From: Rhizobium subbaraonis
Lineage (GTDB): Bacteria > Pseudomonadota > Alphaproteobacteria > Rhizobiales > Rhizobiaceae
Length of the DNA stretch: 64,000 nt
Assembly: GCF_900220975.1 (NCBI RefSeq)
Contig: NZ_OBQD01000013.1
Span: forward strand, 1-64,000
Direction of reading: 5' to 3'
In this document: piece by piece, positions 1-64,000 of the stretch
Layout of the letters: each line of letters starts with the position of its first letter
Numbering within the stretch: position 1 is the stretch's first letter
Notes under the pieces: model-generated
Database searches by the model: none
The model's input: the letters and a program-made list of their open reading frames with translations, nothing else
Told to the model about the DNA's origin: nothing
Translations under genes and position numbers: made by a program

Positions 1-95
1 ATCGCCGCCGTCAGCGACGTCTTGCCATGGTCAACGTGGCCGATCGTGCCAATGTTTACGTGAGGCTTGTTGCGCTCAAACTTACCTTTTGCCAT
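1..95 (-). CDS. tuf: Elongation factor Tu, N-terminal fragment
   Basis: The reverse strand from position 95 reads [20 protein letters not shown] and continues into VDHGKTSL, the EF-Tu amino terminus with its GTPase P-loop (G1, GHVDHGKT). EF-Tu delivers aminoacyl-tRNA to the ribosome in the cytoplasm. Only about 31 codons lie in the window; the rest is beyond the left edge. An AGGAAGA Shine-Dalgarno-like sequence precedes the ATG. Confidence 0.95.
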
Positions 96-469
96 GTTTA
101 TTCTTCCTGTGAACGAACTTTGGGCTTAACCGGCCCTTCCCGGTTTGGCAGCCGTTTAAGGCTTTCGCAAGGAATGCGCAAGCTCTAAATACATCGATGG
201 CGGGCAGGCCGCCGACGGTCGCGCAACCGCTTCGGCACCGCGCTGGATGAAGGCGGCGGCAAAAGCATGCCGATCTGATTCATCGTTTCATCGTGGCATA
301 TTAAGCTCGTTATTTAATTATTCTCATTAACTTCGAGCTCTTAGACTTGGCTAATGCAGGCTTCCGCTTGCATTCGCGCCGGATTGGCACCGCCCAAAAG
401 CCGTATTGCGCTGCCTGCCTCTGCATGAAACAGTTGCGTTCCACAAGGTCAGATCAAGCGTGAGACGAG
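96..469. other. Intergenic region upstream of tuf
   Basis: No convincing gene was found in these 374 bases. The part next to tuf must hold its leader and ribosome binding site. The middle (about 290-340) is markedly AT-rich compared with the flanks and may hold a promoter, but no clear -35/-10 pair can be assigned by eye. Confidence 0.4.
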
Positions 470-1384
470 ATGATTCCGTCCGGGCACACCATATCTGACG
501 GGACCGATCGCCCTTCCGGCAGTTCGAGCCGGCGTGGACGTTCGCGGTCGGACGTCAAGGTCCCCCGCCGCTTGCGCCCCGGGCCGCTTTCGTACGCCGC
601 CGATTACCTCTCCTTCCACACGATCGCGGCCTGGTTCGCCTTCCCGCAGAGGTTCGACCGCGCCGCTGCTACCCTTGCAAGGGCGAGAAGCGGTGGGGCC
701 GTGTCTCCCGGGCAGGCGCAGTCGCACTTCGGCCACCGGCTCTTCATCGAGATTGACCCGGGCATGCTCACCCACCGGCTGGATGAAAAGCATCTCGACG
801 ACGAAGGTCGCTGGCACTGGATCGGCGACCACTTTCTGGACGTGGACGACTGGAGCCAACGGCTTTCGCCGCTCGCCCACTCGCCGGCCCACCGCGAGAT
901 CGTCGAGATCTGTGGTACGCGGCATGATTTCCGGGAGGGTCGGTATTACCGGACCTACGTCCAGTCGCTGCGACAGCACCGTCCAGTCCGCCGCAACGGA
1001 CGACACCTCGACACGATCGAGAAGATCGACGCCTATTTCCGCTACTATGTCGACCTGATCGACAACATCGAGCGCGCCGGCGTCCTGCCGCGCAACCGGT
1101 TCCAGCGCTCGGCCGACACAGGCCGGCGACACCGGGGCATCCGGTCCCTCTGGCACGACCTTGTCGAACGCGACATAGGGATCGCCATCGGCGCGGATGG
1201 GCGCCTCGTGCGCCATACATCGGGTAAACATCGGCTGGCAGCCGCAATCGGCCTCGGCCTGAAACGGATTCCCGTCGAGATTCGTCTCGTACATCTCAAC
1301 TGGCTGGAACAGCAGATGGCGCTCTTCGACCTCCCCCCGGCAAGCGCGCTGCAGAAAGCGCTGGAGGAGCATCGCTTCGAATAG
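470..1384 (+). CDS. Conserved hypothetical protein with ParB-nuclease-like motif
   Basis: A 304-residue protein of unknown role. Near residues 235-270 it reads RDIGIAIGADG followed by SGKHRLAAAIGLGLKRIPVE. This matches the G-[RK]-HR-LA-x-A pattern of ParB/sulfiredoxin-fold domains, found in many non-partition proteins next to glycan or phage genes. The N-terminal 35 residues are Arg/Ser-rich and low in complexity, so the true start may be further downstream. No partner gene is adjacent. The C-terminal motif is what supports reading this strand rather than the long antisense frame. Confidence 0.6.
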   Translation: MIPSGHTISDGTDRPSGSSSRRGRSRSDVKVPRRLRPGPLSYAADYLSFHTIAAWFAFPQRFDRAAATLARARSGGAVSPGQAQSHFGHRLFIEIDPGMLTHRLDEKHLDDEGRWHWIGDHFLDVDDWSQRLSPLAHSPAHREIVEICGTRHDFREGRYYRTYVQSLRQHRPVRRNGRHLDTIEKIDAYFRYYVDLIDNIERAGVLPRNRFQRSADTGRRHRGIRSLWHDLVERDIGIAIGADGRLVRHTSGKHRLAAAIGLGLKRIPVEIRLVHLNWLEQQMALFDLPPASALQKALEEHRFE

Positions 1385-1448
1385 AAGGCTGAACGCGCGC
1401 ATGCCTGCGAAGCGCAGGGACACACAAAAGCCATGATATTCAAAGGAC

Positions 1449-1472
1449 TGGAGCGGGTAGCGAGACTCAAAC
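1449..1472 (-). other. Possible tRNA 3'-end fragment (att-like site)
   Basis: On the reverse strand these 24 bases read GTTTGAGTCTCG then CTACCCGCTCCA, which looks like half a T-loop, the 3' side of the T stem, an acceptor strand (TACCCGC) and an encoded CCA. The tail resembles bacterial glycine tRNAs. No cloverleaf precedes it, so it is not a whole tRNA. Integrated elements often leave such tRNA ends as one attachment repeat. The 1385-1675 gap otherwise holds no gene that I can see. Confidence 0.4.
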
Positions 1473-1675
1473 CCAGCCTCTAACGGTTTGGCCTAGCAGA
1501 GGTTTTCCAAATCACGTTTTGTCGGATGTACCATTTAATGTACCGTCCTACGTTCATTGGCATGCTGACCGCATCAACTATAGCCACATCCTTCCGCATA
1601 ATTCCAGCGAAAGCTGTTAGATTTTCTTCCGGTAGCGTCTGCGGGACGGCCACGCCGATTCCGAGTTAACTTCGA

Positions 1676-2545
1676 CTAACTACGGTGTAGGGACGTGCGC
1701 ATTTCATCTGCAAGGGCATTGACGAGTGACCTTGTTCGCGCCGCATCTGAACGAAGCATCGAAATGGTGAGCGAGGGTAGTCGCGGCATCCTCTCTGCAC
1801 TCGATAGTATTCTCAACCCTCGTGGGACAGAGCATCTCGCCAGCGCGGCAATTGCAAGGCCCTGGCGCACCGCAGGAAGCAAGCCAGCAAGACTGGGACT
1901 GGAATAGGCGACCCTATGGCTTATCTCGGCTTCAACGCAGGCATCAATCGCAACTGCGCGGCTTGTACAACCTGGCTGGAACACGGCGAGGGGAACTACG
2001 GACTCAAGTTCCGGTCGATGATCAAGTGAGGCAACCCATACCAAGGGCTCTTGGCGAACAGCCGTTCCTATGGGGGTTTCCTTGCCTGCGGTGACGACGG
2101 CCAAATCAATCCGAGATTCTGCGACATGACGATGCAAAGCTTCGCTCGTATCGCAAACAACAGATACCTCTAAATTAGGGAAAATCACGGCAAAGCGGTC
2201 AAGTGCTTTTGGTAAGAGTGCGTTGACATAGTCCTCGGGTGAACCCAAGCGAATTTCCTGAGTGGCGCCCTGTCGATTGAATTCCTGCAACATGTCCTCG
2301 TGGGCTTTGAGCACCCGGCGTGCGAAGCACACGATTGTCTCGGCGCGCGCTGTCAAGACCATGTTTCGCCCTACCCTCGCAAAAAGCGCCGGCGGACCAG
2401 CGAGATCCTCCAAGCGCTTCATCTGCATGCTTACAGCAGATTGAGTTCGACCAACGCGAGTTGCCGCCTTGGCGAACGAGCCCGTCTCAGCAACAGCGAC
2501 GAAGGTTCTCAGCAAGAGTGGGTCAATCCAGGCTGAATTCATCAT
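1676..2545 (-). CDS. LysR-family transcriptional regulator
   Basis: A 289-residue protein if it starts at the MMNSAWID methionines. The winged HTH covers residues 5-65 (LRTFVAVAETGSFAKAATRV, then QSAVSMQMKRLE), and a periplasmic-binding-protein-like effector domain follows. LysR regulators usually control a divergent neighbour, here the cupin gene that starts 145 bases away. A longer frame reaches 2605, but its extra 20 residues do not look like LysR sequence. The effector is unknown. Confidence 0.9.
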   Translation of the reverse strand: MMNSAWIDPLLLRTFVAVAETGSFAKAATRVGRTQSAVSMQMKRLEDLAGPPALFARVGRNMVLTARAETIVCFARRVLKAHEDMLQEFNRQGATQEIRLGSPEDYVNALLPKALDRFAVIFPNLEVSVVCDTSEALHRHVAESRIDLAVVTAGKETPIGTAVRQEPLVWVASLDHRPELESVVPLAVFQPGCTSRAVAIDACVEAEISHRVAYSSPSLAGLLPAVRQGLAIAALARCSVPRGLRILSSAERMPRLPSLTISMLRSDAARTRSLVNALADEMRTSLHRS

Positions 2546-2689
2546 CACAACACTTAAGCAGAATTGAAGTGTTCCTTCAACCCTTTTCGCTTGTGCACCA
2601 ATCAAAATACAACAGAAGATGGAATTCCAGCGCCATCATCAGCGCTTCACGCGCAGCCGGTCCTGGATCGTCGAGCGAAGGAGATTGAC

Positions 2690-3205
2690 ATGAGCAATAT
2701 GTTTAACTTCAAAGATCATGCATACCGGACGTTCCCGATGGGAGATTTTTTCCGGGCGAACGCGACGAACTTTCCCGTCCTGAAGGGCCTCGCCGTCCAG
2801 GGCCTGGATCTGGCGCCGGGAGCTGTTCGTGAGCCGCATTGCCACCCGAATGCCAATCAGCTCGACTATTGCATCAGTGGCAAGGGCCGCGTCGGTATCG
2901 TCGGCCCGGAGGGGGAACGCCATTACCTCGATCTGCTGCCTGGCGACATTTCGTTCGTTCCCCAGGGGTATCTCCACTGGATCGAAAATACCGGCGACCA
3001 GCCGCTCAGTTTCCTGGTCGTTCTCTCCCATGAAGCTCCCCTGACGATCGAACTCTCGGAAATGCTCTCCGGCGTTCCCAACGCCACGCTCGGCAATATG
3101 TACGCCACGCCCGAGCAGGTCTTTGAGGCGATTCCTGATCGCACGATCGTCATCGGCGGGATCCACCCCGAACACAGGACCGTTGCGCTCGCCGCCGCCG
3201 AGTAG
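2690..3205 (+). CDS. Cupin-domain protein
   Basis: A 171-residue single-domain cupin. Motif 1 is visible as EPHCHPNANQLDYCISGKGR and motif 2 as PGDISFVPQGYLHWIEN, giving the usual His/His/Glu/His-type metal site. The start is chosen at MSNMFNFKD because GAAGGAG lies 6-12 bases before it. The layout resembles oxalate-decarboxylase-like bicupin halves, but a single cupin of this size cannot be assigned a substrate. It is divergent from the LysR gene, its likely regulator, and sits 61 bases before the EamA transporter. Confidence 0.85.
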   Translation: MSNMFNFKDHAYRTFPMGDFFRANATNFPVLKGLAVQGLDLAPGAVREPHCHPNANQLDYCISGKGRVGIVGPEGERHYLDLLPGDISFVPQGYLHWIENTGDQPLSFLVVLSHEAPLTIELSEMLSGVPNATLGNMYATPEQVFEAIPDRTIVIGGIHPEHRTVALAAAE

Positions 3206-3266
3206 GAAGCCCTCAGCCGGTTCGTGTCGCACGGACCGGCTCCCCCTGCATTGGATGAAGCACATC

Positions 3267-4199
3267 ATGGTTGAAAAAACCCCGAACAAGTTGACAGCAG
3301 GCGACACCGCCCTCCTCGTCCTTGTAGCGTTTGTCTGGGGATTTAATTTCGTGGTGATCGCTCTCGGTCTCCATGACTTTCCTCCCCTCCTCTTTACAGC
3401 GCTACGCTTCGCAACATGCGCTCTGCTGGTGTTCCTGGTGCCTCGCCCGCAAATAGGTTGGCCTCAACTGATTGCCGTGGGCATCGCCCTCGGAACCTTG
3501 GTATTCGCCTTCCTGTTCGCCGGCATTCATGCAGGCATGCCGGCCGGCATCGCGTCGGTGATCATGCAGACGCAGGTCTTTTTCACCGTTCTGCTGGGGA
3601 TGGTCGTTCTCGCAGAGCGGCCCCTCCTGACGAGCTGGCTAGCCGTGATCGTCGGCGGCGCCGGCATTGTCCTTCTCGCGTCCGAGCGGATGGCGCTCGG
3701 GGGATGGGCCGCCTTTTCGATGGTTCTTGCCGGCGCCTTATCCTGGGGTGCGGCCAATATACTCATAAAAGCGCTCCCCAAAGCCAACATGCTCCATCTG
3801 ATGGTGTGGATGAGCCTCGTTCCTCCACTACCTCTTCTGGCGCTCTCTTTCGTCATCGAGGGGCAATCAGCGATCGAAACCGCCCTTTGGGGCCTGAGCT
3901 GGGTCGGGGTCGGAGCAGTTCTCTACACCGGCTTGCTTTCAACTGTTTTCGCCTACGCCGTATGGGGCAGCATGTTGCAGCGATACCAGACCCCCATCGT
4001 TGCACCCTTCGCGTTGCTTACACCCGTGTTCGGATTGCTTTCGGCACAACTGGTCCTGCGCGAGCACCATAGCAGCACGCAGACAGCGGCAACCATTTTG
4101 ATTGTCCTCGCCCTCGCGATCAATCTGTGGGGATCCTCACTACAAAAATACCTGCTTGCAGCTGCGACACGCTGGCGATGTCGCATGTTGCAGGATTGA
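3267..4199 (+). CDS. EamA/DMT-family membrane exporter
   Basis: About 310 residues with roughly ten hydrophobic segments arranged as two EamA repeats. The first opens LVLVAFVWGFNFVVIALG, a typical DMT-superfamily start. The family includes metabolite and amino acid exporters of the inner membrane (YdcZ/RhaT/PecM relatives). A start at 3255 (MKHI) is also possible. It follows the cupin gene on the same strand and may share its transcript. The substrate is unknown. Confidence 0.85.
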   Translation: MVEKTPNKLTAGDTALLVLVAFVWGFNFVVIALGLHDFPPLLFTALRFATCALLVFLVPRPQIGWPQLIAVGIALGTLVFAFLFAGIHAGMPAGIASVIMQTQVFFTVLLGMVVLAERPLLTSWLAVIVGGAGIVLLASERMALGGWAAFSMVLAGALSWGAANILIKALPKANMLHLMVWMSLVPPLPLLALSFVIEGQSAIETALWGLSWVGVGAVLYTGLLSTVFAYAVWGSMLQRYQTPIVAPFALLTPVFGLLSAQLVLREHHSSTQTAATILIVLALAINLWGSSLQKYLLAAATRWRCRMLQD

Positions 4200-4268
4200 A
4201 GCAACAGCGGTTCCTACAGAGATCAATCCGATCTCAGACACAGGTAAGGATAAGGACGTGATTGCTGG

Positions 4269-4985
4269 ATGGGAAGTAACACCAAGCAGGAAAATGTAGC
4301 GCCTAGAAAATCAACCCGACGAGAGAATATCTACGAGCGATTAAAGAGTCAGGTGGCCAGCTTTCGCGCGCAGCCAGGGCAGCATCTGTCGATCACAAAT
4401 CTCGCGGCGACATTCCATTCAAGCAATACGCCCGTTCGCGAGGCATTAGTGCAGTTGGCCGCGGAACGTCTGGTGGATGCTGGCCCGACGGGCGGCTTTC
4501 ATGTCAGGAATTTCCGCCTGGCCGAAATGCAGGAATTGCTTCACCTCTCCCGCCTACTTCTTTCGAGTTGCATTCGCGATGCCGTCCATGACTTCGAGTT
4601 TGGCGGCTTGCCACGTCCCACTGCTCTCGATCTTCAGTCGCGCTATCGCGCCACGCGCGTCCTCCGCTCGAATCCGGAGGAGACCGCAGCCTTTGTCGCT
4701 GGTGTCTTCCGTGGGGTCGCTAGGATGTCCGGCAATAACGAGATAGTCGATATCGTCAGCAACATCTGCGATCGAACCCACCACATCCGCGCCTGGCATG
4801 TGCAAGAGATCCCCAGCGGAAGGAGGTTCTCAGACCAACTGGCTGTCCTGTTGGAAAGCCTGCAACGGGACGATCGGATCACATCTGCACTTTGGCTCGA
4901 TAGGCTTTTGGAGCACCAGGTCGATCGATTGCCGCACGTTGCCTCGAAAGCCCTTGCGGAAATGCTCTTGGCCACCGGAATCTGA
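4269..4985 (+). CDS. GntR-family transcriptional regulator
   Basis: A 238-residue protein. The winged HTH occupies about residues 20-85 (IYERLKSQVASFRAQPGQ, then NTPVREALVQLAAERLV), and a helical effector domain of FCD type probably follows. It ends 21 bases before the convergent amidase gene, so it could regulate the upstream exporter or the amidase/ABC operon. It is less like the GntR proteins at 10835 and 18284 than those two are like each other. Confidence 0.85.
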   Translation: MGSNTKQENVAPRKSTRRENIYERLKSQVASFRAQPGQHLSITNLAATFHSSNTPVREALVQLAAERLVDAGPTGGFHVRNFRLAEMQELLHLSRLLLSSCIRDAVHDFEFGGLPRPTALDLQSRYRATRVLRSNPEETAAFVAGVFRGVARMSGNNEIVDIVSNICDRTHHIRAWHVQEIPSGRRFSDQLAVLLESLQRDDRITSALWLDRLLEHQVDRLPHVASKALAEMLLATGI

Positions 4986-5006
4986 ACCAGCCTCGCCAAA
5001 TGGTCA

Positions 5007-6407
5007 TCACGATATCGATTGCGGATTCTGAAAGCCTGCGACTCCGATCATTTCAAGAGCATTACCGATGCCAACGACCCGCGCGTCCTCGTATGGGCGG
5101 CCGACGATTTGAAGGCCCATGGGTAATCCCGTCGAATGTCGTCCGCATGGAACGGTCAACACGGGATTGCCGGTCAGGTTGAATACACATGTATAGCGGG
5201 TTAGGGCATTGCCGATCAGTTCCTCCCGGCCATCGAGGGAAACCATCGTCGTGCCGAGACGGGGCGCAACGATTGGTGTTGTCGGCGTAACCAGAACGTC
5301 CGCATGCCGAAAAAGAGCGGCGAAGTCTTTACGAAGCCCCTCCATGTAGCGGAGCGACTGCACATAATGCTCGGCGAGAATGAATTGGCCCTGTACCAGA
5401 CCACGGCGGACGTCATCCCCATAGAGATGCGCCTTCGTGGCCATCAGCGGTCCGTGCCATGACAAGGCCTCCACCAACTGGATGGCGAGCGATGCCGTTC
5501 GAACATGGGTCATGTCGGGCGTTTCAAGCTCAACCAGAATCGCACCGGCGTCCCGCAGACGAGATAAGGCGTTGTCCGCCGCAGCCAGGATTTCCCGGTC
5601 GGCATTCTCGAAGAAATGGGATCGCGGGATGCCTATTCTCACACCATTCAATGCGGACTCGCCCGCAGTCGTGATGGCATCCGCCAGGCGCGACCCTGAT
5701 GATCTGTCACGCCCTTCGTCCCATCCGGCAAGAACTTCAAGAACCGTCGCGGCATCCAGGCAGTTGCGAGTAACGAGGCCGACATGGTCCAAGGTCCAGC
5801 AAAACGGGATCGACCCTTCGGTGTCGATGAGGCCGTAGGTTGGCTTCAAACCGGCGACGCCACACAGCGCAGCCGGAACCCGAACCGACCCTCCCGTATC
5901 GGTACCCACTGAAAATGCGGCCATCCCTGTTGCCACACTCACCACGGAGCCACTGCTGGAGCCTGCGGCGAACCGAGTGGAATCATATGGATTTGCCGGA
6001 GTGCCAAACACCGGGTTTTCACCCGTTATCCCATAGCAGAACTCGTGTAAGTTCGTCTTGCCAACCAGCGTCGCGCCGGCCCGCTTCAGCTTCGTCACGA
6101 CAGCGGCGTCGTCCTCGGGCACGAAATCCCGCAGGACACGCGATCCGGCCGTTGTTCGTATCCCCCTCGTCCGGAAAACATCCTTGCAGGAATAAGGGAC
6201 GCCGAACAGCGGCCGGCTGCCCCGCATTGCGGTTTCGACAGCACCCGCCTTTTCGCATTCATCGGGGATCGTGATGAAAGCATTTGACGTATCATTGAGT
6301 GCGCGGGCTCGATCGCGATAGGCCATTAGAATGCCGGCGGCCGCCTGCGCGTTTTCGCCTGCTTCAGAGCGCAGTTCGCGGATGGACTTATAGAATTGAT
6401 CAGTCAT
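5007..6407 (-). CDS. Amidase-signature-family amidase
   Basis: A 466-residue amidase of the Ser-cisSer-Lys class. Visible catalytic elements are Lys75 in GVPYSCKD, cis-Ser151 in AAGSSSGS and nucleophile Ser174 in GTDTGGSVRVPA. The family hydrolyses C-N amide bonds and includes GatA, AtzE and biuret hydrolases. The start at MTDQFYKS overlaps the end of the small upstream gene by 8 bases, suggesting coupled translation. It is last in an ABC-importer operon, which suggests that an imported amide is its substrate. The cis-Ser motif has Ser where Gly usually follows. Confidence 0.9.
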   Translation of the reverse strand: MTDQFYKSIRELRSEAGENAQAAAGILMAYRDRARALNDTSNAFITIPDECEKAGAVETAMRGSRPLFGVPYSCKDVFRTRGIRTTAGSRVLRDFVPEDDAAVVTKLKRAGATLVGKTNLHEFCYGITGENPVFGTPANPYDSTRFAAGSSSGSVVSVATGMAAFSVGTDTGGSVRVPAALCGVAGLKPTYGLIDTEGSIPFCWTLDHVGLVTRNCLDAATVLEVLAGWDEGRDRSSGSRLADAITTAGESALNGVRIGIPRSHFFENADREILAAADNALSRLRDAGAILVELETPDMTHVRTASLAIQLVEALSWHGPLMATKAHLYGDDVRRGLVQGQFILAEHYVQSLRYMEGLRKDFAALFRHADVLVTPTTPIVAPRLGTTMVSLDGREELIGNALTRYTCVFNLTGNPVLTVPCGRHSTGLPMGLQIVGRPYEDARVVGIGNALEMIGVAGFQNPQSIS

Positions 6408-6624
6408 CGAACGCACTCGGCGCACAGAAGCGGGAAGGCAGAGGGATATCGCCCAGTTCCACCCGGGCAAGCAGGCGCAACGCAGAGAAATGCTCGCTAG
6501 CGCCGCTTACCACGCCGTTTCCTTCGGACGATGCAATGACCGGGATGTAGGCCTTCGACCATTCCCGACCAGCCAGACTGCTGGCGATCGCCTCGAGGCA
6601 GTCAATGTTCAGCACCATAGCCAA
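6400..6624 (-). CDS. Small protein between permease and amidase (AtzG-like?)
   Basis: A 74-residue protein overlapping the permease end (by 23 bases) and the amidase start (by 8 bases), so it is embedded in the operon. Small AtzG-type proteins (DUF4089) are encoded just before AtzE-type amidases and form GatCAB-like complexes with them. The size, the position and a C-terminal APSAF segment resembling the DUF4089 ApvF ending fit that role. The rest of the sequence is not clearly alike, so the family call is an inference from context. Confidence 0.55.
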   Translation of the reverse strand: MAMVLNIDCLEAIASSLAGREWSKAYIPVIASSEGNGVVSGASEHFSALRLLARVELGDIPLPSRFCAPSAFDD

Positions 6625-7438
6625 GTTGTTTGCTCCTCTGACGGGATAGCGCCTGGTGGAGGCTCAACCCGACCATGACGATGGAAACTGCGGCGACGAG
6701 CAGGCTCGCCACGACGAGAACGGCAGGACTCAACTGGTCCCGTACCCCCGACCACATTTGAAGCGGTATCGTCCGCTGGTCATAACCGGCGAGAAACAAT
6801 GTCAGGACCGCCTCGTCGAAAGAGGTCGCGAAGGCAAAGAGCGCTCCCGCGGCCACGCCTGGGGCCATGATGGGCAAGGTTACACGGCAAAAGGCGCGGA
6901 CCGGCGATGCGCCGAGGATCGCGGCGGCCCGAAGCAGACGTTCATCGAACGTCGTCAGCGCGCCGCTAACGGTGATGACGACGAAGGGAGCAGCCAGCGA
7001 GATGTGGGATAGGACGATCCCTGTCAACGATTGCGTTAGCCCGAGAGGCGCGAACAGCAGATATGTTCCCGCCGCGACGATGATAATCGGCACGATCAGC
7101 GGCGCGCTCACGAAAAGGGTCACAACGGTACGCTGCGTGGGTGGTAAATGCCGCAAACCGAGCGCCGCACAGGTTCCGAGCGCGGTGGCGATCGGTGTTA
7201 CGATCGCGGCCACCGTGATGCTGTTTTTGAATGCCAGACGCCATTGTGGATCTTGCACGACTTCCCTGTACCAGCGAAGCGACCATCCATTAGGATCGAG
7301 TTGAAGCATCTTTCCCGTGAACGAGAAGTACGGCTCTGGATTGAAGGAGAGCGGTATGATCACGAGGATGGGTAGGAGAAGGAACAAGCCCACCATCGTT
7401 ACGACCAGCCCGAGGATAAAACGGGACATTCGCTTCAT
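6602..7438 (-). CDS. ABC transporter permease (PotC-like)
   Basis: A 278-residue inner-membrane permease with about six hydrophobic segments. The EAA-type cytoplasmic loop reads EERLLRAAAILGASPVRAFCRVTLPIMAPG, given here in abbreviated sense: RAAAILGASPVRAF then VTLPIMAPG. This is typical of spermidine/putrescine-type (PotC) importers. It overlaps the PotB-like gene by 4 bases (ATGA) and works with it as the membrane channel. The substrate is probably a small cationic or amide compound. Confidence 0.9.
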   Translation of the reverse strand: MKRMSRFILGLVVTMVGLFLLLPILVIIPLSFNPEPYFSFTGKMLQLDPNGWSLRWYREVVQDPQWRLAFKNSITVAAIVTPIATALGTCAALGLRHLPPTQRTVVTLFVSAPLIVPIIIVAAGTYLLFAPLGLTQSLTGIVLSHISLAAPFVVITVSGALTTFDERLLRAAAILGASPVRAFCRVTLPIMAPGVAAGALFAFATSFDEAVLTLFLAGYDQRTIPLQMWSGVRDQLSPAVLVVASLLVAAVSIVMVGLSLHQALSRQRSKQLGYGAEH

Positions 7439-8622
7439 CGCTGCGGCCTCCCGATCGGAACGACACGGGAGAACACCATGCTGATCAGGATTACGAGCAT
7501 CAGAAGGAGCGTGCCAAGGGCGGCCGCAAGGCCCCAGTTCAGGCTGCTTTGAATGTGGAATGCGATCTGATTGCTGATCAACTGGCCGGTCCTTCCGCCG
7601 ACCAAAGCGGGCGTGACGTAGTAACCGAGCGAAAGGATGAACACCAACGCGCCTCCAGCGACGATACCGGGCATCGTCATCGGCAAATAGATGCGCCTGA
7701 ACACACGCGCCGGGTTGCCACCAAGGCTTTCGGCTGCCCTTACATATTGTCCTGGTATGCCCCGCATGACCGCCTGCAGCGGCAGGATGAAGAATGGCAG
7801 CAGCACATATACCATGGCGATGACGGTCCCGAAGAAGTTATAGATGAGAGCAAAACGCTCATTGTCCGCGATCAGACCGGCCGACACGAGAAGCTCGTTC
7901 ACCACGCCCTGACGTTGCAGGATGACGATCCATGCCGTGGTCCGAACGAGAAGCGACGTCCAGAACGGCAGCATCACCACAAAGTAGAGCGCCGATCTCA
8001 GCATTCCCTCACTCACAGACAAGGCGTAGGCGAATGGATAGCCGATGAGCGCGCAGAGGCCGGTGACGATCGCCGCGACGAGGATCGTGCGCGCGAATAG
8101 CCGAAGATAAATCTGCCGCTGCTCGTCCTGCCGACCAATCGTCCCATCCGGGGTAACTCGCATATCGACGGCATTCAACAGATATCGCGGCGTGTAGGGT
8201 TCACTCGCTCTTTTGATCAGCCGCCACGATGCGGGGTCGCTCCAGCGCCTATCCGTCTCTACCAACGGCGTGCCTTCGTCGTGGATCTTGGCCGCGGAAC
8301 GCTCGACAAGCTGGCGGAAGCCGGGCTGTTCACGGTTCAGGCGAAGCGCAAGCTCTCCGATCCGCGCGACTTCGACAAGATTTCTCATATCGGAAGCGAG
8401 CGCATCGAAACTTGCCGACGGCGGAAGCATCGTCTCATCGCTCCAGCTCTCAAGAGAGGCCGTCGTTGCCGGCAAAAGTGCCGCCACCTCCGGATCGTGG
8501 ATGCTTTTCCAAAGGATCACCCCGATCGGCATAATGAAAACGGCAGCGGTGAATGCCAGCAGTGGGAGCAAAAGCCTCCACCCCGGTGGGAACAGGACGG
8601 ACCTCCTCATTGTGCGAGCCAT
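7435..8622 (-). CDS. ABC transporter permease (PotB-like)
   Basis: A 395-residue permease, longer than usual because a periplasmic stretch (about residues 35-165) lies between the first membrane segment and the core. The remaining segments and the EAA loop (AAESLGGNPARVFRRIYLP) are PotB-like. It overlaps the solute-binding-protein gene by 16 bases and the next permease by 4. The enlarged periplasmic region is seen in some opine/polyamine importers of Rhizobiales. It forms a heterodimeric channel with its neighbour. Confidence 0.9.
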   Translation of the reverse strand: MARTMRRSVLFPPGWRLLLPLLAFTAAVFIMPIGVILWKSIHDPEVAALLPATTASLESWSDETMLPPSASFDALASDMRNLVEVARIGELALRLNREQPGFRQLVERSAAKIHDEGTPLVETDRRWSDPASWRLIKRASEPYTPRYLLNAVDMRVTPDGTIGRQDEQRQIYLRLFARTILVAAIVTGLCALIGYPFAYALSVSEGMLRSALYFVVMLPFWTSLLVRTTAWIVILQRQGVVNELLVSAGLIADNERFALIYNFFGTVIAMVYVLLPFFILPLQAVMRGIPGQYVRAAESLGGNPARVFRRIYLPMTMPGIVAGGALVFILSLGYYVTPALVGGRTGQLISNQIAFHIQSSLNWGLAAALGTLLLMLVILISMVFSRVVPIGRPQR

Positions 8623-9680
8623 GCAGCGTAGCGTTCATTGACCACGTCGCCGTGATCGGTCCACCAGGCGGCGTTGAAGGCAAGAGCGTTCTGGAAGTTG
8701 ACTGAGGCGGTCGGCAGGGTCGCGGCGATCTTCGGATCGATAAGGGCTTCTGCCGAACGGCGGATTGGCCCGTAGGCGATCACGCGTGCCTGCGCCGCGA
8801 GCGCTTCCGTTCCGGTCGCAAAACGAACGAAATCCTCGGCGGCGGCCTTCTCACGCGAACCGCGAACCACGGCATAATAGTCGGCATTCCAGATTTGCCG
8901 ATCCCAGACGATCCGCAGCGGTTTGCCATCGTCCGAAATCGCGCCCTGAATCCGGCCGTTGTAGGCCGTCGACATTGCGACCTCGCCATCGACCAGCAAC
9001 TGGATCATCTGGGCGCCCGTCTCCCAGAAGACGGATTCATCCTTGATGGTGTCGAGTTTACGGAATGCGCGATCGAGACCTTCCGGTGTGGAGAGAACTT
9101 CATAGACCGACGCCGGCTCGACGCCATCGGCCATCAGCGCCCACTCCAGAAGTGCATTGGGACGCTTCGGCAAGCCCCGCTTCCCCGGAAATGCCGCGAC
9201 ATCAAAGAAATCGTCGATAGTCTGAGGCCCCGTACGTCCCGCGAACGCAGGGTCATTGACAGCAATTACGTTGGACCACACGACAGACCCGACACCGCAG
9301 GGATGAAGCGCGCCGTCGAGGAAATCTTCCTTTGCAGGTTTCCCGTCAGTGCCAGACGGGAGCTTGTCGAGATCGACGCGCTCGAAAAGCCCGTCCGAGC
9401 AACCCCTTTCGAGGTCCTGCATTTCCACGTCAACGACGTCCCAACTTACGCTGCCGGATCGCACCTGGGCAACGAGTTCGGCCAGCCCACCGTTATAGTC
9501 AACGGACTTGATCTCGATGCCGGTCTTCCTGGCGAACGGCTCATAGTGGGCGACGCGCTGGCTGGCGGTATATTGCCCCCCGTAGGAGACGACCGTGAGG
9601 GAATCCGCCGCGTAAGCGGCATGAGTACCGGCGACGAGGATGCAGACACTCATAGCGCGGAGAAGGCGGGATACGTGCAT
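8607..9680 (-). CDS. ABC transporter solute-binding protein (PotD-like)
   Basis: A 357-residue periplasmic protein with a Sec signal peptide (LLRAMSVCILVAGTHAAYAA, cleavage near residue 25). The mature part starts with SLTVVSYGGQYTASQ, typical of the PotD/PotF (SBP_bac_8) class. It captures the substrate for the two permeases encoded directly downstream. A stretch of 36 bases separates it from the ATPase gene. The ligand cannot be told from the sequence; the downstream amidase hints at an amide or opine-like compound. Confidence 0.9.
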   Translation of the reverse strand: MHVSRLLRAMSVCILVAGTHAAYAADSLTVVSYGGQYTASQRVAHYEPFARKTGIEIKSVDYNGGLAELVAQVRSGSVSWDVVDVEMQDLERGCSDGLFERVDLDKLPSGTDGKPAKEDFLDGALHPCGVGSVVWSNVIAVNDPAFAGRTGPQTIDDFFDVAAFPGKRGLPKRPNALLEWALMADGVEPASVYEVLSTPEGLDRAFRKLDTIKDESVFWETGAQMIQLLVDGEVAMSTAYNGRIQGAISDDGKPLRIVWDRQIWNADYYAVVRGSREKAAAEDFVRFATGTEALAAQARVIAYGPIRRSAEALIDPKIAATLPTASVNFQNALAFNAAWWTDHGDVVNERYAAWLAQ

Positions 9681-9716
9681 GGTATGCTCCTTACGTTCTG
9701 TTAACAGGGGCTATGT

Positions 9717-10841
9717 TCAGGAAGCGGGAAAGGCGCGGGCGTCCTCGGTGCGCCAGCCGAGCAAAACTTGCTCGCCGACGTGAGGAACCGGCTGGTTGCC
9801 ATCGTTCGAAATTCGGTAGAGCAATTCCGTGTCGCCGGTGATCGTACCGGCCCGGACGCGAACGTTGTCGCCGTGATATGTTGCCTCAAGGACAATGGCC
9901 TCGAGGACATTCGGCAGGTATTCGCGTCCCGCGATCCGACGCAAACGCTCCGGCCGCACCATGAGATAGCCGCGGTCATCGCTTGATCCCATTCCGACCG
10001 CTACGGCCGATACGAGCCGGCCATCCGCCATCTGGAAGGTATCGAGCGAGGCGCTAGCCCGCCGCACCGGAATGCGATTGGTTTCACCGATAAAGGTCGC
10101 GACGAAGGCGCTCTCGGGCTTCTCGTAGAGATCCTTTGGAGGCGCGATTTGCGAAATCCGGCCGCCGTCGAAAACAGCCACGCGGTCGGAAAGAGAAATT
10201 GCCTCACCCTGATCATGAGTCACGTAGATGATCGTTGGCTTCAGTTCCCGGTGGATCCGAGCGAACTCCTCCTGCATCTGCTCTCTCAGTTGCTTATCGA
10301 GCGCACCGAGCGGCTCGTCCATTAGAACAAGCTCGGGATCGAAGATGAGCGCCCGCGCTACCGCGATACGCTGCTGCTGTCCTCCGGACAGTTGAGCGGG
10401 ACGTCTTTCTTCAAGCCCCTTCAACCGCACCAGATTCATTGCCCAGGCGACACGCCCGGCAATTTCATCACGCGCCCAGCCACGCATCTCCAGCGGAAAG
10501 GCGAGGTTCTGCGCGACCGTCAAATGCGGGAATAGAGCGTATTGCTGGAACACCATACCGATGTTGCGCTTGTAGGGCGGCAGTCGGGAAACATCATTCC
10601 CGCCCAACAGGATCTCGCCGGACGTGGGCTGCTCGAAGCCTGCAAGCATCATCAGGAGGCTGGTCTTGCCGGAGCCGGACGGGCCGAGAATAGTAAGGAA
10701 TTCACCCGCCTGAACGTTGAGATCGATACCTTTGACCACTGCGGTCATGCCGTCATAGCTCTTAACGACGTTGCGCAGAACGACGGATTGCGCAGAGGAT
10801 CGGGCCGGCCTCTCCTGCTCCTTCATCGTGACCGTCAGCAT
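9717..10841 (-). CDS. ABC transporter ATP-binding protein (PotA-like)
   Basis: A 374-residue ATPase. Walker A is GPSGSGKTSLL, the signature is LSGGQQQR, Walker B is LVLMDEPLGALD and the H-loop is YVTHDQGEA. A TOBE-type C-terminal domain completes the PotA architecture. It powers the importer encoded downstream. The ATG at 10841 has a GGGGAGG ribosome site 7 bases upstream and overlaps the end of the GntR gene by 7 bases, so regulator and transporter are co-transcribed. Confidence 0.95.
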   Translation of the reverse strand: MLTVTMKEQERPARSSAQSVVLRNVVKSYDGMTAVVKGIDLNVQAGEFLTILGPSGSGKTSLLMMLAGFEQPTSGEILLGGNDVSRLPPYKRNIGMVFQQYALFPHLTVAQNLAFPLEMRGWARDEIAGRVAWAMNLVRLKGLEERRPAQLSGGQQQRIAVARALIFDPELVLMDEPLGALDKQLREQMQEEFARIHRELKPTIIYVTHDQGEAISLSDRVAVFDGGRISQIAPPKDLYEKPESAFVATFIGETNRIPVRRASASLDTFQMADGRLVSAVAVGMGSSDDRGYLMVRPERLRRIAGREYLPNVLEAIVLEATYHGDNVRVRAGTITGDTELLYRISNDGNQPVPHVGEQVLLGWRTEDARAFPAS

Positions 10842-11548
10842 GCGCCTGCCTCCCCTGAGTGCAGGGCATCACCGACCATGAAGCTCATGATCCTGGACAA
10901 GGTGCGCACGATGTGATTGCGGCGCACCAAGCCGACGGCCCTGACATCGTTGGCTTGAAGGGAAACCAGTATCTCGTGGATTTCCTCGACCTGGGCCTCG
11001 GCCTCCATTCGCCAGTCAAGCTCGGCGAGGATCGTATAGTAGGCGCGTATCGTCTTGTAATAGAGGGCGTCCGTTACGGTCCGATACTCGGAGTTCCCCG
11101 AAAGGCCAAGCAGAACATCCTGCAGGCGATGGCTGATGGCGCAGAGCGCGCCGACATCCGGACGCTCGACCAGCGCCTTGCATTCCGGAAGAAGCTCGTC
11201 GAGCGCCATCATCACCGGATAGAGATCGCTGACGGGGCTCATGTCGCCCAGCAGTTCCGAGAGGCGGATACGAAGGGCAAAGGCATCGCGGAGCGATTTA
11301 AGGTCAACCGTGGTGACGATGGAGCCTACATTGGGCTTCGTTTCCACCAGCCCTTCCGCCTCCAGCATCTGCAGCACCCGCCGGATCGGCGTGCGGCTCA
11401 TGCCATACTTCTTGGCGAGTTCGGTTTCGCTCAAAGCCGCTCCAGGCGGATACGCGAGAAGACAAATACGATCTCGCAATGTCCTGTGGACGGCGGCGAA
11501 TCTCGCCCGTGGCGTCTCCCCTTCAGCATTCTTTACGATGCCTGACAA
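10835..11548 (-). CDS. GntR-family regulator of the ABC/amidase operon
   Basis: A 237-residue regulator with a winged HTH (LRDRICLLAYPPGAALSETE, then MSRTPIRRVLQMLEAEGLV) and a helical effector domain. A TTG start at 11548 is preferred: GGAGG lies 5 bases before it, and the length before DRICLL then matches the related protein at 18284. An ATG at 11614 would fall in the operator region. Being the first gene of the operon, it probably represses itself and the importer through the repeats at 11592-11640. Confidence 0.85.
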   Translation of the reverse strand: MSGIVKNAEGETPRARFAAVHRTLRDRICLLAYPPGAALSETELAKKYGMSRTPIRRVLQMLEAEGLVETKPNVGSIVTTVDLKSLRDAFALRIRLSELLGDMSPVSDLYPVMMALDELLPECKALVERPDVGALCAISHRLQDVLLGLSGNSEYRTVTDALYYKTIRAYYTILAELDWRMEAEAQVEEIHEILVSLQANDVRAVGLVRRNHIVRTLSRIMSFMVGDALHSGEAGAC

Positions 11549-11591
11549 TCTCACCTCCCCGTTTCGATTTGGCGGCAAAATACACATTAAA

Positions 11592-11640
11592 GTATGTATT
11601 GTCAAATACGACATACGACCGTTTCAAGCCCGTATACCGG
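11592..11640. promoter_or_regulatory. Operator-like inverted repeats upstream of the GntR/ABC operon
   Basis: GTATT-GTCA-AATAC (11596-11609) is a perfect short inverted repeat, and GTATGT (11592-11597) pairs with ACATAC (11611-11616). A near-palindrome around GTATAC follows at 11629-11640. Such TA-rich repeats with TAC/GTA half-sites are typical of GntR operators. AGTATGTATT and AGCCCGTATAC from this region recur upstream of the DAO-family oxidase (12952-12961, 12981-12991), which may belong to the same regulon. Confidence 0.5.
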
Positions 11641-11796
11641 CAGCATTTTTCCGATAGAGGCTCTACTTTCTGCAATCCATACGTGAATGGATTTTGCCAA
11701 GGAAAGTCCGCTGCCGCACTATGCCGCCATTGCATCGCCGCTACGGGATTATCCGAAGAAATAGCAATAGAGCCCTGGTACATCTGGAGTTGATGG

Positions 11797-12669
11797 ATGT
11801 TTGTCGAAACGATTCTATCGCCGGATTTGGGCGGCGAGAAACACAGCTTTGCGCCGACATACAATTTGAAGTGGCCGAACCGGTATCTCGATGCACATCG
11901 CACTCTCGACTATGTCATCCCGCAAAACGCAAAATCTGTTTTTGAGCGCGTGGTGGCCGCCTGCATGAGGACTCGCGGCAGAAGCAGCCTCAAGATCGTC
12001 GATATCGGGTGCTCTTACGGCATCAATGCCGCGTTGTTAAAATGCTCCACCACGCTGGATGAGCTCTATACCGAGACGGCTTCACCCCATGGTGTCCTGC
12101 GCAAGAGAAACATCGACAGCCATCGCGGATTCTTCAAGGCGAGAACGCGTCGCCACGACCTGTCCTTTGTCGGGCTGGATCCCGCATCTCGCGCCGTGGA
12201 TTACGCCTTGCAGGTGGGATTGATCGACGCCGCCGTGAACGCCGATCTTGAAGCACACGATCTGGTGGACAGTGACCGCGCCCTCCTGAGCGATGCGGAC
12301 CTGATCATCAGCACCGGCTGCGTCGGCTATGTCACCGAGCGAACCTTCGCCCGCCTCTATCCGGCGATCGCCGAATCGCGGCCATGGGTCGCGTGCTTTG
12401 TCATGCACCCGTTCGTCTATCATGGCATAGCGAGAATGCTGGATGACCACGGTCTTGCGACGACCGAGATCCACGCCTGGCGGCAACGCCAGAGGCGCTT
12501 TTCGACGTCGAGGGAGAAGCGCAAAGTGCTGGCTTCAATGAAGGCGCTCGACATAGACGACCGGTTCGAACGATCGACCGGTTACATCTACGCGTCGTTC
12601 CATCTTTCCGTGCCTCGATGCGAGATCAGTTCAGGCAATCTGACGGAAATCCTGCCATCACATCGCTGA
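11797..12669 (+). CDS. Class I SAM-dependent methyltransferase-like protein
   Basis: A 290-residue protein. SLKIVDIGCSYGINAALLK (about residues 63-82) matches the SAM-binding motif I of Rossmann methyltransferases, and SFVGLDPASRAVDYAL resembles motif II. GGAG lies 7 bases before the ATG. The substrate is unknown. It is divergent from the GntR/ABC operon and may share its regulatory region. Confidence 0.7.
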   Translation: MFVETILSPDLGGEKHSFAPTYNLKWPNRYLDAHRTLDYVIPQNAKSVFERVVAACMRTRGRSSLKIVDIGCSYGINAALLKCSTTLDELYTETASPHGVLRKRNIDSHRGFFKARTRRHDLSFVGLDPASRAVDYALQVGLIDAAVNADLEAHDLVDSDRALLSDADLIISTGCVGYVTERTFARLYPAIAESRPWVACFVMHPFVYHGIARMLDDHGLATTEIHAWRQRQRRFSTSREKRKVLASMKALDIDDRFERSTGYIYASFHLSVPRCEISSGNLTEILPSHR

Positions 12670-12689
12670 TGGACGTGGACCGGTCGCGA

Positions 12690-12908
12690 CTAGCCGCCAT
12701 CCTTCGATTTCAGAAAATCGGCTGGATTGACCCCAAGTGCTTGCGCCAATTCGAAGAGCGTGACGACGGTCGGGTTTCTCTGCCCTCTCTCCAGGCCGCT
12801 TAGATATTGCTGGCTGAATCCCGTCTGGGCTTCGACCTGTTCCTGGGTCAAACCCTTTTCCCGCCGGAGGCGGCCGAAATTCTCACCAACGAGCTGACGC
12901 ATATCCAT
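12690..12908 (-). CDS. XRE-family HTH regulator (paralogue of 19075)
   Basis: A 72-residue single-HTH protein: MDMRQLVGENFGRLRREKGL then QEQVEAQTGFSQQYLSGLE. It is very close to the protein at 19075, and the two share the upstream element TATAGTTGATAA in the same orientation. The start is chosen to match that relative. It is divergent from the DAO-family oxidase. A short Cro/C1-type repressor, probably self-regulating. Confidence 0.85.
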   Translation of the reverse strand: MDMRQLVGENFGRLRREKGLTQEQVEAQTGFSQQYLSGLERGQRNPTVVTLFELAQALGVNPADFLKSKDGG

Positions 12909-12940
12909 TGATATTGAATGGCAGGCGCGGCACGCTTGCG

Positions 12941-12961
12941 TTATCAACTATAGTATGTATT
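12941..12961 (-). promoter_or_regulatory. Shared XRE upstream element and AGTATGTATT motif
   Basis: The reverse strand reads TACATAC-TATAGTTGATAA about 33 bases before the XRE start at 12908. The same 19 bases with one change lie about 40 bases before the XRE paralogue at 19075. The AGTATGTATT in the same stretch also occurs in the GntR operator at 11591-11600. It probably overlaps the -10 region of the XRE gene. Confidence 0.5.
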
Positions 12962-13032
12962 TTTACGGCGCACGGTACACAGCCCGTATACAGGATGTGC
13001 CGGACCAGTTCACCAATCAAGAAAGCCGAACA

Positions 13033-14364
13033 ATGCCAGGACCCCGCGTGGAACCCGTGGAATCCCCACGGCCTCAACCGAAACAAGCCGATGTCGTCAT
13101 TGTAGGAGGGGGAATCGTCGGCGCGTCGATCGCCCTCGAACTTGCAGAGCGCGGCATGTCCGTCGTTCTTTGCGAAAAAGGTATCGTCGCCGGCGAGCAG
13201 TCGAGCCGGAACTGGGGCTGGGTACGGCTTTCACGACGCGATCCTCGTGAAATCGACCTCATGGCCCTGTCGATCCGAATCTGGGAGGGCATGGCTGAAA
13301 GGATCGGCGAGGACGTCGGCTATCGGCAATGCGGCATCCTCGTACCATTCTATTCGCCCTCATTCCGGCGGGAAAACGAAGCTTGGCTCGAGCACATCAG
13401 GGGAACCCAACACCGTGTCGGCGCGATCGGCACTCAGCAGGTGCGCGACTTGCTGCCGGACATGAATCTCGATCATGACGGTGCGCTGTATTCGCCGACC
13501 GACGGACGCGCCGAGCCGCAGAAAGCCGCACCAGCTATTGCTCGCGCTGCCATCCGGGCCGGTGCGACGATCCTGACCAACTGCGCGGTGCGCACCATCG
13601 AGACCAGCGGCGGCGCGGTCTCCGGAGTGACGACAGAGCATGGGCACATCAAGACAAGCTGTGTCGTCGTCGCCGGCGGGGCGTGGTCACGCCTTCTTCT
13701 GCGCGGCGCCGGAGTGACGCTTCCGCAGCTCAAGGTGCTGAATTCGGTCATGCGTACGGAACCTCTGCCGAACGGGCCGGAAGTCACCGTCCGCGGCCCC
13801 GGCTTCTCCGTCCGCAAACGCGCTGACGGTGGATATACGGTCTCCACGCTCACTTCGAACATTTTCGACCTCACACCGGATAGCTTTCGTTTCCTGCGCC
13901 AGTTCATCCCCGCCTTACGGTTGGAATGGTCGTCGCTCAGACCACGGGTTGGCCGGCGCTTCGTCGAGGAGATGCGGGAAATGCGTCCCTTCGGACCTAA
14001 TCAGCCCTCCCCCTTCGAGCGCACCCGGATACTGGATCCCGAACCGAATGTCGCCATGACCGCGAAGGCGCTGAAGCGCCTGTCGGAGGCGTTCCCCGCG
14101 TTTCGAGATGCGAAAGTCGCGCAGCGGTGGGCAGGCTATATCGACGTGACGCCGGATGCCGTTCCGGTCATTTCGCCGGTCGACACGTTGCGCGGCCTGG
14201 TGATCGCCACCGGCTTCAGCGGGCATGGCTTCGGTCTCGGGCCGGGTGCCGGAAGACTGGCCGCGGATATCGTGGCCGGAACGCCTCCGGTTGTCGATCC
14301 GCACGCATTTCGCTTCTCCCGGTTCTCGGACGGATCGAAGATCGTTCCGCTCACCGGCGTTTAG
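13033..14364 (+). CDS. FAD-dependent oxidoreductase, DAO family
   Basis: A 443-residue flavoprotein. The dinucleotide-binding motif VVIVGGGIVGASIALELAE lies near residues 20-38, and GYIDVTPDAVPVISPVD with GFSGHGFGLGPGAG form the C-terminal FAD-contact region of the D-amino-acid-oxidase/glycine-oxidase/DadA class. Such enzymes oxidise amino acids, sarcosine-like amines or opines. Together with the importer and amidase this fits catabolism of an imported nitrogen compound. The ATG at 13033 is chosen because the residues before it lack family similarity. Confidence 0.88.
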   Translation: MPGPRVEPVESPRPQPKQADVVIVGGGIVGASIALELAERGMSVVLCEKGIVAGEQSSRNWGWVRLSRRDPREIDLMALSIRIWEGMAERIGEDVGYRQCGILVPFYSPSFRRENEAWLEHIRGTQHRVGAIGTQQVRDLLPDMNLDHDGALYSPTDGRAEPQKAAPAIARAAIRAGATILTNCAVRTIETSGGAVSGVTTEHGHIKTSCVVVAGGAWSRLLLRGAGVTLPQLKVLNSVMRTEPLPNGPEVTVRGPGFSVRKRADGGYTVSTLTSNIFDLTPDSFRFLRQFIPALRLEWSSLRPRVGRRFVEEMREMRPFGPNQPSPFERTRILDPEPNVAMTAKALKRLSEAFPAFRDAKVAQRWAGYIDVTPDAVPVISPVDTLRGLVIATGFSGHGFGLGPGAGRLAADIVAGTPPVVDPHAFRFSRFSDGSKIVPLTGV

Positions 14365-14398
14365 CCTGCTTTCCGCAGACTCATTCATGGAGGTAGAA

Positions 14399-14821
14399 AT
14401 GGGTGAAACCGGTGATTTATCCGGGTCTGGATTACCGAGTGGCGTCGATATCCATGTCGGCTATCGTATTCGTACATTGCGCTTGGCTCAGGGAATGAGC
14501 CAGCACGATCTCGGCCAACTGCTGAGCGTGAGCGCTGAGCAAATTCAAGCCTATGAAACTGGTGCCAACCGCGTCAGCGCCAGTCAGCTCATGCGACTAT
14601 CGGAGATTTTCGGCACGGAGCCCACGAGCTTCTTCGAAGGGCTGGTCGGCCCTTCGATCTCCATGCCGAGCAAGCAACTCGACGATCTCGACCCTGTGGC
14701 GTTCAGCACGACGGCGGAGAGCATCGCTGTCGTAAAGGCATTCATCCGCATCACGAACCCGGAGCTTCGGCGACTGATCATTGGGCTAATCGAAACGCTG
14801 GCGGATAAAGACGACGAATAG
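14399..14821 (+). CDS. XRE-family HTH regulator with C-terminal helical tail
   Basis: A 140-residue protein. The HTH is at about residues 22-80 (GYRIRTLRLAQGMSQHDLGQ, then AYETGANRVSASQLMRLSEI), and an ELRRLIIGLIETLAD tail follows. GGAGG lies 5 bases before the ATG. The ICE-borne regulator at 40188 has the same layout and the same NRVSAS and LRRRILGLVTALAD segments. This type is common in Rhizobiales. Confidence 0.88.
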   Translation: MGETGDLSGSGLPSGVDIHVGYRIRTLRLAQGMSQHDLGQLLSVSAEQIQAYETGANRVSASQLMRLSEIFGTEPTSFFEGLVGPSISMPSKQLDDLDPVAFSTTAESIAVVKAFIRITNPELRRLIIGLIETLADKDDE

Positions 14822-14913
14822 CTTTCATGGCGTCCTGCAACACCCTGCCGCGTTTCACAGCCTTCTATGGGTTTGAGACGTGGCATGGGCCGGCAATACA
14901 GGCGGAGGTCGGC

Positions 14914-15213
14914 TCAAAAACCGACGAGCACCATGTCCAGGGCAAGCATGATTTCGGCATCCTGCCCCGCAAGGCTGGTAACCGGGTTTCGCAACAGCTT
15001 ACGGGGAACTGCCGCCATGAATTGCGTGACCATGATGTGGGGCTCGTCCCCGACGGCAAACACCGGATTGAGGCGTTTGGCCGGCAGGGGCGCCTGCGCC
15101 GGAGGGAGCAGCGGCACCACGATCCGCGTGTTCAGCTCGTGCAGGACGTCGGCCTGGACATCAAGCACATAACCCGCTCCGCCCGGATTGGCGTGAACAT
15201 CGAAGCGCGCCAT
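14914..15213 (-). CDS. ccdB: CcdB-family toxin
   Basis: A 99-residue CcdB: MARFDVHANPGG, YVLDVQADVLHELNTRIVVP and the conserved C-terminus with a tryptophan-free IMLALDMVLVGF ending. CcdB poisons DNA gyrase. The ATG overlaps the ccdA stop as TGATG, the standard coupled arrangement. The canonical protein has about 101 residues, so this one looks intact. Confidence 0.92.
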   Translation of the reverse strand: MARFDVHANPGGAGYVLDVQADVLHELNTRIVVPLLPPAQAPLPAKRLNPVFAVGDEPHIMVTQFMAAVPRKLLRNPVTSLAGQDAEIMLALDMVLVGF

Positions 15214-15449
15214 CAGAACTGCCGATATTGATCCAGAGGCAGACCGTGCGCTTCGGTCCATGCGTTCGAGCTGGCCAGAGCCTCGACGTTCTCGCGCTGC
15301 CATGCCCGCGCCTTCGCCTCGGCGACAGCACGCCTCAAACCGGCTTCCGCCGCTTCCGACAGATTGATTCCGAAAGACCTCGCTTCCGTCAGCAAAGATG
15401 GGTCGAGTGTCAGGTTGGTCGGCTTCTTGGGGGTGGATCGGCCTTGCAT
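15213..15449 (-). CDS. ccdA: CcdA-family antitoxin
   Basis: A 78-residue antitoxin. An N-terminal ribbon-helix-helix DNA-binding part (PTNLTLDPSLLTEARSFGI) precedes NLSEAAEAGL, and the C-terminal AWTEAHGLPLDQYRQF is the toxin-binding tail of CcdA. It neutralises CcdB and should repress the operon at the palindrome just upstream. Confidence 0.92.
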   Translation of the reverse strand: MQGRSTPKKPTNLTLDPSLLTEARSFGINLSEAAEAGLRRAVAEAKARAWQRENVEALASSNAWTEAHGLPLDQYRQF

Positions 15450-15458
15450 GTGCTCGTC

Positions 15459-15491
15459 TCCGTCATGCGCATTATATATGCGCATGACGGA
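15459..15491. promoter_or_regulatory. 14-bp-arm palindromic operator of ccdAB
   Basis: TCCGTCATGCGCAT (15459-15472) and ATGCGCATGACGGA (15478-15491) are perfect inverted arms around TATAT. The palindrome ends 10 bases before the ccdA start at 15449, and its ATTATATAT core could include the -10 element. It is the likely CcdA or CcdAB binding site. Confidence 0.8.
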
Positions 15492-15527
15492 CTTTGACAA
15501 GACTTGTTGCCGCAACCTAGCAGAGAG

Positions 15528-15785
15528 CTATGCGTCGGCTGCTCTACTTGTAACCGGCGCCCTGAAGCGAATGCCGACACCACGGCCGTCATCTTCAGGA
15601 ATAAACTCGATGCCCGCTTTCCGAAACGCTTTAACAATACTGGAAAGATTGTTGGTGATGGGGATGTGAGCTCCGCGCTCGAAATCGGCGATGGTTTGTC
15701 GGGAAACTGTAGCAGCCGTGGCCAAGTCTCCTTGGCTCCATCCCAGCATCGCTCTTGCCCAGCGGCATTGCTCCATCGTCAGCAT
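15528..15785 (-). CDS. XRE-family HTH regulator, first of a tandem pair
   Basis: An 85-residue protein (MLTMEQCRWARAMLGWSQGD start) with HTH residues WSQGDLATAATVSRQTIADFE and the C-terminal pattern GIEFIPEDDGRGVGIRFRAP. This tail recurs in the next upstream gene, so the two are tandem paralogues. A start at 15776 is also possible. It lies 11 bases from the neighbouring regulator. The role is unknown. Confidence 0.8.
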   Translation of the reverse strand: MLTMEQCRWARAMLGWSQGDLATAATVSRQTIADFERGAHIPITNNLSSIVKAFRKAGIEFIPEDDGRGVGIRFRAPVTSRAADA

Positions 15786-15795
15786 GCTATACGAA

Positions 15796-16062
15796 TTATC
15801 CGTCCGTCGCGCTGCCGGCGGCCGGTGCGCGGAAGCGAACACCGGCACCGCCGCCATTCTCTGCAATGAACTCTATCCCGGCTTCTTCGAGCGCCGCCCG
15901 GACTGCCTTTAGGTTGGCCGCGGTCATAGACGGAACACCATCCCCGGCTTCCGCGCGGCGTACCGTTGAGATACCGACGCTCGCCCCTTTGGCCAGTTCC
16001 TCGGAAGTCCATCTGAGCAACGCTCGCGCCGCTCTTATTTGCGCTCCAGTGATATCCTTCAT
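15796..16062 (-). CDS. XRE-family HTH regulator, second of a tandem pair
   Basis: An 88-residue protein from MKDITGAQIRAARALLRW. The HTH is TSEELAKGASVGISTVRRAE, and the tail GIEFIAENGGGAGVRFRAP matches that of the 15528 protein. A longer start at 16098 (MNGNVSNS) is possible. The low GC of the leader compared with the neighbours hints at acquisition. Confidence 0.8.
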   Translation of the reverse strand: MKDITGAQIRAARALLRWTSEELAKGASVGISTVRRAEAGDGVPSMTAANLKAVRAALEEAGIEFIAENGGGAGVRFRAPAAGSATDG

Positions 16063-16247
16063 ATTCCGTCGATTTGAATTTGAAACATTTCCGTTCATAT
16101 GATACTTAAAGTCCCACTTGATAGCATGGCCCATGTCTTCTTTAGAAGCCAGCGGGATCATTACCGTCAAGCCGCAATCGGCCGCACTCAGCGCTCGTAA
16201 CACTGAGTACGGCCTAACCACAACCAAAGCTTAAGGGAGCTCGGATC

Positions 16248-16907
16248 ATGGCTGATTCCGACCATAACAGAACTTTGCCCCACGTCACCCGCAGGACATC
16301 ACTCGCCATTGTAGCCGGATCATTGATGGCGCGCATGACAAAAGCAAATCCCGCAATGCCAGCTACGGGCGACACCACGCTCGACCCCGCCCTTTCATTG
16401 TGGCGCGACTGGACCGAAGCCCATCAAAACGCCTGCCGGCTGGGTCGGCAGCAACAGGCGCTGGAACGCGAACTCGTGTCCATTGCAGGCTTCCCGACAG
16501 TGGAGGTACGAATTCCCGACCGGCTCGAACCGATCAGCGTCACCACGGATGCGGATATCGACCGCTGGCTTGGCAGGGACGACAATCTGGCGATGGCACG
16601 CGCCAGCGCCAGGACCGCGCTGGCCATTCGTAGACGGGCATGGGAAGCGGCGGACGAACGTATCGGATATAGCCGCATTCGGCAGGAAGAGGAGGCCGCC
16701 ACAGAAGAGGGCGAGCAGATCGCGGAAGCCCTGTGGGACTGCCCTGCCCGCTCCCTGGCCGGTGCGGCCGGCAAGCTGCATGCAGCGCTCATCATGGGCG
16801 AAACATCGGAGGATTGCGAGGAATTTCCCTGGCCACAGCTCCGCTCCGTTCTGGCCGATCTGGTGCGCCTTGACAGCGCACCAGTCACCGGCATCGAGGC
16901 GGCCTGA
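16248..16907 (+). CDS. Hypothetical protein with twin-arginine-like N-terminus
   Basis: A 219-residue protein not assigned to a family. Residues 14-30 read TRRTSLAIVAGSLMARM, which could be a weak twin-arginine or membrane signal. The remainder is helical and charged, with a GEQIAEALWDCPARSLAGAA segment typical of small helical proteins of rhizobial mobile elements. It is convergent with the M24 hydrolase gene, 8 bases away. Confidence 0.65.
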   Translation: MADSDHNRTLPHVTRRTSLAIVAGSLMARMTKANPAMPATGDTTLDPALSLWRDWTEAHQNACRLGRQQQALERELVSIAGFPTVEVRIPDRLEPISVTTDADIDRWLGRDDNLAMARASARTALAIRRRAWEAADERIGYSRIRQEEEAATEEGEQIAEALWDCPARSLAGAAGKLHAALIMGETSEDCEEFPWPQLRSVLADLVRLDSAPVTGIEAA

Positions 16908-16915
16908 AAACAGCC

Positions 16916-18067
16916 TCACGGCAATACGGCGATTTCGTTCGGATAGGGCGTCAAATATTCGAAGCCGGTTTCCGTCACCACGATCGAGTCGCCGATCCGC
17001 CCGCCGAACGCGCCGGCGACGGTTATGCCGCCATCGACGGCGAAGGTCATGCCTGGCTGGAGCAGCGTGCGCTCTCCTCGTTTGAGTTCTGGCGATTCGA
17101 GGAGAGACATGCCGACCGACCTGCCGGTCCTGTAGCCGGGAAGGTGTCCGGCGTCACGATAGACGGCTTCGGCGGCGGCGTTGACTTCTTCACACGCAAT
17201 ACCCGGCCGAATGGTCGCCAGCGCCGCCTTCTGCGCGGCAATCGCTACACCCTGGACTTTCAACTGCTCGTCGGTCGCCCTGCCGACATAGAACTCCCTG
17301 TCGAAGCCGAGCTTATAACCCCGGAACGAAACCATGCCACAAAAGCAGAGATAGACCGGATCGCCCTTCGAAAGCCGGCGCGTGGATGCGCGCCTGTGCA
17401 CCATGCAGGTATCGGAGCCGGATTGAAGAACCTGCACATTCTGGATGACAGGCGAAACGAAGCGGTCGTCCGGATCGCGCAGGAAGGTCGCCGCCCTCCG
17501 CGTCCCGGCCGCCATGGCCGCCAAGGTGATCTCGTATTCCGGCACGCCTTCGGCAATCGTCTGCCGCGCTGCGTCCATCATGGCGATGGCCACCTGACCC
17601 GCCTGACGCATCGTCTCGATTTCGGCTGCGGACTTGATCATGCGCTGCCGGGCAATGAGGAAGGAGATGTCCTCCAGCGGGCGCACGGTCCGCAACCTCG
17701 CCAGCCCCTCCCTGACAAGGCTCGGGATGGCCCTTCCCTCGATGCCGACCGGCCCTTGCGGAAGCTCGGAGAAAATCCCCTCCAGCGGCTTTCTCCATTC
17801 ATCATTTCCGTCGGTCCAGGGCCGGATATCCTGGATCCAGGTCATACGGCCACACATTTCCGATTCCATCAGTGGCGTGAGAAGGACCGGCGGCGTATCC
17901 CTTCCGACGATCAGCAGTGTCGGGCGGCCGAACTCGACGCCCAGATAGTTCCAGTATCCAGCAAAATACGCGACCGAATCCGGATCGGATATGATCGCGG
18001 CAGCCAGATTTTTCTCGGCAAGTGCCTGCTGGAGCGCTTCTGTTCTTGCCTTGTAGGAATGTGACAT
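16916..18067 (-). CDS. M24-family (pita-bread) hydrolase, creatinase/DoeA-like
   Basis: A 383-residue protein with an N-terminal creatinase domain (about 1-135) and a C-terminal pita-bread domain. The usual five metal ligands of methionine/proline peptidases are replaced: CFCG for the first Asp site, GFDRE for the second, GRSVG for GHGIG, FAVDGG for the first Glu and RIGDS for the second. A metal-free hydrolase such as creatinase or ectoine hydrolase (DoeA) is therefore likelier than an aminopeptidase. RTGRSVGMS and TLLQPGMTF resemble DoeA. It is divergent from a GntR gene across paired operator sites. Confidence 0.8.
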   Translation of the reverse strand: MSHSYKARTEALQQALAEKNLAAAIISDPDSVAYFAGYWNYLGVEFGRPTLLIVGRDTPPVLLTPLMESEMCGRMTWIQDIRPWTDGNDEWRKPLEGIFSELPQGPVGIEGRAIPSLVREGLARLRTVRPLEDISFLIARQRMIKSAAEIETMRQAGQVAIAMMDAARQTIAEGVPEYEITLAAMAAGTRRAATFLRDPDDRFVSPVIQNVQVLQSGSDTCMVHRRASTRRLSKGDPVYLCFCGMVSFRGYKLGFDREFYVGRATDEQLKVQGVAIAAQKAALATIRPGIACEEVNAAAEAVYRDAGHLPGYRTGRSVGMSLLESPELKRGERTLLQPGMTFAVDGGITVAGAFGGRIGDSIVVTETGFEYLTPYPNEIAVLP

Positions 18068-18076
18068 AACCCCTCC

Positions 18077-18184
18077 GATGTATGCAGCTTTAACTGCACA
18101 AACGATAAGGTGCTCGATAATTTCCTGTCAAATCAATTATTATCGTGGAATATCCTGTGACTTTCGCCGCAAGCTGCATACATC
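18077..18184. promoter_or_regulatory. Paired 14-nt inverted repeats in the divergent promoter
   Basis: GATGTATGCAGCTT (18077-18090) and AAGCTGCATACATC (18171-18184) are perfect reverse complements 80 bases apart. One lies next to the M24 hydrolase start and one ahead of the GntR gene. The TGTATGCA/TGCATACA half-sites suit a GntR dimer, so the regulator at 18284 could control both genes, perhaps by looping. Confidence 0.6.
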
Positions 18185-18283
18185 ATCAGCAAAAATGCTG
18201 CGAAAGCCGTCGTGCAGGGATATTGGACGTGCGTGCTGGGGCGGTGTATCTGATGGCCACAGACAGATCGATGAGCTAGGGCA

Positions 18284-18961
18284 ATGGAAGAAATCTTGAA
18301 CGAGCATTCTCGGGCCAGCCGTGGGCAGGTCGCGGGTATTTATCAGGCGATCAGGGACCGGATTTGCCTGCTTCACTATCCGCCAGGCAAGAAGCTCGCG
18401 GAGTATGAACTGGCCGAGGAGTTTGCAGTCAGCCGCACGCCAATCCGCCAAGCACTGCAACGCCTCGAATACGACGGCCTGGCCGAAATCCGCAACGGCG
18501 TCGGGACGACCGTAACCGTCATCGACCGGCACACCTTCGAGGACATTTTCACCTTCAGGATGCACTTGAGCGAATTAATCGGCGACTTCCCAGCACCTGC
18601 CGAGATTCCCACCGTCCTTTCCAGCCTCGACCACCTCATTGACATGGCCGAGCAAACTCGGAGCGACAGGGATATGGTCGGCTTCTGGCGCCTTAACCAC
18701 GCCTTACAGGACGCAACGGGAAAGCTGATCGGCAATCAGTCTCTCCGCGAAACGCATACGCGCTATTATTTCCTCGCATGCCGGATCTGGTATAGCGTCA
18801 TAGAAGGGATTTTCGACGATCAGAGCGCGGATTTCATTATCGAGGCCCACGAGATCGTGAAGGCCCTGAAAGCCGGAGACCTGCGTGCCGTCGGTTTCAT
18901 CCAGCGCAACCACATCGCTCTCGGCATGCACCGGATTGCTCCTTTTTTTCGTTCTGAATAA
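18284..18961 (+). CDS. GntR-family transcriptional regulator
   Basis: A 225-residue regulator, clearly a paralogue of the one at 10835: both contain IRDRICLL or LRDRICLL, YPPG and SRTPIR, and end with DLRAVG or DVRAVG segments followed by an RNHI helix. The winged HTH is at residues 15-80 with a helical effector domain behind it. It is divergent from the M24 hydrolase and probably controls it through the inverted repeats at 18077-18184. Confidence 0.88.
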   Translation: MEEILNEHSRASRGQVAGIYQAIRDRICLLHYPPGKKLAEYELAEEFAVSRTPIRQALQRLEYDGLAEIRNGVGTTVTVIDRHTFEDIFTFRMHLSELIGDFPAPAEIPTVLSSLDHLIDMAEQTRSDRDMVGFWRLNHALQDATGKLIGNQSLRETHTRYYFLACRIWYSVIEGIFDDQSADFIIEAHEIVKALKAGDLRAVGFIQRNHIALGMHRIAPFFRSE

Positions 18962-19016
18962 GCAACATAGCCTAGCGGCCCACCCATGGGCCAGCAGCGG
19001 GACACCTTATTGCATT

Positions 19017-19035
19017 TACATATTATAGTTGATAA
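19017..19035 (+). promoter_or_regulatory. TACATA-TATAGTTGATAA element before the XRE gene
   Basis: Same 19-base element, with one change, as on the reverse strand at 12941-12959 upstream of the XRE paralogue. It lies about 40 bases before the start at 19075, in an AT-rich pocket, so it is a promoter/operator candidate. Confidence 0.5.
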
Positions 19036-19074
19036 ACTTCGATCTCCGAACCGGCAAGCATCCGGTCCATGGTT

Positions 19075-19347
19075 ATGGACATGCGCAAGCTGGTCGGGGC
19101 AAATTTTGGTCGCCTCAGACGAGACAGAAAACTCACGCAGGAAGAGGTAGAAGCGCGTTCCGGCTTCAGCCAGCAATACATCAGTGCCCTCGAACAAGGG
19201 AAAAGAAATCCAACGATCGTCTCCCTGTTCGAACTCGCCCAAGCTATCGGTGTTACGCATATGGAACTCGTACAGCCACTTTCACCCAGTGAAATCGAGA
19301 GTGTCCTGCGCAATCGGAATGGCAAATCGAAAAAGAAAAACGCGTAG
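19075..19347 (+). CDS. XRE-family HTH regulator (paralogue of 12908)
   Basis: A 90-residue repressor: MDMRKLVGANFGRLRRDRKL then QEEVEARSGFSQQYISALEQ. Compared with the protein at 12690-12908 it carries an extra lysine-rich tail (GKSKKKNA). ATG 19069 is an alternative start. It is the last clear gene before the ICE and may be island or host DNA. Confidence 0.85.
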   Translation: MDMRKLVGANFGRLRRDRKLTQEEVEARSGFSQQYISALEQGKRNPTIVSLFELAQAIGVTHMELVQPLSPSEIESVLRNRNGKSKKKNA

Positions 19348-19442
19348 CTCAATATCACCCGAGCGATCTGCCTGAACCTCTCGCTTACAACGCCCGCCCC
19401 TGAACGGGCTTCGGCAAAAGCATCAGACATCCGACGCCTTGT

Positions 19443-19483
19443 GCTCAAGGGATACTTCAACCTGCTTGAAGTATCCCTTGAGC
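19443..19483. repeat. 18-bp perfect inverted repeat
   Basis: CTCAAGGGATACTTCAA (19444-19460) and TTGAAGTATCCCTTGAG (19466-19482) are exact reverse complements around CCTGC, with one more G-C pair outside. No T-run follows on the plus strand, so a simple intrinsic terminator is not indicated. It could be a terminator for the XRE gene, a recombinase or relaxase site, or part of the ICE end. Confidence 0.6.
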
Positions 19484-19609
19484 GCTATTCGTTTGTCATT
19501 TCAAAAATATTCCAGAAAAACACATATATAACGGCAATTCCTGACCAATAGCATTTAACTAAGATTCGACCAAAGCCAACCCGCTAAGAATGAAGGGAGA
19601 TAAGCAGAA

Positions 19610-19729
19610 ATGAAATTACACGCCCCGCATGATTATTTTTCTTCATACATCCATTGCCCACCGACCTCGAATGGCTGGCTTCAACCAAACATTAAAAGCG
19701 GCGGTCGCGACAATCCTATTGTTTGCTGA
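19610..19729 (+). CDS. Possible 39-residue small ORF
   Basis: ATG at 19610 opens 39 codons ending in TGA, with AAGGGAG about 10 bases upstream. The product (MKLHAPHDYFSSYIHC start) matches nothing I know. Its composition is AT-richer than the neighbours. It could be a leader peptide or chance. Confidence 0.2.
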   Translation: MKLHAPHDYFSSYIHCPPTSNGWLQPNIKSGGRDNPIVC

Positions 19730-19787
19730 ACTTCGAGAAGCCGAGACCACACTTGCGAAAGCTAACTAGCGTCAAGGAGTGATCGCC

Positions 19788-20000
19788 ATGTTCCAGCAGG
19801 GCACAGGTTCAACAACGGAGCGCCGCATTCTTCGCCGCGCTGAGGTCGAGGCGAAGACCGGTTTCAAGCGGGCCTACATCTACAGCATGATGAAAGAGGG
19901 AAAGTTCCCCAAAGCCATGCGGCTTGGTGTGCGCGCCGTCGGCTGGGACTCTGCCGAAATCGATCAGTGGATCACCGATCGCCTCAAGGATCGCATCTGA
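19788..20000 (+). CDS. alpA: AlpA-family excisionase/regulator
   Basis: A 70-residue MerR-like HTH protein: RILRRAEVEAKTGFKRAYIY, then KEGKFPKAMRLGVRAVGWDS and EIDQWI, the classic AlpA pattern. AAGGAG lies 8 bases before the ATG. AlpA proteins switch on element excision or integrase genes. Its position just before parA, at the element edge, is standard for this ICE class. Confidence 0.9.
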   Translation: MFQQGTGSTTERRILRRAEVEAKTGFKRAYIYSMMKEGKFPKAMRLGVRAVGWDSAEIDQWITDRLKDRI

Positions 20001-20033
20001 CTTGTTCTCATCCCTGCCAAGGAGGAACAAGCC

Positions 20034-20897
20034 ATGCAGGTGATTTCCGTGATTTCAACGAAGGGCGGGGTCGGCAAGACGACGATCGCCGCCAATCTCG
20101 GCGGCTTCATCGCCGATGCCGGACTGCGCGTGCTGCTGCTCGATCTCGATATGCAGCCGACGCTGTCGTCCTATTATGAACTGAGCAAGCGGGCGGCGGC
20201 CGGCATTTACGAGCTGCTGGCTTTCAACGAACGCGATATCGAGACATTGGTGTCGCGAACGGCGATTGAGCGCCTGGATCTCATCCTCTCGAATGACCAA
20301 CATCGCCAATTGAACACCCTGCTGCTGCACGCGCCGGATGGGCGCCTACGCCTGCACCATTTGCTGCCGTCATTCCAGCCATACTACGATCTCGTACTGA
20401 TCGATACGCAGGGCGCGCGCAGCGTCCTGTTGGAAATGGCGGTCCTCGCGTCCAGGCAGACCATCTCTCCGGTAACGCCGGAGATCCTTGCGGCCCGCGA
20501 GCTACGGCGCGGAACGCTTCAGCTCCTCAACGACATCGAGCCCTATCGTCGCCTGGGGATCCAGCCGCCGCCACTCCAGCTCCTGATCAACCGCGTTCCA
20601 GCGGTTTCTACGAATGCCCGGCTCATCCAGAAGACGCTTCGGCTCGTGTTTCGCGACCAGCCCGGTGTTCAGGTTCTGGAGACCGAGGTGTCCGCGATCG
20701 AGGCTTTTCCTCGTGCCGCCACACAGGGTTTACCTGCTCACCGCATCGAGAAGCGTCGCCCGACCGGCCGGCTCGCCCCGGCCGCTCTCGAAACCATGAG
20801 TAACCTCGCCTGCGAGCTTTGCCCGCAATGGAAAGATCGCTTCGCCCTCGTGGGCGGCAAGACTGCCAGGAGGCCTCCTCATGCAGCCCCCTCGTGA
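20034..20897 (+). CDS. parA: ParA-family partition ATPase
   Basis: A 287-residue ATPase with a deviant Walker A STKGGVGKTTIAANL at residues 8-22 and LLLDLDMQPTLSSYYELS as the Walker A' region. ParA/Soj proteins of such ICEs stabilise the excised circle; the PAPI-1 Soj protein is an example. AGGAGG precedes the start. It overlaps the next small gene and is followed by parB. Confidence 0.93.
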   Translation: MQVISVISTKGGVGKTTIAANLGGFIADAGLRVLLLDLDMQPTLSSYYELSKRAAAGIYELLAFNERDIETLVSRTAIERLDLILSNDQHRQLNTLLLHAPDGRLRLHHLLPSFQPYYDLVLIDTQGARSVLLEMAVLASRQTISPVTPEILAARELRRGTLQLLNDIEPYRRLGIQPPPLQLLINRVPAVSTNARLIQKTLRLVFRDQPGVQVLETEVSAIEAFPRAATQGLPAHRIEKRRPTGRLAPAALETMSNLACELCPQWKDRFALVGGKTARRPPHAAPS

Positions 20898-21114
20898 AAC
20901 TCCCAGTGCGCCCAACCGGCTTCTACCATTCGTTCGGTTTGCCGCCGACGAGGGATGGAAGATTTGCCGATCAAAGACCGGGAATCTCAGGTTTCCAAAG
21001 GCCGGGTTGCCGCCGATTCATATTGGCCTTGGCATCAGTGACACCACAGGCGAAATCCCGACACCTGACAATAGACCGGGAGGAACCGACAAGCAGGAGG
21101 ATCGCGATGCCTGA
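20881..21114 (+). CDS. Small HicA-like-fold protein between parA and parB
   Basis: A 77-residue protein overlapping the parA end by 17 bases and the parB start by 8 bases. Residues 17-50 (FVRFAADEGWKICRSKTGNL, then RFPKAGLPPIHI) fit the Gw-v-R-tkGgH-rf-kpG pattern of HicA-like dsRNA-binding folds. The usual STPSD-like ending is not in this frame, but SVTPQAKSRHL occurs in the next frame, so a frameshift is possible. Function unknown. Confidence 0.5.
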   Translation: MQPPRETPSAPNRLLPFVRFAADEGWKICRSKTGNLRFPKAGLPPIHIGLGISDTTGEIPTPDNRPGGTDKQEDRDA

Positions 21115-22804
21115 CTCTTCGCCACGGGACATGGCCACGAAACTCTTGAGCGAAAGCTTCGGCCAGTTGGCGCCGCTGACCGAGGCGCTGTCCGATCCGA
21201 TCGCCGATACCCCGATGGTCGTGACGCTGGATGACCTGCGGCCCTACGAGTTCGACCCACGCATTACCAGGAATCCGCTCTACGACGACATCAAGGTTTC
21301 GATCCGCGAGCGCGGCCTGGATGCACCGCCACCGATCACGCGTCGGCCCGGCGCCGACAACTACATTATCCGCAACGGCGGCAATACGCGGCTGTCGATC
21401 CTGCGCGAACTATGGACCGAGACTAAGGATGAGCGCTTCTTCCGCATCTCCTGCCTGTTTCGCCCATGGCCGGAGCGCGGCGACATCGTCGCTCTGACCG
21501 GACATCTCGCAGAGAACGAGCTTCATGGCGGCCTCTCCTTCATCGAGCGGGCGCTTGGCGTTGAGAAGGCGCGGGAACTCTATGAACAACAGGACGGCAA
21601 GCCGTTGTCGCAGTCAGAGCTCGCTCGTCGCCTCAAGGCCGACGGCTATCCAGTTCTCCAGCCCCATATCAGCCGGATGCAGGAAGCCATTCAGCATCTG
21701 CTTCCGGCGATCCCGACCGTTCTCTATGGCGGGCTCGGCCGCCCGCAGGTCGAACAGTTGACTAGCTTGCGCCGGGCAGCAACGAGGATATGGGAGTCAA
21801 GAGGGTCGAAGGCACATGCGGGCATGGACTTCGCTGCGGTTTTTCAGGACGTTCTCGCCACCTTCGACGGCAGCGCGGGCAGCTTTTCCGTGCAGCGGGT
21901 TCAGGACGAATTGATCGGGCAGATGGCCGACCTGCTCGGCGAAAAGTACCATATGCTGGAGTTCGAGGTAACCGATTCCGAAAAGCGGTGGCAGAATCTC
22001 AGCCGGGAGGCGGAGCCCGATCAGCCGGCTGCCGAAACCGGACCGTCCTTGGTTCGCTCGTCGGCAAGACAACTCCCTCAGTTATCTTCAGCCGGCCAAC
22101 CCTCGTTAGAAGCGAGTCCTGCCATTGATCTGGGAGAATTGCGATCTGCTACATCTCCTGCCAGTGACGAAAGCGGCGACGAGACGTCACCACAGACCGA
22201 TCATGCATCCTCTTCTTCGGCGTCAGATCGCCTGGAGGCGATCCAGCGCCTGGTGGCTGATCGGTTGGGCGAAACGCCTCCCGAATTCGAGAGCGCCGAG
22301 ATCTTGACGATTCCAGCGCGAGTCGATGGGCTCTATCCAGTCTCCGACATCTGGGACATCGAACCTGGACTGGACACCCCGGAGAGATTGCGCGTCCACA
22401 TTGCGCAGCTTGCCCGCGAAATCGCCAACGAAGCGGATCTTGCGGGGCAGGTCATTGCGTGTGAGGACGGAATCGGTTTCTCGTGCGTTGGCGATCCTAG
22501 CCGGAACGACGACCGATCGAAGGCGCAATTCGCCCGGGCTGTCCTCGCCGTGCTCTATGTCCTCAGCGCCCCCTATCGTCCCTCGCCGCAGACCGCCGGT
22601 CGCGTTGAGACGCTGCATCTGGCGAGCGACATCGGACTGTTGCTGCTAGGCCCGGGCGAGGCGAAAGCAACTGATATGCACCAGCCAATTCGACTCAGCG
22701 ATAACGGCCTTGTGAAGCTCCTTCGCCTGGTGCGGCTCGCGCGTCGCCTTTTGGAACTGGAGACATCGGCGTTGAATGGCAACGACGCCATGGCTCGGTC
22801 ATGA
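21107..22804 (+). CDS. parB: ParB-family partition/nuclease-like protein
   Basis: A 565-residue protein. A ParB N-terminal domain (VTLDDLRPYEFDPRITRNPL, then SIRERGLDAPPPITRR and IIRNGGNTRLSILREL) is followed by a helical HTH region (QSELARRLKADGYPVLQPHI) and a long low-complexity linker before the C-terminal domain. AGGAGG lies 6 bases before the ATG at 21107; an upstream in-frame extension lacks similarity. This is the large ParB usual in PFGI-1-type ICEs. It acts with ParA on element maintenance. Confidence 0.9.
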   Translation: MPDSSPRDMATKLLSESFGQLAPLTEALSDPIADTPMVVTLDDLRPYEFDPRITRNPLYDDIKVSIRERGLDAPPPITRRPGADNYIIRNGGNTRLSILRELWTETKDERFFRISCLFRPWPERGDIVALTGHLAENELHGGLSFIERALGVEKARELYEQQDGKPLSQSELARRLKADGYPVLQPHISRMQEAIQHLLPAIPTVLYGGLGRPQVEQLTSLRRAATRIWESRGSKAHAGMDFAAVFQDVLATFDGSAGSFSVQRVQDELIGQMADLLGEKYHMLEFEVTDSEKRWQNLSREAEPDQPAAETGPSLVRSSARQLPQLSSAGQPSLEASPAIDLGELRSATSPASDESGDETSPQTDHASSSSASDRLEAIQRLVADRLGETPPEFESAEILTIPARVDGLYPVSDIWDIEPGLDTPERLRVHIAQLAREIANEADLAGQVIACEDGIGFSCVGDPSRNDDRSKAQFARAVLAVLYVLSAPYRPSPQTAGRVETLHLASDIGLLLLGPGEAKATDMHQPIRLSDNGLVKLLRLVRLARRLLELETSALNGNDAMARS

Positions 22805-23376
22805 GGCGGGCCGCCATGTCCGGCCCTAACCCCCTCAACCAAGCGGTGATAGCCCAAGCGCTGCACGATCTGCGTAATGGACAGCTTCGCAAGGCCAAGT
22901 CCATGGGGTTCCAAGATGAGGATCTCGATGCCCTGAAGCATCCTGCGCTGGCGAGCATCCTCGCAAATGCCGCCGTTTCCTGGTGTGACGTGACGATCAA
23001 TCGCGATGTCTTGCGCCGGCTGCTGCGGCAGATGGACGACCACGTCAGAGAAATCGGCGAGGTCGACCGCATGCTTCGCCTCGGCGCCAGCACCGATATG
23101 ATCAGCCGGTTTTATGGCCTCACCCATCAGGAGGTTGCCGTGCGCCGGGAGGCGCTCGGCATACCCAAGCGTAAGGGCCGGCATCCGGTCCTCACCGAAG
23201 AGCAGGATGCCGCCGTGTGGGAAATCTGGTCGGCGACGGTCAAAGACAGGAACATGTCCCACAAGAACGACGCCGCCATGCTCGCGCTGGCGGCGGACCT
23301 GGCCGAGTCCATGAACGTTCCGTTGTCGGTCATCTGGAGCGCCATACGTGGATGGATTCATGAAAGGCTCGTCTGA
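22801..23376 (+). CDS. DUF2857-family ICE protein
   Basis: A 191-residue protein with ALHDLRNGQLRKAKSMGFQD, MLRLGASTDMISRFYGLTHQ and EVAVRREALGIPKRKGR, the HTH-like core of DUF2857. It overlaps parB by 4 bases (ATGA) and lies 2 bases before the STY4528 gene. The family is always found in this ICE position; it probably binds DNA in replication or regulation. Confidence 0.88.
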   Translation: MRRAAMSGPNPLNQAVIAQALHDLRNGQLRKAKSMGFQDEDLDALKHPALASILANAAVSWCDVTINRDVLRRLLRQMDDHVREIGEVDRMLRLGASTDMISRFYGLTHQEVAVRREALGIPKRKGRHPVLTEEQDAAVWEIWSATVKDRNMSHKNDAAMLALAADLAESMNVPLSVIWSAIRGWIHERLV

Positions 23377-23378
23377 TC

Positions 23379-24548
23379 ATGCGCGAGACCGGTGGGCAGT
23401 TGTCACCGAGCGACCTATTCGACAGCGCCGCGGCGCGCCTCGCGAAACGGGCGCATATGCCGTCGGCGCGAACTCCCACGCTGCAATCGGACGGCTTCAT
23501 TTTCAGCGGCAACCGCCACGATGCCTTTCCCCGCGCCCTGCTGCTCGATAGACGCCTCACGCCGCTGGAGCGCAATACTTGGCAGGTATTCCGAACGTTA
23601 GTCAACGACGATGGCATCACCGCGTTTCCGAGCTACGACCAACTCGCTCCCTATCTGGCGTCGATGCCATGCACAGCCCGCGCATCACATGAGACAGTCG
23701 CCCGCGCCCTCACCCTGCTGCGATTGACACGCTGGATCAGCCTCGTACGCCGGCAGCGCGACCCACAGAGCGGACGGATCGCCGGCAACCTCTATGTGCT
23801 GCACGACGAACCGCTGACGCCTTGGGAGGCCATCCGGCTCGACCCAGAATATCTCGGCTTGGTCAGCCATGCGCTGGACCGTTCCAGCAGATCGATCCAG
23901 CGCATTGGCGTGTATACGCTGAAGGAGATCGCGGAGGACCCGTTGCTGACCGGAAAGCTGCTGCCCAGCCGGCTGCAGATCGTAACCCAACGCCTATCGG
24001 AACGCGGCTGGGAAGAGCCAGGCGCCTACCCCCAGGCTGTGGATAGTCACGATCCCGAAGACGGTGCGGATCACCCTCTTCGGAATCGTGACGACCTCAG
24101 TTCGGAATCCGAAGACCGCACGGAAACCCCGGAAATGCGGGCTCTTCGGAATCCGAAGACAGGCCGTACTGTACGTATACGAAAAGAAATATCAGAATCT
24201 CTTACTACTGTACCGCGCGTGCGAGGCAACTTGCGTCTGCCGAACCGTTTCGCGGCGCTAAAGCCGGAGCAGCAGAGCGGCGCGCTCGCAGCCCTGCATT
24301 CGATAGATGCGGCGTTGCGGCAGACCGTTCTCGACGAGTGGGATGCGCGGTGCGGCGCGAGCGCCATCCGCAACCCGGCCGGCTACCTGTTCGGGCTTAT
24401 CCAGAAGGCTTTGCGCGGCGAGTTCAACGCATGGGCGGCGGCAAAAGCGCCTGGTTCCACGTCTCAGCCGGTATCACCTGAAACCAGCGACCGAGAAACC
24501 GCCGAAACCCATGTAGCCCGCCTGCAGTCCATCATGCGCTTCACATGA
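23379..24548 (+). CDS. STY4528-family ICE replication protein
   Basis: A 389-residue protein. The N-terminal half (PRALLLDRRLTPLERNTWQV, then FPSYDQLAPYLAS and ETVARALTLLRLTRW) is a replication-initiator-like winged HTH. The C-terminal AIRNPAGYLFGLIQKALRGE is the family ending. Members are annotated as pathogenicity-island replication proteins. The linker coding region (24.07-24.22 kb) carries iteron-like repeats and an AT-rich stretch, so the origin may lie inside the gene. Confidence 0.9.
   Translation: MRETGGQLSPSDLFDSAAARLAKRAHMPSARTPTLQSDGFIFSGNRHDAFPRALLLDRRLTPLERNTWQVFRTLVNDDGITAFPSYDQLAPYLASMPCTARASHETVARALTLLRLTRWISLVRRQRDPQSGRIAGNLYVLHDEPLTPWEAIRLDPEYLGLVSHALDRSSRSIQRIGVYTLKEIAEDPLLTGKLLPSRLQIVTQRLSERGWEEPGAYPQAVDSHDPEDGADHPLRNRDDLSSESEDRTETPEMRALRNPKTGRTVRIRKEISESLTTVPRVRGNLRLPNRFAALKPEQQSGALAALHSIDAALRQTVLDEWDARCGASAIRNPAGYLFGLIQKALRGEFNAWAAAKAPGSTSQPVSPETSDRETAETHVARLQSIMRFT
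24079..24220. repeat. Iteron-like repeats and AT-rich stretch (candidate ICE origin)
   Basis: TTCGGAATC starts at 24079, 24101 and 24145, spaced 22 and 44 bases (two and four helical turns). At 24101 and 24145 it extends to the palindromic TTCGGAATCCGAAGAC. A markedly AT-rich tract with GTACTGTACGTATAC follows at about 24165-24215. Iterons beside an unwinding region inside a replication gene are a known origin layout. Confidence 0.5.
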
Positions 24549-24571
24549 GAACGGTAGCCGCAGATTCGTTC

Positions 24572-24628
24572 GTCCACCGAAGTCCGTGGTCGCCTATACC
24601 ACTGGTATAGTTGAACACGTTGCCTTCC
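24572..24628 (+). repeat. 57-bp direct repeat, left copy
   Basis: Matches 25635-25691 at 52 of 57 positions. It contains CTATACC-ACT-GGTATAG (24594-24610), a 7-bp perfect inverted repeat that looks like a protein-binding site. It lies upstream of the Xre-RES module. Confidence 0.8.
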
Positions 24629-24670
24629 ACGACGATCAGGCTTGGGCTGGCATCAGAACGCCATGCTTGA

Positions 24671-24690
24671 AATGTGCATTGAATGTGCAT
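24671..24690 (+). promoter_or_regulatory. Tandem AATGTGCAT operator of the Xre-RES module
   Basis: AATGTGCAT occurs at 24671-24679 and 24682-24690, 11 bases apart, one helical turn. It lies 35 bases before the antitoxin start. It is a likely self-regulation site for the Xre antitoxin. Confidence 0.55.
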
Positions 24691-24724
24691 AGATTAAGCC
24701 TGTATCTTTGAACAGGTGATCGTC

Positions 24725-25096
24725 ATGTCCGCGCTTGCTCTACCCGATGTCCTCGAAACCGTACATCAGCCCGGAACGTCCGACCTTTCGGCGACTGGCG
24801 TTGCAGATCTGTTCGGCCTTCAGCTTCAGGATCTCGCGGCGATCGCTGCCGTTCACCGCAATACCATCAGAACGCATCCGAACTCCGCCAAGCTACAGGC
24901 GGCGCTGCGCGATCTGATGCGCGTCCTGTCGGCGGCATCCTCCGTGCAGCCCGACAAGGATCGTGCGCTGTTCCTGATCAAGAATGCGCCGATCCGCGCC
25001 TTCCGCCACAAGACGATCCTCCAACTGGTCACGGAAGGCCGGACCGAGGATGCGATCGACTACCTAGAGTCCATCGGCTCGGGATATGTCGGGTGA
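24725..25096 (+). CDS. Xre/MbcA/ParS-family antitoxin (DUF2384)
   Basis: A 123-residue antitoxin. An N-terminal Xre-like HTH (VADLFGLQLQDLAAIAAVHR) precedes the C-terminal DUF2384 toxin-binding part (NAPIRAFRHKTILQLVTEGR, then DAIDYLESIGSGYVG). Its stop overlaps the toxin GTG start by 3 bases. It neutralises the RES toxin and probably represses the operon. Confidence 0.92.
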   Translation: MSALALPDVLETVHQPGTSDLSATGVADLFGLQLQDLAAIAAVHRNTIRTHPNSAKLQAALRDLMRVLSAASSVQPDKDRALFLIKNAPIRAFRHKTILQLVTEGRTEDAIDYLESIGSGYVG

Positions 25097-25620
25097 TCCT
25101 CGAGCATTTTCCCGCCGGCACGCTCCTCTATCGCGCCCATACGCCGGAATGGGCCGGTTTGCCGCTGAGCGGCGCGGGCGCCGCGCGCAAGGGCGGCCGT
25201 TTCAATCGCGAGGGGGTCGAGGCTCTCTACCTTGCGCTGGACGAAACAACCGCCCTTCGCGAATACCAGCAGACCTCTCCCTTCCTGCCGCCTTGCACGA
25301 TGTGCTTATATACGGCCACCTTAGTCAATCTCGTCGACCTTCGCCAATTGGCTCATGGCGATCCGTGGGATGAACTCTGGCATAGCTGGCAGGAGGATTG
25401 GCGGCACCTGAAATTCGACCTTCACATTGAGCCTCCGACATGGGTGCTCGGCGACCTCGTACTTGATGCCGATCATACCGGCATCATCTTCCCGAGCACT
25501 GCAAATCCCGGCGGCGTGAACATCGTGGTTTTCAGCGAGAAGCTCGAAGGCGAAAATCGGATCGAAGTGAACGATCCGAACGGCAGATTGCCGCGTGACC
25601 GGTCGAGTTGGGAGCGATGA
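25093..25620 (+). CDS. RES-domain toxin
   Basis: A 175-residue RES-domain protein: LLYRAHTPEWAGLP, GGRFNREGVEALYLALDETT and ALREYQQ carry the conserved Arg and Glu, and IIFPSTANPGGVNIVVF the conserved Ser. RES toxins degrade NAD+ or ADP-ribosylate a target. It starts with GTG overlapping the antitoxin stop. The pair is inserted between the STY4528 and TIGR03761 genes and probably aids ICE retention. Confidence 0.92.
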   Translation: MILEHFPAGTLLYRAHTPEWAGLPLSGAGAARKGGRFNREGVEALYLALDETTALREYQQTSPFLPPCTMCLYTATLVNLVDLRQLAHGDPWDELWHSWQEDWRHLKFDLHIEPPTWVLGDLVLDADHTGIIFPSTANPGGVNIVVFSEKLEGENRIEVNDPNGRLPRDRSSWER

Positions 25621-25634
25621 AGCCCAGATCGACT

Positions 25635-25691
25635 GTCCACGGAAATCCATGGACGCCTATACCACTGGTATAGTTGAACACGCTGCCTTCC
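25635..25691 (+). repeat. 57-bp direct repeat, right copy
   Basis: Second copy of the 24572-24628 repeat with CTATACC-ACT-GGTATAG at 25657-25673. It starts 14 bases after the RES gene and lies 145 bases before the TIGR03761 gene. It could be an operator shared by two ICE promoters or a duplicated target of module insertion. Confidence 0.8.
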
Positions 25692-25835
25692 GCCCAAGCA
25701 TTCCACGCCGATACCGATGCCTTGCCGATGCGAGCCACAGCAGAAACAGGCTTGCCCCATATTCGATTTGATGACTGACGGCCTTCCCGTGACCCCCGAT
25801 GCTGGCGACCCGTTCCACCAGCGAAGGTCGTCACG

Positions 25836-26669
25836 ATGGCAAATGAAGCCGAAGCCCTGCAACTGAACCTCGGATCGTTGCGCAGCGCGATGTCGCTGAC
25901 GCTGCACACGCATCACGCATCCCGCATCTGGCATGGCCGGCCAGCCGTCGAAGGCAAGCCGGGCATCATCGGCCTCAATGGCTTCGTCGCCATCATGACC
26001 AAGCTGAAGCGGGGCGCGGAACAGGACGACCCCTATTCCGACTGGTGGATGCTGCGCATAGAGGAGAAGCTTGGCGTCACCAAGGAGCGGATCCAGCTCA
26101 TCCGCGAACAGGTCGACCAGGCGCTTGCTGATGTACCCCCTGCCCTCAGCCTCGGCGACAATCTCAACGTCCAGCCGGTCAAGCTGCCGCTCTTCGTCTC
26201 CTCGCAGCACGGCTTCATGGCCGTCTATCTCCTGGCCGACTACGACGATCTCGCCCGCCGCTTGATCCTGGCACACCACACCGCCCTTATCGATCGCACC
26301 ACGCTGGAACGCTGGCTTGACGACGGCGCGCACGAGCTGCGCAGCCTGTTCTCGCTGGCCCAGCAATATCGCTATTCCGGGGCGACGCGCGACGATTTCG
26401 CGGCGAAGAACGCCGTAGCGCGCGCCGCGCTGGAGAAGTTCGGCGAGTTGCCACAGGACGTGCTTGAAGGCACGCGGCGCTCCCGTTTCGCGCCACCCGT
26501 CTCCCGCCGCCCCACCCCGTCCTCACCGCCGCCGAGAGCCCGCCGTCCGAACACGCGCCAATCGAGCGAAGGCGAAACGACGTCGGCCGATGCGGTTGAT
26601 GGAGAGAGCGCAGAACAGGCCGACGAGGCTGTTTCGACCGCAACCGACGACGAGGAGCAATCGGCATGA
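25836..26669 (+). CDS. TIGR03761-family ICE protein
   Basis: A 277-residue protein with SLRSAMSLTLHTHHASRIWH and GLNGFVAIMTKLKRGAEQDD, then DPYSDWWMLRIEEK, typical of the PFGI-1-class family TIGR03761. The last 80 residues are low-complexity Pro/Arg/Ser. It overlaps the DUF3158 gene by 4 bases. It is a conserved part of the replication/maintenance module; biochemical role unknown. Confidence 0.88.
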   Translation: MANEAEALQLNLGSLRSAMSLTLHTHHASRIWHGRPAVEGKPGIIGLNGFVAIMTKLKRGAEQDDPYSDWWMLRIEEKLGVTKERIQLIREQVDQALADVPPALSLGDNLNVQPVKLPLFVSSQHGFMAVYLLADYDDLARRLILAHHTALIDRTTLERWLDDGAHELRSLFSLAQQYRYSGATRDDFAAKNAVARAALEKFGELPQDVLEGTRRSRFAPPVSRRPTPSSPPPRARRPNTRQSSEGETTSADAVDGESAEQADEAVSTATDDEEQSA

Positions 26670-27166
26670 CCCAACCGAACTATTTCATGCCGCTGGAACA
26701 GACAGCCTATCAGGCGCTGGAACAGATCGCCTACCTAAAAGGCCTTTTGAAGCCTTTTAAAGGTAAGGGGAGTCTGGAGGACTGGGCCAGCCGGTGCAGC
26801 GGCCTTCGCGACGATCTCATCACGCTCGCGGAACGTCGTATCCTGCCGCAGGCCCGCAGCCATCCGTTCAGCCGGCTTCCCGTGCAACTGGCCCTGCAGA
26901 CGACCGGCGCGGGCACGACCTTCCTGCGCTGGCGCAATGCCGACCGGTCGAAAATGGGCGTCATGCTCTGGGAGGAACTGGTCTCCAGCACGGCGACCCC
27001 CGTGGCACTGGTCCCCGATCTCCTGATGATGGAGGAGCAGCGCGTCATCATCAACATGCAGGTCAGCCTGCTGCACAGCATGGTCCGGCAAGCACTGGAA
27101 TGCGCCGGCAAGCTGGAGCGCGCGGAGGACGTGGCAAAGCGCCGGGCGGCGGAGCAATCTTCATGA
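26666..27166 (+). CDS. DUF3158-family ICE protein
   Basis: A 166-residue protein: YFMPLEQTAYQALEQIAYLK, GLLKPFKGKGSLEDWASRC and a helical C-terminus. DUF3158 follows TIGR03761 in this ICE class. It overlaps both neighbours by ATGA. Function unknown, perhaps DNA processing with TIGR03761. Confidence 0.85.
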   Translation: MTQPNYFMPLEQTAYQALEQIAYLKGLLKPFKGKGSLEDWASRCSGLRDDLITLAERRILPQARSHPFSRLPVQLALQTTGAGTTFLRWRNADRSKMGVMLWEELVSSTATPVALVPDLLMMEEQRVIINMQVSLLHSMVRQALECAGKLERAEDVAKRRAAEQSS

Positions 27167-28134
27167 CGCCGCCCGAGCTGCCCGCCTGCCGATGGCTGGA
27201 TCGAACGCATATCGGCGATTGCCGTCATCTGCTGCGCCAGATGACCGAGAGTGGAATATCCGTGCAGATGTGCGTCACCAGCCCGCCCTACTATCGCCTG
27301 CGCTCCTACCTGCCGGCCGACCATCCGGACAAGGCGCTCGAACTCGGCGCCGAGGAGACGCCTGCGGTATTCGTGGCGCGGCTGGTGGAGGTGTTTCGCG
27401 AGGTGCGCAATCTGCTGGCCGATAACGGCACCCTCTGGATCGTCATCGGCGATACCTATGCCGGCACGGGAAAATCCGGCGGTGGCTGGCAGGGACGACG
27501 CTGGTATGCACATGGAGCGGAAACAATCGGTCCGCGCGGCGGCCGCTGGTCGCCGCCTCCACCCGGCCTGAAGCAGAAGGACCTGATGGGCATTCCATGG
27601 ATGCTCGCCTTCGCGCTTCGCGACGACGGCTGGTTTCTGCGGCAGGATATCATCTGGTCGAAGCCCAATCCGATGCCCGAGAGCGTCACCGACCGCTGCA
27701 CCAGATCGCACGAATACCTGTTCCTTCTCACCAAGCGGCGACGGTACTATTTCGATCACGCGGCGATCATAGAGCCTTCGCTCGATCCACGCGGGCCGGG
27801 CAACATTCGGCAGGTTCGCCTTCCGCCCGGCGAGCGCTCTTCCGGCACGAACGGCAATCTGCGCGGCGGCCTGCACAAGATCGGAGCGCGTGCCACCCGG
27901 CGCAAGCGCGACGTCTGGACGATCACCAATAAGCCATTCCACGGCGCGCATTTCGCGGCCTTTCCCGAGGAGTTGGTCGTGCCCTGCATTCTCGCCGGCT
28001 CGCGCGAAGGTGATGTCGTGCTCGACCCTTTCATGGGCAGCGGCACGACGGCCGCCGTCGCGAAGCGGCTGAACCGGCGCTTCATCGGCTGCGAACTGAA
28101 CCCCTCATTTCTCGAACTTCACCGCCTGCGCTGA
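27163..28134 (+). CDS. DNA methyltransferase, N4-cytosine/N6-adenine type
   Basis: A 323-residue methyltransferase. The catalytic TSPPYYRLR lies near residue 45 and the SAM motif LDPFMGSGTTAAVAKRLNRR near the C-terminus, an order seen in beta-class enzymes. The start overlaps DUF3158 by ATGA. No restriction endonuclease is nearby, so it is an orphan, probably protecting or marking ICE DNA. An in-frame upstream extension has no similarity and was dropped. Confidence 0.9.
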   Translation: MTPPELPACRWLDRTHIGDCRHLLRQMTESGISVQMCVTSPPYYRLRSYLPADHPDKALELGAEETPAVFVARLVEVFREVRNLLADNGTLWIVIGDTYAGTGKSGGGWQGRRWYAHGAETIGPRGGRWSPPPPGLKQKDLMGIPWMLAFALRDDGWFLRQDIIWSKPNPMPESVTDRCTRSHEYLFLLTKRRRYYFDHAAIIEPSLDPRGPGNIRQVRLPPGERSSGTNGNLRGGLHKIGARATRRKRDVWTITNKPFHGAHFAAFPEELVVPCILAGSREGDVVLDPFMGSGTTAAVAKRLNRRFIGCELNPSFLELHRLR

Positions 28135-28176
28135 TATCCGTCGGCAAGGGCATTTCACCAGCAAGGAGGCAGCATC

Positions 28177-28638
28177 ATGAGCACGCGTTTCAGTGGCGAG
28201 GGCAATATCGGCTCGGCGCCGGACTATCGGGAATTCACCAGCGGCAACGACGAGCCGCGCCGGCTGTTGCGGCTGAACGTCTATTTCGACAATCCCGTGC
28301 CAACCAGGGACGGCTATGAAGACCGCGGCGGCTTCTGGGCGCCCGTCGAACTCTGGAACAGCGAACCCGACTGGGCGAAACTCTACCAGAAGGGCATGCG
28401 CGTGCTGGTCGAAGGCCGCATGCTACGCGAGGAATGGGAAGATGCCGAGGAAAACGAGCGCGTGACCTTCAAGGTCGATGCGCGCCGTATCGCCATCCTG
28501 CCCTACCGGATCGAGAGCATAAGGCTCAGCCCGAAGCAGCAGGAGATCGATAGCCAGCCCCAGCCCGCCCAGCCGGAAACCAGGCCGAAGCAGGCCGCGG
28601 GTGCGCGGGAACCGAAGGGCGCCAAGGCGAAGGAATAG
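28177..28638 (+). CDS. ssb: ICE single-stranded DNA-binding protein
   Basis: A 153-residue OB-fold protein: RLLRLNVYFDNPVPTRDG, GGFWAPVELWNSEPDWAKLY, then KGMRVLVEGRMLREEWED. The Pro/Gln/Lys-rich tail is linker-like but lacks the usual acidic DDIPF tip. The protein is of the STY4527-like ICE SSB class and coats single strands during transfer or replication. AGGAGG precedes the ATG. Confidence 0.88.
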   Translation: MSTRFSGEGNIGSAPDYREFTSGNDEPRRLLRLNVYFDNPVPTRDGYEDRGGFWAPVELWNSEPDWAKLYQKGMRVLVEGRMLREEWEDAEENERVTFKVDARRIAILPYRIESIRLSPKQQEIDSQPQPAQPETRPKQAAGAREPKGAKAKE

Positions 28639-28703
28639 GCGGTACGAGGGCGGCTGCGCCAATCCGCATCCGCCCTCCATGCGCCAGCCGTTCGACCGGA
28701 GCC

Positions 28704-28982
28704 TTATGCGTTGAGCGTATCCTTGATGGCCTTCGCCGGCTGGAAGGTGAGCTTCTTCGCAGCGGCGATCTTGACCGTCGCACCGGTCGCGGGATTGCGG
28801 CCCTCGCGCTCCGGGGTTTCCTTCACCTTGAACTTGCCGAAGCCGGGAATGCTGGTCTCCGCGCCGCTTGAGGCGGCTTCCGCGATCTGCTTGAACACGC
28901 CCTCGACAATGGTCTTGGCCTGCACCTTCGTCAGGCCCTGCTCGGCGGCGATCTTGTCCGCGATCTCGTTTGTCGTCGTCAT
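28704..28982 (-). CDS. HU/IHF-family DNA-binding protein
   Basis: A 92-residue HU homologue: MTTTNEIADKIAAEQGLTKV, then TSIPGFGKFKVKETPERE and GRNPATGATVKIAAAKKL. HU-type proteins bend DNA. It is transcribed against the surrounding ICE genes, so it has its own promoter in the 28983-29228 spacer, shared with topB. It may help recombination or nucleoid packing of the ICE. Confidence 0.93.
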   Translation of the reverse strand: MTTTNEIADKIAAEQGLTKVQAKTIVEGVFKQIAEAASSGAETSIPGFGKFKVKETPEREGRNPATGATVKIAAAKKLTFQPAKAIKDTLNA

Positions 28983-29228
28983 GGAAAATAGACTCCTCGT
29001 TGGTTTCTTGCCCCGTCTCAATGAGACCGAAAGCACGCGGCGAAGATAGACGGGGAAAGCTGGCGGACCGGCTTCATCCACCGCAAATGTTCGGATTCCA
29101 GCATTCTCGAGCCTCTTCCAAGCGAAAAACCCGGTTGTCGCTGCCGCCGCTTTCCTTGCTGCCGCCCCGGCCGAACACAGCCATGGTCACCTCATCAATC
29201 AACAGGCACAGCAGTTTCGAGGAGGCGC

Positions 29229-31283
29229 ATGCGGGTTTTTCTGTGCGAGAAGCCCTCCCAGGGCAAGGATATTGCAAGGGTGCTCGGCGCGCGGGAACGC
29301 GGCAGCGGCTGCATCAGCGGCAACGGCGTCGTCGTGACCTGGTGCATCGGCCACCTTGTCGAGACCGCGCCGCCGGAAGCCTATGGCGAAGAATACAAGC
29401 GCTGGTCCCTCGACCAGCTTCCCATCATTCCCCAGCAATGGCGAAACGAGGTCAAGACCTCCACCGCCACGCAATTCAAGATCGTCAAACAACTGATCGG
29501 TAAGGCGAGCGAACTGGTGATCGCCACCGATGCCGATCGCGAGGGCGAGATGATCGCCCGCGAACTTCTCGACCTCTGCGGCTACCGCGGCCCGGTCCAA
29601 CGCCTCTGGCTGTCGGCCCTGAACGATGCCTCGATCCGCAAGGCGCTCGAAGCCCTCAGACCGGGGGCCGAGACGTTGCCGCTCTACTACTCGGCACTGG
29701 CGCGCTCGCGCGCCGACTGGCTCATCGGCATGAACCTCTCCCGACTCTTCACCCTGCTCGGCCGACAGGCCGGCTATCAGGGCGTGCTGTCCGTCGGCCG
29801 TGTCCAGACCCCGACCCTTCGCCTCGTCGTCGACCGCGACCGGGAGATCGCCTCCTTCGTCCCGACACCGTTCTGGGAAATCGAGGTGAACCTGTCCCAT
29901 GCCGGCCAATCCTTCCTCGCCCACTGGTCCGCGCCTATCGGCACGATGGATCAGGCTGGCCGCTGCATCCAGCAGCTGGTGGCGCAGAAGGCGCTCGACG
30001 TGTTGCGCGGCGCCCGCGAGGCGCAGGTCCTCTCCGTTGAAACGGAACGCATCCATGAGGCACCGCCACTCCCCTTCGATCTAGGCACCTTGCAGGAGGT
30101 CTGTTCCCGTCAGCTCGGGCTCGATGTTCAGGAAACCCTCGACGTCGCGCAGGCGCTCTACGAAACGCACAAGGCGACGACCTATCCCCGCTCCGATTCC
30201 GGCTTCCTCCCTGAGAGCATGCTGGCCGAGGTCCCGACCGTCCTCCACGCCCTTGTCACAACAGATCCCGCCATCCGGCCGCTTATAGACAAGCTCGACC
30301 GGAACCAGCGATCCCGCGCATGGAACGACGCGAAGGTCACCGCCCACCACGGCATCATTCCGACGCTAGAGCCGACAAGGCTCGACGCCATGTCCGACAA
30401 GGAGAAGGCCGTCTATCGGCTGATCCGGTCGCATTATCTGGCGCAGTTTCTGCCGCACCACGAATTCGACCGGACGCTCGCCGGGTTTTCCGCCGGCAGT
30501 GAAACGCTGCTGGCCACCGGCAAGCAGGTGATCGTGGCTGGCTGGCATCTGGCGCAAGTCGGCAAAGGTGACGATGCCAGGGCCGCCAAACCATCCGATG
30601 GCGAGGACGAGGAAACCGCTCGTCGTAGCCAGGTTCTCCCATCTTTGACGAAAGGCGTTCGCTGCCAGATCGGCGCCGTCGGCCTCAAGGGCCTGAAGAC
30701 GCAGCCGCCAAAGCCCTATACGCAAGGCGAGTTGGTCAAGGCGATGAAGGGCGTGGCGAAGCTCGTGACCGATCCGCGCCTGAAGCAGAAGCTGAAGGAG
30801 ACGACGGGCATCGGCACCGAGGCGACGCGCGCCGGCATCATCACCGGTCTCTTCGATCGCAGCTACCTGATCAAGAAGGGCCGCTCCATCCGTGCGTCCG
30901 ACGCCGCCTTCACCCTGATCGACGCCGTGCCGCCGGCCATCGCCGATCCCGGCACCACGGCGATCTGGGAACAGGCGCTCGACATGATCGAATCCGGCCA
31001 GATGACGCTTGACGGTTTCATTGGCAAGCAATCGGCATGGGTCGCGCAACTCGTCGAGCAATATCGTGGCGCCCGCCTTTCCGTCCGCGTTCCCGAAGGG
31101 CCACGCTGCTCGCTTTGCGGATCTGTTACCCGCCAGCGCACCGGCAAGACCGGCCCGTTCTGGAGCTGCACCCGCTATCCCGACTGCAAGGGCACGCTGG
31201 CCATCGAAGCGACCAGCCGCAAAACAGGCCGTTCCAATCGATCCGCGCCTCGAAAGCGGCAATCGAAGCCGAGGGGCTCCTGA
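29229..31283 (+). CDS. topB: DNA topoisomerase III
   Basis: A 684-residue type IA topoisomerase. The Toprim motif TDADREGEMIA is near residue 100, GVLSVGRVQTPTLRLV follows, and the catalytic tyrosine is in KATTYPRSDSGFLPE near residue 320. A C-terminal zinc ribbon reads CSLCG...CTRYPDC. TopB decatenates single-strand intermediates; one copy is standard in SPI-7-class ICEs. GGAGG lies only 3 bases before the ATG. Confidence 0.95.
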   Translation: MRVFLCEKPSQGKDIARVLGARERGSGCISGNGVVVTWCIGHLVETAPPEAYGEEYKRWSLDQLPIIPQQWRNEVKTSTATQFKIVKQLIGKASELVIATDADREGEMIARELLDLCGYRGPVQRLWLSALNDASIRKALEALRPGAETLPLYYSALARSRADWLIGMNLSRLFTLLGRQAGYQGVLSVGRVQTPTLRLVVDRDREIASFVPTPFWEIEVNLSHAGQSFLAHWSAPIGTMDQAGRCIQQLVAQKALDVLRGAREAQVLSVETERIHEAPPLPFDLGTLQEVCSRQLGLDVQETLDVAQALYETHKATTYPRSDSGFLPESMLAEVPTVLHALVTTDPAIRPLIDKLDRNQRSRAWNDAKVTAHHGIIPTLEPTRLDAMSDKEKAVYRLIRSHYLAQFLPHHEFDRTLAGFSAGSETLLATGKQVIVAGWHLAQVGKGDDARAAKPSDGEDEETARRSQVLPSLTKGVRCQIGAVGLKGLKTQPPKPYTQGELVKAMKGVAKLVTDPRLKQKLKETTGIGTEATRAGIITGLFDRSYLIKKGRSIRASDAAFTLIDAVPPAIADPGTTAIWEQALDMIESGQMTLDGFIGKQSAWVAQLVEQYRGARLSVRVPEGPRCSLCGSVTRQRTGKTGPFWSCTRYPDCKGTLAIEATSRKTGRSNRSAPRKRQSKPRGS

Positions 31284-31805
31284 AGCAAGACACGTCTGCC
31301 TGTGGCCGCGCTTCCAGCGGCCGGCGGCACAGCCTCGCATCCCCGCGAGGCATCCCTAGCATGTCCCCGCCTTCTGAAACGGCATGAAGCTCCCCGGTGA
31401 TCGTGTTGCCGGGCGAGAGGAAGGCGTTTTCCTCGGCAGACCGCATCATTCGGTTGATTGATCCCCTCATTCGACGTCGCTCCGAAGGGTTTCCCCGCGC
31501 CTCGTAATGGAGGCGCGCGGAGACCTTTCGGGTCGACGGTGTTCGTCGCCGGTGCCCGCCGGCGAAACAACGGGCTCCTTTTGTGCGCGGATGCGTGCCG
31601 AAGGATGCTGACCCCAGCCACGACAAGGGTCGGGTGCGATTGCTGATGCAGCGGATGGCTCTACGACCGGCCAAAATCCCTGCGACAGCCCACGGGTGGT
31701 TTCCTCGTCTTCCGCCGGAGATCCCAGTCTCCGGCGTCCTGTTCCCCTCTTCCCCACACATCGCGCCGCGGTCCTAGACCGCCGGCCAGAACAGGAGATG
31801 CAGCA
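31284..31805 (+). other. Hairpin-rich leader region before the cytosine methyltransferase
   Basis: No gene is seen in these 522 bases, but hairpins are dense: GGCCGC/GCGGCC (about 31303), GCCTCGC/GCGAGGC (about 31333), CGCGCCTC-gtaatg-GAGGCGCG (about 31497), TCGCCGG/CCGGCGA (about 31545), CGCCGGAGA-tcccag-TCTCCGGCG (about 31715) and GCGGTC-cta-GACCGC (about 31770). It may be a long structured 5' leader or hold a small RNA. Confidence 0.4.
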
Positions 31806-33548
31806 ATGACCCCGCACCCCCGTACCTATGGCAGCGTCTGCTCCGGCATCGAGGCCGTCACCCTCGCCTGGAAGCGGCTCGGATGGAGGCCGGCCTGGTT
31901 CTCCGAGATCGATCCGTTTCCTAACGCCGTCCTCGCCCATCACTATCCGCACATCCCCAACCTCGGCGACATGACGGGCATCGCGGCCCGCGTGCGCGCA
32001 GGTGTCGCCACCGCGCCCGACATCCTCGTCGGCGGCACGCCTTGCCAGGCGTTTTCCGTCGCCGGCGCGCGGCAAGGCCTTTCCGATCCGCGCGGCGCCC
32101 TCACCCTCAAATACACGGAGCTTGCAGATGCCATCGACCAAACTCGCCGGGAAAACGGCCAACCGCCCGCCATCGTCGTCTGGGAGAACGTCCCCGGCGT
32201 CCTCTCCGACAAATCCAACGCCTTCGGATGCCTTTTGGGAGCGCTGGCCGGAGAAGGCGGCGCGCTGGAGCCGGCAGGGCGAAGGTGGTCGAACGCTGGT
32301 TGTGTCGCTGGACCCCGCCGCCGCGTCGCGTGGCGGGTGCTCAACGCGCAATATTTCGGAGTCGCCCAACGGCGCCGTCGCGTGTTTCTTGTGGCAAGTG
32401 GTGATGCGGGATTCGATCCCGCCGCGGTACTTTTTGAGCCCTATCGCCTGCCAGGGGATTCTTCGCCGGGCGGCGCGGCGTGGGAAATCGCTTCCGGATC
32501 TGCTGAAGGCGGCCCTGACGGCGCAGGCGGCCTATCCGACGCTCTGGCCGGACCCTATGGCCGGGCATTTTGCACCGTCTGCTTCGGCGGCGGCAACCGG
32601 CAAGGCCCGATCGACCGCGCAGCCTGCCTGACGGCGCGCGGCCACAAGTGCGATTTCGAGGTCGAGACCTTCGCGGCCCAGTCCGTCACCGGAGAGCGGA
32701 CCCATGCTCTCAACACGGCAAACGGCGGCAAGGGCGGCAGCGAGGACGGAACCGGGCGCGGCGTGCCGATCGTCGCGCATTCCGTCGCCTTCGCGCAAAA
32801 CAGCCGCGGCGAGGTCCGGCTCGAGGCGGGCGACGGCCACATCGCGGGAACGCTGAACACCGGCGGCGGCAAGCCCGGGTACGGCATGCCGGCGATCGCC
32901 TGCCGCGATCAGGCGCCGGCGCCGTTCCCGACCATCGCGTTCTCGGCAAAGGATCACGGCGGTGATGCTTTGGAAGATATCGCGCCGACGCTGCGCGCCG
33001 GCGTCCGATCCAACGGCAATGCGAATGGCGGCGTCATGCCGGCCATCGCCTTCAGGACCCTCCGTGCCACCTTCGGGCACGAGGTCTCCGGCACGTTGAT
33101 CAGTCACTACGGCAAGAAGACGGAAAACGCAGACACGAGCCTCGGGCCAAACCTGGTCGCCCGGTCCGTTGCGTTGCGCGGCCGAGACGGCGGCGCGACA
33201 GTCGAACTGGGCGACGAGGTCGCCACCGCGCTACGCGCCAGCGGCGGCGGCAGCGACAAGGCCCATGTCCTGCTGCCGTCGACCGAGGACTATTTCTACG
33301 GCCAGATGCTCGGCCCGGACGAAACCGACTGGTCGCAATGGGCGGGCTGGCGCGTCCGCCGCCTCATGCCGGTCGAGTGCGAGCGCCTGCAGGGCATGCC
33401 GGACAACTACACGCTGGTGCCGTATCGCGGCAAACCGGCGGCCGACGGCCCGCGCTACAAGGCGATCGGCAATTCCATGGCCGTTCCCTGCGTGGAATGG
33501 CTTGGTCGGAGGATCGCTCTGGTTCTGGCGACACGCGAAGCTTGGTGA
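31806..33548 (+). CDS. dcm: DNA cytosine-5 methyltransferase
   Basis: A 580-residue m5C methyltransferase. GSVCSGIEAVTLAWKRLGW is motif I, GGTPCQAFSVAG motif IV with the catalytic Cys, VVWENVPGVL motif VI and the C-terminal PRYKAIGNSMAVPCVEWLG motif X. The target-recognition part (about 240-500) is enlarged and contains internal repeats of a TL-[NR]-gG...GMPAIA kind, typical of phage and ICE enzymes. No cognate nuclease is adjacent. Confidence 0.93.
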   Translation: MTPHPRTYGSVCSGIEAVTLAWKRLGWRPAWFSEIDPFPNAVLAHHYPHIPNLGDMTGIAARVRAGVATAPDILVGGTPCQAFSVAGARQGLSDPRGALTLKYTELADAIDQTRRENGQPPAIVVWENVPGVLSDKSNAFGCLLGALAGEGGALEPAGRRWSNAGCVAGPRRRVAWRVLNAQYFGVAQRRRRVFLVASGDAGFDPAAVLFEPYRLPGDSSPGGAAWEIASGSAEGGPDGAGGLSDALAGPYGRAFCTVCFGGGNRQGPIDRAACLTARGHKCDFEVETFAAQSVTGERTHALNTANGGKGGSEDGTGRGVPIVAHSVAFAQNSRGEVRLEAGDGHIAGTLNTGGGKPGYGMPAIACRDQAPAPFPTIAFSAKDHGGDALEDIAPTLRAGVRSNGNANGGVMPAIAFRTLRATFGHEVSGTLISHYGKKTENADTSLGPNLVARSVALRGRDGGATVELGDEVATALRASGGGSDKAHVLLPSTEDYFYGQMLGPDETDWSQWAGWRVRRLMPVECERLQGMPDNYTLVPYRGKPAADGPRYKAIGNSMAVPCVEWLGRRIALVLATREAW

Positions 33549-33641
33549 CGTTTCAGGCCGAAGGCCACGAAATGCGCTATCGGCCACAGTGGTATTGTGG
33601 CTGGCATTTCTCCGTAAGCCACACATCTTGTCCAGCGTGTG

Positions 33642-33769
33642 GCCGACGTTGTCGGCGCATGTCCCGGCAGCCTCGGTCGTAACGGCTGCAACGCGGCCCC
33701 CGCGTCGACCGATCCAGTCCGCGTCGCATCGTTTCCGCGGACGAGCGCCATCACGGCGCCGATGCTCCC
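33642..33769 (+). ncRNA. Five-hairpin structured element, copy 1
   Basis: Hairpins: GCCGAC-gtt-GTCGGC (33642), GCAGCC/GGCTGC (33667/33684), ACGCGG-ccc-CCGCGT (33691), GTCCGC/GCGGAC (33717/33737) and GCGCC/GGCGC (33745/33755), then GATGCTCCC. It ends 123 bases before the next gene (33893). The H4 loop GCATC could pair with the GATGC tail. Confidence 0.7.
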
Positions 33770-33892
33770 TTGTCCATCGCGCACGTCCTGCTTTCCCTGT
33801 CCGCCGTATCTCCCATCCGTTCGGGTGAACTGCGGTTGCGGGGGGGGGTGTCAGCAGGTGCGCCCCTGTCCAACAACCAACGAGGTATGACA

Positions 33893-34156
33893 ATGAACGT
33901 ATTCCATGCGATGAAGCTCGCCTATCGTGAACGACGAATGGAAGTGCGCTTTGCCGCCATGCTCTACCGCAGCATGGGCTTTCATCTGACTCGGGCCGAC
34001 GTCGATCGCCTTGCCGTGCAAATAGGCTTCAACGGTGGAGACTGGCATGCCGCCGCGCGGCGGGAAGCCATATACAGACTGCACCTTGCCCTTTGCCCCG
34101 ACCGTAACGCCTGGCGCGGCAAATACTGGAACGAGCGGTTCACGATCGGCCTTTAG
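33893..34156 (+). CDS. Hypothetical ICE protein (87 residues)
   Basis: MNVFHAMKLAYRERRMEVRF begins an 87-residue helical, Arg-rich protein with no recognised family. GAGG lies 7 bases before this ATG; an ATG six bases earlier is an alternative. The HLTRADVDRLAVQIGF segment could be a small helical DNA-contact region, but that is a guess. A copy of the structured element lies in its leader. Confidence 0.6.
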   Translation: MNVFHAMKLAYRERRMEVRFAAMLYRSMGFHLTRADVDRLAVQIGFNGGDWHAAARREAIYRLHLALCPDRNAWRGKYWNERFTIGL

Positions 34157-34316
34157 CCGTGGCATCCTGTGCTGCAACAGGATCTCCACCTTCGTCCCGC
34201 CGTGCGGTGCGGAGCGGGAGCGCTCCTTTTCTTAACGCAGGCAAATCGGGGCTTGCCGTCGTGCGGCTTCCTCCACGACTGCCACAGAAAAGAGGGACAG
34301 AGTTGCGGCCGTTACT

Positions 34317-34440
34317 GCCGAGGTTCTCGGCGTGATGCCAGCAGCCCGGTCTTCAGGCTGCGACGTGGTTCTCCGCGTCAGACCGCCTGTCCGCTTCACA
34401 TCGTTCCCGCGGACGAACGCCCTACCGGCGTGATGCTCCT
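34317..34440 (+). ncRNA. Five-hairpin structured element, copy 2
   Basis: GCCGAG-gtt-CTCGGC (34317), GCAGCC/GGCTGC (34341/34356), GACGTGG-ttct-CCGCGTC (34362), GTCCGC/GCGGAC (34389/34409), ACGCC-ctacc-GGCGT (34417), then GATGCTCCT. Pair 6 of hairpin 1 is flipped relative to copy 1 (C-G to G-C). The next gene starts 118 bases on. Confidence 0.7.
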
Positions 34441-34557
34441 TCCTCATCGCGCGATCGCTCCTTTCTAGAGCCCGCACCGCCGCATCCGCGCGCCGTGCCG
34501 CATCTCGCGCATCACCATCCACCGCGCACGCCCGCGCCCACCTCCAGGGAGACCCCC

Positions 34558-36123
34558 ATGGGCGACACCATTCGTCTGAAGACCAACCAGCAACGGCTCA
34601 TCGCCAATCTGAGGCACGCCTTCAACCCCTCCTCCATGCTCGGCGAGCTGCTGCAGAACGCCCGTCGCGCGCAAGCGAGCCACATCCGCGTCACCGCCGG
34701 CGACACATCGATCACCGTCGAGGATGACGGCATCGGTATCGCCGATCTGCAATCCCTCCTCTTCATCGCCGAATCCGGCTGGGATGCGGACCTGCAGGCG
34801 CGCGAAAACGCCTTCGGCATGGGCGTCCTGTCGACGCTCTACTTTTCCGAACGGCTGCTCGTGCATTCGGGAGACCGGTCGTTCGGCGCCAGCACGGCGC
34901 AGATCATCGCCGGGGAACCGATCTACGTTTACGAGGCGCCGGTGCGCATCGGCACGGGTATACGGCTCGAAGGCGTGAAATCGCCGACGGAGGGGTTGGT
35001 CCTTTCCGATTGGGTCGGCCAGCAGCTTCGGCGGCTCGCCACCGCCTTTCCCGTCCGCATCTCGTTCAACGGCAGCGAATTGCCGCGTCCCCTTGCCGAT
35101 CCGGCTCTGCCATGGCGAGAAACACCGGTCGGAAAAGTCCTGATCGACCTCGACGCCCAGCGGTTTCAGTGGCGTGCTTTTCTTCAGGGGCTTCCCATCG
35201 GAAAGGACCCGAAAACATCCGAGCATCACATCGTCCTTCTGCGTGACGACATGATCGCCCGCCTTCCCGACCGGCAGCATCTTCTCAACGAACGCGAGGA
35301 CAATCAGCGCATTCAGGAGGCGGTCAGCCAGGCATTCCGGCAAGCCCTGGTCGAGATGAAGGAGGTCATGCCCGCCGAGGAGTTCCTCGACGTCCATGGC
35401 GAGGCCTGCCTGACGTCCTCCAACGCCAATCTCCTCAACGATGTGCCATTTGCCCATCGTTCATGGTTCCGGGACTGGGACGACGTTCCCCCCGGTCACG
35501 CGCATGAATGGGAAGGATGCTTCCGAGACGGTGTCATCGCCGCCGAAGCGCTGACCAGCAACGGCGTATGGCGGATCGAGTCCGACGAGGATGAGGAGGC
35601 TACGGCCGAGGTCTATGTTTGCGCCCGGGGCGGCTTCCTTCTCGATGAGACCCGTCTCCATGCAGGTCATTGGCTGAACCGGGTCACCCGTATCGTCGCA
35701 TCCGATCAAGTGATCGTTCGCCCCGGCGCCATCCTGCATCGGGAAGCCAATGCACCGCTGGCCGAAACGGTCGATCTCGTGCTGACGGATGCGATCCATC
35801 TCAGCCTCGCCGACGATCCGGTGGCGTATCCGGTCTCAGCGGTGCGCAAGGACGGGATCGTTCATCTCACGGCCAGCGCCGCCGGTGTTACACGGCTCAT
35901 CTCCAGCGATGTCTTCGACGACAGATACGAGGAACGTGTCAGAGACGAGGACAGGACAGCCATCTCAACCTTTATGGCGATCGACCTGTCTCAGGACCCG
36001 GCCCGCGCCGTCGAGGCGTTGCTGCCCGAGCATCTGCGCTACGTGCCGCAGCCGAAGCTCGCCAATGTCGTCGTCCGTATGGTCTTCGATGGCGAGGGCA
36101 AGCTGAAAAACGTGATATCCTGA
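34558..36123 (+). CDS. GHKL-type ATPase (HSP90/MutL-like ATP-binding protein)
   Basis: A 521-residue protein. The N box is MLGELLQNARRAQA, the G1 box VEDDGIGIADLQS and the G2 box NAFGMGVLSTLYF, a Bergerat fold in the first 180 residues. The rest is unassigned. ATP-binding proteins of this kind recur in this ICE class with unknown role; a chaperone or DNA-processing function is possible. ATG 34558 follows a purine-rich CAGGGAGA site. Confidence 0.8.
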   Translation: MGDTIRLKTNQQRLIANLRHAFNPSSMLGELLQNARRAQASHIRVTAGDTSITVEDDGIGIADLQSLLFIAESGWDADLQARENAFGMGVLSTLYFSERLLVHSGDRSFGASTAQIIAGEPIYVYEAPVRIGTGIRLEGVKSPTEGLVLSDWVGQQLRRLATAFPVRISFNGSELPRPLADPALPWRETPVGKVLIDLDAQRFQWRAFLQGLPIGKDPKTSEHHIVLLRDDMIARLPDRQHLLNEREDNQRIQEAVSQAFRQALVEMKEVMPAEEFLDVHGEACLTSSNANLLNDVPFAHRSWFRDWDDVPPGHAHEWEGCFRDGVIAAEALTSNGVWRIESDEDEEATAEVYVCARGGFLLDETRLHAGHWLNRVTRIVASDQVIVRPGAILHREANAPLAETVDLVLTDAIHLSLADDPVAYPVSAVRKDGIVHLTASAAGVTRLISSDVFDDRYEERVRDEDRTAISTFMAIDLSQDPARAVEALLPEHLRYVPQPKLANVVVRMVFDGEGKLKNVIS

Positions 36124-36235
36124 CAAACCTGCGGGCGCTCTTCGGAGCGCCCATTCTTTTGAAATCGGGGCGGATCACTGTGCCGTTTCCGGCACGACGG
36201 GCGCGTCCTCACACGCCATGCTGGCCTCATATGTC

Positions 36236-36366
36236 GCTGATGTCTTCAGCACATGCCAGCAGTCCCGGTCTTTTACGACTGCGCCACGGTTTCCACGTGG
36301 TCGACCGATCCAGTCCGCTTCGCATCATTCTTTGCGGACAAACGCCTCCCAGCGTTCGATGCTCCC
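36236..36366 (+). ncRNA. Five-hairpin structured element, copy 3
   Basis: GCTGA/TCAGC (36236/36246), GCAGTC/GACTGC (36259/36277), CCACG/CGTGG (36284/36296), GTCCGC/GCGGAC (36313/36334), AACGC-ctccca-GCGTT (36341), tail GATGCTCCC. Several pairs differ from copy 1 by double changes that keep pairing. An intrinsic terminator follows at 36435. Confidence 0.7.
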
Positions 36367-36434
36367 AGCCCTCGAATTCCAGGGCATTTCGAAAGGCTCT
36401 GCGTTTCGACGCCTTGCCTCTCCCTCCATCACCA

Positions 36435-36463
36435 CCTGAACCCCTCACCGGGTTCAGGTTTTT
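36435..36463 (+). terminator. Intrinsic terminator downstream of element copy 3
   Basis: CCTGAACCC-ctcacc-GGGTTCAGG followed by TTTTT. It ends 59 bases before the next gene start, so it closes a transcript that contains element copy 3, or acts as a leader attenuator. Confidence 0.85.
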
Positions 36464-36521
36464 CCGCGGATGTCATCGTCCGCAGGACATGGCTCCGCGC
36501 CTTCATCCGAAAGGGCTTGCC

Positions 36522-37214
36522 ATGGCCAACAATTACTATGACGGAACCGGCGTTCTCGTTCTCGATGCAGTCACGCCGATCATCAATGCCCTCTTTGAGG
36601 GTTACGCGCTCGATGCCGACTATCCCGGCAGCGGTGACGCCTACATTGCGCTCGTTGCCGAATCCAATAGTCCCGACTGGGACGACATCATGCAAAACCT
36701 GCTGGATCTCGCCGAAGCTTGGAGTATTCCGGTGAGCAATCGGGAAGAACCGACGATCCAGTCGGTGCTTCGCGATTTCGTGAGCTTCTTCGGCCCGAGC
36801 GATCAAGGCCGTCTGGCGCAGCTCTTGCACCTGATCGAGCATCATACCTTCGACAACGAGGCCGACCTCGAAGAGCTGTTCCTGATTGCGACCTGCTTCA
36901 ACGACGGCCACAATCTGACAGCGGTAAAGTTCGAGGGTTGCTGGCACTGCGACAAGCCGCGCCTGTTCGAGTTTGGCGGCAACAGCATCTTCATCAGCCG
37001 CCGGCTCAATCTCTCCATCGACACATCCCGCCCCTTGGAGATGTTCGACAATCTGCACCAGGCTCTTGTCGATAACGACCTGCCTGCGGCGGCGGCCCTC
37101 ATCGTCAACGAAACGACGCGCCTTCTCGCCGGCGTCGCCGATCCCGAGGCCCAGGCGACGCTGCGAAAGCTGGTCGCCGAACGCCTGCTGCAATCCCCGT
37201 CACCAGCCCCCTGA
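36522..37214 (+). CDS. Hypothetical ICE protein (230 residues)
   Basis: MANNYYDGTGVLVLDAVTPI opens a 230-residue acidic protein of unknown family, with FVSFFGPSDQGRLAQLLHLI and a TCFNDGHNLTAVKFEGCWHC segment. The two Cys and His there could bind metal. Upstream in-frame sequence is non-coding spacer with element copy 3 and a terminator. Conserved in similar ICEs as far as its neighbourhood suggests; function unknown. Confidence 0.65.
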   Translation: MANNYYDGTGVLVLDAVTPIINALFEGYALDADYPGSGDAYIALVAESNSPDWDDIMQNLLDLAEAWSIPVSNREEPTIQSVLRDFVSFFGPSDQGRLAQLLHLIEHHTFDNEADLEELFLIATCFNDGHNLTAVKFEGCWHCDKPRLFEFGGNSIFISRRLNLSIDTSRPLEMFDNLHQALVDNDLPAAAALIVNETTRLLAGVADPEAQATLRKLVAERLLQSPSPAP

Positions 37215-37296
37215 ACACAGGGGCGTCTTTCCTCACCCGCCGGGGCCTGCTCCCCTCGGGGCCGCCACCGGCATTTACTCCCCCTGGAGGATGACC

Positions 37297-38034
37297 ATGA
37301 CCTCAACCTCAAATCCCTTCGTTCGGGGATATAGAAACCTTCATATCGAACGGACGCTGGTGCTGACGACGGAGGAGAACTCCTCGCTGATCCATATTCC
37401 GTTGCATCGCTCGCAGCACGACCTGCCGAGCCACGCGTTGCGATCCCGCAAGTGCCTTTTCAACGGCGATTTCGGGCTTGTCGTGACCGATAGGGAAATT
37501 CCGCCCGAACTCAGGGCATCATGCAGCGAACGCGGATATGTCCGCGATGTCGTCTATTCCATCGTCAGTCATGAGGACGACGTCATTCATCACATTGGCG
37601 ACTGCGGCGCGCTCAATCTCGCGAAGGAGGTTGTCGAGCGCCTGACCTTCGAGACAGGTCGCTATAGCCGGTCCTGGGAAATCAGCACCGCTCATATCAC
37701 GCACGAGTCCGCAAGCTACCTCCCCGAGTTGGCCGATATCGCTACGCCGACCGGCTTCCTGTTCGTCGCTTTTCGCATTCCTTATTGCGAGGCCATCGGC
37801 GTCAAACTGATCGCCACCCCCTGGACGGACGAAAACCTCCAGCACGTCGAAGGCATCAGCGCAGAGGACCTACGTCGGCGACATCTCGCCAAAGGTATGC
37901 CGGCGTCCCTCGCGGACGTGCTCCATCTGGCCGCGCTGGCCGATATCCGGTTCCTGATCTTCGATGCCGATGCACCGCTGCTCGACGGCCTGCCGGTCTA
38001 TGAAGAAGACGCAGGATCTACCGGAAACGACTGA
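37297..38034 (+). CDS. Hypothetical ICE protein (245 residues)
   Basis: A 245-residue protein starting MTSTSNPFVRGYRNLHIERT; CTGGAGG ends 6 bases before this ATG, favouring it over the ATG at 37291. It has no recognised domain. It is preceded by a short spacer with a CGGGG/CCCC hairpin and followed by an intrinsic terminator at 38057. Confidence 0.65.
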   Translation: MTSTSNPFVRGYRNLHIERTLVLTTEENSSLIHIPLHRSQHDLPSHALRSRKCLFNGDFGLVVTDREIPPELRASCSERGYVRDVVYSIVSHEDDVIHHIGDCGALNLAKEVVERLTFETGRYSRSWEISTAHITHESASYLPELADIATPTGFLFVAFRIPYCEAIGVKLIATPWTDENLQHVEGISAEDLRRRHLAKGMPASLADVLHLAALADIRFLIFDADAPLLDGLPVYEEDAGSTGND

Positions 38035-38056
38035 TCAGACCACAATGCGAATTTTG

Positions 38057-38078
38057 AGCCCCTTCCGAGGGGCTTTTT
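38057..38078 (+). terminator. Intrinsic terminator
   Basis: AGCCCCT-tccg-AGGGGCT with the run TTTTT. It starts 22 bases after the stop of the preceding gene and ends its transcript. Confidence 0.88.
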
Positions 38079-38167
38079 CTTTGCCCGCCGATCGAATGCG
38101 GTGATCGCCGGATGCCGATTGCCGCGTGCCTGACGCGCCTCGGCAATGCCATTCTCGCCGCATGTTC

Positions 38168-38230
38168 GCTGGCGTCGCCGGCAACATCCCAGGCAGTCGA
38201 GACCTTGAAGACTGCGGCGCGGCTCGCCGT
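38168..38230 (+). ncRNA. Five-hairpin structured element, partial copy
   Basis: GCTGGC-gtc-GCCGGC (38168) and GCAGTC-N11-GACTGC (38193/38210) match hairpins 1 and 2 of the full copies in pairing, loop length and spacing; GGCG/CGCC (38216/38225) may be hairpin 3. Hairpins 4 and 5 are not recognisable. It lies about 100 bases before the gene at 38333. Confidence 0.5.
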
Positions 38231-38332
38231 TCCGGTCATTTTCCTCACAGGGCATTGAGCCCGATTTTCCAACCCTCAAGGGATCACCTCCCTTGCGGAC
38301 GGGGTCCCTTCTCTTCCCAAGGGAGTCACCCC

Positions 38333-39124
38333 ATGGACCGTGCAGCCATTCGCACGCAATTGCAGACGCTCGTTGCGCCCCATGTTCCGCGCAACGCCCG
38401 CCGCTACAAGTATCGCGTTTTCGACGGGCAGCCGCAAGAATCGGCCCTCGGTTTCCGTGTCGACCCGCAGCCTTTCGAGGGCAAGGTGATCGCCACGACC
38501 GACGAGGCCATCGTCGTCCAGACGGGGCGCACGGAGTTCGCGGTGGTCGACCGGAGCCTTGCCACCGAAGTGCCCGCAGCGGGGACGAAGGTGTTGGTCA
38601 AGCCCTACGCCCGCCGGCGGTTCGACGGCGAGCGCGCGGACACGCCGGAGGTGCGCACCGAATATGGTTCGGACGGCACACCCTACACCGTGAAGAGCAT
38701 GATCCTCGGTTCCGCGCCGGCGAAGCTGCCGATCCCGGAACCCAAGTGCCCGGAACTGCGCGACCTCATCGAGCAGTTGGAGAAGCTGCCGGCTCCGGAC
38801 GGCTTCCGCGCCATCACGCATATGCTGGTGGATGCTGGCGCCAAGGATTTCGCATGGGTCGACCCGAAGCCGGGCGACATCATCAAAACGCCGCCGGCGA
38901 TCAGCTTCACCGTCGATACCGCGAAGTTCAAGGGGCGCGTCGCCGTGATCTACGACCGCGGCGCCGACGTCTATGTCGTCGAGCTTCATGACGGCGAAGA
39001 GCGCATCGACAACGTCTACTTCGACACGCTCGGGGCGACGCTGGCGAGCCTCATCGATGACGGCACCTGGCGCCTGATCCAGGTCGAGGTTCTGACACCC
39101 GGCCGCAGGCAGACCCGTCACTGA
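38333..39124 (+). CDS. Hypothetical ICE protein (263 residues)
   Basis: A 263-residue protein beginning MDRAAIRTQLQTLVAPHVPR. The pattern GKVIATTDEAIVVQTGRTEF and VLVKPYARRRFDGERADTPE suggests a beta-rich N-terminal domain, followed by a helical part and a second beta-rich part. No family is recognised. It forms its own transcription unit after the terminator at 38057. Confidence 0.65.
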   Translation: MDRAAIRTQLQTLVAPHVPRNARRYKYRVFDGQPQESALGFRVDPQPFEGKVIATTDEAIVVQTGRTEFAVVDRSLATEVPAAGTKVLVKPYARRRFDGERADTPEVRTEYGSDGTPYTVKSMILGSAPAKLPIPEPKCPELRDLIEQLEKLPAPDGFRAITHMLVDAGAKDFAWVDPKPGDIIKTPPAISFTVDTAKFKGRVAVIYDRGADVYVVELHDGEERIDNVYFDTLGATLASLIDDGTWRLIQVEVLTPGRRQTRH

Positions 39125-39246
39125 TCCCTGGATCGGCTTCATTCGTCGCATCTGGTTTCCCGTCCTCGCGGCGGGAAGCCACTTTCTCGCAGGCTCATCC
39201 GAATGGCGGAACGCCTGCCTTCTTTCCTCAGCAAGTGGAGATCATC

Positions 39247-39603
39247 ATGCTGCGCTTCAGAAACGCCGACTTGCGGCCCGTCATCACCGAGGCACTGCAA
39301 AACAAGTGCAAGCTCATCCTCGTCAAGGACCAGGGCGTCTATTTCATGTCCGAACGCGGGGAGCAAACGCCCGAAGGACGGCGGAAGTTGCTTGCCTACG
39401 CGGTCGGTTGCAATCCGGACGTCGACCCGTTCGACGACTGGTGGGAACTGGCGCGCGCCGAACTCGGCGGCGACGATTTCGCGGAATATATCGACCCGGC
39501 GAACCTTGTCTTCGAGCGCGTGCTCAACAGCCAGGACGATATCCAGGTCAAGGCGACCGAGAAGCATCTCACGATCGAGATCTTCCGCGTCGACGAAATC
39601 TGA
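39247..39603 (+). CDS. DUF3085-like ICE protein
   Basis: A 118-residue protein. VKDQGVYFMSERGEQ, LAYAVGCNPDVDPFDDWWEL and ARAELGGDDFAEYIDP match the DUF3085 core, seen in alphaproteobacterial plasmids and ICEs. Function unknown. A TTCCCG/CGGGAA hairpin lies in the spacer before it (39157-39177). Confidence 0.8.
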   Translation: MLRFRNADLRPVITEALQNKCKLILVKDQGVYFMSERGEQTPEGRRKLLAYAVGCNPDVDPFDDWWELARAELGGDDFAEYIDPANLVFERVLNSQDDIQVKATEKHLTIEIFRVDEI

Positions 39604-39605
39604 TC

Positions 39606-39664
39606 GGCAGCATAGCTGCCTCTCGCCTCAATCGCCTGCCTGCACGCCGCCATTGGCGTGCAGG
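39606..39664 (+). terminator. Hairpin pair downstream of the DUF3085 gene
   Basis: GGCAGC-ata-GCTGCC (39606-39620) and CCTGCACGCC-gccatt-GGCGTGCAGG (39639-39664, 10 bp). Only ATTTCG follows, so termination is plausible but not certain. The rest of the gap to 39872 holds no gene I can see; 39760-39850 is relatively AT-rich and may hold a promoter. Confidence 0.55.
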
Positions 39665-39872
39665 ATTTCGCTCCCGTGGCGGGAGGTTCGACCGCCCTGC
39701 TACCGCTCTGCTCCGGTATGGAGCGATGACCGGGGAGAAAGCACCGTAGCGCGATGGGACGGTTAACCCTTATTGCTGCCAAAGATCGATGAGACATGGA
39801 ATTGCTACGACAACCTGACCGTGAATTCATAGGCTTCCGGCATTAGCGCCATCGATTACCAGGAGAGAGCCC

Positions 39873-40187
39873 ATGTCGTCCGATCAATCCCACACGTTCT
39901 ACACGTTTGTCGTCGGAAAACATGACGCCGGCGATCGCTGGCACAACGACGGACATGACGGCCCTTTCTTTGAAACAGAAGGGGAGGCACGCGAGGCCAT
40001 CCTGGATTTTTTCGACTTCAGGAAGGTCGAGGACAAAGTTGAAGACGGCCCGCCGCCACCGATGCAGCTCGAGAAGATCGTGACCGTTCCCGTCACCAGG
40101 GAAGCGCTCCTCGCGCTGCTCAACGACGGCGTCGGCGCCATCGTGCAGCACTACGAGACTATCGAGACCATTGACGGAGGGCGCTGA
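39873..40187 (+). CDS. Hypothetical ICE protein next to XRE regulator
   Basis: A 104-residue acidic protein (MSSDQSHTFYTFVVGKHDAG start, C-terminal LLALLNDGVGAIVQHYETIE). Its stop directly abuts the GTG start of the XRE gene, so the pair is co-translated. It could be a partner of the regulator, but no family is recognised. Confidence 0.65.
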   Translation: MSSDQSHTFYTFVVGKHDAGDRWHNDGHDGPFFETEGEAREAILDFFDFRKVEDKVEDGPPPPMQLEKIVTVPVTREALLALLNDGVGAIVQHYETIETIDGGR

Positions 40188-40595
40188 GTGCCAAAACAAC
40201 CGAACCCGATCGATGTCCAGGTGGGCGAAAAGATCAGGATGCGCCGCCGCCTGCTTGGTATCAGCCAGGAAACGCTGGGCACCGCCCTCGGCGTCACCTT
40301 CCAGCAGGTTCAGAAGTACGAGAAGGGCACGAACAGGGTGAGCGCCAGCCGCCTTCAGAACGTCGCGGAAATCCTGGGCGTGTCGCCGTCATACTTCTTC
40401 TCCGGCGAGGGCGAACCTGGTGACAGGGAGAGTGCGAGCGCGACCGAAATCGCCGACTTCGTTTCCTCCCGCGAAGGCCTCGACCTCAACATCGCCTATT
40501 CCCGGATCGGCTCACGCGCCCTCAGACGCAGAATCCTCGGCCTGGTCACCGCGCTCGCTGACGGCACCGCCGATGTCGGGAATGAGATGCCCTGA
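40188..40595 (+). CDS. XRE-family HTH regulator
   Basis: A 135-residue regulator: VGEKIRMRRRLLGISQETLG, YEKGTNRVSASRLQNVAEIL and a C-terminal LRRRILGLVTALAD. It begins with GTG, 6 bases after GGAGGG. It is of the same type as the regulator at 14399 outside the ICE. It probably controls ICE genes. A strong terminator follows. Confidence 0.9.
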   Translation: MPKQPNPIDVQVGEKIRMRRRLLGISQETLGTALGVTFQQVQKYEKGTNRVSASRLQNVAEILGVSPSYFFSGEGEPGDRESASATEIADFVSSREGLDLNIAYSRIGSRALRRRILGLVTALADGTADVGNEMP

Positions 40596-40679
40596 ACAGG
40601 CGCGATTCCCGCCGTTGGCTCGTCGAGCATAGTCCAGCCTATTCTTCCCCGCGTCGCTCCAACAGATGTGACGCCGCCT

Positions 40680-40705
40680 GCCCCGCCTCCGTGGCGGGGC
40701 TTTTT
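40680..40705 (+). terminator. Intrinsic terminator after the XRE gene
   Basis: GCCCCGCC-tccgt-GGCGGGGC followed by TTTTT. The 8-bp perfect GC stem closes the 39873-40595 operon. Confidence 0.9.
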
Positions 40706-40732
40706 CGTTGTGCTCATTCTCGATTCCGGCGC

Positions 40733-40769
40733 TTGACTCCTTCATTAAAAATGAGAACATATAGAGAAC
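40733..40769 (+). promoter_or_regulatory. Promoter with alphaproteobacterial LexA-type box
   Basis: TTGACT (40733) is a good -35. GAAC (40755-40758) and GAAC (40766-40769) are separated by exactly 7 bases. GTTC-N7-GTTC is the LexA box of Alphaproteobacteria, and this is its reverse complement. It lies 14-28 bases before the start at 40783 and would cover the -10 region, so repression until DNA damage is likely. Confidence 0.65.
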
Positions 40770-40782
40770 AATGGAGGTTGCC

Positions 40783-40950
40783 ATGCAGACCGACAGTATC
40801 GAAAAAGCCCTTGCCGAAGTCGCCGCCTGCCGCGCGCTGAGGGAGAGACAACTCGCCCTTCGCGCGGAAAACCAACGCAAGCTGGAAGCAGTCGCAAAGC
40901 CGCTTTATGTGCTGAAGAGCAAGAAGCAGCTGGAGTTGCGCCTTCAATGA
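40783..40950 (+). CDS. Small helical protein (55 residues), probably SOS-controlled
   Basis: A 55-residue Lys/Arg/Glu-rich, probably coiled-coil protein (MQTDSIEKALAEVAACRALR start). The region before it carries a TTGACT -35 and a LexA-type box. It overlaps the next gene by ATGA. No family recognised. Confidence 0.6.
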   Translation: MQTDSIEKALAEVAACRALRERQLALRAENQRKLEAVAKPLYVLKSKKQLELRLQ

Positions 40951-41132
40951 GCGTGCATCAACGACGGGAGCCGTCCGCACAGGATGAGGCCGCCGAGATC
41001 CTGCGCCTGCACGACGGCAATGCGCTGGAGGCCCTACGAACGCTGATCGCCGAACGTGACGCCGTCGAGGAACGGCTTGCCATCGCGGTGATTGCGATGG
41101 GCCGGGGCTTTACCAGAGGGTGGCGCCCGTAA
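40947..41132 (+). CDS. Small protein (61 residues) coupled to 40783
   Basis: MSVHQRREPSAQDEAAEILR opens a 61-residue helical protein with an AMGRGFTRGWRP tail. The start overlaps the upstream stop (ATGA), so the two small genes form one unit under the LexA-type box. Function unknown. Confidence 0.6.
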   Translation: MSVHQRREPSAQDEAAEILRLHDGNALEALRTLIAERDAVEERLAIAVIAMGRGFTRGWRP

Positions 41133-41176
41133 GCGCCGCTCGTCGACAGTTGCGGTCAGCGCAGACATGCGGCCTT

Positions 41177-41377
41177 CTATTCCGCGGAGAACGGAGCGAG
41201 CTTCAGCAGCAAGGCAGCCAGGGCGATGACGGCGCCTGTCGTGACCACGCCGGCAAGGAAGGAACCCCAGCGTCGCCACAGCCATAGAGCGTAGTCTGTC
41301 CAGGATAGCGACGCCTTCCAGTCGCGATATTCGCGCTTTTGCTCGTCCTCATACGCCTGGTCGGTACGCCAGCCCAT
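41177..41377 (-). CDS. Small single-pass membrane protein
   Basis: A 66-residue protein: cytoplasmic-looking MGWRTDQAYEDEQKREYRDW, then one membrane segment FLAGVVTTGAVIALAALLL. GGGGAGGG lies about 8 bases before this ATG; ATG 41416 is a longer option. Opposite in direction to neighbouring ICE genes. Function unknown. Confidence 0.55.
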   Translation of the reverse strand: MGWRTDQAYEDEQKREYRDWKASLSWTDYALWLWRRWGSFLAGVVTTGAVIALAALLLKLAPFSAE

Positions 41378-41542
41378 TTCGTTGGCCCTCCCCTCGGACC
41401 TTCGGCACTTTAGCATCCATTCGACGGAAGTGCAGACACCCGTACCCACCGGAGTTTTCCGTGTTGGAGAATAGGGACGCGGACCGGAACCGATTTCCGG
41501 TGGCCCCCGGCATCTATCGGTGCAACGCTTTCCCCGTATCTC

Positions 41543-41673
41543 GCTGACTTTGTCGGCGACATGCCCAGGTAGCCACCGATCCTCAAGGCTACGACGCGGT
41601 CCCGGCCGCGTGATCGACCAGTTCGCTCAGGCATCCCCGGCGAACAGCCGCCCTGACCGGCGGTGATGCCATC
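41543..41673 (+). ncRNA. Five-hairpin structured element, copy 4
   Basis: GCTGAC-ttt-GTCGGC (41543), GTAGCC/GGCTAC (41569/41587), ACGCGG-tcccgg-CCGCGT (41594), GTTCGC/GCGAAC (41621/41640), CCGCC-ctgacc-GGCGG (41648), tail GATGCC. Both arms of hairpins 2 and 4 changed together relative to copy 1. GGCATC in the H4 loop can pair with GATGCC. The DUF3577 gene starts 112 bases on. Confidence 0.75.
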
Positions 41674-41785
41674 CTGATCGTTGTGGGATCCTTTGCGATC
41701 CACCAACCAACCCGCGCGGGGGTTACACACCTCCCGCAGGGTCGGTGTGTCTCCGCATTCTTGTCATCAAGTCTGGAGATCCACC

Positions 41786-42364
41786 ATGACCAACACGTCC
41801 GAACGGTCGTTCTTCGACCTGCACATCACCGGTATCGGCTATCTCAATCGCATCCGCGAAGTGACCCCGAAAAAGGGCGATGCGTTCCTCGCCTGCGAAA
41901 TCGCAGCCCTCAATGGTCCGAGCGACGACGTCTCCTATGTGCGTTTCGACACGCGCGTATCGGGCGCCGACGCCCAGCATCTCGTTCGCCGCTGCTTTGA
42001 CGCCGTCGAGGCGGAGAAGAAGGTGATGATCGGGTTCCGTCTTGGCGACCTGTGGACCGACACGTTTACCTATTCGAAGGGAAAGCGTGCCGGCGAGCAG
42101 GGTGTCAGCCTGAAGGCCCGCCTGCTGTTCATCAGCTGGATCAAGGTCGACGGAATCGAGAAGTACAAGGCCGAGCCGAAGCCGGCCGAGACGGAACAGG
42201 AGCCTGACGAAACCGAAACCTCTCCCTCCCCCGAGGAGAAGCCGGTTTCCAAGGCTACCGCTCCCAAGGCGAAGGCCGCCTCGCCCAAGGCAGCCAGGCC
42301 TTCCTCCGAACCGGCCGATGACGCCGCCGATGCGCGCGCACCGGCTATGGCCGAGTCCTTCTGA
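41786..42364 (+). CDS. DUF3577 (STY4534-family) ICE replication protein
   Basis: A 192-residue protein: SFFDLHITGIGYLNRIREVT, KGDAFLACEIAALNGPSDDV and YVRFDTRVSGADAQHLVRRC fit the OB-like DUF3577 domain. A long acidic and Lys/Ala-rich tail follows. Family members are annotated as ICE replication proteins. Element copy 4 lies in its leader. Confidence 0.9.
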   Translation: MTNTSERSFFDLHITGIGYLNRIREVTPKKGDAFLACEIAALNGPSDDVSYVRFDTRVSGADAQHLVRRCFDAVEAEKKVMIGFRLGDLWTDTFTYSKGKRAGEQGVSLKARLLFISWIKVDGIEKYKAEPKPAETEQEPDETETSPSPEEKPVSKATAPKAKAASPKAARPSSEPADDAADARAPAMAESF

Positions 42365-42403
42365 TCACGTAGCTCGTTGGCGCGAGCATACCTTCTCCCC
42401 CCG

Positions 42404-42445
42404 GCCGCGCGCCGCCGCTTTGCCCTTCCGGCGGCGGCGCGCGGC
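42404..42445 (+). repeat. 15-bp GC-only hairpin between DUF3577 and DUF3275 genes
   Basis: GCCGCGCGCCGCCGC (42404-42418) pairs perfectly with GCGGCGGCGCGCGGC (42431-42445) over a 12-base loop. TGTTTCG follows, a weak terminator tail. It would strongly reduce read-through or pause polymerase. Confidence 0.75.
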
Positions 42446-42471
42446 TGTTTCGTCCTCGACAGGAGCGATCC

Positions 42472-43080
42472 ATGATCACAATCCCCGGCCAGCTGGCCAT
42501 CAGAACGATTCACGGGCGCAACGGCGCGTTCAATGTCGGACGCCTCGCCACCAGCATCGGCGAATTCGTGGTGAAGAACCCCGAACTCGACCAGTATGAC
42601 GAGGGCAAATACGATGGTGACTTCGTCATCACCGAGATCCGCCCGTCGACCTATACCGCCAACGGGCGAATGGTCATCGAAATCCGCGCGCACATTGGCG
42701 AGATGACCTTGTCCAGCATCGACGCGCTCAGCGGAGACGAGGCAAGCCGCCTGTCACCGCATGAAGTCGACCCGATTGACGAGGAAACGCCGGCACCCAC
42801 GCCTGTCGCAAAGGCCCCGGCCCGAACGAAGGCACGCAGCCCGCGTGATCCCCTCGTCGACACGACGCCATTCGGCGTGGAACCGGCCAAGCCGGCAGCA
42901 GACGCATCCTCCGATACGGACGATGCAGCGCTGTTCGGCACACTCTGGCCGCTCGGCGACATCGTCAAGCTCGATGCCACCGTCGACCGGCGCCTGCTGC
43001 GCGAGCAGAGGGACCGGCTCAATCAGCTCGGTTACGAGTTCAAGCCGCTCACGCAGGACTGGCACCGCCTTCAGCCCTGA
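42472..43080 (+). CDS. DUF3275-family ICE protein
   Basis: A 202-residue protein. IPGQLAIRTIHGRNGAFNVG, GEFVVKNPELDQYDEGKYDG and DFVITEIRPSTYTANGRMVI form the DUF3275 domain; the C-terminal VDRRLLREQRDRLNQLGYEF is also conserved. It regularly follows DUF3577 in PFGI-1-class ICEs. Function unknown. Confidence 0.9.
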   Translation: MITIPGQLAIRTIHGRNGAFNVGRLATSIGEFVVKNPELDQYDEGKYDGDFVITEIRPSTYTANGRMVIEIRAHIGEMTLSSIDALSGDEASRLSPHEVDPIDEETPAPTPVAKAPARTKARSPRDPLVDTTPFGVEPAKPAADASSDTDDAALFGTLWPLGDIVKLDATVDRRLLREQRDRLNQLGYEFKPLTQDWHRLQP

Positions 43081-43169
43081 CTTCACCTGTCGACCTTGTC
43101 GACGTTCCGCCACCCGCCGGGGTTCCTGCCCCGAGGGGAGGACTCCGGCCTTTCGCCAGGAGAACCCTC

Positions 43170-43586
43170 ATGGGCTGGACATTTTCGAACTGGAAGCGAA
43201 ACGAGCTGATCCAGCTGCTCGTCGAAACCAGCGAGACCGAAACGCATCGCTACGAGACCCTCGCCTATACCGTGCGCGGCGACGTGCTGTGGTCGGTCGT
43301 TCAACGTTCCGTAAGGCAGCCGCCGGATATCCGGCCTGCCGTGGAGCAATCCACCACCTTCATCGGCTGCACGCTGTTGCAGCGGTCGAGCGGATGGTGG
43401 GGCTACAAGGCCACGGAAGAAGCGGCACATCCCTTCTATTACACCTGCCCGCTTCGCTACCTGGCGATGGCGCCCGAACAGTCTCGCGCATGGCGTGAGG
43501 GCGTTCGGACCTATCATGCCAGACGGCGCGCAACGATCCTTCCGGCCAGCGCGCTTCCCGTCGGCCAGCCGGCCTTCCTCGCCTGA
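43170..43586 (+). CDS. Hypothetical ICE protein (138 residues)
   Basis: MGWTFSNWKRNELIQLLVET begins a protein with GDVLWSVVQR, then IGCTLLQRSSGWWGYKATEE and FYYTCPLRYLAMAP. Proteins with this start recur in ICEs and plasmids, possibly as DUF6927, but the name is not certain. A CGGGG/CCCCG hairpin (43118-43133) precedes it. Confidence 0.7.
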   Translation: MGWTFSNWKRNELIQLLVETSETETHRYETLAYTVRGDVLWSVVQRSVRQPPDIRPAVEQSTTFIGCTLLQRSSGWWGYKATEEAAHPFYYTCPLRYLAMAPEQSRAWREGVRTYHARRRATILPASALPVGQPAFLA

Positions 43587-43667
43587 TCGGCACTTTCTCT
43601 TTCACCCCTTGGGGCGCGTCATCGTCCCGACGGGGCGGTGTCGCCTCTCTTTCCGTGAGGACACACC

Positions 43668-44318
43668 ATGCCTGACATCTCCCAGCAGCCGCTTTACCCC
43701 ATCGCCGAATGCCCCGACCTGATGGCCGACGGCTATATCGGTGACGAGGACGGCACCCTGCTCTTCCTCTCCGTCTGGGCGCGCGATACCGCCATCCAGC
43801 AATTCCTCGCCCGCCTGACGCTCGGCAGCGACGACGAAGGTCTCGACCGGTTCCGGATCCTCATCGACGACACCGGGCGTTCGATCCCGACGCTCATCGG
43901 CAATGTCGGCCGTCTGGAGAAGCGCTCGACGCGCGCCTTCCGGCGCACGCTGTTCGGATCGCTGATCAATCTGTGGCTGTTCGACCGGCGCTGCGTCAAA
44001 CCGGACAAGGCCAATGCCAGCGCGCTGGCCTTCCTGCGCAGGAGCAACGAGGACGGGTTCAGCCGCCTCTGGTCTCTCGTGCAGGACACCTGCCCGCTTC
44101 CCCTCCTCGATCACTGGCGTGACACCGTCATGGATCTGCTTGTCGAACGCCAAATGCTCGGCTGCCTTCCGACCGCCCTCGGGCCGCTGGAAGGACATCG
44201 GCTGGCGCTGGACGTCCCCATGCTCACCGGCATGCTCGGCGACCTCATACGCGATGGCGTGCTTCTGCCCTCTCCGCAGGAAGAGGCAGCGGGCGAACCG
44301 CTGCTGCGGGCCGCCTGA
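43668..44318 (+). CDS. Hypothetical ICE protein (216 residues)
   Basis: A 216-residue helical protein (MPDISQQPLYPIAECPDLMA start; SFGS-free core with RFRILIDDTGRSIPTLIGNV). No family recognised. It lies in the row of singly spaced ICE genes between DUF3275 and the DUF6094 methyltransferase. Confidence 0.65.
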   Translation: MPDISQQPLYPIAECPDLMADGYIGDEDGTLLFLSVWARDTAIQQFLARLTLGSDDEGLDRFRILIDDTGRSIPTLIGNVGRLEKRSTRAFRRTLFGSLINLWLFDRRCVKPDKANASALAFLRRSNEDGFSRLWSLVQDTCPLPLLDHWRDTVMDLLVERQMLGCLPTALGPLEGHRLALDVPMLTGMLGDLIRDGVLLPSPQEEAAGEPLLRAA

Positions 44319-44329
44319 TCATCTCCGTG

Positions 44330-44348
44330 ACGCGCGCTCGCCGCGCGT
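44330..44348 (+). repeat. ACGCGCG hairpin before the DUF6094 gene
   Basis: ACGCGCG-ctcgc-CGCGCGT, a 7-bp perfect stem, 33 bases before the next start. It is followed by GTCGCTTTCCCC, which is not a full T-run. Confidence 0.6.
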
Positions 44349-44381
44349 CGCTTTCCCCTCATCAGAACCAGGAGATCCCCC

Positions 44382-45491
44382 ATGGCTCTCATGTTCCCCC
44401 GTCTTGCGCGAAACTTCGCCAAGAACGGATATTATCCCACGGACGAGCCGACGCTCGAACGCACACTGAACGCCCTTCAGCCGGCGGCGGGACCGATGAA
44501 CATCATCGACCCCTGCGCCGGCGAAGGCGTCGCCATCGCCGAGGCGGCGCATGTCCTCGGCCGCGATCTGGTCCTCGCCCATGCCGTCGAGTTCGACGCC
44601 GAACGGGCAAGGCATGCCCGCGGCCTCGTGGATCGCTGCATTCACGGCGATGTCATGGACACGCTGATCTCGCGCCAGTCCTTCGGCCTTCTCTGGCTCA
44701 ACCCGCCCTACGGCGATCTTCCCAAGGACGACAACGGCATCCAGCGTCATCAGATCCAGGGTCGCCCGCGGCTTGAAAAGCTGTTCTATCAACGCAGCCT
44801 GCCGCTCCTGCAATATGGCGGCGTGCTGGTCTTCATCGTCCCGCACTATACTCTCGACGCCGAGGTCGTGGGCTGGCTAACCCGCCATTTCACGGACCTG
44901 CGCATCTACCGTGCGGTCGAAACGCAGTTCAAGCAGGTGGTGATCTTCGGCAAGCGCGTCCGCAACCGCGAGCTTGCAAGTGCCGCCGCCAAAACCTTCC
45001 GTGACCGTCTGTTGCAGATCGGCGCGGGCGAGATCGAGGCGGAGGAACTGCCGGCCGAATGGCCACTGCAGCCTTATGCTGTACCAGTGGCCCAGGCCGA
45101 GCCGGAGCAGTTTTATCGGATATCGATGGAGCCGGAGCAGTTCGCCGAGGAGGTCCATCGTCTTCAGGGCCTCTGGCCCTCGGTCGAGACGCATCTCGGC
45201 GCCGCGCAGCAATCGTTGCGCCGGCCCGCGCGTGCCCTCTCCCAATGGCACCTCGCCCTGGCGCTCGCCGCCGGTGCGATCTCCGGCGTCGTCACCTCGA
45301 CGTCCGGCAAGGTCATGGTCGTCAAGGGCGACACCCACAAGGAAAAGTCCCAGACGCTGGAATACACCGAGCGCGAAGACGGCTCCGTCGCCGAGACCCG
45401 CATTCTCACGGACAAGTTCGTGCCCGTCATCCGCGCATGGGACATGACGCCCGGCTCCCCGACACGGGGCCAGGTGCTCACCATCCGCTGA
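44382..45491 (+). CDS. DUF6094-type SAM-dependent methyltransferase
   Basis: A 369-residue protein. MNIIDPCAGEGVAIAEAAHV is SAM motif I and LLWLNPPYGD the catalytic NPPY of N6-adenine-type amino-methyltransferases. The protein begins MALMFPRLARNFAKNGYYPT, as other ICE members do. The C-terminal half (about 230-369) is unassigned. It probably modifies DNA or RNA; no restriction partner is present. Confidence 0.85.
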   Translation: MALMFPRLARNFAKNGYYPTDEPTLERTLNALQPAAGPMNIIDPCAGEGVAIAEAAHVLGRDLVLAHAVEFDAERARHARGLVDRCIHGDVMDTLISRQSFGLLWLNPPYGDLPKDDNGIQRHQIQGRPRLEKLFYQRSLPLLQYGGVLVFIVPHYTLDAEVVGWLTRHFTDLRIYRAVETQFKQVVIFGKRVRNRELASAAAKTFRDRLLQIGAGEIEAEELPAEWPLQPYAVPVAQAEPEQFYRISMEPEQFAEEVHRLQGLWPSVETHLGAAQQSLRRPARALSQWHLALALAAGAISGVVTSTSGKVMVVKGDTHKEKSQTLEYTEREDGSVAETRILTDKFVPVIRAWDMTPGSPTRGQVLTIR

Positions 45492-45551
45492 TGCCTTCCC
45501 TGTCGTTCCGACCGGACGGCGGCTTCTCTCACTCTCAACGGAGATTTTACG

Positions 45552-45848
45552 ATGACAGTCAAAGCCAAGGGACCGCCCAGGCTCTTCGATACCGGTGCGC
45601 TGTATTTCAGCGACCGGATCCAGCAGCTCATGGACGAAGGCCGGCTCGACCCGCTGCCTTTCTTCCTGCGTCATAGCCGCGGGGATTGGGGCGAAGTCGC
45701 CGACTACCAGTGGCATCAGAACAACGCCGCATTGCATTCGGGCAGCCGCCTGGAATCCTTCTTCACCGTTCACCGTGAACTGGCGCTTTCGATCGTCACC
45801 GAGGCTGACCGAAGCGCAACCCTGATCCGCGTGTCGTCCGAGCGCTGA
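45552..45848 (+). CDS. Small ICE protein, paralogue of 45928
   Basis: A 98-residue protein: LYFSDRIQQLMDEGRLDPLP, FFLRHSRGDWGEVADYQWHQ and LALSIVTEADRSATLIRVSS. The next gene has the same pattern, so this is a tandem duplication. Such plasmid-related proteins are common in ICEs; function unknown. Confidence 0.75.
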   Translation: MTVKAKGPPRLFDTGALYFSDRIQQLMDEGRLDPLPFFLRHSRGDWGEVADYQWHQNNAALHSGSRLESFFTVHRELALSIVTEADRSATLIRVSSER

Positions 45849-45851
45849 GAC

Positions 45852-45899
45852 ACGCCCATCTTCACCCACCCACCGGGGTCACGCCGCCCCGATGGGCGT
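45852..45899 (+). repeat. Nested stem-loop between tandem paralogues
   Basis: ACGCCCATC (45852-45860) pairs with GATGGGCGT (45891-45899), and CGGGG (45874-45878) pairs with CCCCG (45887-45891) inside it. It sits just before the leader of the second paralogue. Confidence 0.6.
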
Positions 45900-45927
45900 C
45901 GTGGCTTCCATCCATGAAGGAGCCCTC

Positions 45928-46233
45928 ATGACAAGCGAAGACCTCTCGCAACTGCCGCAGCCGAAATTCCCGGCCGGCAAGGTCGTCTTCTCCTCCAGCA
46001 TCACCGATCTCGTCGAACGCGGCCGGTTCGATCCGGCCCGTTATCTCCGCCGCCATCTCAAAGGCGACTGGGGCGACCAGTGCGATGCCGACTGGCAGAG
46101 CAACGATACGGCCGTCAAGACCGGCGAGGAGATCCTGATGTCGGTCTATTACATCGACCCGGCGCTCACGCTCTGGATCCTCACCGAAAGCGACCGCAGC
46201 GTCACCACGCTGATGCTGCCCGACGAACACTGA
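45928..46233 (+). CDS. Small ICE protein, paralogue of 45552
   Basis: A 101-residue protein: VVFSSSITDLVERGRFDPAR, YLRRHLKGDWGDQCDADWQS and LTLWILTESDRSVTTLMLPD. It shares the RH-x-(K/R)GDWG and TE-x-DRS signatures with its neighbour. GAAGGAG lies 6 bases before the ATG. Confidence 0.75.
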   Translation: MTSEDLSQLPQPKFPAGKVVFSSSITDLVERGRFDPARYLRRHLKGDWGDQCDADWQSNDTAVKTGEEILMSVYYIDPALTLWILTESDRSVTTLMLPDEH

Positions 46234-46273
46234 TCTTCATCCGCGGCTGACGCCGCTTCCCTCCTCCCACCTC

Positions 46274-46294
46274 CGGGGCATGTCCACTGCCCCG
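46274..46294 (+). repeat. CGGGGCA hairpin before the helicase gene
   Basis: CGGGGCA-tgtccac-TGCCCCG, a 7-bp perfect stem, 43 bases before the helicase start. It belongs to the set of GC hairpins that punctuate this gene row. Confidence 0.6.
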
Positions 46295-46337
46295 AAAGGG
46301 ACGGTGCGTGCCCCGTTTTCCGCATGGAGCATCACCG

Positions 46338-48608
46338 ATGTACGATCTCGACGACACGCTCGAGGCCCCCATCGAGGGCGATATTATCGAGGCGGAGCGC
46401 GACCCGCTTTCCATCAGCCTGACGGACTTCGTCTCCGAGTTCGGCGACGAACTGCTGGCTTCCCTCAACCGGTCCAATCCGCCTGTTTATACCGGGCAGG
46501 CCCGCCCTCATCGGCAGGCCGTGCTCGACGGTCTGAAGCGTCGTCCCTTCGACGCCCAGGCCGACGTCATCCATGCCGTCGCCGAGCTGCTGGTCGATCA
46601 GGGCGAGGCCGCCGCGATCATCAATGCCGAGATGGGAACCGGCAAGACGCTGATGGCGATCGCCGTCGCAGCCGTCCTCAAGGCTGAAGGCTTCCGCCGG
46701 TCGCTCATCCTCTCCCCGCCGCATCTCGTTTACAAATGGCGGCGGGAAATCCTCGAAACGGTGCCCGGCGCCAAGGTCTGGGTCCTCAACGGCCCCGATA
46801 CGCTGGTCAAGCTCATCAAGCTGCGCGAACAGCTTGGCGTCCCGGCGACGGGACAGGAGTTTTTCGTTCTCGGCCGCGTCCGGATGCGGATGGGTTTCCA
46901 TTGGCGACCCGCCTTCACCCGGCGGCGCGTGCCCGACGGCTTCATCGGCGCGTGCCCGCATTGCGGCAATGTCATCACCAACCTCGACGGCGAGCCGGTC
47001 AACCCGGTCGAGCTGGAAGCCGAGGAAACGCGCCGCACCTGCGGTCATTGCACTTCGGCGCTGTGGACGCTGATGCGCCCGCGCACGCTCTCCGCAACCG
47101 ACCAGTCTTCGGCGGTGGTACGAGCCTTGAAGCGCATTCCGACGATCGGCGAAGCGACCGCGCAGCGGCTGATGAAGCAGTTCGGCGAATCCTTCCTGGT
47201 CTCTCTCCTCGGCGACAATCTCTACGAGTTCATCAACCTGATGGACGCCCGAGGGGAACTCATCTTCTCCGACCGCCAGGCCCAGCGCATGGAACGCGCG
47301 ATGGCCAATATGGAGTTCGGCTTCGGCGAAGGGGGATACCAGCCCTCGGAATTCATCAAGAGATACCTTCCGCAAGGCTTCTTCGACCTTCTGATCTGCG
47401 ACGAAGGCCATGAATACAAAAGCCCCGGCTCCGCACAGGGGCAGGCCATGGGCGTGCTCGCCGCCAAGGCGCGCAAGGCCCTTCTCCTGACCGGCACGCT
47501 GATGGGTGGCTATGCGGATGACCTGTTCGCGCTGCTGTTCAGGGTGTTGACCGGCCGCATGATCGAAGACGGCTACCGGCCGGGCAAGACCGGCAGCATG
47601 ACGGCCGCCAGCATGGCCTTCATGCGCGATCACGGTGTCCTCAAGGACATTTATTCGGAGAGCAACGGGGCGGCGCACAAGACCGCCCGCGGCACCAAGA
47701 TATCGGTTCGGACGGTCAAGGCTCCGGGCTTCGGCCCCAAGGGCATCTTGAGATGCGTGCTGCCGTTCACCGTCTTCCTCAAGCTCCGCGATATCGGCGG
47801 CAACGTGCTTCCTCCCTACGAGGAGGAGTTTCGCGAGGTGGTCATGGACCCCGATCAGGCCAACGCCTATCGGGACCTGGCGAACGATCTCACCGCCCAG
47901 CTCAAGCAGGCCCTCGCGCGGCGCGACACTACGCTCCTCGGCGTGGTTCTCAACACGCTCCTCGCCTGGCCGGATACGTGCTTCCGGGCGGAAGCGGTCA
48001 AGCATCCGCGCTCGCGAGAACTGATCGCGTTCACACCGCCGCAGTTCTCCGATCTCGAAGTCATGCCGAAGGAGCAGGAACTGATCGACATCTGCAAGGC
48101 GGAGAAGGCCGAGGGCCGCAGGGTGCTTGCCTATACCGTCTATACCGGGACGCGGGACACCACGTCGCGGCTGAAGTCGCTGCTCGAACAGGAAGGCCTG
48201 AAGGTCGCGGTGCTGCGCGGAAGCGTGGACACGTCGCGGCGCGAGGACTGGATCGCCGAGCAACTGGACCGGGGCATCGACGTGCTTCTGACCAACCCCG
48301 AACTGGTCAAGACAGGGCTCGATCTTCTGGAGTTCCCGACCATCGTCTTTCTCCAGTCGGGCTACAACGTCTATACGCTCCAGCAGGCCTCGCGCCGGTC
48401 ATGGCGTATCGGCCAGCATCTGCACGTCAAGGTCATCTATCTTGGCTATGCCGGAACGTCGCAGATGACGTGCCTGGCGCTGATGGCGAAGAAGATCCTC
48501 GTCTCGCAAAGCACCTCCGGCGACGTGCCGGAATCCGGGCTCGATGTCCTCAACCAGGACGGCGACTCCGTCGAGGTGGCCCTGGCAAGGCAACTCGTCG
48601 CCGCATGA
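46338..48608 (+). CDS. SNF2/DEAD-like helicase of the ICE
   Basis: A 756-residue superfamily-2 protein. Walker A is AEMGTGKTLMAIAV near residue 98, Walker B DEGH in DLLICDEGHEYKS, and the C-terminal domain ends with motif VI QASRRSWRIGQ. Two CxxC pairs (CPHC, CGHC) between motifs I and II form a zinc finger. It resembles SNF2-type translocases and is regular cargo of this ICE class, probably acting in DNA processing. Confidence 0.85.
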   Translation: MYDLDDTLEAPIEGDIIEAERDPLSISLTDFVSEFGDELLASLNRSNPPVYTGQARPHRQAVLDGLKRRPFDAQADVIHAVAELLVDQGEAAAIINAEMGTGKTLMAIAVAAVLKAEGFRRSLILSPPHLVYKWRREILETVPGAKVWVLNGPDTLVKLIKLREQLGVPATGQEFFVLGRVRMRMGFHWRPAFTRRRVPDGFIGACPHCGNVITNLDGEPVNPVELEAEETRRTCGHCTSALWTLMRPRTLSATDQSSAVVRALKRIPTIGEATAQRLMKQFGESFLVSLLGDNLYEFINLMDARGELIFSDRQAQRMERAMANMEFGFGEGGYQPSEFIKRYLPQGFFDLLICDEGHEYKSPGSAQGQAMGVLAAKARKALLLTGTLMGGYADDLFALLFRVLTGRMIEDGYRPGKTGSMTAASMAFMRDHGVLKDIYSESNGAAHKTARGTKISVRTVKAPGFGPKGILRCVLPFTVFLKLRDIGGNVLPPYEEEFREVVMDPDQANAYRDLANDLTAQLKQALARRDTTLLGVVLNTLLAWPDTCFRAEAVKHPRSRELIAFTPPQFSDLEVMPKEQELIDICKAEKAEGRRVLAYTVYTGTRDTTSRLKSLLEQEGLKVAVLRGSVDTSRREDWIAEQLDRGIDVLLTNPELVKTGLDLLEFPTIVFLQSGYNVYTLQQASRRSWRIGQHLHVKVIYLGYAGTSQMTCLALMAKKILVSQSTSGDVPESGLDVLNQDGDSVEVALARQLVAA

Positions 48609-48621
48609 TCCTCGATCTCAT

Positions 48622-48651
48622 GGGACGGTCCAATCGGGCCGTCCCTTTTTT
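48622..48651 (+). terminator. Intrinsic terminator after the helicase gene
   Basis: GGGACGG-N10-CCGTCCC followed by TTTTTT. It lies 13 bases after the stop and ends the helicase transcript. Confidence 0.88.
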
Positions 48652-48689
48652 CCTCACCTCTTCCCATCAGAGAAACAAGGAGCTGTTCC

Positions 48690-49127
48690 ATGAGAACCTT
48701 GCCTATCGCTGTCGCGTGCTACGACGCCGAGAACAATGCCGACATGCCCGTGTTCACCGTCTCGGTGACGGACGGGGAATATGCAACCGGCGCCCACTAC
48801 GACAAGGCGCGGGCCTTGGCCAGGGAGGCCGGCTACGAGAGGCCCTTCGTCTGCTTCGAAGGCAAGGATCAGACCGCCATCCTCTCCGCCGCCCGCAAGC
48901 TCGAGCTGGTTCCTCGCGTCGTAGCCGTCGACGTCACGGACGGAGAGGTTTGCTCTGTCCGCTGCGATGCCGGCGAGATCAAAGTGATCTGCTACGACAC
49001 GTCCAATACGGAAGACTTCCCGTTCGTCGTGTTCGACCTGCCGGTCGGGGAAAGCGGCTCTAACGTGCCATGCTGGGCTCATGTCCAGCCGGCCGACGTC
49101 GACCCAACACTCAAGAAGCTTTGGTGA
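48690..49127 (+). CDS. Hypothetical ICE protein (145 residues)
   Basis: MRTLPIAVACYDAENNADMP starts a 145-residue acidic, beta-rich protein with a C-terminal AHVQPADVDPTLKKLW. No family recognised. It stands alone between two hairpins and may be the last gene of the maintenance half. Confidence 0.65.
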   Translation: MRTLPIAVACYDAENNADMPVFTVSVTDGEYATGAHYDKARALAREAGYERPFVCFEGKDQTAILSAARKLELVPRVVAVDVTDGEVCSVRCDAGEIKVICYDTSNTEDFPFVVFDLPVGESGSNVPCWAHVQPADVDPTLKKLW

Positions 49128-49172
49128 CGTTCCGAACGCCGACCACTGCGTCAGCAATCGACCTTATAATCG

Positions 49173-49190
49173 CGGCCCCTTCGGGGGCCG
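49173..49190 (+). terminator. UUCG-loop hairpin, probable terminator
   Basis: CGGCCCC-ttcg-GGGGCCG with a stable TTCG tetraloop, followed by TTTCG. The short T-run makes termination likely but not sure. It separates the maintenance half from the flavin monooxygenase. Confidence 0.6.
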
Positions 49191-49309
49191 TTTCGCTGGA
49201 TAATGGCGCACTTTGCCACACTCGGCAGGCAAAGCAGATCTATGCCGTCGACGGAAAAGTGCGGTAGGTTTCGCCACAGAGTTCGTCTGGCCGGAAAGAA
49301 GCGCAAGGG

Positions 49310-50506
49310 ATGGTCCACCGGAGTTGCTGCATCGTGGGCGCGGGTCCCGCCGGGTTGATGCTCGGCCTTTTGCTCGCACGTGCTGGCGTCGATGTGACGG
49401 TCGTCGAGAAGCACGGGGATTTCCTGCGCGACTTTCGCGGCGACACCGTCCATCCTTCCACGCTGGAGGTGATGCACGAACTGGGCCTTCTCGACGGATT
49501 GCTGCAACTGCCGCACACGCAGGCGCCAAAACTTCATGCCGAGATCGGCGGCAAGGACATCACCATCGCCGACTTCTCGCGCCTGCCAACGAAATGCCGT
49601 TTCATCGCCTTCATGCCGCAATGGGAATTCCTCGACTATGTGGCGCGCGAAGCAGGGCGGCTCCCAAATTTCCACCTGCTTATGCGCGCGCAGGTGACGG
49701 CGCTCTTCGAAGCGGAAGGGCGCATCGCCGGCGTCCGCGTCGCCACGGCGGATGGGGAGACGGATATCAGGGCCGCGCTGGTCGTCGGCGCGGACGGGCG
49801 CAACTCCGTCGTGCGGGAGAAGGCCGGGCTGGAGATCGAGCGCTTCGGCAGCCCGCGCGACGTGCTGTGGATGAAGCTCTCGCATCAGCCCGACGATCCG
49901 CCCTATGTCATGGGCCACGGCGGGCCGAGGCAGGGGTTCGTGATGGTCGACCGCGGCGATTATTGGCAATGCGGCTATGTGGTGCGCAAGGGCTCCTATG
50001 CGGATGTGAAGGCGGCCGGCATCGATGCTTTCCGGGAGGCCGTCGCCGCCGTTTCGCCGCTGCCGCCGGAACGGATGCAGGAGGTCCGCTCCTGGGATGA
50101 CGTGCATCTGCTGAGCGTGCGGATCGACCGGCTCAAGCGCTGGTGGCGGCCGGGCCTTCTATGCATCGGCGATGCGGCGCACGCCATGTCGCCGATCGGC
50201 GGATTCGGCGTCAATCTGGCGATCCAGGATGCGGTCGCCACCGCGAACATCCTTGCCGGCCCGCTTCGCGACGGCACCTTGGCCGACAGGCATCTCGCCG
50301 ACGTGCAGGCGCGACGCTCGTTTCCGACCAAGGCGACGCAGAAACTGCAACTGATGATGCAGCGCGACCGCAGCAAGCGCGAGGCGGAGGACAAGCGGCG
50401 CGAGGGGCCGCCCTCCTTCATGCGCGGCATCGCACGCTGGCCCGTGCTTGCCCATCTCGCCGGCCGCCTGGTCGGGCTCGGCTTCCGGCCGGAGCATATC
50501 CGGTAG
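49310..50506 (+). CDS. Flavin-dependent monooxygenase (PHBH fold)
   Basis: A 398-residue class A flavoprotein monooxygenase. CCIVGAGPAGLMLGLLLARA is the GxGxxG FAD motif, VVGADGRNSVVREKAG the DG motif and LCIGDAAHAMSPIGGFGVNL the GD motif. It hydroxylates an aromatic or related compound using NAD(P)H and oxygen. It precedes the conjugation genes on the same strand and is metabolic or detoxification cargo. The substrate cannot be told. Confidence 0.88.
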   Translation: MVHRSCCIVGAGPAGLMLGLLLARAGVDVTVVEKHGDFLRDFRGDTVHPSTLEVMHELGLLDGLLQLPHTQAPKLHAEIGGKDITIADFSRLPTKCRFIAFMPQWEFLDYVAREAGRLPNFHLLMRAQVTALFEAEGRIAGVRVATADGETDIRAALVVGADGRNSVVREKAGLEIERFGSPRDVLWMKLSHQPDDPPYVMGHGGPRQGFVMVDRGDYWQCGYVVRKGSYADVKAAGIDAFREAVAAVSPLPPERMQEVRSWDDVHLLSVRIDRLKRWWRPGLLCIGDAAHAMSPIGGFGVNLAIQDAVATANILAGPLRDGTLADRHLADVQARRSFPTKATQKLQLMMQRDRSKREAEDKRREGPPSFMRGIARWPVLAHLAGRLVGLGFRPEHIR

Positions 50507-50625
50507 CGCGACCACGCTTCTTCTCCTCTGCTCCGGAAACCGGGGCGACCGTGTTCCCCTTTGTTTGCTGATCGCCCGATCCGGGCGGCGGATGGTGATG
50601 GCTCCATGTTCCAGGGGATCCATCC

Positions 50626-51213
50626 ATGCGCTTCACCAGCCAAATCCGTCGCAAACTTACGGGTTGCGGTTCTGTCCTGATTGTCGCCATGGCGACGGCA
50701 GGGTGCTCCACAATCGCCGAGCCTCCGGAGCCGACGCCTGTTCGGCCCGTCTCTTTTCCTCTGGCGGAACCGGATCCCGACTTCATTCCCGTCCTGCGTC
50801 AGGGTCGCTACACCCTGGTCGAGCTTGCGCCGGCATCGGCGCAGCGGGATCTGATGCGACAGGTGGTCACGGTTTCCCTTCCCGAGGGCCGCAGAAGCAC
50901 GGTCGGCGACGCCCTGCGGCAGATCCTGTCCCGCTCGGGCTACAAGCTGTGCTCCGCCGATGATGCCGCCACGCTGTCGGCGCTGCCCTTGCCGGCCTCA
51001 CACCATCGCCTCGGACCGCTGATGCTGCGCGACGCGCTCCTGACGCTGTCCGGATCGGCATGGAACCTGCAGGTCGATGACAGGACCCGCACCGTCTGCT
51101 TCTACCGCGCACCGTTCCCCGCCTTCGCCGCCAGCGAGATGAAACCCGACTTCGACACGACCAGGGTCGCCGCCCTCAGCACCCACGCTGTCGCCAGGAA
51201 AGCAAAGCCATGA
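50626..51213 (+). CDS. PilL-type ICE lipoprotein (TIGR03748-like)
   Basis: A 195-residue protein. The signal VLIVAMATAGCSTI has a lipobox Cys near residue 27. The rest (FIPVLRQGRYTLVELAPASA, then GDALRQILSRSGYKLC) matches the PilL N-terminal domain of PFGI-1-class ICEs, an outer-membrane-side part of the transfer apparatus. It overlaps TIGR03759 by 4 bases and opens the conjugation operon. Confidence 0.85.
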   Translation: MRFTSQIRRKLTGCGSVLIVAMATAGCSTIAEPPEPTPVRPVSFPLAEPDPDFIPVLRQGRYTLVELAPASAQRDLMRQVVTVSLPEGRRSTVGDALRQILSRSGYKLCSADDAATLSALPLPASHHRLGPLMLRDALLTLSGSAWNLQVDDRTRTVCFYRAPFPAFAASEMKPDFDTTRVAALSTHAVARKAKP

Positions 51214-51959
51214 CGACGTTGAGATTCAAGCGGTCCGCACATCCCCTCGCCCTCGCCCTCGTCCTCGGTCTTTCCGTCTGGTGCTGCCTGCCCGCCAACG
51301 CGCAGGATTCGCGCTCGGCCGCCTCGACGAATGTCCCGAGCCGAGAACAGCCGGCCGTCGTTGAACGAAGCGACGAACAGAAGGCGAGCGACTGGGGCCT
51401 GCGCGAGGAGGAATGGGCGCGATACCGCGCCGTCATGCAGGGACCGCTCGGCATCCAGTCCCCCAACCTCGATCCGCTGACGGCTCTCGGCATCGAAGCG
51501 CGCTCCGACGAGGAGCGGCGGCGCTATGCGGAGTTGCAGGTCGGGATCGAAGCGCGCCGGGTCGAGAAGCTGCTGGCCTACCAACGCGCCTACGACGAGG
51601 CCTGGCAGCGCCTGCACCCCGACATGGAACGCATCAGCGCATCGCTGACGGACACCGACGCATCTGCCGGCGAAGTGGGTCGGCTCGCCGTCTTCGTGAA
51701 GGATGGATGCCCCTCCTGCGACCGGACCGTGCAGCGGCTCCAGACGGCCGGAACGGAATTCGATCTCTATGTCGTCGGAAGCCGGCAGGACGATACCCGC
51801 ATCCGCGACTGGGCGAAAGGCGTCCGGATCGATCCCGGCAAGGTCCGCGCCGGCGCGATCACGCTGAACCACGATTCCGGCCGCTGGCTGTCGCTCGGCC
51901 TTGAGGGAGACCTGCCCGCCGTCGTGCGGCAGGTGAACGGTCAATGGCAGCGCCAGTGA
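51210..51959 (+). CDS. TIGR03759-family ICE protein
   Basis: A 249-residue exported protein (signal peptide to about residue 31, PANA|QD). ASDWGLREEEWARYRAVMQG, GIQSPNLDPLTALGIEARSD and the C-terminal thioredoxin-like VFVKDGCPSCDRTVQRLQTA are family marks. CPSC may be redox active. It overlaps both neighbours. A periplasmic part of the transfer system. Confidence 0.9.
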   Translation: MTTLRFKRSAHPLALALVLGLSVWCCLPANAQDSRSAASTNVPSREQPAVVERSDEQKASDWGLREEEWARYRAVMQGPLGIQSPNLDPLTALGIEARSDEERRRYAELQVGIEARRVEKLLAYQRAYDEAWQRLHPDMERISASLTDTDASAGEVGRLAVFVKDGCPSCDRTVQRLQTAGTEFDLYVVGSRQDDTRIRDWAKGVRIDPGKVRAGAITLNHDSGRWLSLGLEGDLPAVVRQVNGQWQRQ

Positions 51960-52510
51960 TGCGCACCGCCCTCGCGACCGCGGTCCTGATCGCCGGCACG
52001 TTCGGGGCCAGCCCGGTCTTGCCGCAGGAGGTTCCGCCTCCGGCCTACCAGATCGCCGCGCAGCGTGCCGGCGTCCCCTCGCCGGTCCTCTATGCCATCG
52101 CCTTGCAGGAGAGCGGGATACGCAAGGGCGGCCGCGTCATCCCCTGGCCGTGGACCTTGAACGTCGCGGGTGCCGGCCGCCGGTTCGACAGCAAAGCGGA
52201 GGCCTGCGCCGGTTTGAGCCAGGCGATGCGGGAAGCTCCCCTGACGCGCGTCGACGTCGGCCTCGGTCAGATCAATCTCGGGTATCAGCAGCATCGTTAC
52301 GATCATCCCTGCGACCTGCTCGACCCCTACCGCAATCTCGTCATCGCCGCCGAGATCCTGAAGGAGCAGCACAATCCCGGCGAGGAATGGATGCTCGCCA
52401 TCGGCCGCTACCATCGCCCGGCCGGCGGCCCGCCAGCGGCGCGCTATCGCCGCAGCGTCGGCCAGCATCTCGCCCGCGTGCTCGGCGTTCCCGGCAAGCG
52501 AAGGGATTGA
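51944..52510 (+). CDS. Lytic transglycosylase (SLT domain) of the transfer system
   Basis: A 188-residue exported protein; after the signal peptide, APPAYQ-type start leads to VPSPVLYAIALQESGIRKGG with the catalytic Glu, and VDVGLGQINLGYQQHRYDHP. It opens peptidoglycan for the secretion channel, as VirB1 does. AGGTGA lies 8 bases before ATG 51944; ATG 51959 (TGATG overlap) is an alternative. Confidence 0.9.
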   Translation: MAAPVMRTALATAVLIAGTFGASPVLPQEVPPPAYQIAAQRAGVPSPVLYAIALQESGIRKGGRVIPWPWTLNVAGAGRRFDSKAEACAGLSQAMREAPLTRVDVGLGQINLGYQQHRYDHPCDLLDPYRNLVIAAEILKEQHNPGEEWMLAIGRYHRPAGGPPAARYRRSVGQHLARVLGVPGKRRD

Positions 52511-52513
52511 GCG

Positions 52514-53593
52514 ATGCCGTCCCTCATCGTTCCGCGCCGGCAGGCCTATCCGCCATCAAGACGCCCACGCCATTCCCTGTTCCGCAACAGGCCGGCGGAT
52601 GGCGACGAGACGTTCCAGCATCTGGTCAACGTGTCGGGCGGCAAGGACAGCACGGCCGTCTATCTGCTGGCGCTGGAAGCTGGCCGCCCGTTTCGCGCGG
52701 TGTTCGCCGATACCGGCCATGAGCATGAACTGACCTATGAGTTCGTCTCGCGCCTTTCCGAGCGCACGGGCGGCCCGCCGATCGAGATCGTCCGCGCCGA
52801 CTTTTCCGCACGGCTCGCCAGTCACCGCAACTACATCCTCCGCGAATGGCCGAAACAGGGCGTACCGGACGAGATTGTCGCGGAAGCGGCCGCCCTCAAC
52901 GTGCCGACAGGCATTCCCTTTCTAGACCTCTGCATCTGCAAGGGTCGCTTCCCGAGCAGGATGGCGCAATTCTGTTCAGAGGAGCTGAAATCCCTGCCGA
53001 TAACCTTGCAGGTCGTCTTTCCGATGCTGCGCAACGGCCCGGTTCTGCAATGGCTCGGCATCCGCGCCGCCGAAAGCCACAATAGGGCGAAGCTGCCGTT
53101 CTGGAACCGCCATGACAGCGGCTGCATGCTCTGGCGGCCGATCTTCCGGTGGTCGGTCGATGATGTCTGGTCGATGCACCGGCGGCACGGCATCGCCCCG
53201 AACCCGCTTTATGGGCTTGGCATGGGCCGCGTCGGCTGCATGCCCTGTATCAACTGCCGCAAGAACGAGCTGCGCGAGATCGCATCGCGCTTTCCCGAGC
53301 ATATCGAGCGGGTGGCGCGCTGGGAGGCGATCGTCTCCGCCGCGAACAAGCGCCGCGTCTCGACCTTCTTCGCCGCGCTGAAGGACCCGATGGATGTGGA
53401 TCGGCCCGGCACCTATGCCGGCATCCACACCGTCGTCGAGTGGAGCCGCACCAGCCGCGGCGGGCGGCAATATGAACTGTTCTTCGACGGTCAGGCCGGC
53501 AGCGGCTGCAATTCCGATCTGGCACTCTGCGAATGGAATGAGGCGCAGCGCAACACGATTGATCTCGCCGCCCTCGCACCGCCGGTCTCATGA
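52514..53593 (+). CDS. PAPS-reductase-like PP-loop protein with cysteine clusters
   Basis: A 359-residue protein. The PP-loop SGGKDS is at residues 41-46. Cys140, Cys142 and Cys154 (LCICKGRFP, FCSEELK) and C242-x2-C245-x2-C248 (GCMPCINCRKNE) could hold an Fe-S cluster, as in PAPS reductase and DndC relatives. Such enzymes activate a substrate with ATP for sulfur or nitrogen chemistry. It starts 4 bases after the transglycosylase stop and overlaps the DpdA-like gene by ATGA. It is not QueC. Its substrate is unknown; a role in nucleic acid modification is inferred from the next two genes. Confidence 0.8.
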   Translation: MPSLIVPRRQAYPPSRRPRHSLFRNRPADGDETFQHLVNVSGGKDSTAVYLLALEAGRPFRAVFADTGHEHELTYEFVSRLSERTGGPPIEIVRADFSARLASHRNYILREWPKQGVPDEIVAEAAALNVPTGIPFLDLCICKGRFPSRMAQFCSEELKSLPITLQVVFPMLRNGPVLQWLGIRAAESHNRAKLPFWNRHDSGCMLWRPIFRWSVDDVWSMHRRHGIAPNPLYGLGMGRVGCMPCINCRKNELREIASRFPEHIERVARWEAIVSAANKRRVSTFFAALKDPMDVDRPGTYAGIHTVVEWSRTSRGGRQYELFFDGQAGSGCNSDLALCEWNEAQRNTIDLAALAPPVS

Positions 53594-54297
53594 GGCCGTG
53601 CATGATCCACTATCACGGCACGCCCCTCACCCCGCGATCCGAGCTGGCCAAGCTGGCGGGCAGACATTTCTGCGTCTCGTTTGCGGCGGCCCAGGACGCC
53701 GACTGGTGCCTCGCGCACGGCCAGTCGGTCATGTGGGACAGTGGCGCGTTCTCCGCCTTCACCCGCGGGCACAGCGTCGAATGGGACAGCTATTACCGCT
53801 GGTTGGAGCCGCGCATCGGCGGTGAGAACTGGGCCGTCATTCCGGACGTGATTGACGGCACGGTGGAGGCACAGCGAGAGCTAGTCCAGCAATGGCCGTA
53901 TCCGCAGGTGGCCGGCGCCCCGGTCTGGCATATGGCGCTGCCGGTCGACTATCTCCTCGAACTCGCCGATGGCTGGCCGCGCATCTGTTTCGGAAGCTCC
54001 GGCCTCTATTGGCAGGTGGGATCGGAAGCCTGGCGTCGCAGGGCCGATGAGGCGTTCAACGCGCTTGCCCGGGGCGGCCACATTCCATGGCTGAAGGTCC
54101 ACATGCTGCGCGGTCTGCGGCTTGCCGGGGAACGCTGGCCCTTCGCCTCGGCCGACAGTGCGAACGTTGCCCGGAACTTCAAGAATATCGGTGCGGAAGC
54201 ATGCCCCGAGAGGATGGTCCGGCGGATCGACGCCGAGCAGTGCCCGATCGCCTGGACCGAGCGAACCATCAGGAGGGAGCCGTTCCATGGGCCTTAA
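53590..54297 (+). CDS. DpdA/TGT-like transglycosylase (7-deazaguanine insertion)
   Basis: A 235-residue protein with the motif order of tRNA-guanine-transglycosylase-like DpdA proteins: MWDSGAFSAF (Asp50, DSG-F), WAVIPDVIDG (81-90), CFGSSGLYWQVGS (133-145), KVHMLRG (169-175) and FASADSANVARN (185-196, Asp189). Asp50 and Asp189 are the candidate base and nucleophile. DpdA swaps guanine in DNA for a 7-deazaguanine. At 235 residues it is short, like phage DpdA2 types. It overlaps the genes on both sides (ATGA; 11 bases). A tRNA or RNA substrate cannot be excluded. Confidence 0.75.
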   Translation: MRPCMIHYHGTPLTPRSELAKLAGRHFCVSFAAAQDADWCLAHGQSVMWDSGAFSAFTRGHSVEWDSYYRWLEPRIGGENWAVIPDVIDGTVEAQRELVQQWPYPQVAGAPVWHMALPVDYLLELADGWPRICFGSSGLYWQVGSEAWRRRADEAFNALARGGHIPWLKVHMLRGLRLAGERWPFASADSANVARNFKNIGAEACPERMVRRIDAEQCPIAWTERTIRREPFHGP

Positions 54298-54862
54298 GGC
54301 GATTTCCCTGATCGCGGCCTTCGCCGCGACCGTTCCCCTCGCGAACTGGATGATCGGCAATGTCGGAACCAGATGCGTTCCGGATGGGCCTTGCACCATC
54401 CCGGTCGGCTTCGGGCTCGAAGCACCCAGCGGTGTCCTGGTCGTTGGCGCGGCGCTCGTGCTGCGCGATCTCGTTCAGGAGGCTGGCGGGATTCGCGCCG
54501 CGCTGGCGGCCGTCGCCATCGGCACCGCGCTCTCCTGGTTCATCGCGCCGCCCGCGCTTGTCGTTGCTTCGGCCTCTGCCTTCGTTCTGGCGGAGCTGAC
54601 GGACCTCGCCGTCTATACGCCGCTCCGCGTGCGCAGGCCCGGCTTGGCCATCATCGCAAGCGGCAGCGCCGGCGCGCTGGTCGACAGCGCGGTCTTCCTC
54701 TGGCTCGCCTTCGGATCGGTCGATTTTCTCGCCGGACAAGTCGCCGGAAAGCTCTGGTTTAGCCTGCTGGCGGCGCCGGTCATCGTGCTCGCGCGCAGGC
54801 ATTCCGGTCGCGCCGGCTTCTCCATTCCCCCCGAGCCCACTGCAAGGAGCAAATCCTCATGA
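54287..54862 (+). CDS. VUT/YhhQ-family queuosine-precursor transporter
   Basis: A 191-residue membrane protein with about five or six hydrophobic segments. ANWMIGNVG, VPVGFGLEAPSG-like IPVGFGLEAPSGVLVVGAAL, LRDLVQEAGG, ASAFVLAELTDLAVYTPLR and LVDSAVFLWLAFGS are marks of the VUT (YhhQ) family, which imports preQ0/preQ1. AGGAGGGA lies 8 bases before the ATG. It would supply the base used by the DpdA-like enzyme. It overlaps the TIGR03765 gene by ATGA, so the cassette is in the transfer operon. Confidence 0.88.
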   Translation: MGLKAISLIAAFAATVPLANWMIGNVGTRCVPDGPCTIPVGFGLEAPSGVLVVGAALVLRDLVQEAGGIRAALAAVAIGTALSWFIAPPALVVASASAFVLAELTDLAVYTPLRVRRPGLAIIASGSAGALVDSAVFLWLAFGSVDFLAGQVAGKLWFSLLAAPVIVLARRHSGRAGFSIPPEPTARSKSS

Positions 54863-55410
54863 CCCATCGCTCGATTTCCGGGACACGCATCACCGTGTCC
54901 ATCTTCGTCTGCTTGTTGGCCGGCTCTTCGGTGCTCGCCCAGTCCCAGCCGCTGATCGTGGTCGAGGATCATGGCGGGATCTCCGCCCTTCCCTTCTACC
55001 AGGCCCTCGATCTGCCGCCGAAGCAGGGGCAGCCCGTTCCGCCGATCACCGCCGTCCCCGCGACGCCGCGAACGGTCTTTTCCGAGGCCGACATGCTGCC
55101 GGTCCGCTCGGATCGCCTGTCACAAGGCGACGAGCCGCGCCGGGTCATTCAGGCGCCCGGCCTCACCCCGATGTTCCTGGTCGGCGACGACGAGCGATCC
55201 CGTGCCTGGCTCCGCGAGCGCGGCCACATCCTGCGCGACCTGAACGCCGTCGGTCTGGTGGTCAATGTCGAGACGGCCGAGGCGCTGGCGAATCTCCGCA
55301 AGTTGGCCGGCAGCCTGACGCTCTCGCCCTCCTCCGGCGACGATCTCGCCGGGCGGCTGGGCCTGCGCCACTATCCGGTGCTGATCACCGCGACCGGCAT
55401 CGAGCAATGA
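54859..55410 (+). CDS. TIGR03765-family ICE protein
   Basis: A 183-residue exported protein (signal peptide to about residue 27). LIVVEDHGGISALPFYQALD, then PVRSDRLSQGDEPRRVIQAP and GLTPMFLVGDDERSRAWLRE match the PFL_4695-type family. It normally follows the transglycosylase directly; here the three-gene cassette separates them. Transfer-apparatus part. Confidence 0.9.
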   Translation: MTHRSISGTRITVSIFVCLLAGSSVLAQSQPLIVVEDHGGISALPFYQALDLPPKQGQPVPPITAVPATPRTVFSEADMLPVRSDRLSQGDEPRRVIQAPGLTPMFLVGDDERSRAWLRERGHILRDLNAVGLVVNVETAEALANLRKLAGSLTLSPSSGDDLAGRLGLRHYPVLITATGIEQ

Positions 55411-55420
55411 GGCGGCGGCC

Positions 55421-57592
55421 ATGGCCAATCCCCATTCGGTCGAAGTGCTGCTGCGGCCGGCAGTTGAGCTCTACACCGTCGCCGTCTGCGCCGGCGCGGC
55501 GCTGGTCTGCGTCGTTGCCCCCTGGTCGCTGGCGCTGAGCCCGGTTCTCGGTCTCGGCTCCTCTACCGCGTTCCTCACCTTCGGCGCGATCCGCCTGCGT
55601 GACGCGCTCTCGATCCTGCGCTATCGCCGCAACATCCGCCGCCTGCCGCGCTACATCATGACCAGCGGGAGCGTTCCGGTCAGCCGGCAACGCCTGTTCA
55701 TCGGCCGTGGCTTCCGCTGGGAGCAGCGGCACACCCATCGCCTGATGCAGACCTACCGGCCGGAGTTCCGGCACTATGTCGAGCCGACGGCGCTCTACCG
55801 GTTCACGCGCCGCCTCGAGCAGCGGCTGGAGTTCGCGCCGCATCCGCTCTCAAAACTCGCCCGGCTGACCGCATGGGACAGTCCGCTCAATCCGGTGCGA
55901 CCGCTACCGCCGGTCGGCGGCATCCCGCGCCTGCACGGGATCGAACCGCATGAGATCGACGTCACCTTGCCGCTCGGCGAGCGCGTCGGACACTCCCTCG
56001 TCCTCGGCACCACCCGCGTCGGCAAGACGCGGCTGGCCGAACTGTTCATCACCCAGGACATCCGCCGGAAAACTGCAGATGGCGAGCACGAGGTGGTGAT
56101 CGTTCTCGATCCCAAGGGTGACGCGGATCTGCTCAAGCGGATGTATGTCGAGGCTAAGCGTGCCGGCCGCGCTGGCGAATTCTACTGTTTCCATCTCGGC
56201 TGGCCGGATATTTCCGCGCGCTACAACGCCGTCGGCCGCTTCGGTCGGATTTCCGAAGTCGCCACGCGCATCGCCGGCCAGCTTTCCGGTGAGGGCAACT
56301 CAGCGGCCTTCCGCGAGTTCGCCTGGCGCTTCGTCAACATCATCGCGCGGGCGCTGGTTGAGCTGGGGCAGCGGCCGGACTACCTGCTGATCCAGCGGCA
56401 CGTCGTCAATATCGACGCGCTGTTCATCGAATATGCTCAGGCGTTTTTCGCCCGGCACGAGCCGAAGGCCTGGGAGGTTATCGTCCAGATCGAGGCGAAG
56501 CTCAACGAAAAGACCATCCCCCGCCACATGGTCGGCCGCGAGAAGCGTGTCGTCGCGCTCGAACAGTATCTGTCGCAGGTCCGGGTGTACGATCCGGTGC
56601 TCGACGGGCTGCGCTCGGCCGTGCGATACGACCGGACGTATTTCGACAAGATCGTGGCCTCGTTGCTGCCGCTCCTCGAAAAGCTGACCACCGGCAAGAC
56701 GGCGCAGCTCCTCGCGCCGAACTATTCCGACCTCAACGATCCGCGCCCGATCTTCGACTGGATGCAGATCATCCGCAAGCGCGCCGTCGTCTATGTCGGG
56801 CTGGATGCACTCTCAGACGCGGAGGTCGCCGCCGCCGTCGGTAATTCCATGTTTTCCGATCTCGTCTCCGTCGCCGGCCATATCTACAAGTTCGGGATCG
56901 ATGACGGCCTGCCCGGCGCCGACGCGGGAAACAAGGTCCCGATCAACGTCCATGCCGACGAGTTCAACGAGCTCATGGGCGACGAGTTCGTGCCACTCGT
57001 CAACAAGGGTGGTGGCGCGGGACTTCAGGTCACCGCCTATACCCAGACCCTCAGCGACATCGAGGCGCGCATCGGCAATCGCGCGAAGGCCGGACAGGTC
57101 GTCGGCAACTTCAACAACCTGTTCATGTTGCGCGTGCGCGAGACCGCCACGGCCGAACTGCTGACCAGGCAACTGCCCAAGGTCGAGGTCTATACGACGG
57201 CGATCGTCAGCGGCGCGACCGACAGTTCGGATATCCGCGCGAAGACGGATTTCACCAGCAATACGGCCGACCGGATCACCAGCTCATCCGTTCCGATGAT
57301 CGAACCGGCGCACGTCGTCGGCCTGCCGAAGGGACAGGCCTTCGCGCTGCTGGAAGGTGGCAATCTCTGGAAAATCCGCATGCCGCTTCCCGCACCCGAT
57401 CCGGACGAGGAGATGCCGAAAGACCTGCAGCAACTCGCCGGCTACATGCGTCAGCACTATGTCGAGGCCGCCGACTGGTGGTGGGACAATCAGGGTGTTC
57501 CCGATCTCCAGGATGCCCCGCTGCCGGACGATCTGCTCGACAGCTTCCGGCATCTGGAGATGGACAAGGACGCGGGTGAGGTTACCCCATGA
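55421..57592 (+). CDS. traD: TraD-type conjugative coupling protein
   Basis: A 723-residue ATPase. Two N-terminal membrane segments (about 15-60) precede Walker A LVLGTTRVGKTRLAELFITQ near residue 195, with INVHADEFNELMGDEFVPLV as Walker B and AGLQVTAYTQTLSDIEARIG as a later motif. It links the relaxosome to the secretion channel (type IV coupling protein, TIGR03743-like). It overlaps TIGR03747 by 4 bases. Confidence 0.93.
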   Translation: MANPHSVEVLLRPAVELYTVAVCAGAALVCVVAPWSLALSPVLGLGSSTAFLTFGAIRLRDALSILRYRRNIRRLPRYIMTSGSVPVSRQRLFIGRGFRWEQRHTHRLMQTYRPEFRHYVEPTALYRFTRRLEQRLEFAPHPLSKLARLTAWDSPLNPVRPLPPVGGIPRLHGIEPHEIDVTLPLGERVGHSLVLGTTRVGKTRLAELFITQDIRRKTADGEHEVVIVLDPKGDADLLKRMYVEAKRAGRAGEFYCFHLGWPDISARYNAVGRFGRISEVATRIAGQLSGEGNSAAFREFAWRFVNIIARALVELGQRPDYLLIQRHVVNIDALFIEYAQAFFARHEPKAWEVIVQIEAKLNEKTIPRHMVGREKRVVALEQYLSQVRVYDPVLDGLRSAVRYDRTYFDKIVASLLPLLEKLTTGKTAQLLAPNYSDLNDPRPIFDWMQIIRKRAVVYVGLDALSDAEVAAAVGNSMFSDLVSVAGHIYKFGIDDGLPGADAGNKVPINVHADEFNELMGDEFVPLVNKGGGAGLQVTAYTQTLSDIEARIGNRAKAGQVVGNFNNLFMLRVRETATAELLTRQLPKVEVYTTAIVSGATDSSDIRAKTDFTSNTADRITSSSVPMIEPAHVVGLPKGQAFALLEGGNLWKIRMPLPAPDPDEEMPKDLQQLAGYMRQHYVEAADWWWDNQGVPDLQDAPLPDDLLDSFRHLEMDKDAGEVTP

Positions 57593-58338
57593 GCGATCCG
57601 GCCGCCGCAGCCGCCAGGCAACAGGACCGCCAGCAAGGGCTGATCGCCGGCCTGATTATGCTGCCGTTCCGTATGCTCGGCGTGCTTGCCGGCTCGCTCC
57701 TCCTCAGCATCGCCATCGAATGCGTCTGCATGTATTTCTTCTGGCCGGAGGAAGGCTGGCATCATGCGTCCTCCATGCTCGACCATGAACTCGCCCAGCT
57801 CTCGCAGAATTTTACGCGCAGCGCCGTGGTGCAGGAGCCAGGCCGGACCGCGCATTGGCTGGTCGAGCAGGCCTATGAATGGATTTTTGTGAAGAGCGGG
57901 CTGACGGAATGGATGGCGTCGGCGTCGAGCCAGGCGAGCGCTCCCGCCCGCGGCGCGGCCCGCGATTTCCGCTACTATATCAGCCTCGTCTATGTCTGGA
58001 CCGAAAGCTATCTGATCGCCGCCGCCTTCGTGCTGCTGGTGTTCATCGTCCGCTTGCTCGTGCTGGTCCTCACCCTGCCGCTATTCGTCCTCGCGGCCTT
58101 CGTCGGCCTGGTCGACGGTCTTGTCCGGCGAGACATCCGCCGGTTTGGCGCGGGCCGTGAATCCGGGTTCGTCTATCACCGCGCCAAGGCCTCGCTGATG
58201 CCGCTCGCCGTCGCGCCGTGGGTGATCTACCTCGCCTTGCCCATCAGCGTGCATCCGCTGCTGATCCTGCTGCCGAGCGCCATCCTGCTCGGCATCGCGA
58301 TGGACGTTTTCGCCGGAAGCTTCAAGAAGTACCTCTAA
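57589..58338 (+). CDS. TIGR03747-family ICE membrane protein
   Basis: A 249-residue membrane protein with about four hydrophobic segments. GLIAGLIMLPFRMLGVLAGS, FFWPEEGWHHASSMLDHELA and VGLVDGLVRRDIRRFGAGRE match the family that follows TraD in this ICE class. It overlaps traD by ATGA. Probably aids the coupling protein. Confidence 0.92.
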   Translation: MSDPAAAAARQQDRQQGLIAGLIMLPFRMLGVLAGSLLLSIAIECVCMYFFWPEEGWHHASSMLDHELAQLSQNFTRSAVVQEPGRTAHWLVEQAYEWIFVKSGLTEWMASASSQASAPARGAARDFRYYISLVYVWTESYLIAAAFVLLVFIVRLLVLVLTLPLFVLAAFVGLVDGLVRRDIRRFGAGRESGFVYHRAKASLMPLAVAPWVIYLALPISVHPLLILLPSAILLGIAMDVFAGSFKKYL

Positions 58339-58403
58339 CGAAAGTGCGAGCGACAAACGCGATCAACCTTCAACTGACCACTTGTCTCAGATGGAGAGGT
58401 GCC

Positions 58404-58970
58404 ATGTCCCAGGCTAAACGCCAACCTTCGCTCGACATAATCATCACCCGGACGTGGGAAGTAGACCTGAGACGGGCGGGAATTGTCTCCGAGCGGAAGA
58501 ACCGCCCCGTCAAACGCAACCGGCAGCAGATCGTGCGTTTCCTTGGCCGCGAAGGCACTGTCGAGCGCTTCGCGATCCGCCAGACCATGCCCCCATCCAC
58601 CATCGAACCGAGCGTCTATCCGACCCAGGCGCAATATGGCGCCGTGACGGATTTCTTTGTCGAGGGCTGCGAAACGCGCTGGCAGGCGAATACCTTGCTT
58701 TGCGCTCGCGACTATTCGGAGATCGTCGCCAGGCACTTTTCCTTCCCGCGTGAGCGACGGCAGTTCCTATGGGTATGCATCGCTGCATTCATTCTTGGTG
58801 ATGGAGACCTGCGATCCCAGGTTCGTGCCTGGATTATCGCAAGCCGCTCGCGAGCCTTTGGTGACATCGAATCGGGCATCGCTCACCAAAAGCCCTTCAA
58901 GCGGAGTGAGGCCTTTGCTTTGAAACTGATCGACGACATGCGTGCTGCGGGGAGCGAGATGTTCGGTTAG
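58404..58970 (+). CDS. Hypothetical protein in the conjugation operon
   Basis: A 188-residue protein starting MSQAKRQPSLDIIITRTWEV, with AGAGGT before the ATG. The RPVKRNRQQIVRFLGREGTV segment is basic and may contact nucleic acid; the rest is helical. No family recognised. It opens the insertion between TIGR03747 and RAQPRD. Confidence 0.6.
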   Translation: MSQAKRQPSLDIIITRTWEVDLRRAGIVSERKNRPVKRNRQQIVRFLGREGTVERFAIRQTMPPSTIEPSVYPTQAQYGAVTDFFVEGCETRWQANTLLCARDYSEIVARHFSFPRERRQFLWVCIAAFILGDGDLRSQVRAWIIASRSRAFGDIESGIAHQKPFKRSEAFALKLIDDMRAAGSEMFG

Positions 58971-58996
58971 TCGCGGGCGGCGACGCAAGCGGAGGG

Positions 58997-59356
58997 TTAC
59001 TCTGCTGCAATCGGTTTACGCGTCGGCAATGTGTCCTCAAACCGCTCATGCTGCGGGCCGTCGAGCACGACGGCGTCGAGATTCTCGCAGGACCGCAGCT
59101 TGAGCCGAAGCGGGATATTGTTGCCCGGTCCCACCTGGTGCATCAACCAGCCGACGCAATGGGCCTCCTCTCCTGGCGAATGCTCATGGCAGGCCATGGC
59201 GCGGCCGGTGTCGCAAAGGCTGCCCGGCTTGGCGATGGTGCCGGCAAGGGCACGATGCAGTTCCTCGCTGTAGCCGTTCGGAATGTCGTGCGGGTCCGTC
59301 GTGACCTTCCAGGGACACTTCGCGCACTGCTTCACGCGCTTCAGTTTCCAGCCCAT
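58997..59356 (-). CDS. DUF6283-family Cys/His-rich protein
   Basis: A 119-residue protein: KQCAKCPWKVTTDPHDIPNG, MACHEHSPGEEAHCVGWLMH, QVGPGNNIPLRLKL and RFEDTLP. The CxxC, CH and C clusters could bind metal. The family occurs in phages and ICEs; function unknown. It is opposite in strand to the conjugation genes, and the start MGWKLKRVK fits the family. Confidence 0.8.
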   Translation of the reverse strand: MGWKLKRVKQCAKCPWKVTTDPHDIPNGYSEELHRALAGTIAKPGSLCDTGRAMACHEHSPGEEAHCVGWLMHQVGPGNNIPLRLKLRSCENLDAVVLDGPQHERFEDTLPTRKPIAAE

Positions 59357-59455
59357 CCCGATCCCTTTCCAAACATCCTGCAGGCTTCGCCGGCCGATGC
59401 CCCTCATACTATCCGACGGCGCTGGCATCCAGATTCAAACGGAACCTGGAAACAG

Positions 59456-59614
59456 AAAAGCCTGCCGCGGGAGGAGGTGCGGCAGGCTTTTCAAACTGTG
59501 ATCGGCAACCGGGAGGAGGAGTGCCGCCGATCCGTTGCGACCGATCCTGGGAGGAGGAGTGGATCCGTCGCGATATGACGTTCGTGGGAGGAGGTACGAA
59601 TGTCATGGGAGGAG
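59456..59614 (-). ncRNA. Cuckoo-type small RNA with CUCCUCCC hairpin loops
   Basis: Four tandem hairpins each show GGGAGGAGG (CCTCCTCCC on the reverse strand) in the loop: ATGAC-g-TTCGT/ACGAA-t-GTCAT (59575-59606), GCGAC-c-GATCC/GGATC-c-GTCGC (59537-59571), GATCGGC/GCCGATC (59500-59532) and AGCCTGCCGC/GCGGCAGGCT (59459-59488). A fifth motif is unpaired at 59607-59614. The last hairpin, with TTTTC after it on the reverse strand, is a terminator. Anti-Shine-Dalgarno loops of this kind define the cuckoo family. Confidence 0.8.
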
Positions 59615-59712
59615 TATGCCAATCGCCGCCGCCTTGGAGAAGTGCCCCTGTGCGCAAGCCAGCCTTGCACATTGCGCACGTCAATTGCAGCGATGCGCTC
59701 CGCGTCGGTCCA

Positions 59713-60114
59713 TCAATCCGCCCCGAGAAGTCGCATGCCCGCCGCGCTTGCCGCGCCTTTGTCGAAGGTCACCGTTTCCCGACATCCCGCCAGCCGGCCG
59801 CCATGGGCGATCAGCGCGTCGGAAAAGTCAGCCTTCGTGGCGCGATAGCTTGCAAGCGCCAGATAGCCGGACTCGGCGCCCTCGACGACCAGTTCGCGCG
59901 CCCGCAACAATGTCTCGATCGTATCGGCAACGGCGTCCCGCGTCATTTTGTAGGACCGCGTCAGCACCCAGACGGTTTCCACCAGCGCCACCTGCGAGAT
60001 AAATCCCGGTGCGTCCGGCGTGAAGCCGTCGATGATTTTCGAGGCGACAGGCGATTGCGCTTCGTCGTCCTGGGCCAGATAGCGCACAAGGACATTGGTA
60101 TCGACGCCGATCAC
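59713..60114 (-). CDS. vapC: VapC-family PIN-domain toxin
   Basis: A 133-residue PIN nuclease: MIGVDTNVLVRYLAQDDEAQ (Asp5), VALVETVWVLTRSY with the Glu, KADFSDALIAHGGRLAG (Asp) and TFDKGA. VapC toxins cut tRNA or rRNA. The start overlaps vapB by ATGA. It is part of the insertion between TIGR03747 and RAQPRD and may help ICE retention. Confidence 0.92.
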   Translation of the reverse strand: MIGVDTNVLVRYLAQDDEAQSPVASKIIDGFTPDAPGFISQVALVETVWVLTRSYKMTRDAVADTIETLLRARELVVEGAESGYLALASYRATKADFSDALIAHGGRLAGCRETVTFDKGAASAAGMRLLGAD

Positions 60115-60350
60115 CGGCTGGTCGCCCCAGCCGCGATAGCCGCCTGCATGTCCTCGAGGCTGACCGGCCTGACGGGGCGCGGCACGATCCCCTTCAGCGC
60201 CTTGATTGAGTGCGAGGCAGGTACCACCGCATAGTGCCCATCCTCCATCCGCACGAACTCGACCCGGTCTCCGGCGGCAAGCCCCATGTCGCTGCGCACT
60301 TTCATCGGAATGGTGATCTGGCCCTTCGAGGTGATGGTCGCGGTCGGCAT
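60111..60350 (-). CDS. vapB: AbrB/MazE-type antitoxin (VapB)
   Basis: A 79-residue SpoVT/AbrB-fold protein: MPTATITSKGQITIPMKVRS, then AAGDRVEFVRMEDGHYAVVP and a C-terminal toxin-binding helix. It neutralises VapC and binds the palindrome just upstream. The start matches the family; a longer frame to 60407 is not needed. Confidence 0.92.
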   Translation of the reverse strand: MPTATITSKGQITIPMKVRSDMGLAAGDRVEFVRMEDGHYAVVPASHSIKALKGIVPRPVRPVSLEDMQAAIAAGATSR

Positions 60351-60359
60351 CGGATGATT

Positions 60360-60376
60360 CCTTACTTTCAGTAAGG
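60360..60376. promoter_or_regulatory. vapBC operator palindrome
   Basis: CCTTACT-ttc-AGTAAGG, perfect 7-bp arms, 10 bases before vapB. A further AGGTAAG half-site lies at about 60380. Likely VapB(C) binding site. Confidence 0.7.
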
Positions 60377-60528
60377 CTAAAGGTAAGATTTCCGCGCCGA
60401 TTGTCAAGGCGCCTCTCTCTCCGGTTTTTCGCTGGCAGAAAACAGGTTGAGGCCCGTTCCCGATTGTTTGCGGCGCTTCAGCCTTCCCCGCCTCAGTGTC
60501 GCGCCATTCGTTTCACCGGGGAATGACA

Positions 60529-60885
60529 ATGGCGCAATCCTACACATCGGCCGCAGCATGGCGGCGAGCGCTCGCCGCGGCGCTTCTCGTTGGCCCGCTC
60601 CTCGCCCCGCCGGCAGCGGCAAACGACGGCAGCCGTGAGCGTGAACATCTCGCCGCCGTCGTCCGGCAGATCGACCTGATCGATCGCCTCGCCCGGCAAT
60701 CCGCCGCGGCGTCGCCCCGGACGCGCTCCCGCTACCACTTCGATTACCGGCGCTTCAATGCGGACCTGCAGCGCCTGCGCCATGGGGTCAACGACTACCT
60801 CGCCCCGCCCCGCGCCCAGCCGCGCGACCCGTCCGCCCTGACCGGCGACTACAGCAGGGAAGCCCGCCCGGAGACCGGCCAATGA
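60529..60885 (+). CDS. RAQPRD-family ICE protein (TIGR01690)
   Basis: A 118-residue exported protein: signal peptide to about residue 31, then REREHLAAVVRQIDLIDRLA, YHFDYRRFNADLQRLRHGVN and the name-giving RAQPRD near residue 97. Periplasmic part of the transfer system. It overlaps TIGR03758 by ATGA. Confidence 0.92.
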   Translation: MAQSYTSAAAWRRALAAALLVGPLLAPPAAANDGSREREHLAAVVRQIDLIDRLARQSAAASPRTRSRYHFDYRRFNADLQRLRHGVNDYLAPPRAQPRDPSALTGDYSREARPETGQ

Positions 60886-61115
60886 ACGCCGACCAACTTT
60901 CCGCCTTCCAGGCGAACGGCGGCTTCACCCCATCCGCCGTGTCGATCGTGGCGGTCGGTGTCGTCTTCGCCGTCCTCCTCCTCTGGGGCGCGTGGGCGCT
61001 GCGCACCGCCTATGTCGGCTGGTCGGACGAAAGGCTGTCCCAGCGTCAGTTTCTCGCAGTCGCGGTGCGCTTCGCTGCGATCTACCTCGTCCTGACCCTC
61101 TTCCTCCTCTCCTGA
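60882..61115 (+). CDS. TIGR03758-family ICE membrane protein
   Basis: A 77-residue protein with two hydrophobic segments (VSIVAVGVVFAVLLLWGAWA and AAIYLVLTLFLLS) and the conserved AYVGWSDERLSQRQF between them. It is a small pilin-like or channel part of PFGI-1-class ICEs. Confidence 0.9.
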   Translation: MNADQLSAFQANGGFTPSAVSIVAVGVVFAVLLLWGAWALRTAYVGWSDERLSQRQFLAVAVRFAAIYLVLTLFLLS

Positions 61116-61136
61116 ACGATTGAAAGGCATTTCATC

Positions 61137-61502
61137 ATGACCCGACTCCTCCGTCATTTCCGCAGGGTTGTTCACGCCGTTCCACTCTCGGTTCCGGCCG
61201 TGACCCTGCTGCCGACCATCTCGCATGCGCAGGGGCTTCCGACGCTGGAAGACCCCTCGCGCGGCACCGGCTCTGGCATCATGGATACGCTGCGCAACTA
61301 TTCCTACGACATGGTGATGCTGATCGCGTTGCTGGTGGTCGCCTCCATGTTCATCGGCATCAGCTACCACGCCTATTCCCGCTATGCCGAGATCCATACC
61401 GGCCGCGCCACCTGGGGCCAGTTCGGCCTCTCCATCGCCGTCGGCGCCATCCTGCTCGTCGTCGGCATCTGGTTGCTCACCAAAGCCACCACCATTCTCT
61501 GA
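61137..61502 (+). CDS. TIGR03745-family ICE membrane protein
   Basis: A 121-residue protein: signal segment ending at SHAQ, then LPTLEDPSRGTGSGIMDTLR and two hydrophobic segments. GWGQF-like TWGQFGLSIAVGAILLVVGI is a family mark. Probably the pilin-like subunit (VirB2 position) of the system. Confidence 0.92.
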   Translation: MTRLLRHFRRVVHAVPLSVPAVTLLPTISHAQGLPTLEDPSRGTGSGIMDTLRNYSYDMVMLIALLVVASMFIGISYHAYSRYAEIHTGRATWGQFGLSIAVGAILLVVGIWLLTKATTIL

Positions 61503-61514
61503 GGATTTTGGGGA

Positions 61515-61910
61515 ATGATGGGACACCAGGACATTCGGTCGGACGGAACGGTGGCGTTCCTGCCGCACCGGCTCAACCGTCACCCGATCGTCGTTCGCGG
61601 CCTGACCGCCGACGAACTCTGGGTCTGCGCCGGTGTTTCCGGCGCCGCCGGCCTTGTCGTCGGCACGCCGCTCTCGTTTCTTTTCGCCTCGATCGCCGTA
61701 GCCCCCACGGTAGTCGTGGTCGCCATCGCCGCCGGCGTCTTCGTCGGCGGCGGTGTGCTGCGCCGCCAGAAGCGTGGACGGCCGGACGTCTGGCTTTACC
61801 GGCAGATCCAGTGGTGGATCGCCCGGCATCTGCCCACCCTCACCCCTTTTGCCGGCGGCGCCGATCTGATCACCCGCTCAGGCAACTGGACGACGCGGAG
61901 GATGCGATGA
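61515..61910 (+). CDS. TIGR03750-family ICE membrane protein
   Basis: A 131-residue protein: VAFLPHRLNRHPIVVRGLTA, two hydrophobic segments and RPDVWLYRQIQWWIARHLP. It corresponds to the VirB3-like small membrane part. It overlaps the next gene by 4 bases. Confidence 0.92.
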   Translation: MMGHQDIRSDGTVAFLPHRLNRHPIVVRGLTADELWVCAGVSGAAGLVVGTPLSFLFASIAVAPTVVVVAIAAGVFVGGGVLRRQKRGRPDVWLYRQIQWWIARHLPTLTPFAGGADLITRSGNWTTRRMR

Positions 61911-62599
61911 GCCGCTTCAAGAATGAGGTCCAGCATCTCCAGGCGCACATCAGGACCCTGCGGCTTGGCGCCGGCGCGCTCTTTGCGGTCTCGCTCGTGC
62001 TCGGTGCGGGCTGGTGGAGCGCACCGAAGGATCTGACCATTCATGTGCCACCGGATCTTCGTTCGGGCAGCACCCGCAAGTGGTGGGAGGTCCCCCCGGA
62101 AAACGTCTATGCCTTCACCTTCTATATCTGGCAGCAGCTCCAGCGCTGGCCGACCAATGGCGACGAAGACTATTCGCGCAACATCCGTGCGCTGTCATCC
62201 TACCTCACCCCGGCGTGCCAGACATTCCTGACCCGCGACTACGACTACCGCCGCTCGGTCGGGGAACTGCGCCAGCGCGTGCGCGGCATCTACGAGATTC
62301 CGGGGCGCGGCTATGGCGAGGACCCGAAGCTGCGGGTGAAGACGGTGTCCGACCGCGACTGGATCGTCACCATGGACGTGGCGGCCGACGAGTATTTTGC
62401 CGATGAACAGGTCAAGCGCGCACTCGTGCGCTACACGGTCAAGGTCGTCCGCGCCGACGTCGACCCCGAGCGTAATCCCTTCGGCCTGATGCTCGACTGC
62501 TACAGCGACATGCCGCAGCGCATCACGCCCCCGGACGCCCAGAAATCCGACAACCCGACCTCCGGCCTGTTCGACGGCCCCTCCGGAGATTCCCGATGA
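61907..62599 (+). CDS. TIGR03746-family ICE protein (DUF2895)
   Basis: A 230-residue protein with one N-terminal membrane segment (LGAGALFAVSLVLGAGWWSA), then VPPENVYAFTFYIWQQLQRW and YLTPACQTFLTRDYDYRRSV. It corresponds to a VirB8/TraE-like inner-membrane scaffold. It overlaps both neighbours by ATGA. Confidence 0.92.
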   Translation: MSRFKNEVQHLQAHIRTLRLGAGALFAVSLVLGAGWWSAPKDLTIHVPPDLRSGSTRKWWEVPPENVYAFTFYIWQQLQRWPTNGDEDYSRNIRALSSYLTPACQTFLTRDYDYRRSVGELRQRVRGIYEIPGRGYGEDPKLRVKTVSDRDWIVTMDVAADEYFADEQVKRALVRYTVKVVRADVDPERNPFGLMLDCYSDMPQRITPPDAQKSDNPTSGLFDGPSGDSR

Positions 62600-63477
62600 A
62601 ACGCACCCGCATCCGCATTCCGATCGCCCTCATCCTCACCGCCGGCCTCGCCGCGCCGGCAAGCGCCATCGAGATCCTGCGCTGGGAGCGCCTGCCGCTC
62701 GCGGTGCCGCTTCAGGTCGGCCAGGAGCGCGTCGTGTTCATCGACCGCAATGTCCGTGTCGGCGTTCCCGCATCCGTCGGCAGCCGTCTGCGGGTGCAGA
62801 GCGCCGCCGGCGCGATTTATCTGCGCGCCAGCGAACCGATCGAGCCGACCCGGCTGCAATTGCAGGACGCCGATTCCGGCGCGCTGATCCTGCTCGATAT
62901 TGTCGCCGAGCCTGCGAAGGCAGAACAGCCGCCGCTGGAGCCAGTGCGGATCATAGAGGGCGAGACGACGCCGGTCCGCTATGGCGACCTGTCGGCGGCT
63001 TCCGGCGAAGACGCCGGTGAGAGCTCCTCGACACCATCGCGCGCCCTCCGCGAAACGCCGATCCCCGTCGTGCTGACCCGCTATGCCGCCCAGAACCTTT
63101 ATGCGCCACTCCGCACCGTTGAGCCGGTCGCCGGCATCACCCGCACGACCGTCAGGCGCAACCTCGCGCTCGGCTCCCTCATGCCGACACAGCCGGTTCG
63201 CGCGCAGGCCCTAGGCGGCTGGCGGCTCGACGACTACCGCGTCACCGCCGTTCGCCTCACCAACCTGTCGAAACGCTGGATCACGCTCGACCCCCGCGAC
63301 CTGCAGGGCGACTTCGCGACCGGCACCTTCCAGCACGATGCGCTGGGTCCGGCCGGCACGCCGGACGACACCACCGTCGTCTATCTCGTGACCAAAGGCC
63401 ATGGGCTGGCTGAGGCGCTGCTTCCTGTCGTCGGCCGGATCGACGCCGGGAAGAACGGAGGCCGTCATGCGCAGTAA
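62596..63477 (+). CDS. TIGR03749-family ICE protein (DUF3438)
   Basis: A 293-residue exported protein: signal peptide to about 24, then IEILRWERLPLAVPLQVGQE and RTVEPVAGITRTTVRRN. It is in the place of a TraK/VirB9-like periplasmic part. It overlaps the next gene by 11 bases. Confidence 0.9.
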   Translation: MKRTRIRIPIALILTAGLAAPASAIEILRWERLPLAVPLQVGQERVVFIDRNVRVGVPASVGSRLRVQSAAGAIYLRASEPIEPTRLQLQDADSGALILLDIVAEPAKAEQPPLEPVRIIEGETTPVRYGDLSAASGEDAGESSSTPSRALRETPIPVVLTRYAAQNLYAPLRTVEPVAGITRTTVRRNLALGSLMPTQPVRAQALGGWRLDDYRVTAVRLTNLSKRWITLDPRDLQGDFATGTFQHDALGPAGTPDDTTVVYLVTKGHGLAEALLPVVGRIDAGKNGGRHAQ

Positions 63478-64000
63478 CGGTCTTCTCAAATGGCTGATGA
63501 TCCCGATGGCGCTGCTCGTCGTCTTCGTTGGCTTCAAGCTGTTCTCCGGTGGCGGGAGCCAGACGTCCGGGGACGGCGGTCCGCAGCTCACACCTGAAGA
63601 AGCACGCGCGCTCGGCATTGAAGGTGATACCCCGCGCGATACCGTCGCCACGCTCGTCGGCCTGGTTCGTCAGCTCCGCGGCGAACTCCAGACCGCCCTC
63701 GGCGACAATCGCACGCAGAAAGCGGAGAACGAGCGGCTGCGCGCCCGCGAGGGATCGATCGACCGGCGCATCCAGAGCGCGCTGGAGAACGAGCGCAATC
63801 TGATGCGGCAGGATCGCGAACAGGTGGCCGGCGAGCGGCAGCGCACACAGGGCATGCTCCAGGACCTGCAGCGGCGCATCGAAGGCCTGAAGGACGGAGA
63901 GTTGCCAGTCGGTCTCGGCCTCGATGGCGAAATTGCCGACGGCGTGCGTTGGGTCGAACCCGACGATGCCCGCCGCGAGAAGCGCAGCGGTGTCGCCGGC
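63467..64000 (+). CDS. TIGR03752-family ICE protein, N-terminal part
   Basis: Begins MRSNGLLKWLMIPMALLVVF, a membrane anchor, followed by a long coiled coil (about residues 60-145, ELQTALGDNRTQKAENERLR). This matches the TraB/VirB10-like family of PFGI-1 ICEs. The gene runs off the right edge after about 178 codons. Confidence 0.9.
   Translation, partial: MRSNGLLKWLMIPMALLVVFVGFKLFSGGGSQTSGDGGPQLTPEEARALGIEGDTPRDTVATLVGLVRQLRGELQTALGDNRTQKAENERLRAREGSIDRRIQSALENERNLMRQDREQVAGERQRTQGMLQDLQRRIEGLKDGELPVGLGLDGEIADGVRWVEPDDARREKRSGVAG

What the first reader, a model, noticed from the sequence alone, without database searches (positions are those of the whole stretch)
52514..54862. Deazaguanine-type modification cassette built into the conjugation operon
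A PP-loop PAPS-reductase-like protein, a DpdA/TGT-like transglycosylase and a VUT/YhhQ-like preQ0/preQ1 transporter sit between the transglycosylase and TIGR03765 genes, which are normally adjacent. All junctions are 4-base gaps or stop/start overlaps, so the cassette is made together with the transfer apparatus. DpdA with YhhQ is known from phage and island DNA modification. No QueC, QueD, QueE or FolE is present, so the base would have to be imported. Hypothesis: the ICE marks its DNA with a 7-deazaguanine to escape restriction in the recipient, and the PP-loop enzyme may tailor the base.
Basis: partly seen in the sequence, partly recalled or inferred. Interest (0 to 1): 0.93.

Follow-up and report, generated by a model that had tools for sequence, protein, structure and literature searches.

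The report
DNA-base swap module inside conjugation operon
A mobile element in a relative of rhizobia carries, inside the gene block that builds its DNA-transfer machine, a phage-type pair of genes that probably imports an unusual guanine-like base and swaps it into DNA, which may help the element survive enzymes that cut foreign DNA.

Summary
The three genes are real and placed as described: between the transglycosylase and TIGR03765 genes of a PFGI-1-class ICE. That interval holds room for the transglycosylase only in 15 of 15 comparison elements. Rhizobium sp. ACO-34A has the same three-gene insertion, and all three genes look to be under purifying selection. The 53602-54297 protein is a short phage-type DpdA (phrog_887, with the 9g and MED16 DpdA). 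Its partner is the VUT transporter: in IMG/VR, 21 of 23 DpdA loci carry VUT and 61 of 75 VUT loci carry DpdA, against 0 of 80 PP-loop loci with either. This pairing marks the close subfamily; most isolated phages with distant DpdA kin lack the VUT. The PP-loop gene is a separate, common phage gene. In the host, TGT, QueF and a YhhQ were found and QueC was not, so the base is probably imported. Restriction evasion is plausible but unproven: phage MED16, with a homologous DpdA, has about 0.13% of G marked and most enzymes tested still cut (PMC8306585, passages). A new variant of a known kind.

The parts
51944..52510 (+). Lytic transglycosylase (SLT) of the ICE transfer operon; upstream border of the insertion
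   Evidence: PF01464 E 3.6e-7; neighbour of TIGR03765 in comparison elements
52514..53593 (+). PP-loop PAPS-reductase-like protein, 359 aa, phrog_424 family (kin of phage 186 Orf84, distantly of lambda NinC); probably an independent passenger
   Evidence: PF01507 E 3.9e-27, phrog_424 E 3.5e-67, 72% to Stenotrophomonas phage S1 gp30 and 44% to phage 186; model (pLDDT 75.4) nearest CysH
53602..54297 (+). Short DpdA-type transglycosylase, 231 aa from the likely start 53602 (ORF open from 53590)
   Evidence: phrog_887 E 1.4e-44, the family that also holds 9g DpdA and MED16 DpdA; D46, H110, D185 in 82 of 82 aligned rows including 9g; TIM-barrel model, pLDDT 85.4
54287..54862 (+). VUT/YhhQ-like transporter, 191 aa, phrog_4899 family; regular partner of DpdA in the close subfamily
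   Evidence: PF02592 37.8 bits, phrog_4899 E 1.3e-36; DpdA linkage
54859..55410 (+). TIGR03765/DUF2859 ICE protein; downstream border of the insertion
   Evidence: TIGR03765 136.3 bits, PF11072 E 3.6e-55
55421..57592 (+). TraD coupling protein (TIGR03754), next gene of the operon
   Evidence: 1104.5 bits against a cut-off of 647.55

Best explanation
A two-gene phage-type module, a small DpdA base-exchange enzyme plus a VUT importer, was installed with a probably unrelated phage PP-loop gene inside the T4SS operon of a rhizobial PFGI-1-class ICE and has been kept there by selection. Shown by computation: family membership of DpdA and VUT, their linkage in viral contigs, co-linearity with the transfer operon, purifying selection, and no QueC found in the host. 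Inferred: VUT brings in preQ0 (or preQ1 or another 7-deazaguanine); DpdA exchanges it for guanine in double-stranded DNA in transfer-competent cells; the transferred strand carries the marks into the recipient, where the freshly made duplex is partly shielded from enzymes that read guanine. Carrying its own importer would help the device work in hosts, such as this one, that seem unable to make preQ0.
For: DpdA: phrog_887 for the window, MED16 and 9g proteins; hhalign to MED16 DpdA probability 100, E 2.2e-44 and to 9g DpdA probability 90, E 1.5e-6 over 93 columns; D46, H110 and D185 in 82 of 82 rows including 9g, H167 (aligned with 9g H196) in 81 of 82; 9 of 23 BFVD structural matches at E <= 1e-3 are named queuine or queuosine tRNA-ribosyltransferase. 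Linkage: 21 of 23 and 61 of 75 against 0 of 80 in PP-loop control loci; 8 of 8, 32 of 41 and (for DpdA) 0 of 36 after 90% clustering; same strand in 95 of 95 loci with both, the window's own and some contigs counted more than once. VUT also sits beside a different DpdA family (PF23859) in phage phiLM21 (= L137) and in L192. Host: TGT, QueF and YhhQ found, QueC not; the three weak QueC hits read as MnmA-, NadE- and ArgG-like proteins (my reading). Selection: dN/dS 0.139, 0.135 and 0.231 with dS 0.73-0.82, like the flanking genes.
Against: No chemistry on this element. The DpdA profile does not align significantly with true TGTs (hhalign 0.3% and 1.9%), and the 50 PDB structure matches listed show no TGT, none at E <= 1e-3. 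The pairing is not general: 105 phage records match this DpdA but only 7 match this VUT, none of the 26 features annotated around MED16 gp38 is a transporter and tblastn finds no VUT there, and VUT accompanies DpdA in 14 of 40 genomic loci. Fourteen of 75 VUT loci lack this DpdA family; two of them have the other one. MED16 dADG is about 0.13% of G and most enzymes tested still cut; phage Orion, DpdA-only, had no modification, which its authors expected because neither phage nor host makes preQ0 (PMC8306585 and PMC6884629, passages). The host's own YhhQ should already import the precursor.
Confidence: 0.5

Rival explanations
1. The DpdA-like protein exchanges a base in tRNA rather than DNA, and VUT salvages queuosine precursors for translation in a host that cannot make them.
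For: The superfamily includes tRNA transglycosylases; the host looks like a precursor salvager (TGT, QueF, YhhQ found, QueC not).
Against: The family members with data (9g, MED16) belong to phages with modified DNA (PMC6884629, PMC8306585, passages); the host already has a TGT and its own YhhQ; the protein lacks the CxCxxC zinc motif of TGT (read from the sequence; motif recalled) and does not align with TGT profiles.
Confidence: 0.15
2. The mark is real but serves something other than bulk restriction evasion: a sparse or sequence-specific mark that counters one defence system, or tags element DNA for regulation or exclusion.
For: Low dADG level and little enzyme protection in MED16 (PMC8306585, passages); the ICE also carries DNA methyltransferase genes of its own (31806-33548 PF00145; 26794-28134 CcrM-like), so protection may be shared among several marks.
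Against: No target site or sensor protein identified here.
Confidence: 0.25
3. The block is a passenger: phage genes that landed in a tolerant gap of the operon with no role in transfer.
For: All three genes have phage relatives; the insertion is rare, seen here in two elements only.
Against: dN/dS 0.135-0.231 at dS about 0.8, tight spacing and preserved reading frames in both elements.
Confidence: 0.1

Closest known systems
Singleton DpdA of phages, e.g. Pantoea phage MED16 gp38 (dADG-modified DNA)
   Same: Same phrog_887 family; hhalign probability 100; same D46/D82/H110/H167/D185 residues
   Different: Phage-borne; none of the 26 features listed around gp38 is annotated as a transporter and tblastn finds no VUT in that stretch; about 37% identical
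DpdA-VUT pairs in phages (Pseudanabaena phage Pam5, Rhizobium phages RHph_N3_2 and RHph_X2_30, IMG/VR contigs up to about 70% identical in DpdA)
   Same: Same two families next to or near each other on one strand
   Different: None of these 98 IMG/VR loci has the ICE genes searched for, and a PP-loop gene occurs in 1 of 98 (L138)
Bacterial dpd island (Salmonella Montevideo; PMC6159554, passages)
   Same: A transglycosylase-centred 7-deazaguanine DNA mark on a genomic island
   Different: [quoted passage not shown] here there are two module genes, no synthesis gene among the operon genes scanned, and the site is inside a T4SS operon
PFGI-1-class (MPF_G) elements such as pKLC102 and ICEhin1056
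   Same: Same T4SS gene order around the site
   Different: No genes between the SLT position and TIGR03765

Membership tests
Phage DpdA (9g/MED16 type) | Match to the remote-homology family holding characterised DpdA | tested here: met
   phrog_887: window E 1.4e-44, MED16 E 3e-70, 9g E 2e-98
Phage DpdA (9g/MED16 type) | Shared conserved residues, including the histidine at position 196 named in PMC6884629 | tested here: met
   9g D72, H141, H196, D215 align with window D46, H110, H167, D185; D82 is not shared by 9g in that alignment. Which residues are catalytic is inferred. I take the paper's position 196 to be 9g numbering, which fits the residue found
Phage DpdA (9g/MED16 type) | Inserts a 7-deazaguanine into DNA | not testable with these tools
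   Needs LC-MS
Phage DpdA, Pfam PF23859 | Pfam DpdA model PF23859 | tested here: not met
   0 of 34 alignment members match it or PF01702; nor do 9g or MED16 DpdA, while phiLM21 DpdA matches PF23859
Canonical tRNA-guanine transglycosylase | PF01702 or profile similarity; CxCxxC zinc site (motif recalled) | tested here: not met
   No Pfam hit; hhalign 0.3% and 1.9%; no CxCxxC in the sequence
QPTR/YhhQ (COG1738) transporter | PF02592 above cut-off | tested here: met
   37.8 against 27.2 bits
QPTR/YhhQ (COG1738) transporter | TIGR00697 equivalog above cut-off | tested here: not met
   34.3 against 50.95 bits
QPTR/YhhQ (COG1738) transporter | Transport of preQ0/preQ1 | not testable with these tools
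   Needs uptake assay
Assimilatory PAPS reductase (CysH) | NCBIfam cut-offs | tested here: not met
   PRK02090 57.6 against 154 bits, cysH TIGR00434 39.4 against 165.1; the PF01507 domain itself is met
QueC | PF06508 above cut-off (PP-loop protein) | tested here: not met
   17.2 against 22 bits
PFGI-1-class ICE | T4SS/ICE signature models above cut-off | tested here: met
   TIGR03759, 03765, 03754, 03747; TIGR03748, 03746, 03749, 03744, 03761, 03764
PFGI-1-class ICE | Integrase and att ends | not tested
   Ends of the element were not mapped
Bacterial dpd island | Further dpd genes and preQ0 synthesis genes beside dpdA | tested here: not met
   The genes scanned at 50626-58338 are ICE genes plus the three inserted ones; the rest of the element was scanned only in part

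The most novel reading that the evidence does not exclude
Transfer-coupled DNA hypermodification: a conjugative element that makes a base-exchange enzyme and the importer of its precursor together with the transfer apparatus, so that the transferred strand arrives already carrying an imported 7-deazaguanine and escapes the recipient's restriction.
Probability: 0.3. Interest if true: 0.85.

Novelty: new variant of a known kind. Interest (0 to 1): 0.6.

Why it matters
Guanine-replacing DNA marks are known from phages and from chromosomal islands. Finding the exchange enzyme and an importer written into the transfer operon of an ICE would extend them to conjugation and makes a clean test possible: delete two genes, measure bases and transfer. 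For this DpdA subfamily the tight pairing with VUT also suggests where a DpdA without synthesis genes may get its base; an earlier survey reported no correlation between YhhQ homologues and any phage group (PMC6884629, passage).

Tried and rejected
PP-loop as base-tailoring partner: rejected as a general rule (0 of 80 PP-loop viral loci with DpdA or VUT; 1 of 98 DpdA- or VUT-fetched loci with a PP-loop gene). It is not excluded for this element: 5 of 40 genomic DpdA loci have a PP-loop gene in the fetched stretch, in three of them just upstream of DpdA (L273, L274, L250, and for L273 and L250).

PP-loop as QueC, making preQ0: rejected (PF06508 below cut-off; structure nearest to CysH). PP-loop as a DNA-sulfur or defence enzyme: not followed; PADLOC's best weak matches are SspD (E 1.4e-14) and BrxP (E 3.1e-12).

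Direct TGT homology: profile comparison with 29 TGTs and with the host TGT gave nothing significant. Membership rests on the DpdA family instead. Sequence profiles of DpdA and VUT found no solved structure.

Close relatives in genome contigs from the single sequence: none; the alignment query found 40 loci, none with the ICE genes that I searched for. preQ1 riboswitch: none in the window at gathering scores. Literature: searches for 7-deazaguanine with integrative and conjugative element, and for deazaguanine with conjugative and anti-restriction, listed 7 papers each. Of these 14 I read passages of three (PMC10269627, PMC6159554, PMC12137116); none of those passages describes a DpdA in a conjugation operon; the other eleven I saw only in the listing. 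One search listed only unrelated papers, and one on the insertion site was seen as a listing only.

Full report
Observation. Upstream are TIGR03759 and SLT; downstream come TIGR03765/DUF2859, TraD TIGR03754 and TIGR03747. All are ICE models well above cut-off except SLT, which is a Pfam domain match. Further ICE models (TIGR03748, 03746, 03749, 03744, 03761, 03764) match elsewhere in the window and just beyond it, so this is a PFGI-1-class element. I did not map its ends. Three genomes that the tool calls same family (G045, G178, G269) have hit contigs of the same lengths as contigs titled Ensifer, Metarhizobium and Rhizobium (358195, 216142 and 183395 bp), so I take the host to be one of the Rhizobiaceae (inference).

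The insertion. The 6 plasmids are my pick from 63 matching records; I left out the window's own genome and G339, which is below the cut-off. The ACO-34A element has the same three genes in the same order. Between the two elements all three keep open frames, with dN/dS 0.139 (PP-loop), 0.135 (DpdA) and 0.231 (VUT) at dS 0.73-0.82, close to the flanking transfer genes (dS 0.58-0.88, dN/dS 0.071-0.306). The block has therefore travelled with the transfer operon for some time and under selection. It is rare. TIGR03765 itself matched 1 of 101 relatives, 3 of 385 genomes of the class (2 over the cut-off) and 10 of 398 of the phylum (9 over), the window's own genome counted in each. DpdA kin occur in 4 of 297 genomes of the family, window included; a separate draw of 397 genomes of the order gave only the window. 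None of 40 DpdA loci from named genomes shows the ICE genes that I searched for.

The DpdA-like protein. Pfam, NCBIfam and PADLOC are silent, but PHROGs puts it in phrog_887 together with the DpdA of Enterobacteria phage 9g and of Pantoea phage MED16. Profile comparison gives probability 100 with MED16 DpdA and 90 with 9g DpdA, the latter over 93 columns only. In an alignment of 82 sequences D46, H110 and D185 are invariant, H167 is present in 81 (one gap) and aligns with 9g H196, and D82 is present in 81, with 9g the exception. The model is an eight-stranded, TIM-barrel-like fold, pLDDT 85.4 (the count of strands is my reading). Against viral models there are 23 matches at E <= 1e-3, 9 of them named queuine or queuosine tRNA-ribosyltransferase, the others without a function name. 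Results against: of the PDB matches I saw the 50 listed, among which are various TIM barrels but no TGT, with none at E <= 1e-3, and comparison with 29 TGTs finds no significant alignment. I therefore file it as phage-type DpdA, not as TGT.

Which genes belong together. In IMG/VR, loci fetched with DpdA carry VUT in 21 of 23 cases; loci fetched with VUT carry DpdA in 61 of 75; loci fetched with the PP-loop protein carry DpdA or VUT in 0 of 80. The VUT scan kept 80 of 92 loci; 5 of the 80 were already in the DpdA set and are not in the 75. The PP-loop scan kept 80 of 197. One of the 75 VUT loci, L138, has a PP-loop gene as well. After clustering at 90% the counts are 8 of 8, 32 of 41 and, for DpdA beside the PP-loop, 0 of 36. 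Where both DpdA and VUT are found they are on one strand in 95 of 95 loci, DpdA first in 85; this set includes the window several times and some contigs twice. Two of the 14 VUT loci without this DpdA (L137, which is phage phiLM21, and L192) have a DpdA like the PF23859 protein of phiLM21. The same transporter thus occurs with two DpdA families, which argues that it feeds the exchange reaction.

Limits of the linkage. These scans start from the window's own sequences and so sample close kin. Among isolated phages 105 records match the DpdA, all under 60% identity, but only 7 records match the VUT. MED16 shows no VUT in the stretch fetched, and in genomic loci VUT accompanies DpdA in 14 of 40. 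The pair is a feature of this subfamily, not of phrog_887 as a whole.

The PP-loop protein is a widespread phage protein in its own right: 72% identical to Stenotrophomonas phage S1 gp30, 44% to phage 186 Orf84, and distantly related to lambda NinC. Its model (pLDDT 75.4) is nearest PAPS reductase. C242, C245 and C248 (GCMPCINC) are invariant in 17 sequences, which would suit a metal or Fe-S site (inference). PADLOC's weak best matches are SspD and BrxP, so a role in DNA sulfur chemistry or defence is open.

Host. The window's genome has TGT, QueF and a chromosomal TIGR00697 transporter (in two pieces each over the cut-off). QueC was not found: three weak hits, none over the cut-off, while the same search rang in 12 of 14 control genomes, 9 over the cut-off. 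I read the three as MnmA-, NadE- and ArgG-like. The genome is listed as 100% complete. FolE, QueD and QueE were not searched in the genome. Precursor import thus seems a host habit already, which supports an imported base but also makes the ICE's own importer partly redundant at home; it would matter more in other recipients or under demand.

Mechanism. Most likely VUT imports preQ0 or a close relative and DpdA places it in DNA while the transfer genes are expressed. The benefit in restriction is inference. The relative with data is sobering: MED16 DNA held dADG at about 0.13% of G, and most enzymes tested still cut it (PMC8306585, passages). Of two DpdA-only phages in PMC6884629, 7-11 had a trace of dADG and Orion none, the latter expected by its authors (passages). 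A sparse or targeted mark is a serious rival. The ICE also carries a C5-cytosine methyltransferase domain (31806-33548), a CcrM-like match (26794-28134, far below the model's cut-off) and a DUF6094 putative methyltransferase (44382-45491), so DNA marking seems to be a theme of this element.

Verdict. Observation confirmed; interpretation partly supported; the trio is best read as a DpdA-VUT pair plus an independent PP-loop gene. New variant of a known kind, interest 0.6. On re-checking I added the phage counts that limit the DpdA-VUT pairing; I left the odds as they were because the pairing in close kin stands.

Noticed in passing
window 33626-33765, 34300-34436, 36218-36362, 38151-38302, 41525-41669 (+): Five radC RNA motifs (RF01754), all above the gathering score, within about 8 kb of the ICE.
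   Followed up: no
window 59453-59577 (-): Alphaproteobacterial ar14 small RNA (RF02344), 111 bits, inside the transfer region.
   Followed up: no
window 26794-28134, 31806-33548, 44382-45491: Three DNA-methyltransferase-like genes carried by the ICE (CcrM-like but below the cut-off, C5-cytosine, DUF6094).
   Followed up: partly
L235 4441-5010: In a Pantoea agglomerans plasmid a gene annotated restriction endonuclease sits with small overlaps between TIGR03765 and TraD of the same operon type: another DNA-defence gene built into this operon.
   Followed up: no
L273 7938-8780 and 9001-9768; L274 similar layout: In two Acidobacteria a PP-loop gene (phrog_424 in L273) lies just upstream of a DpdA of this family; the place where the PP-loop-DpdA idea gets some support.
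   Followed up: partly
window 49310-50506 (+): FAD-dependent monooxygenase-like protein just upstream of the PilL2 gene (read from the translation only, no family scan).
   Followed up: no
L267 8968-9680: In Ensifer aridi the DpdA relative is split over two reading frames while its VUT neighbour is open.
   Followed up: no
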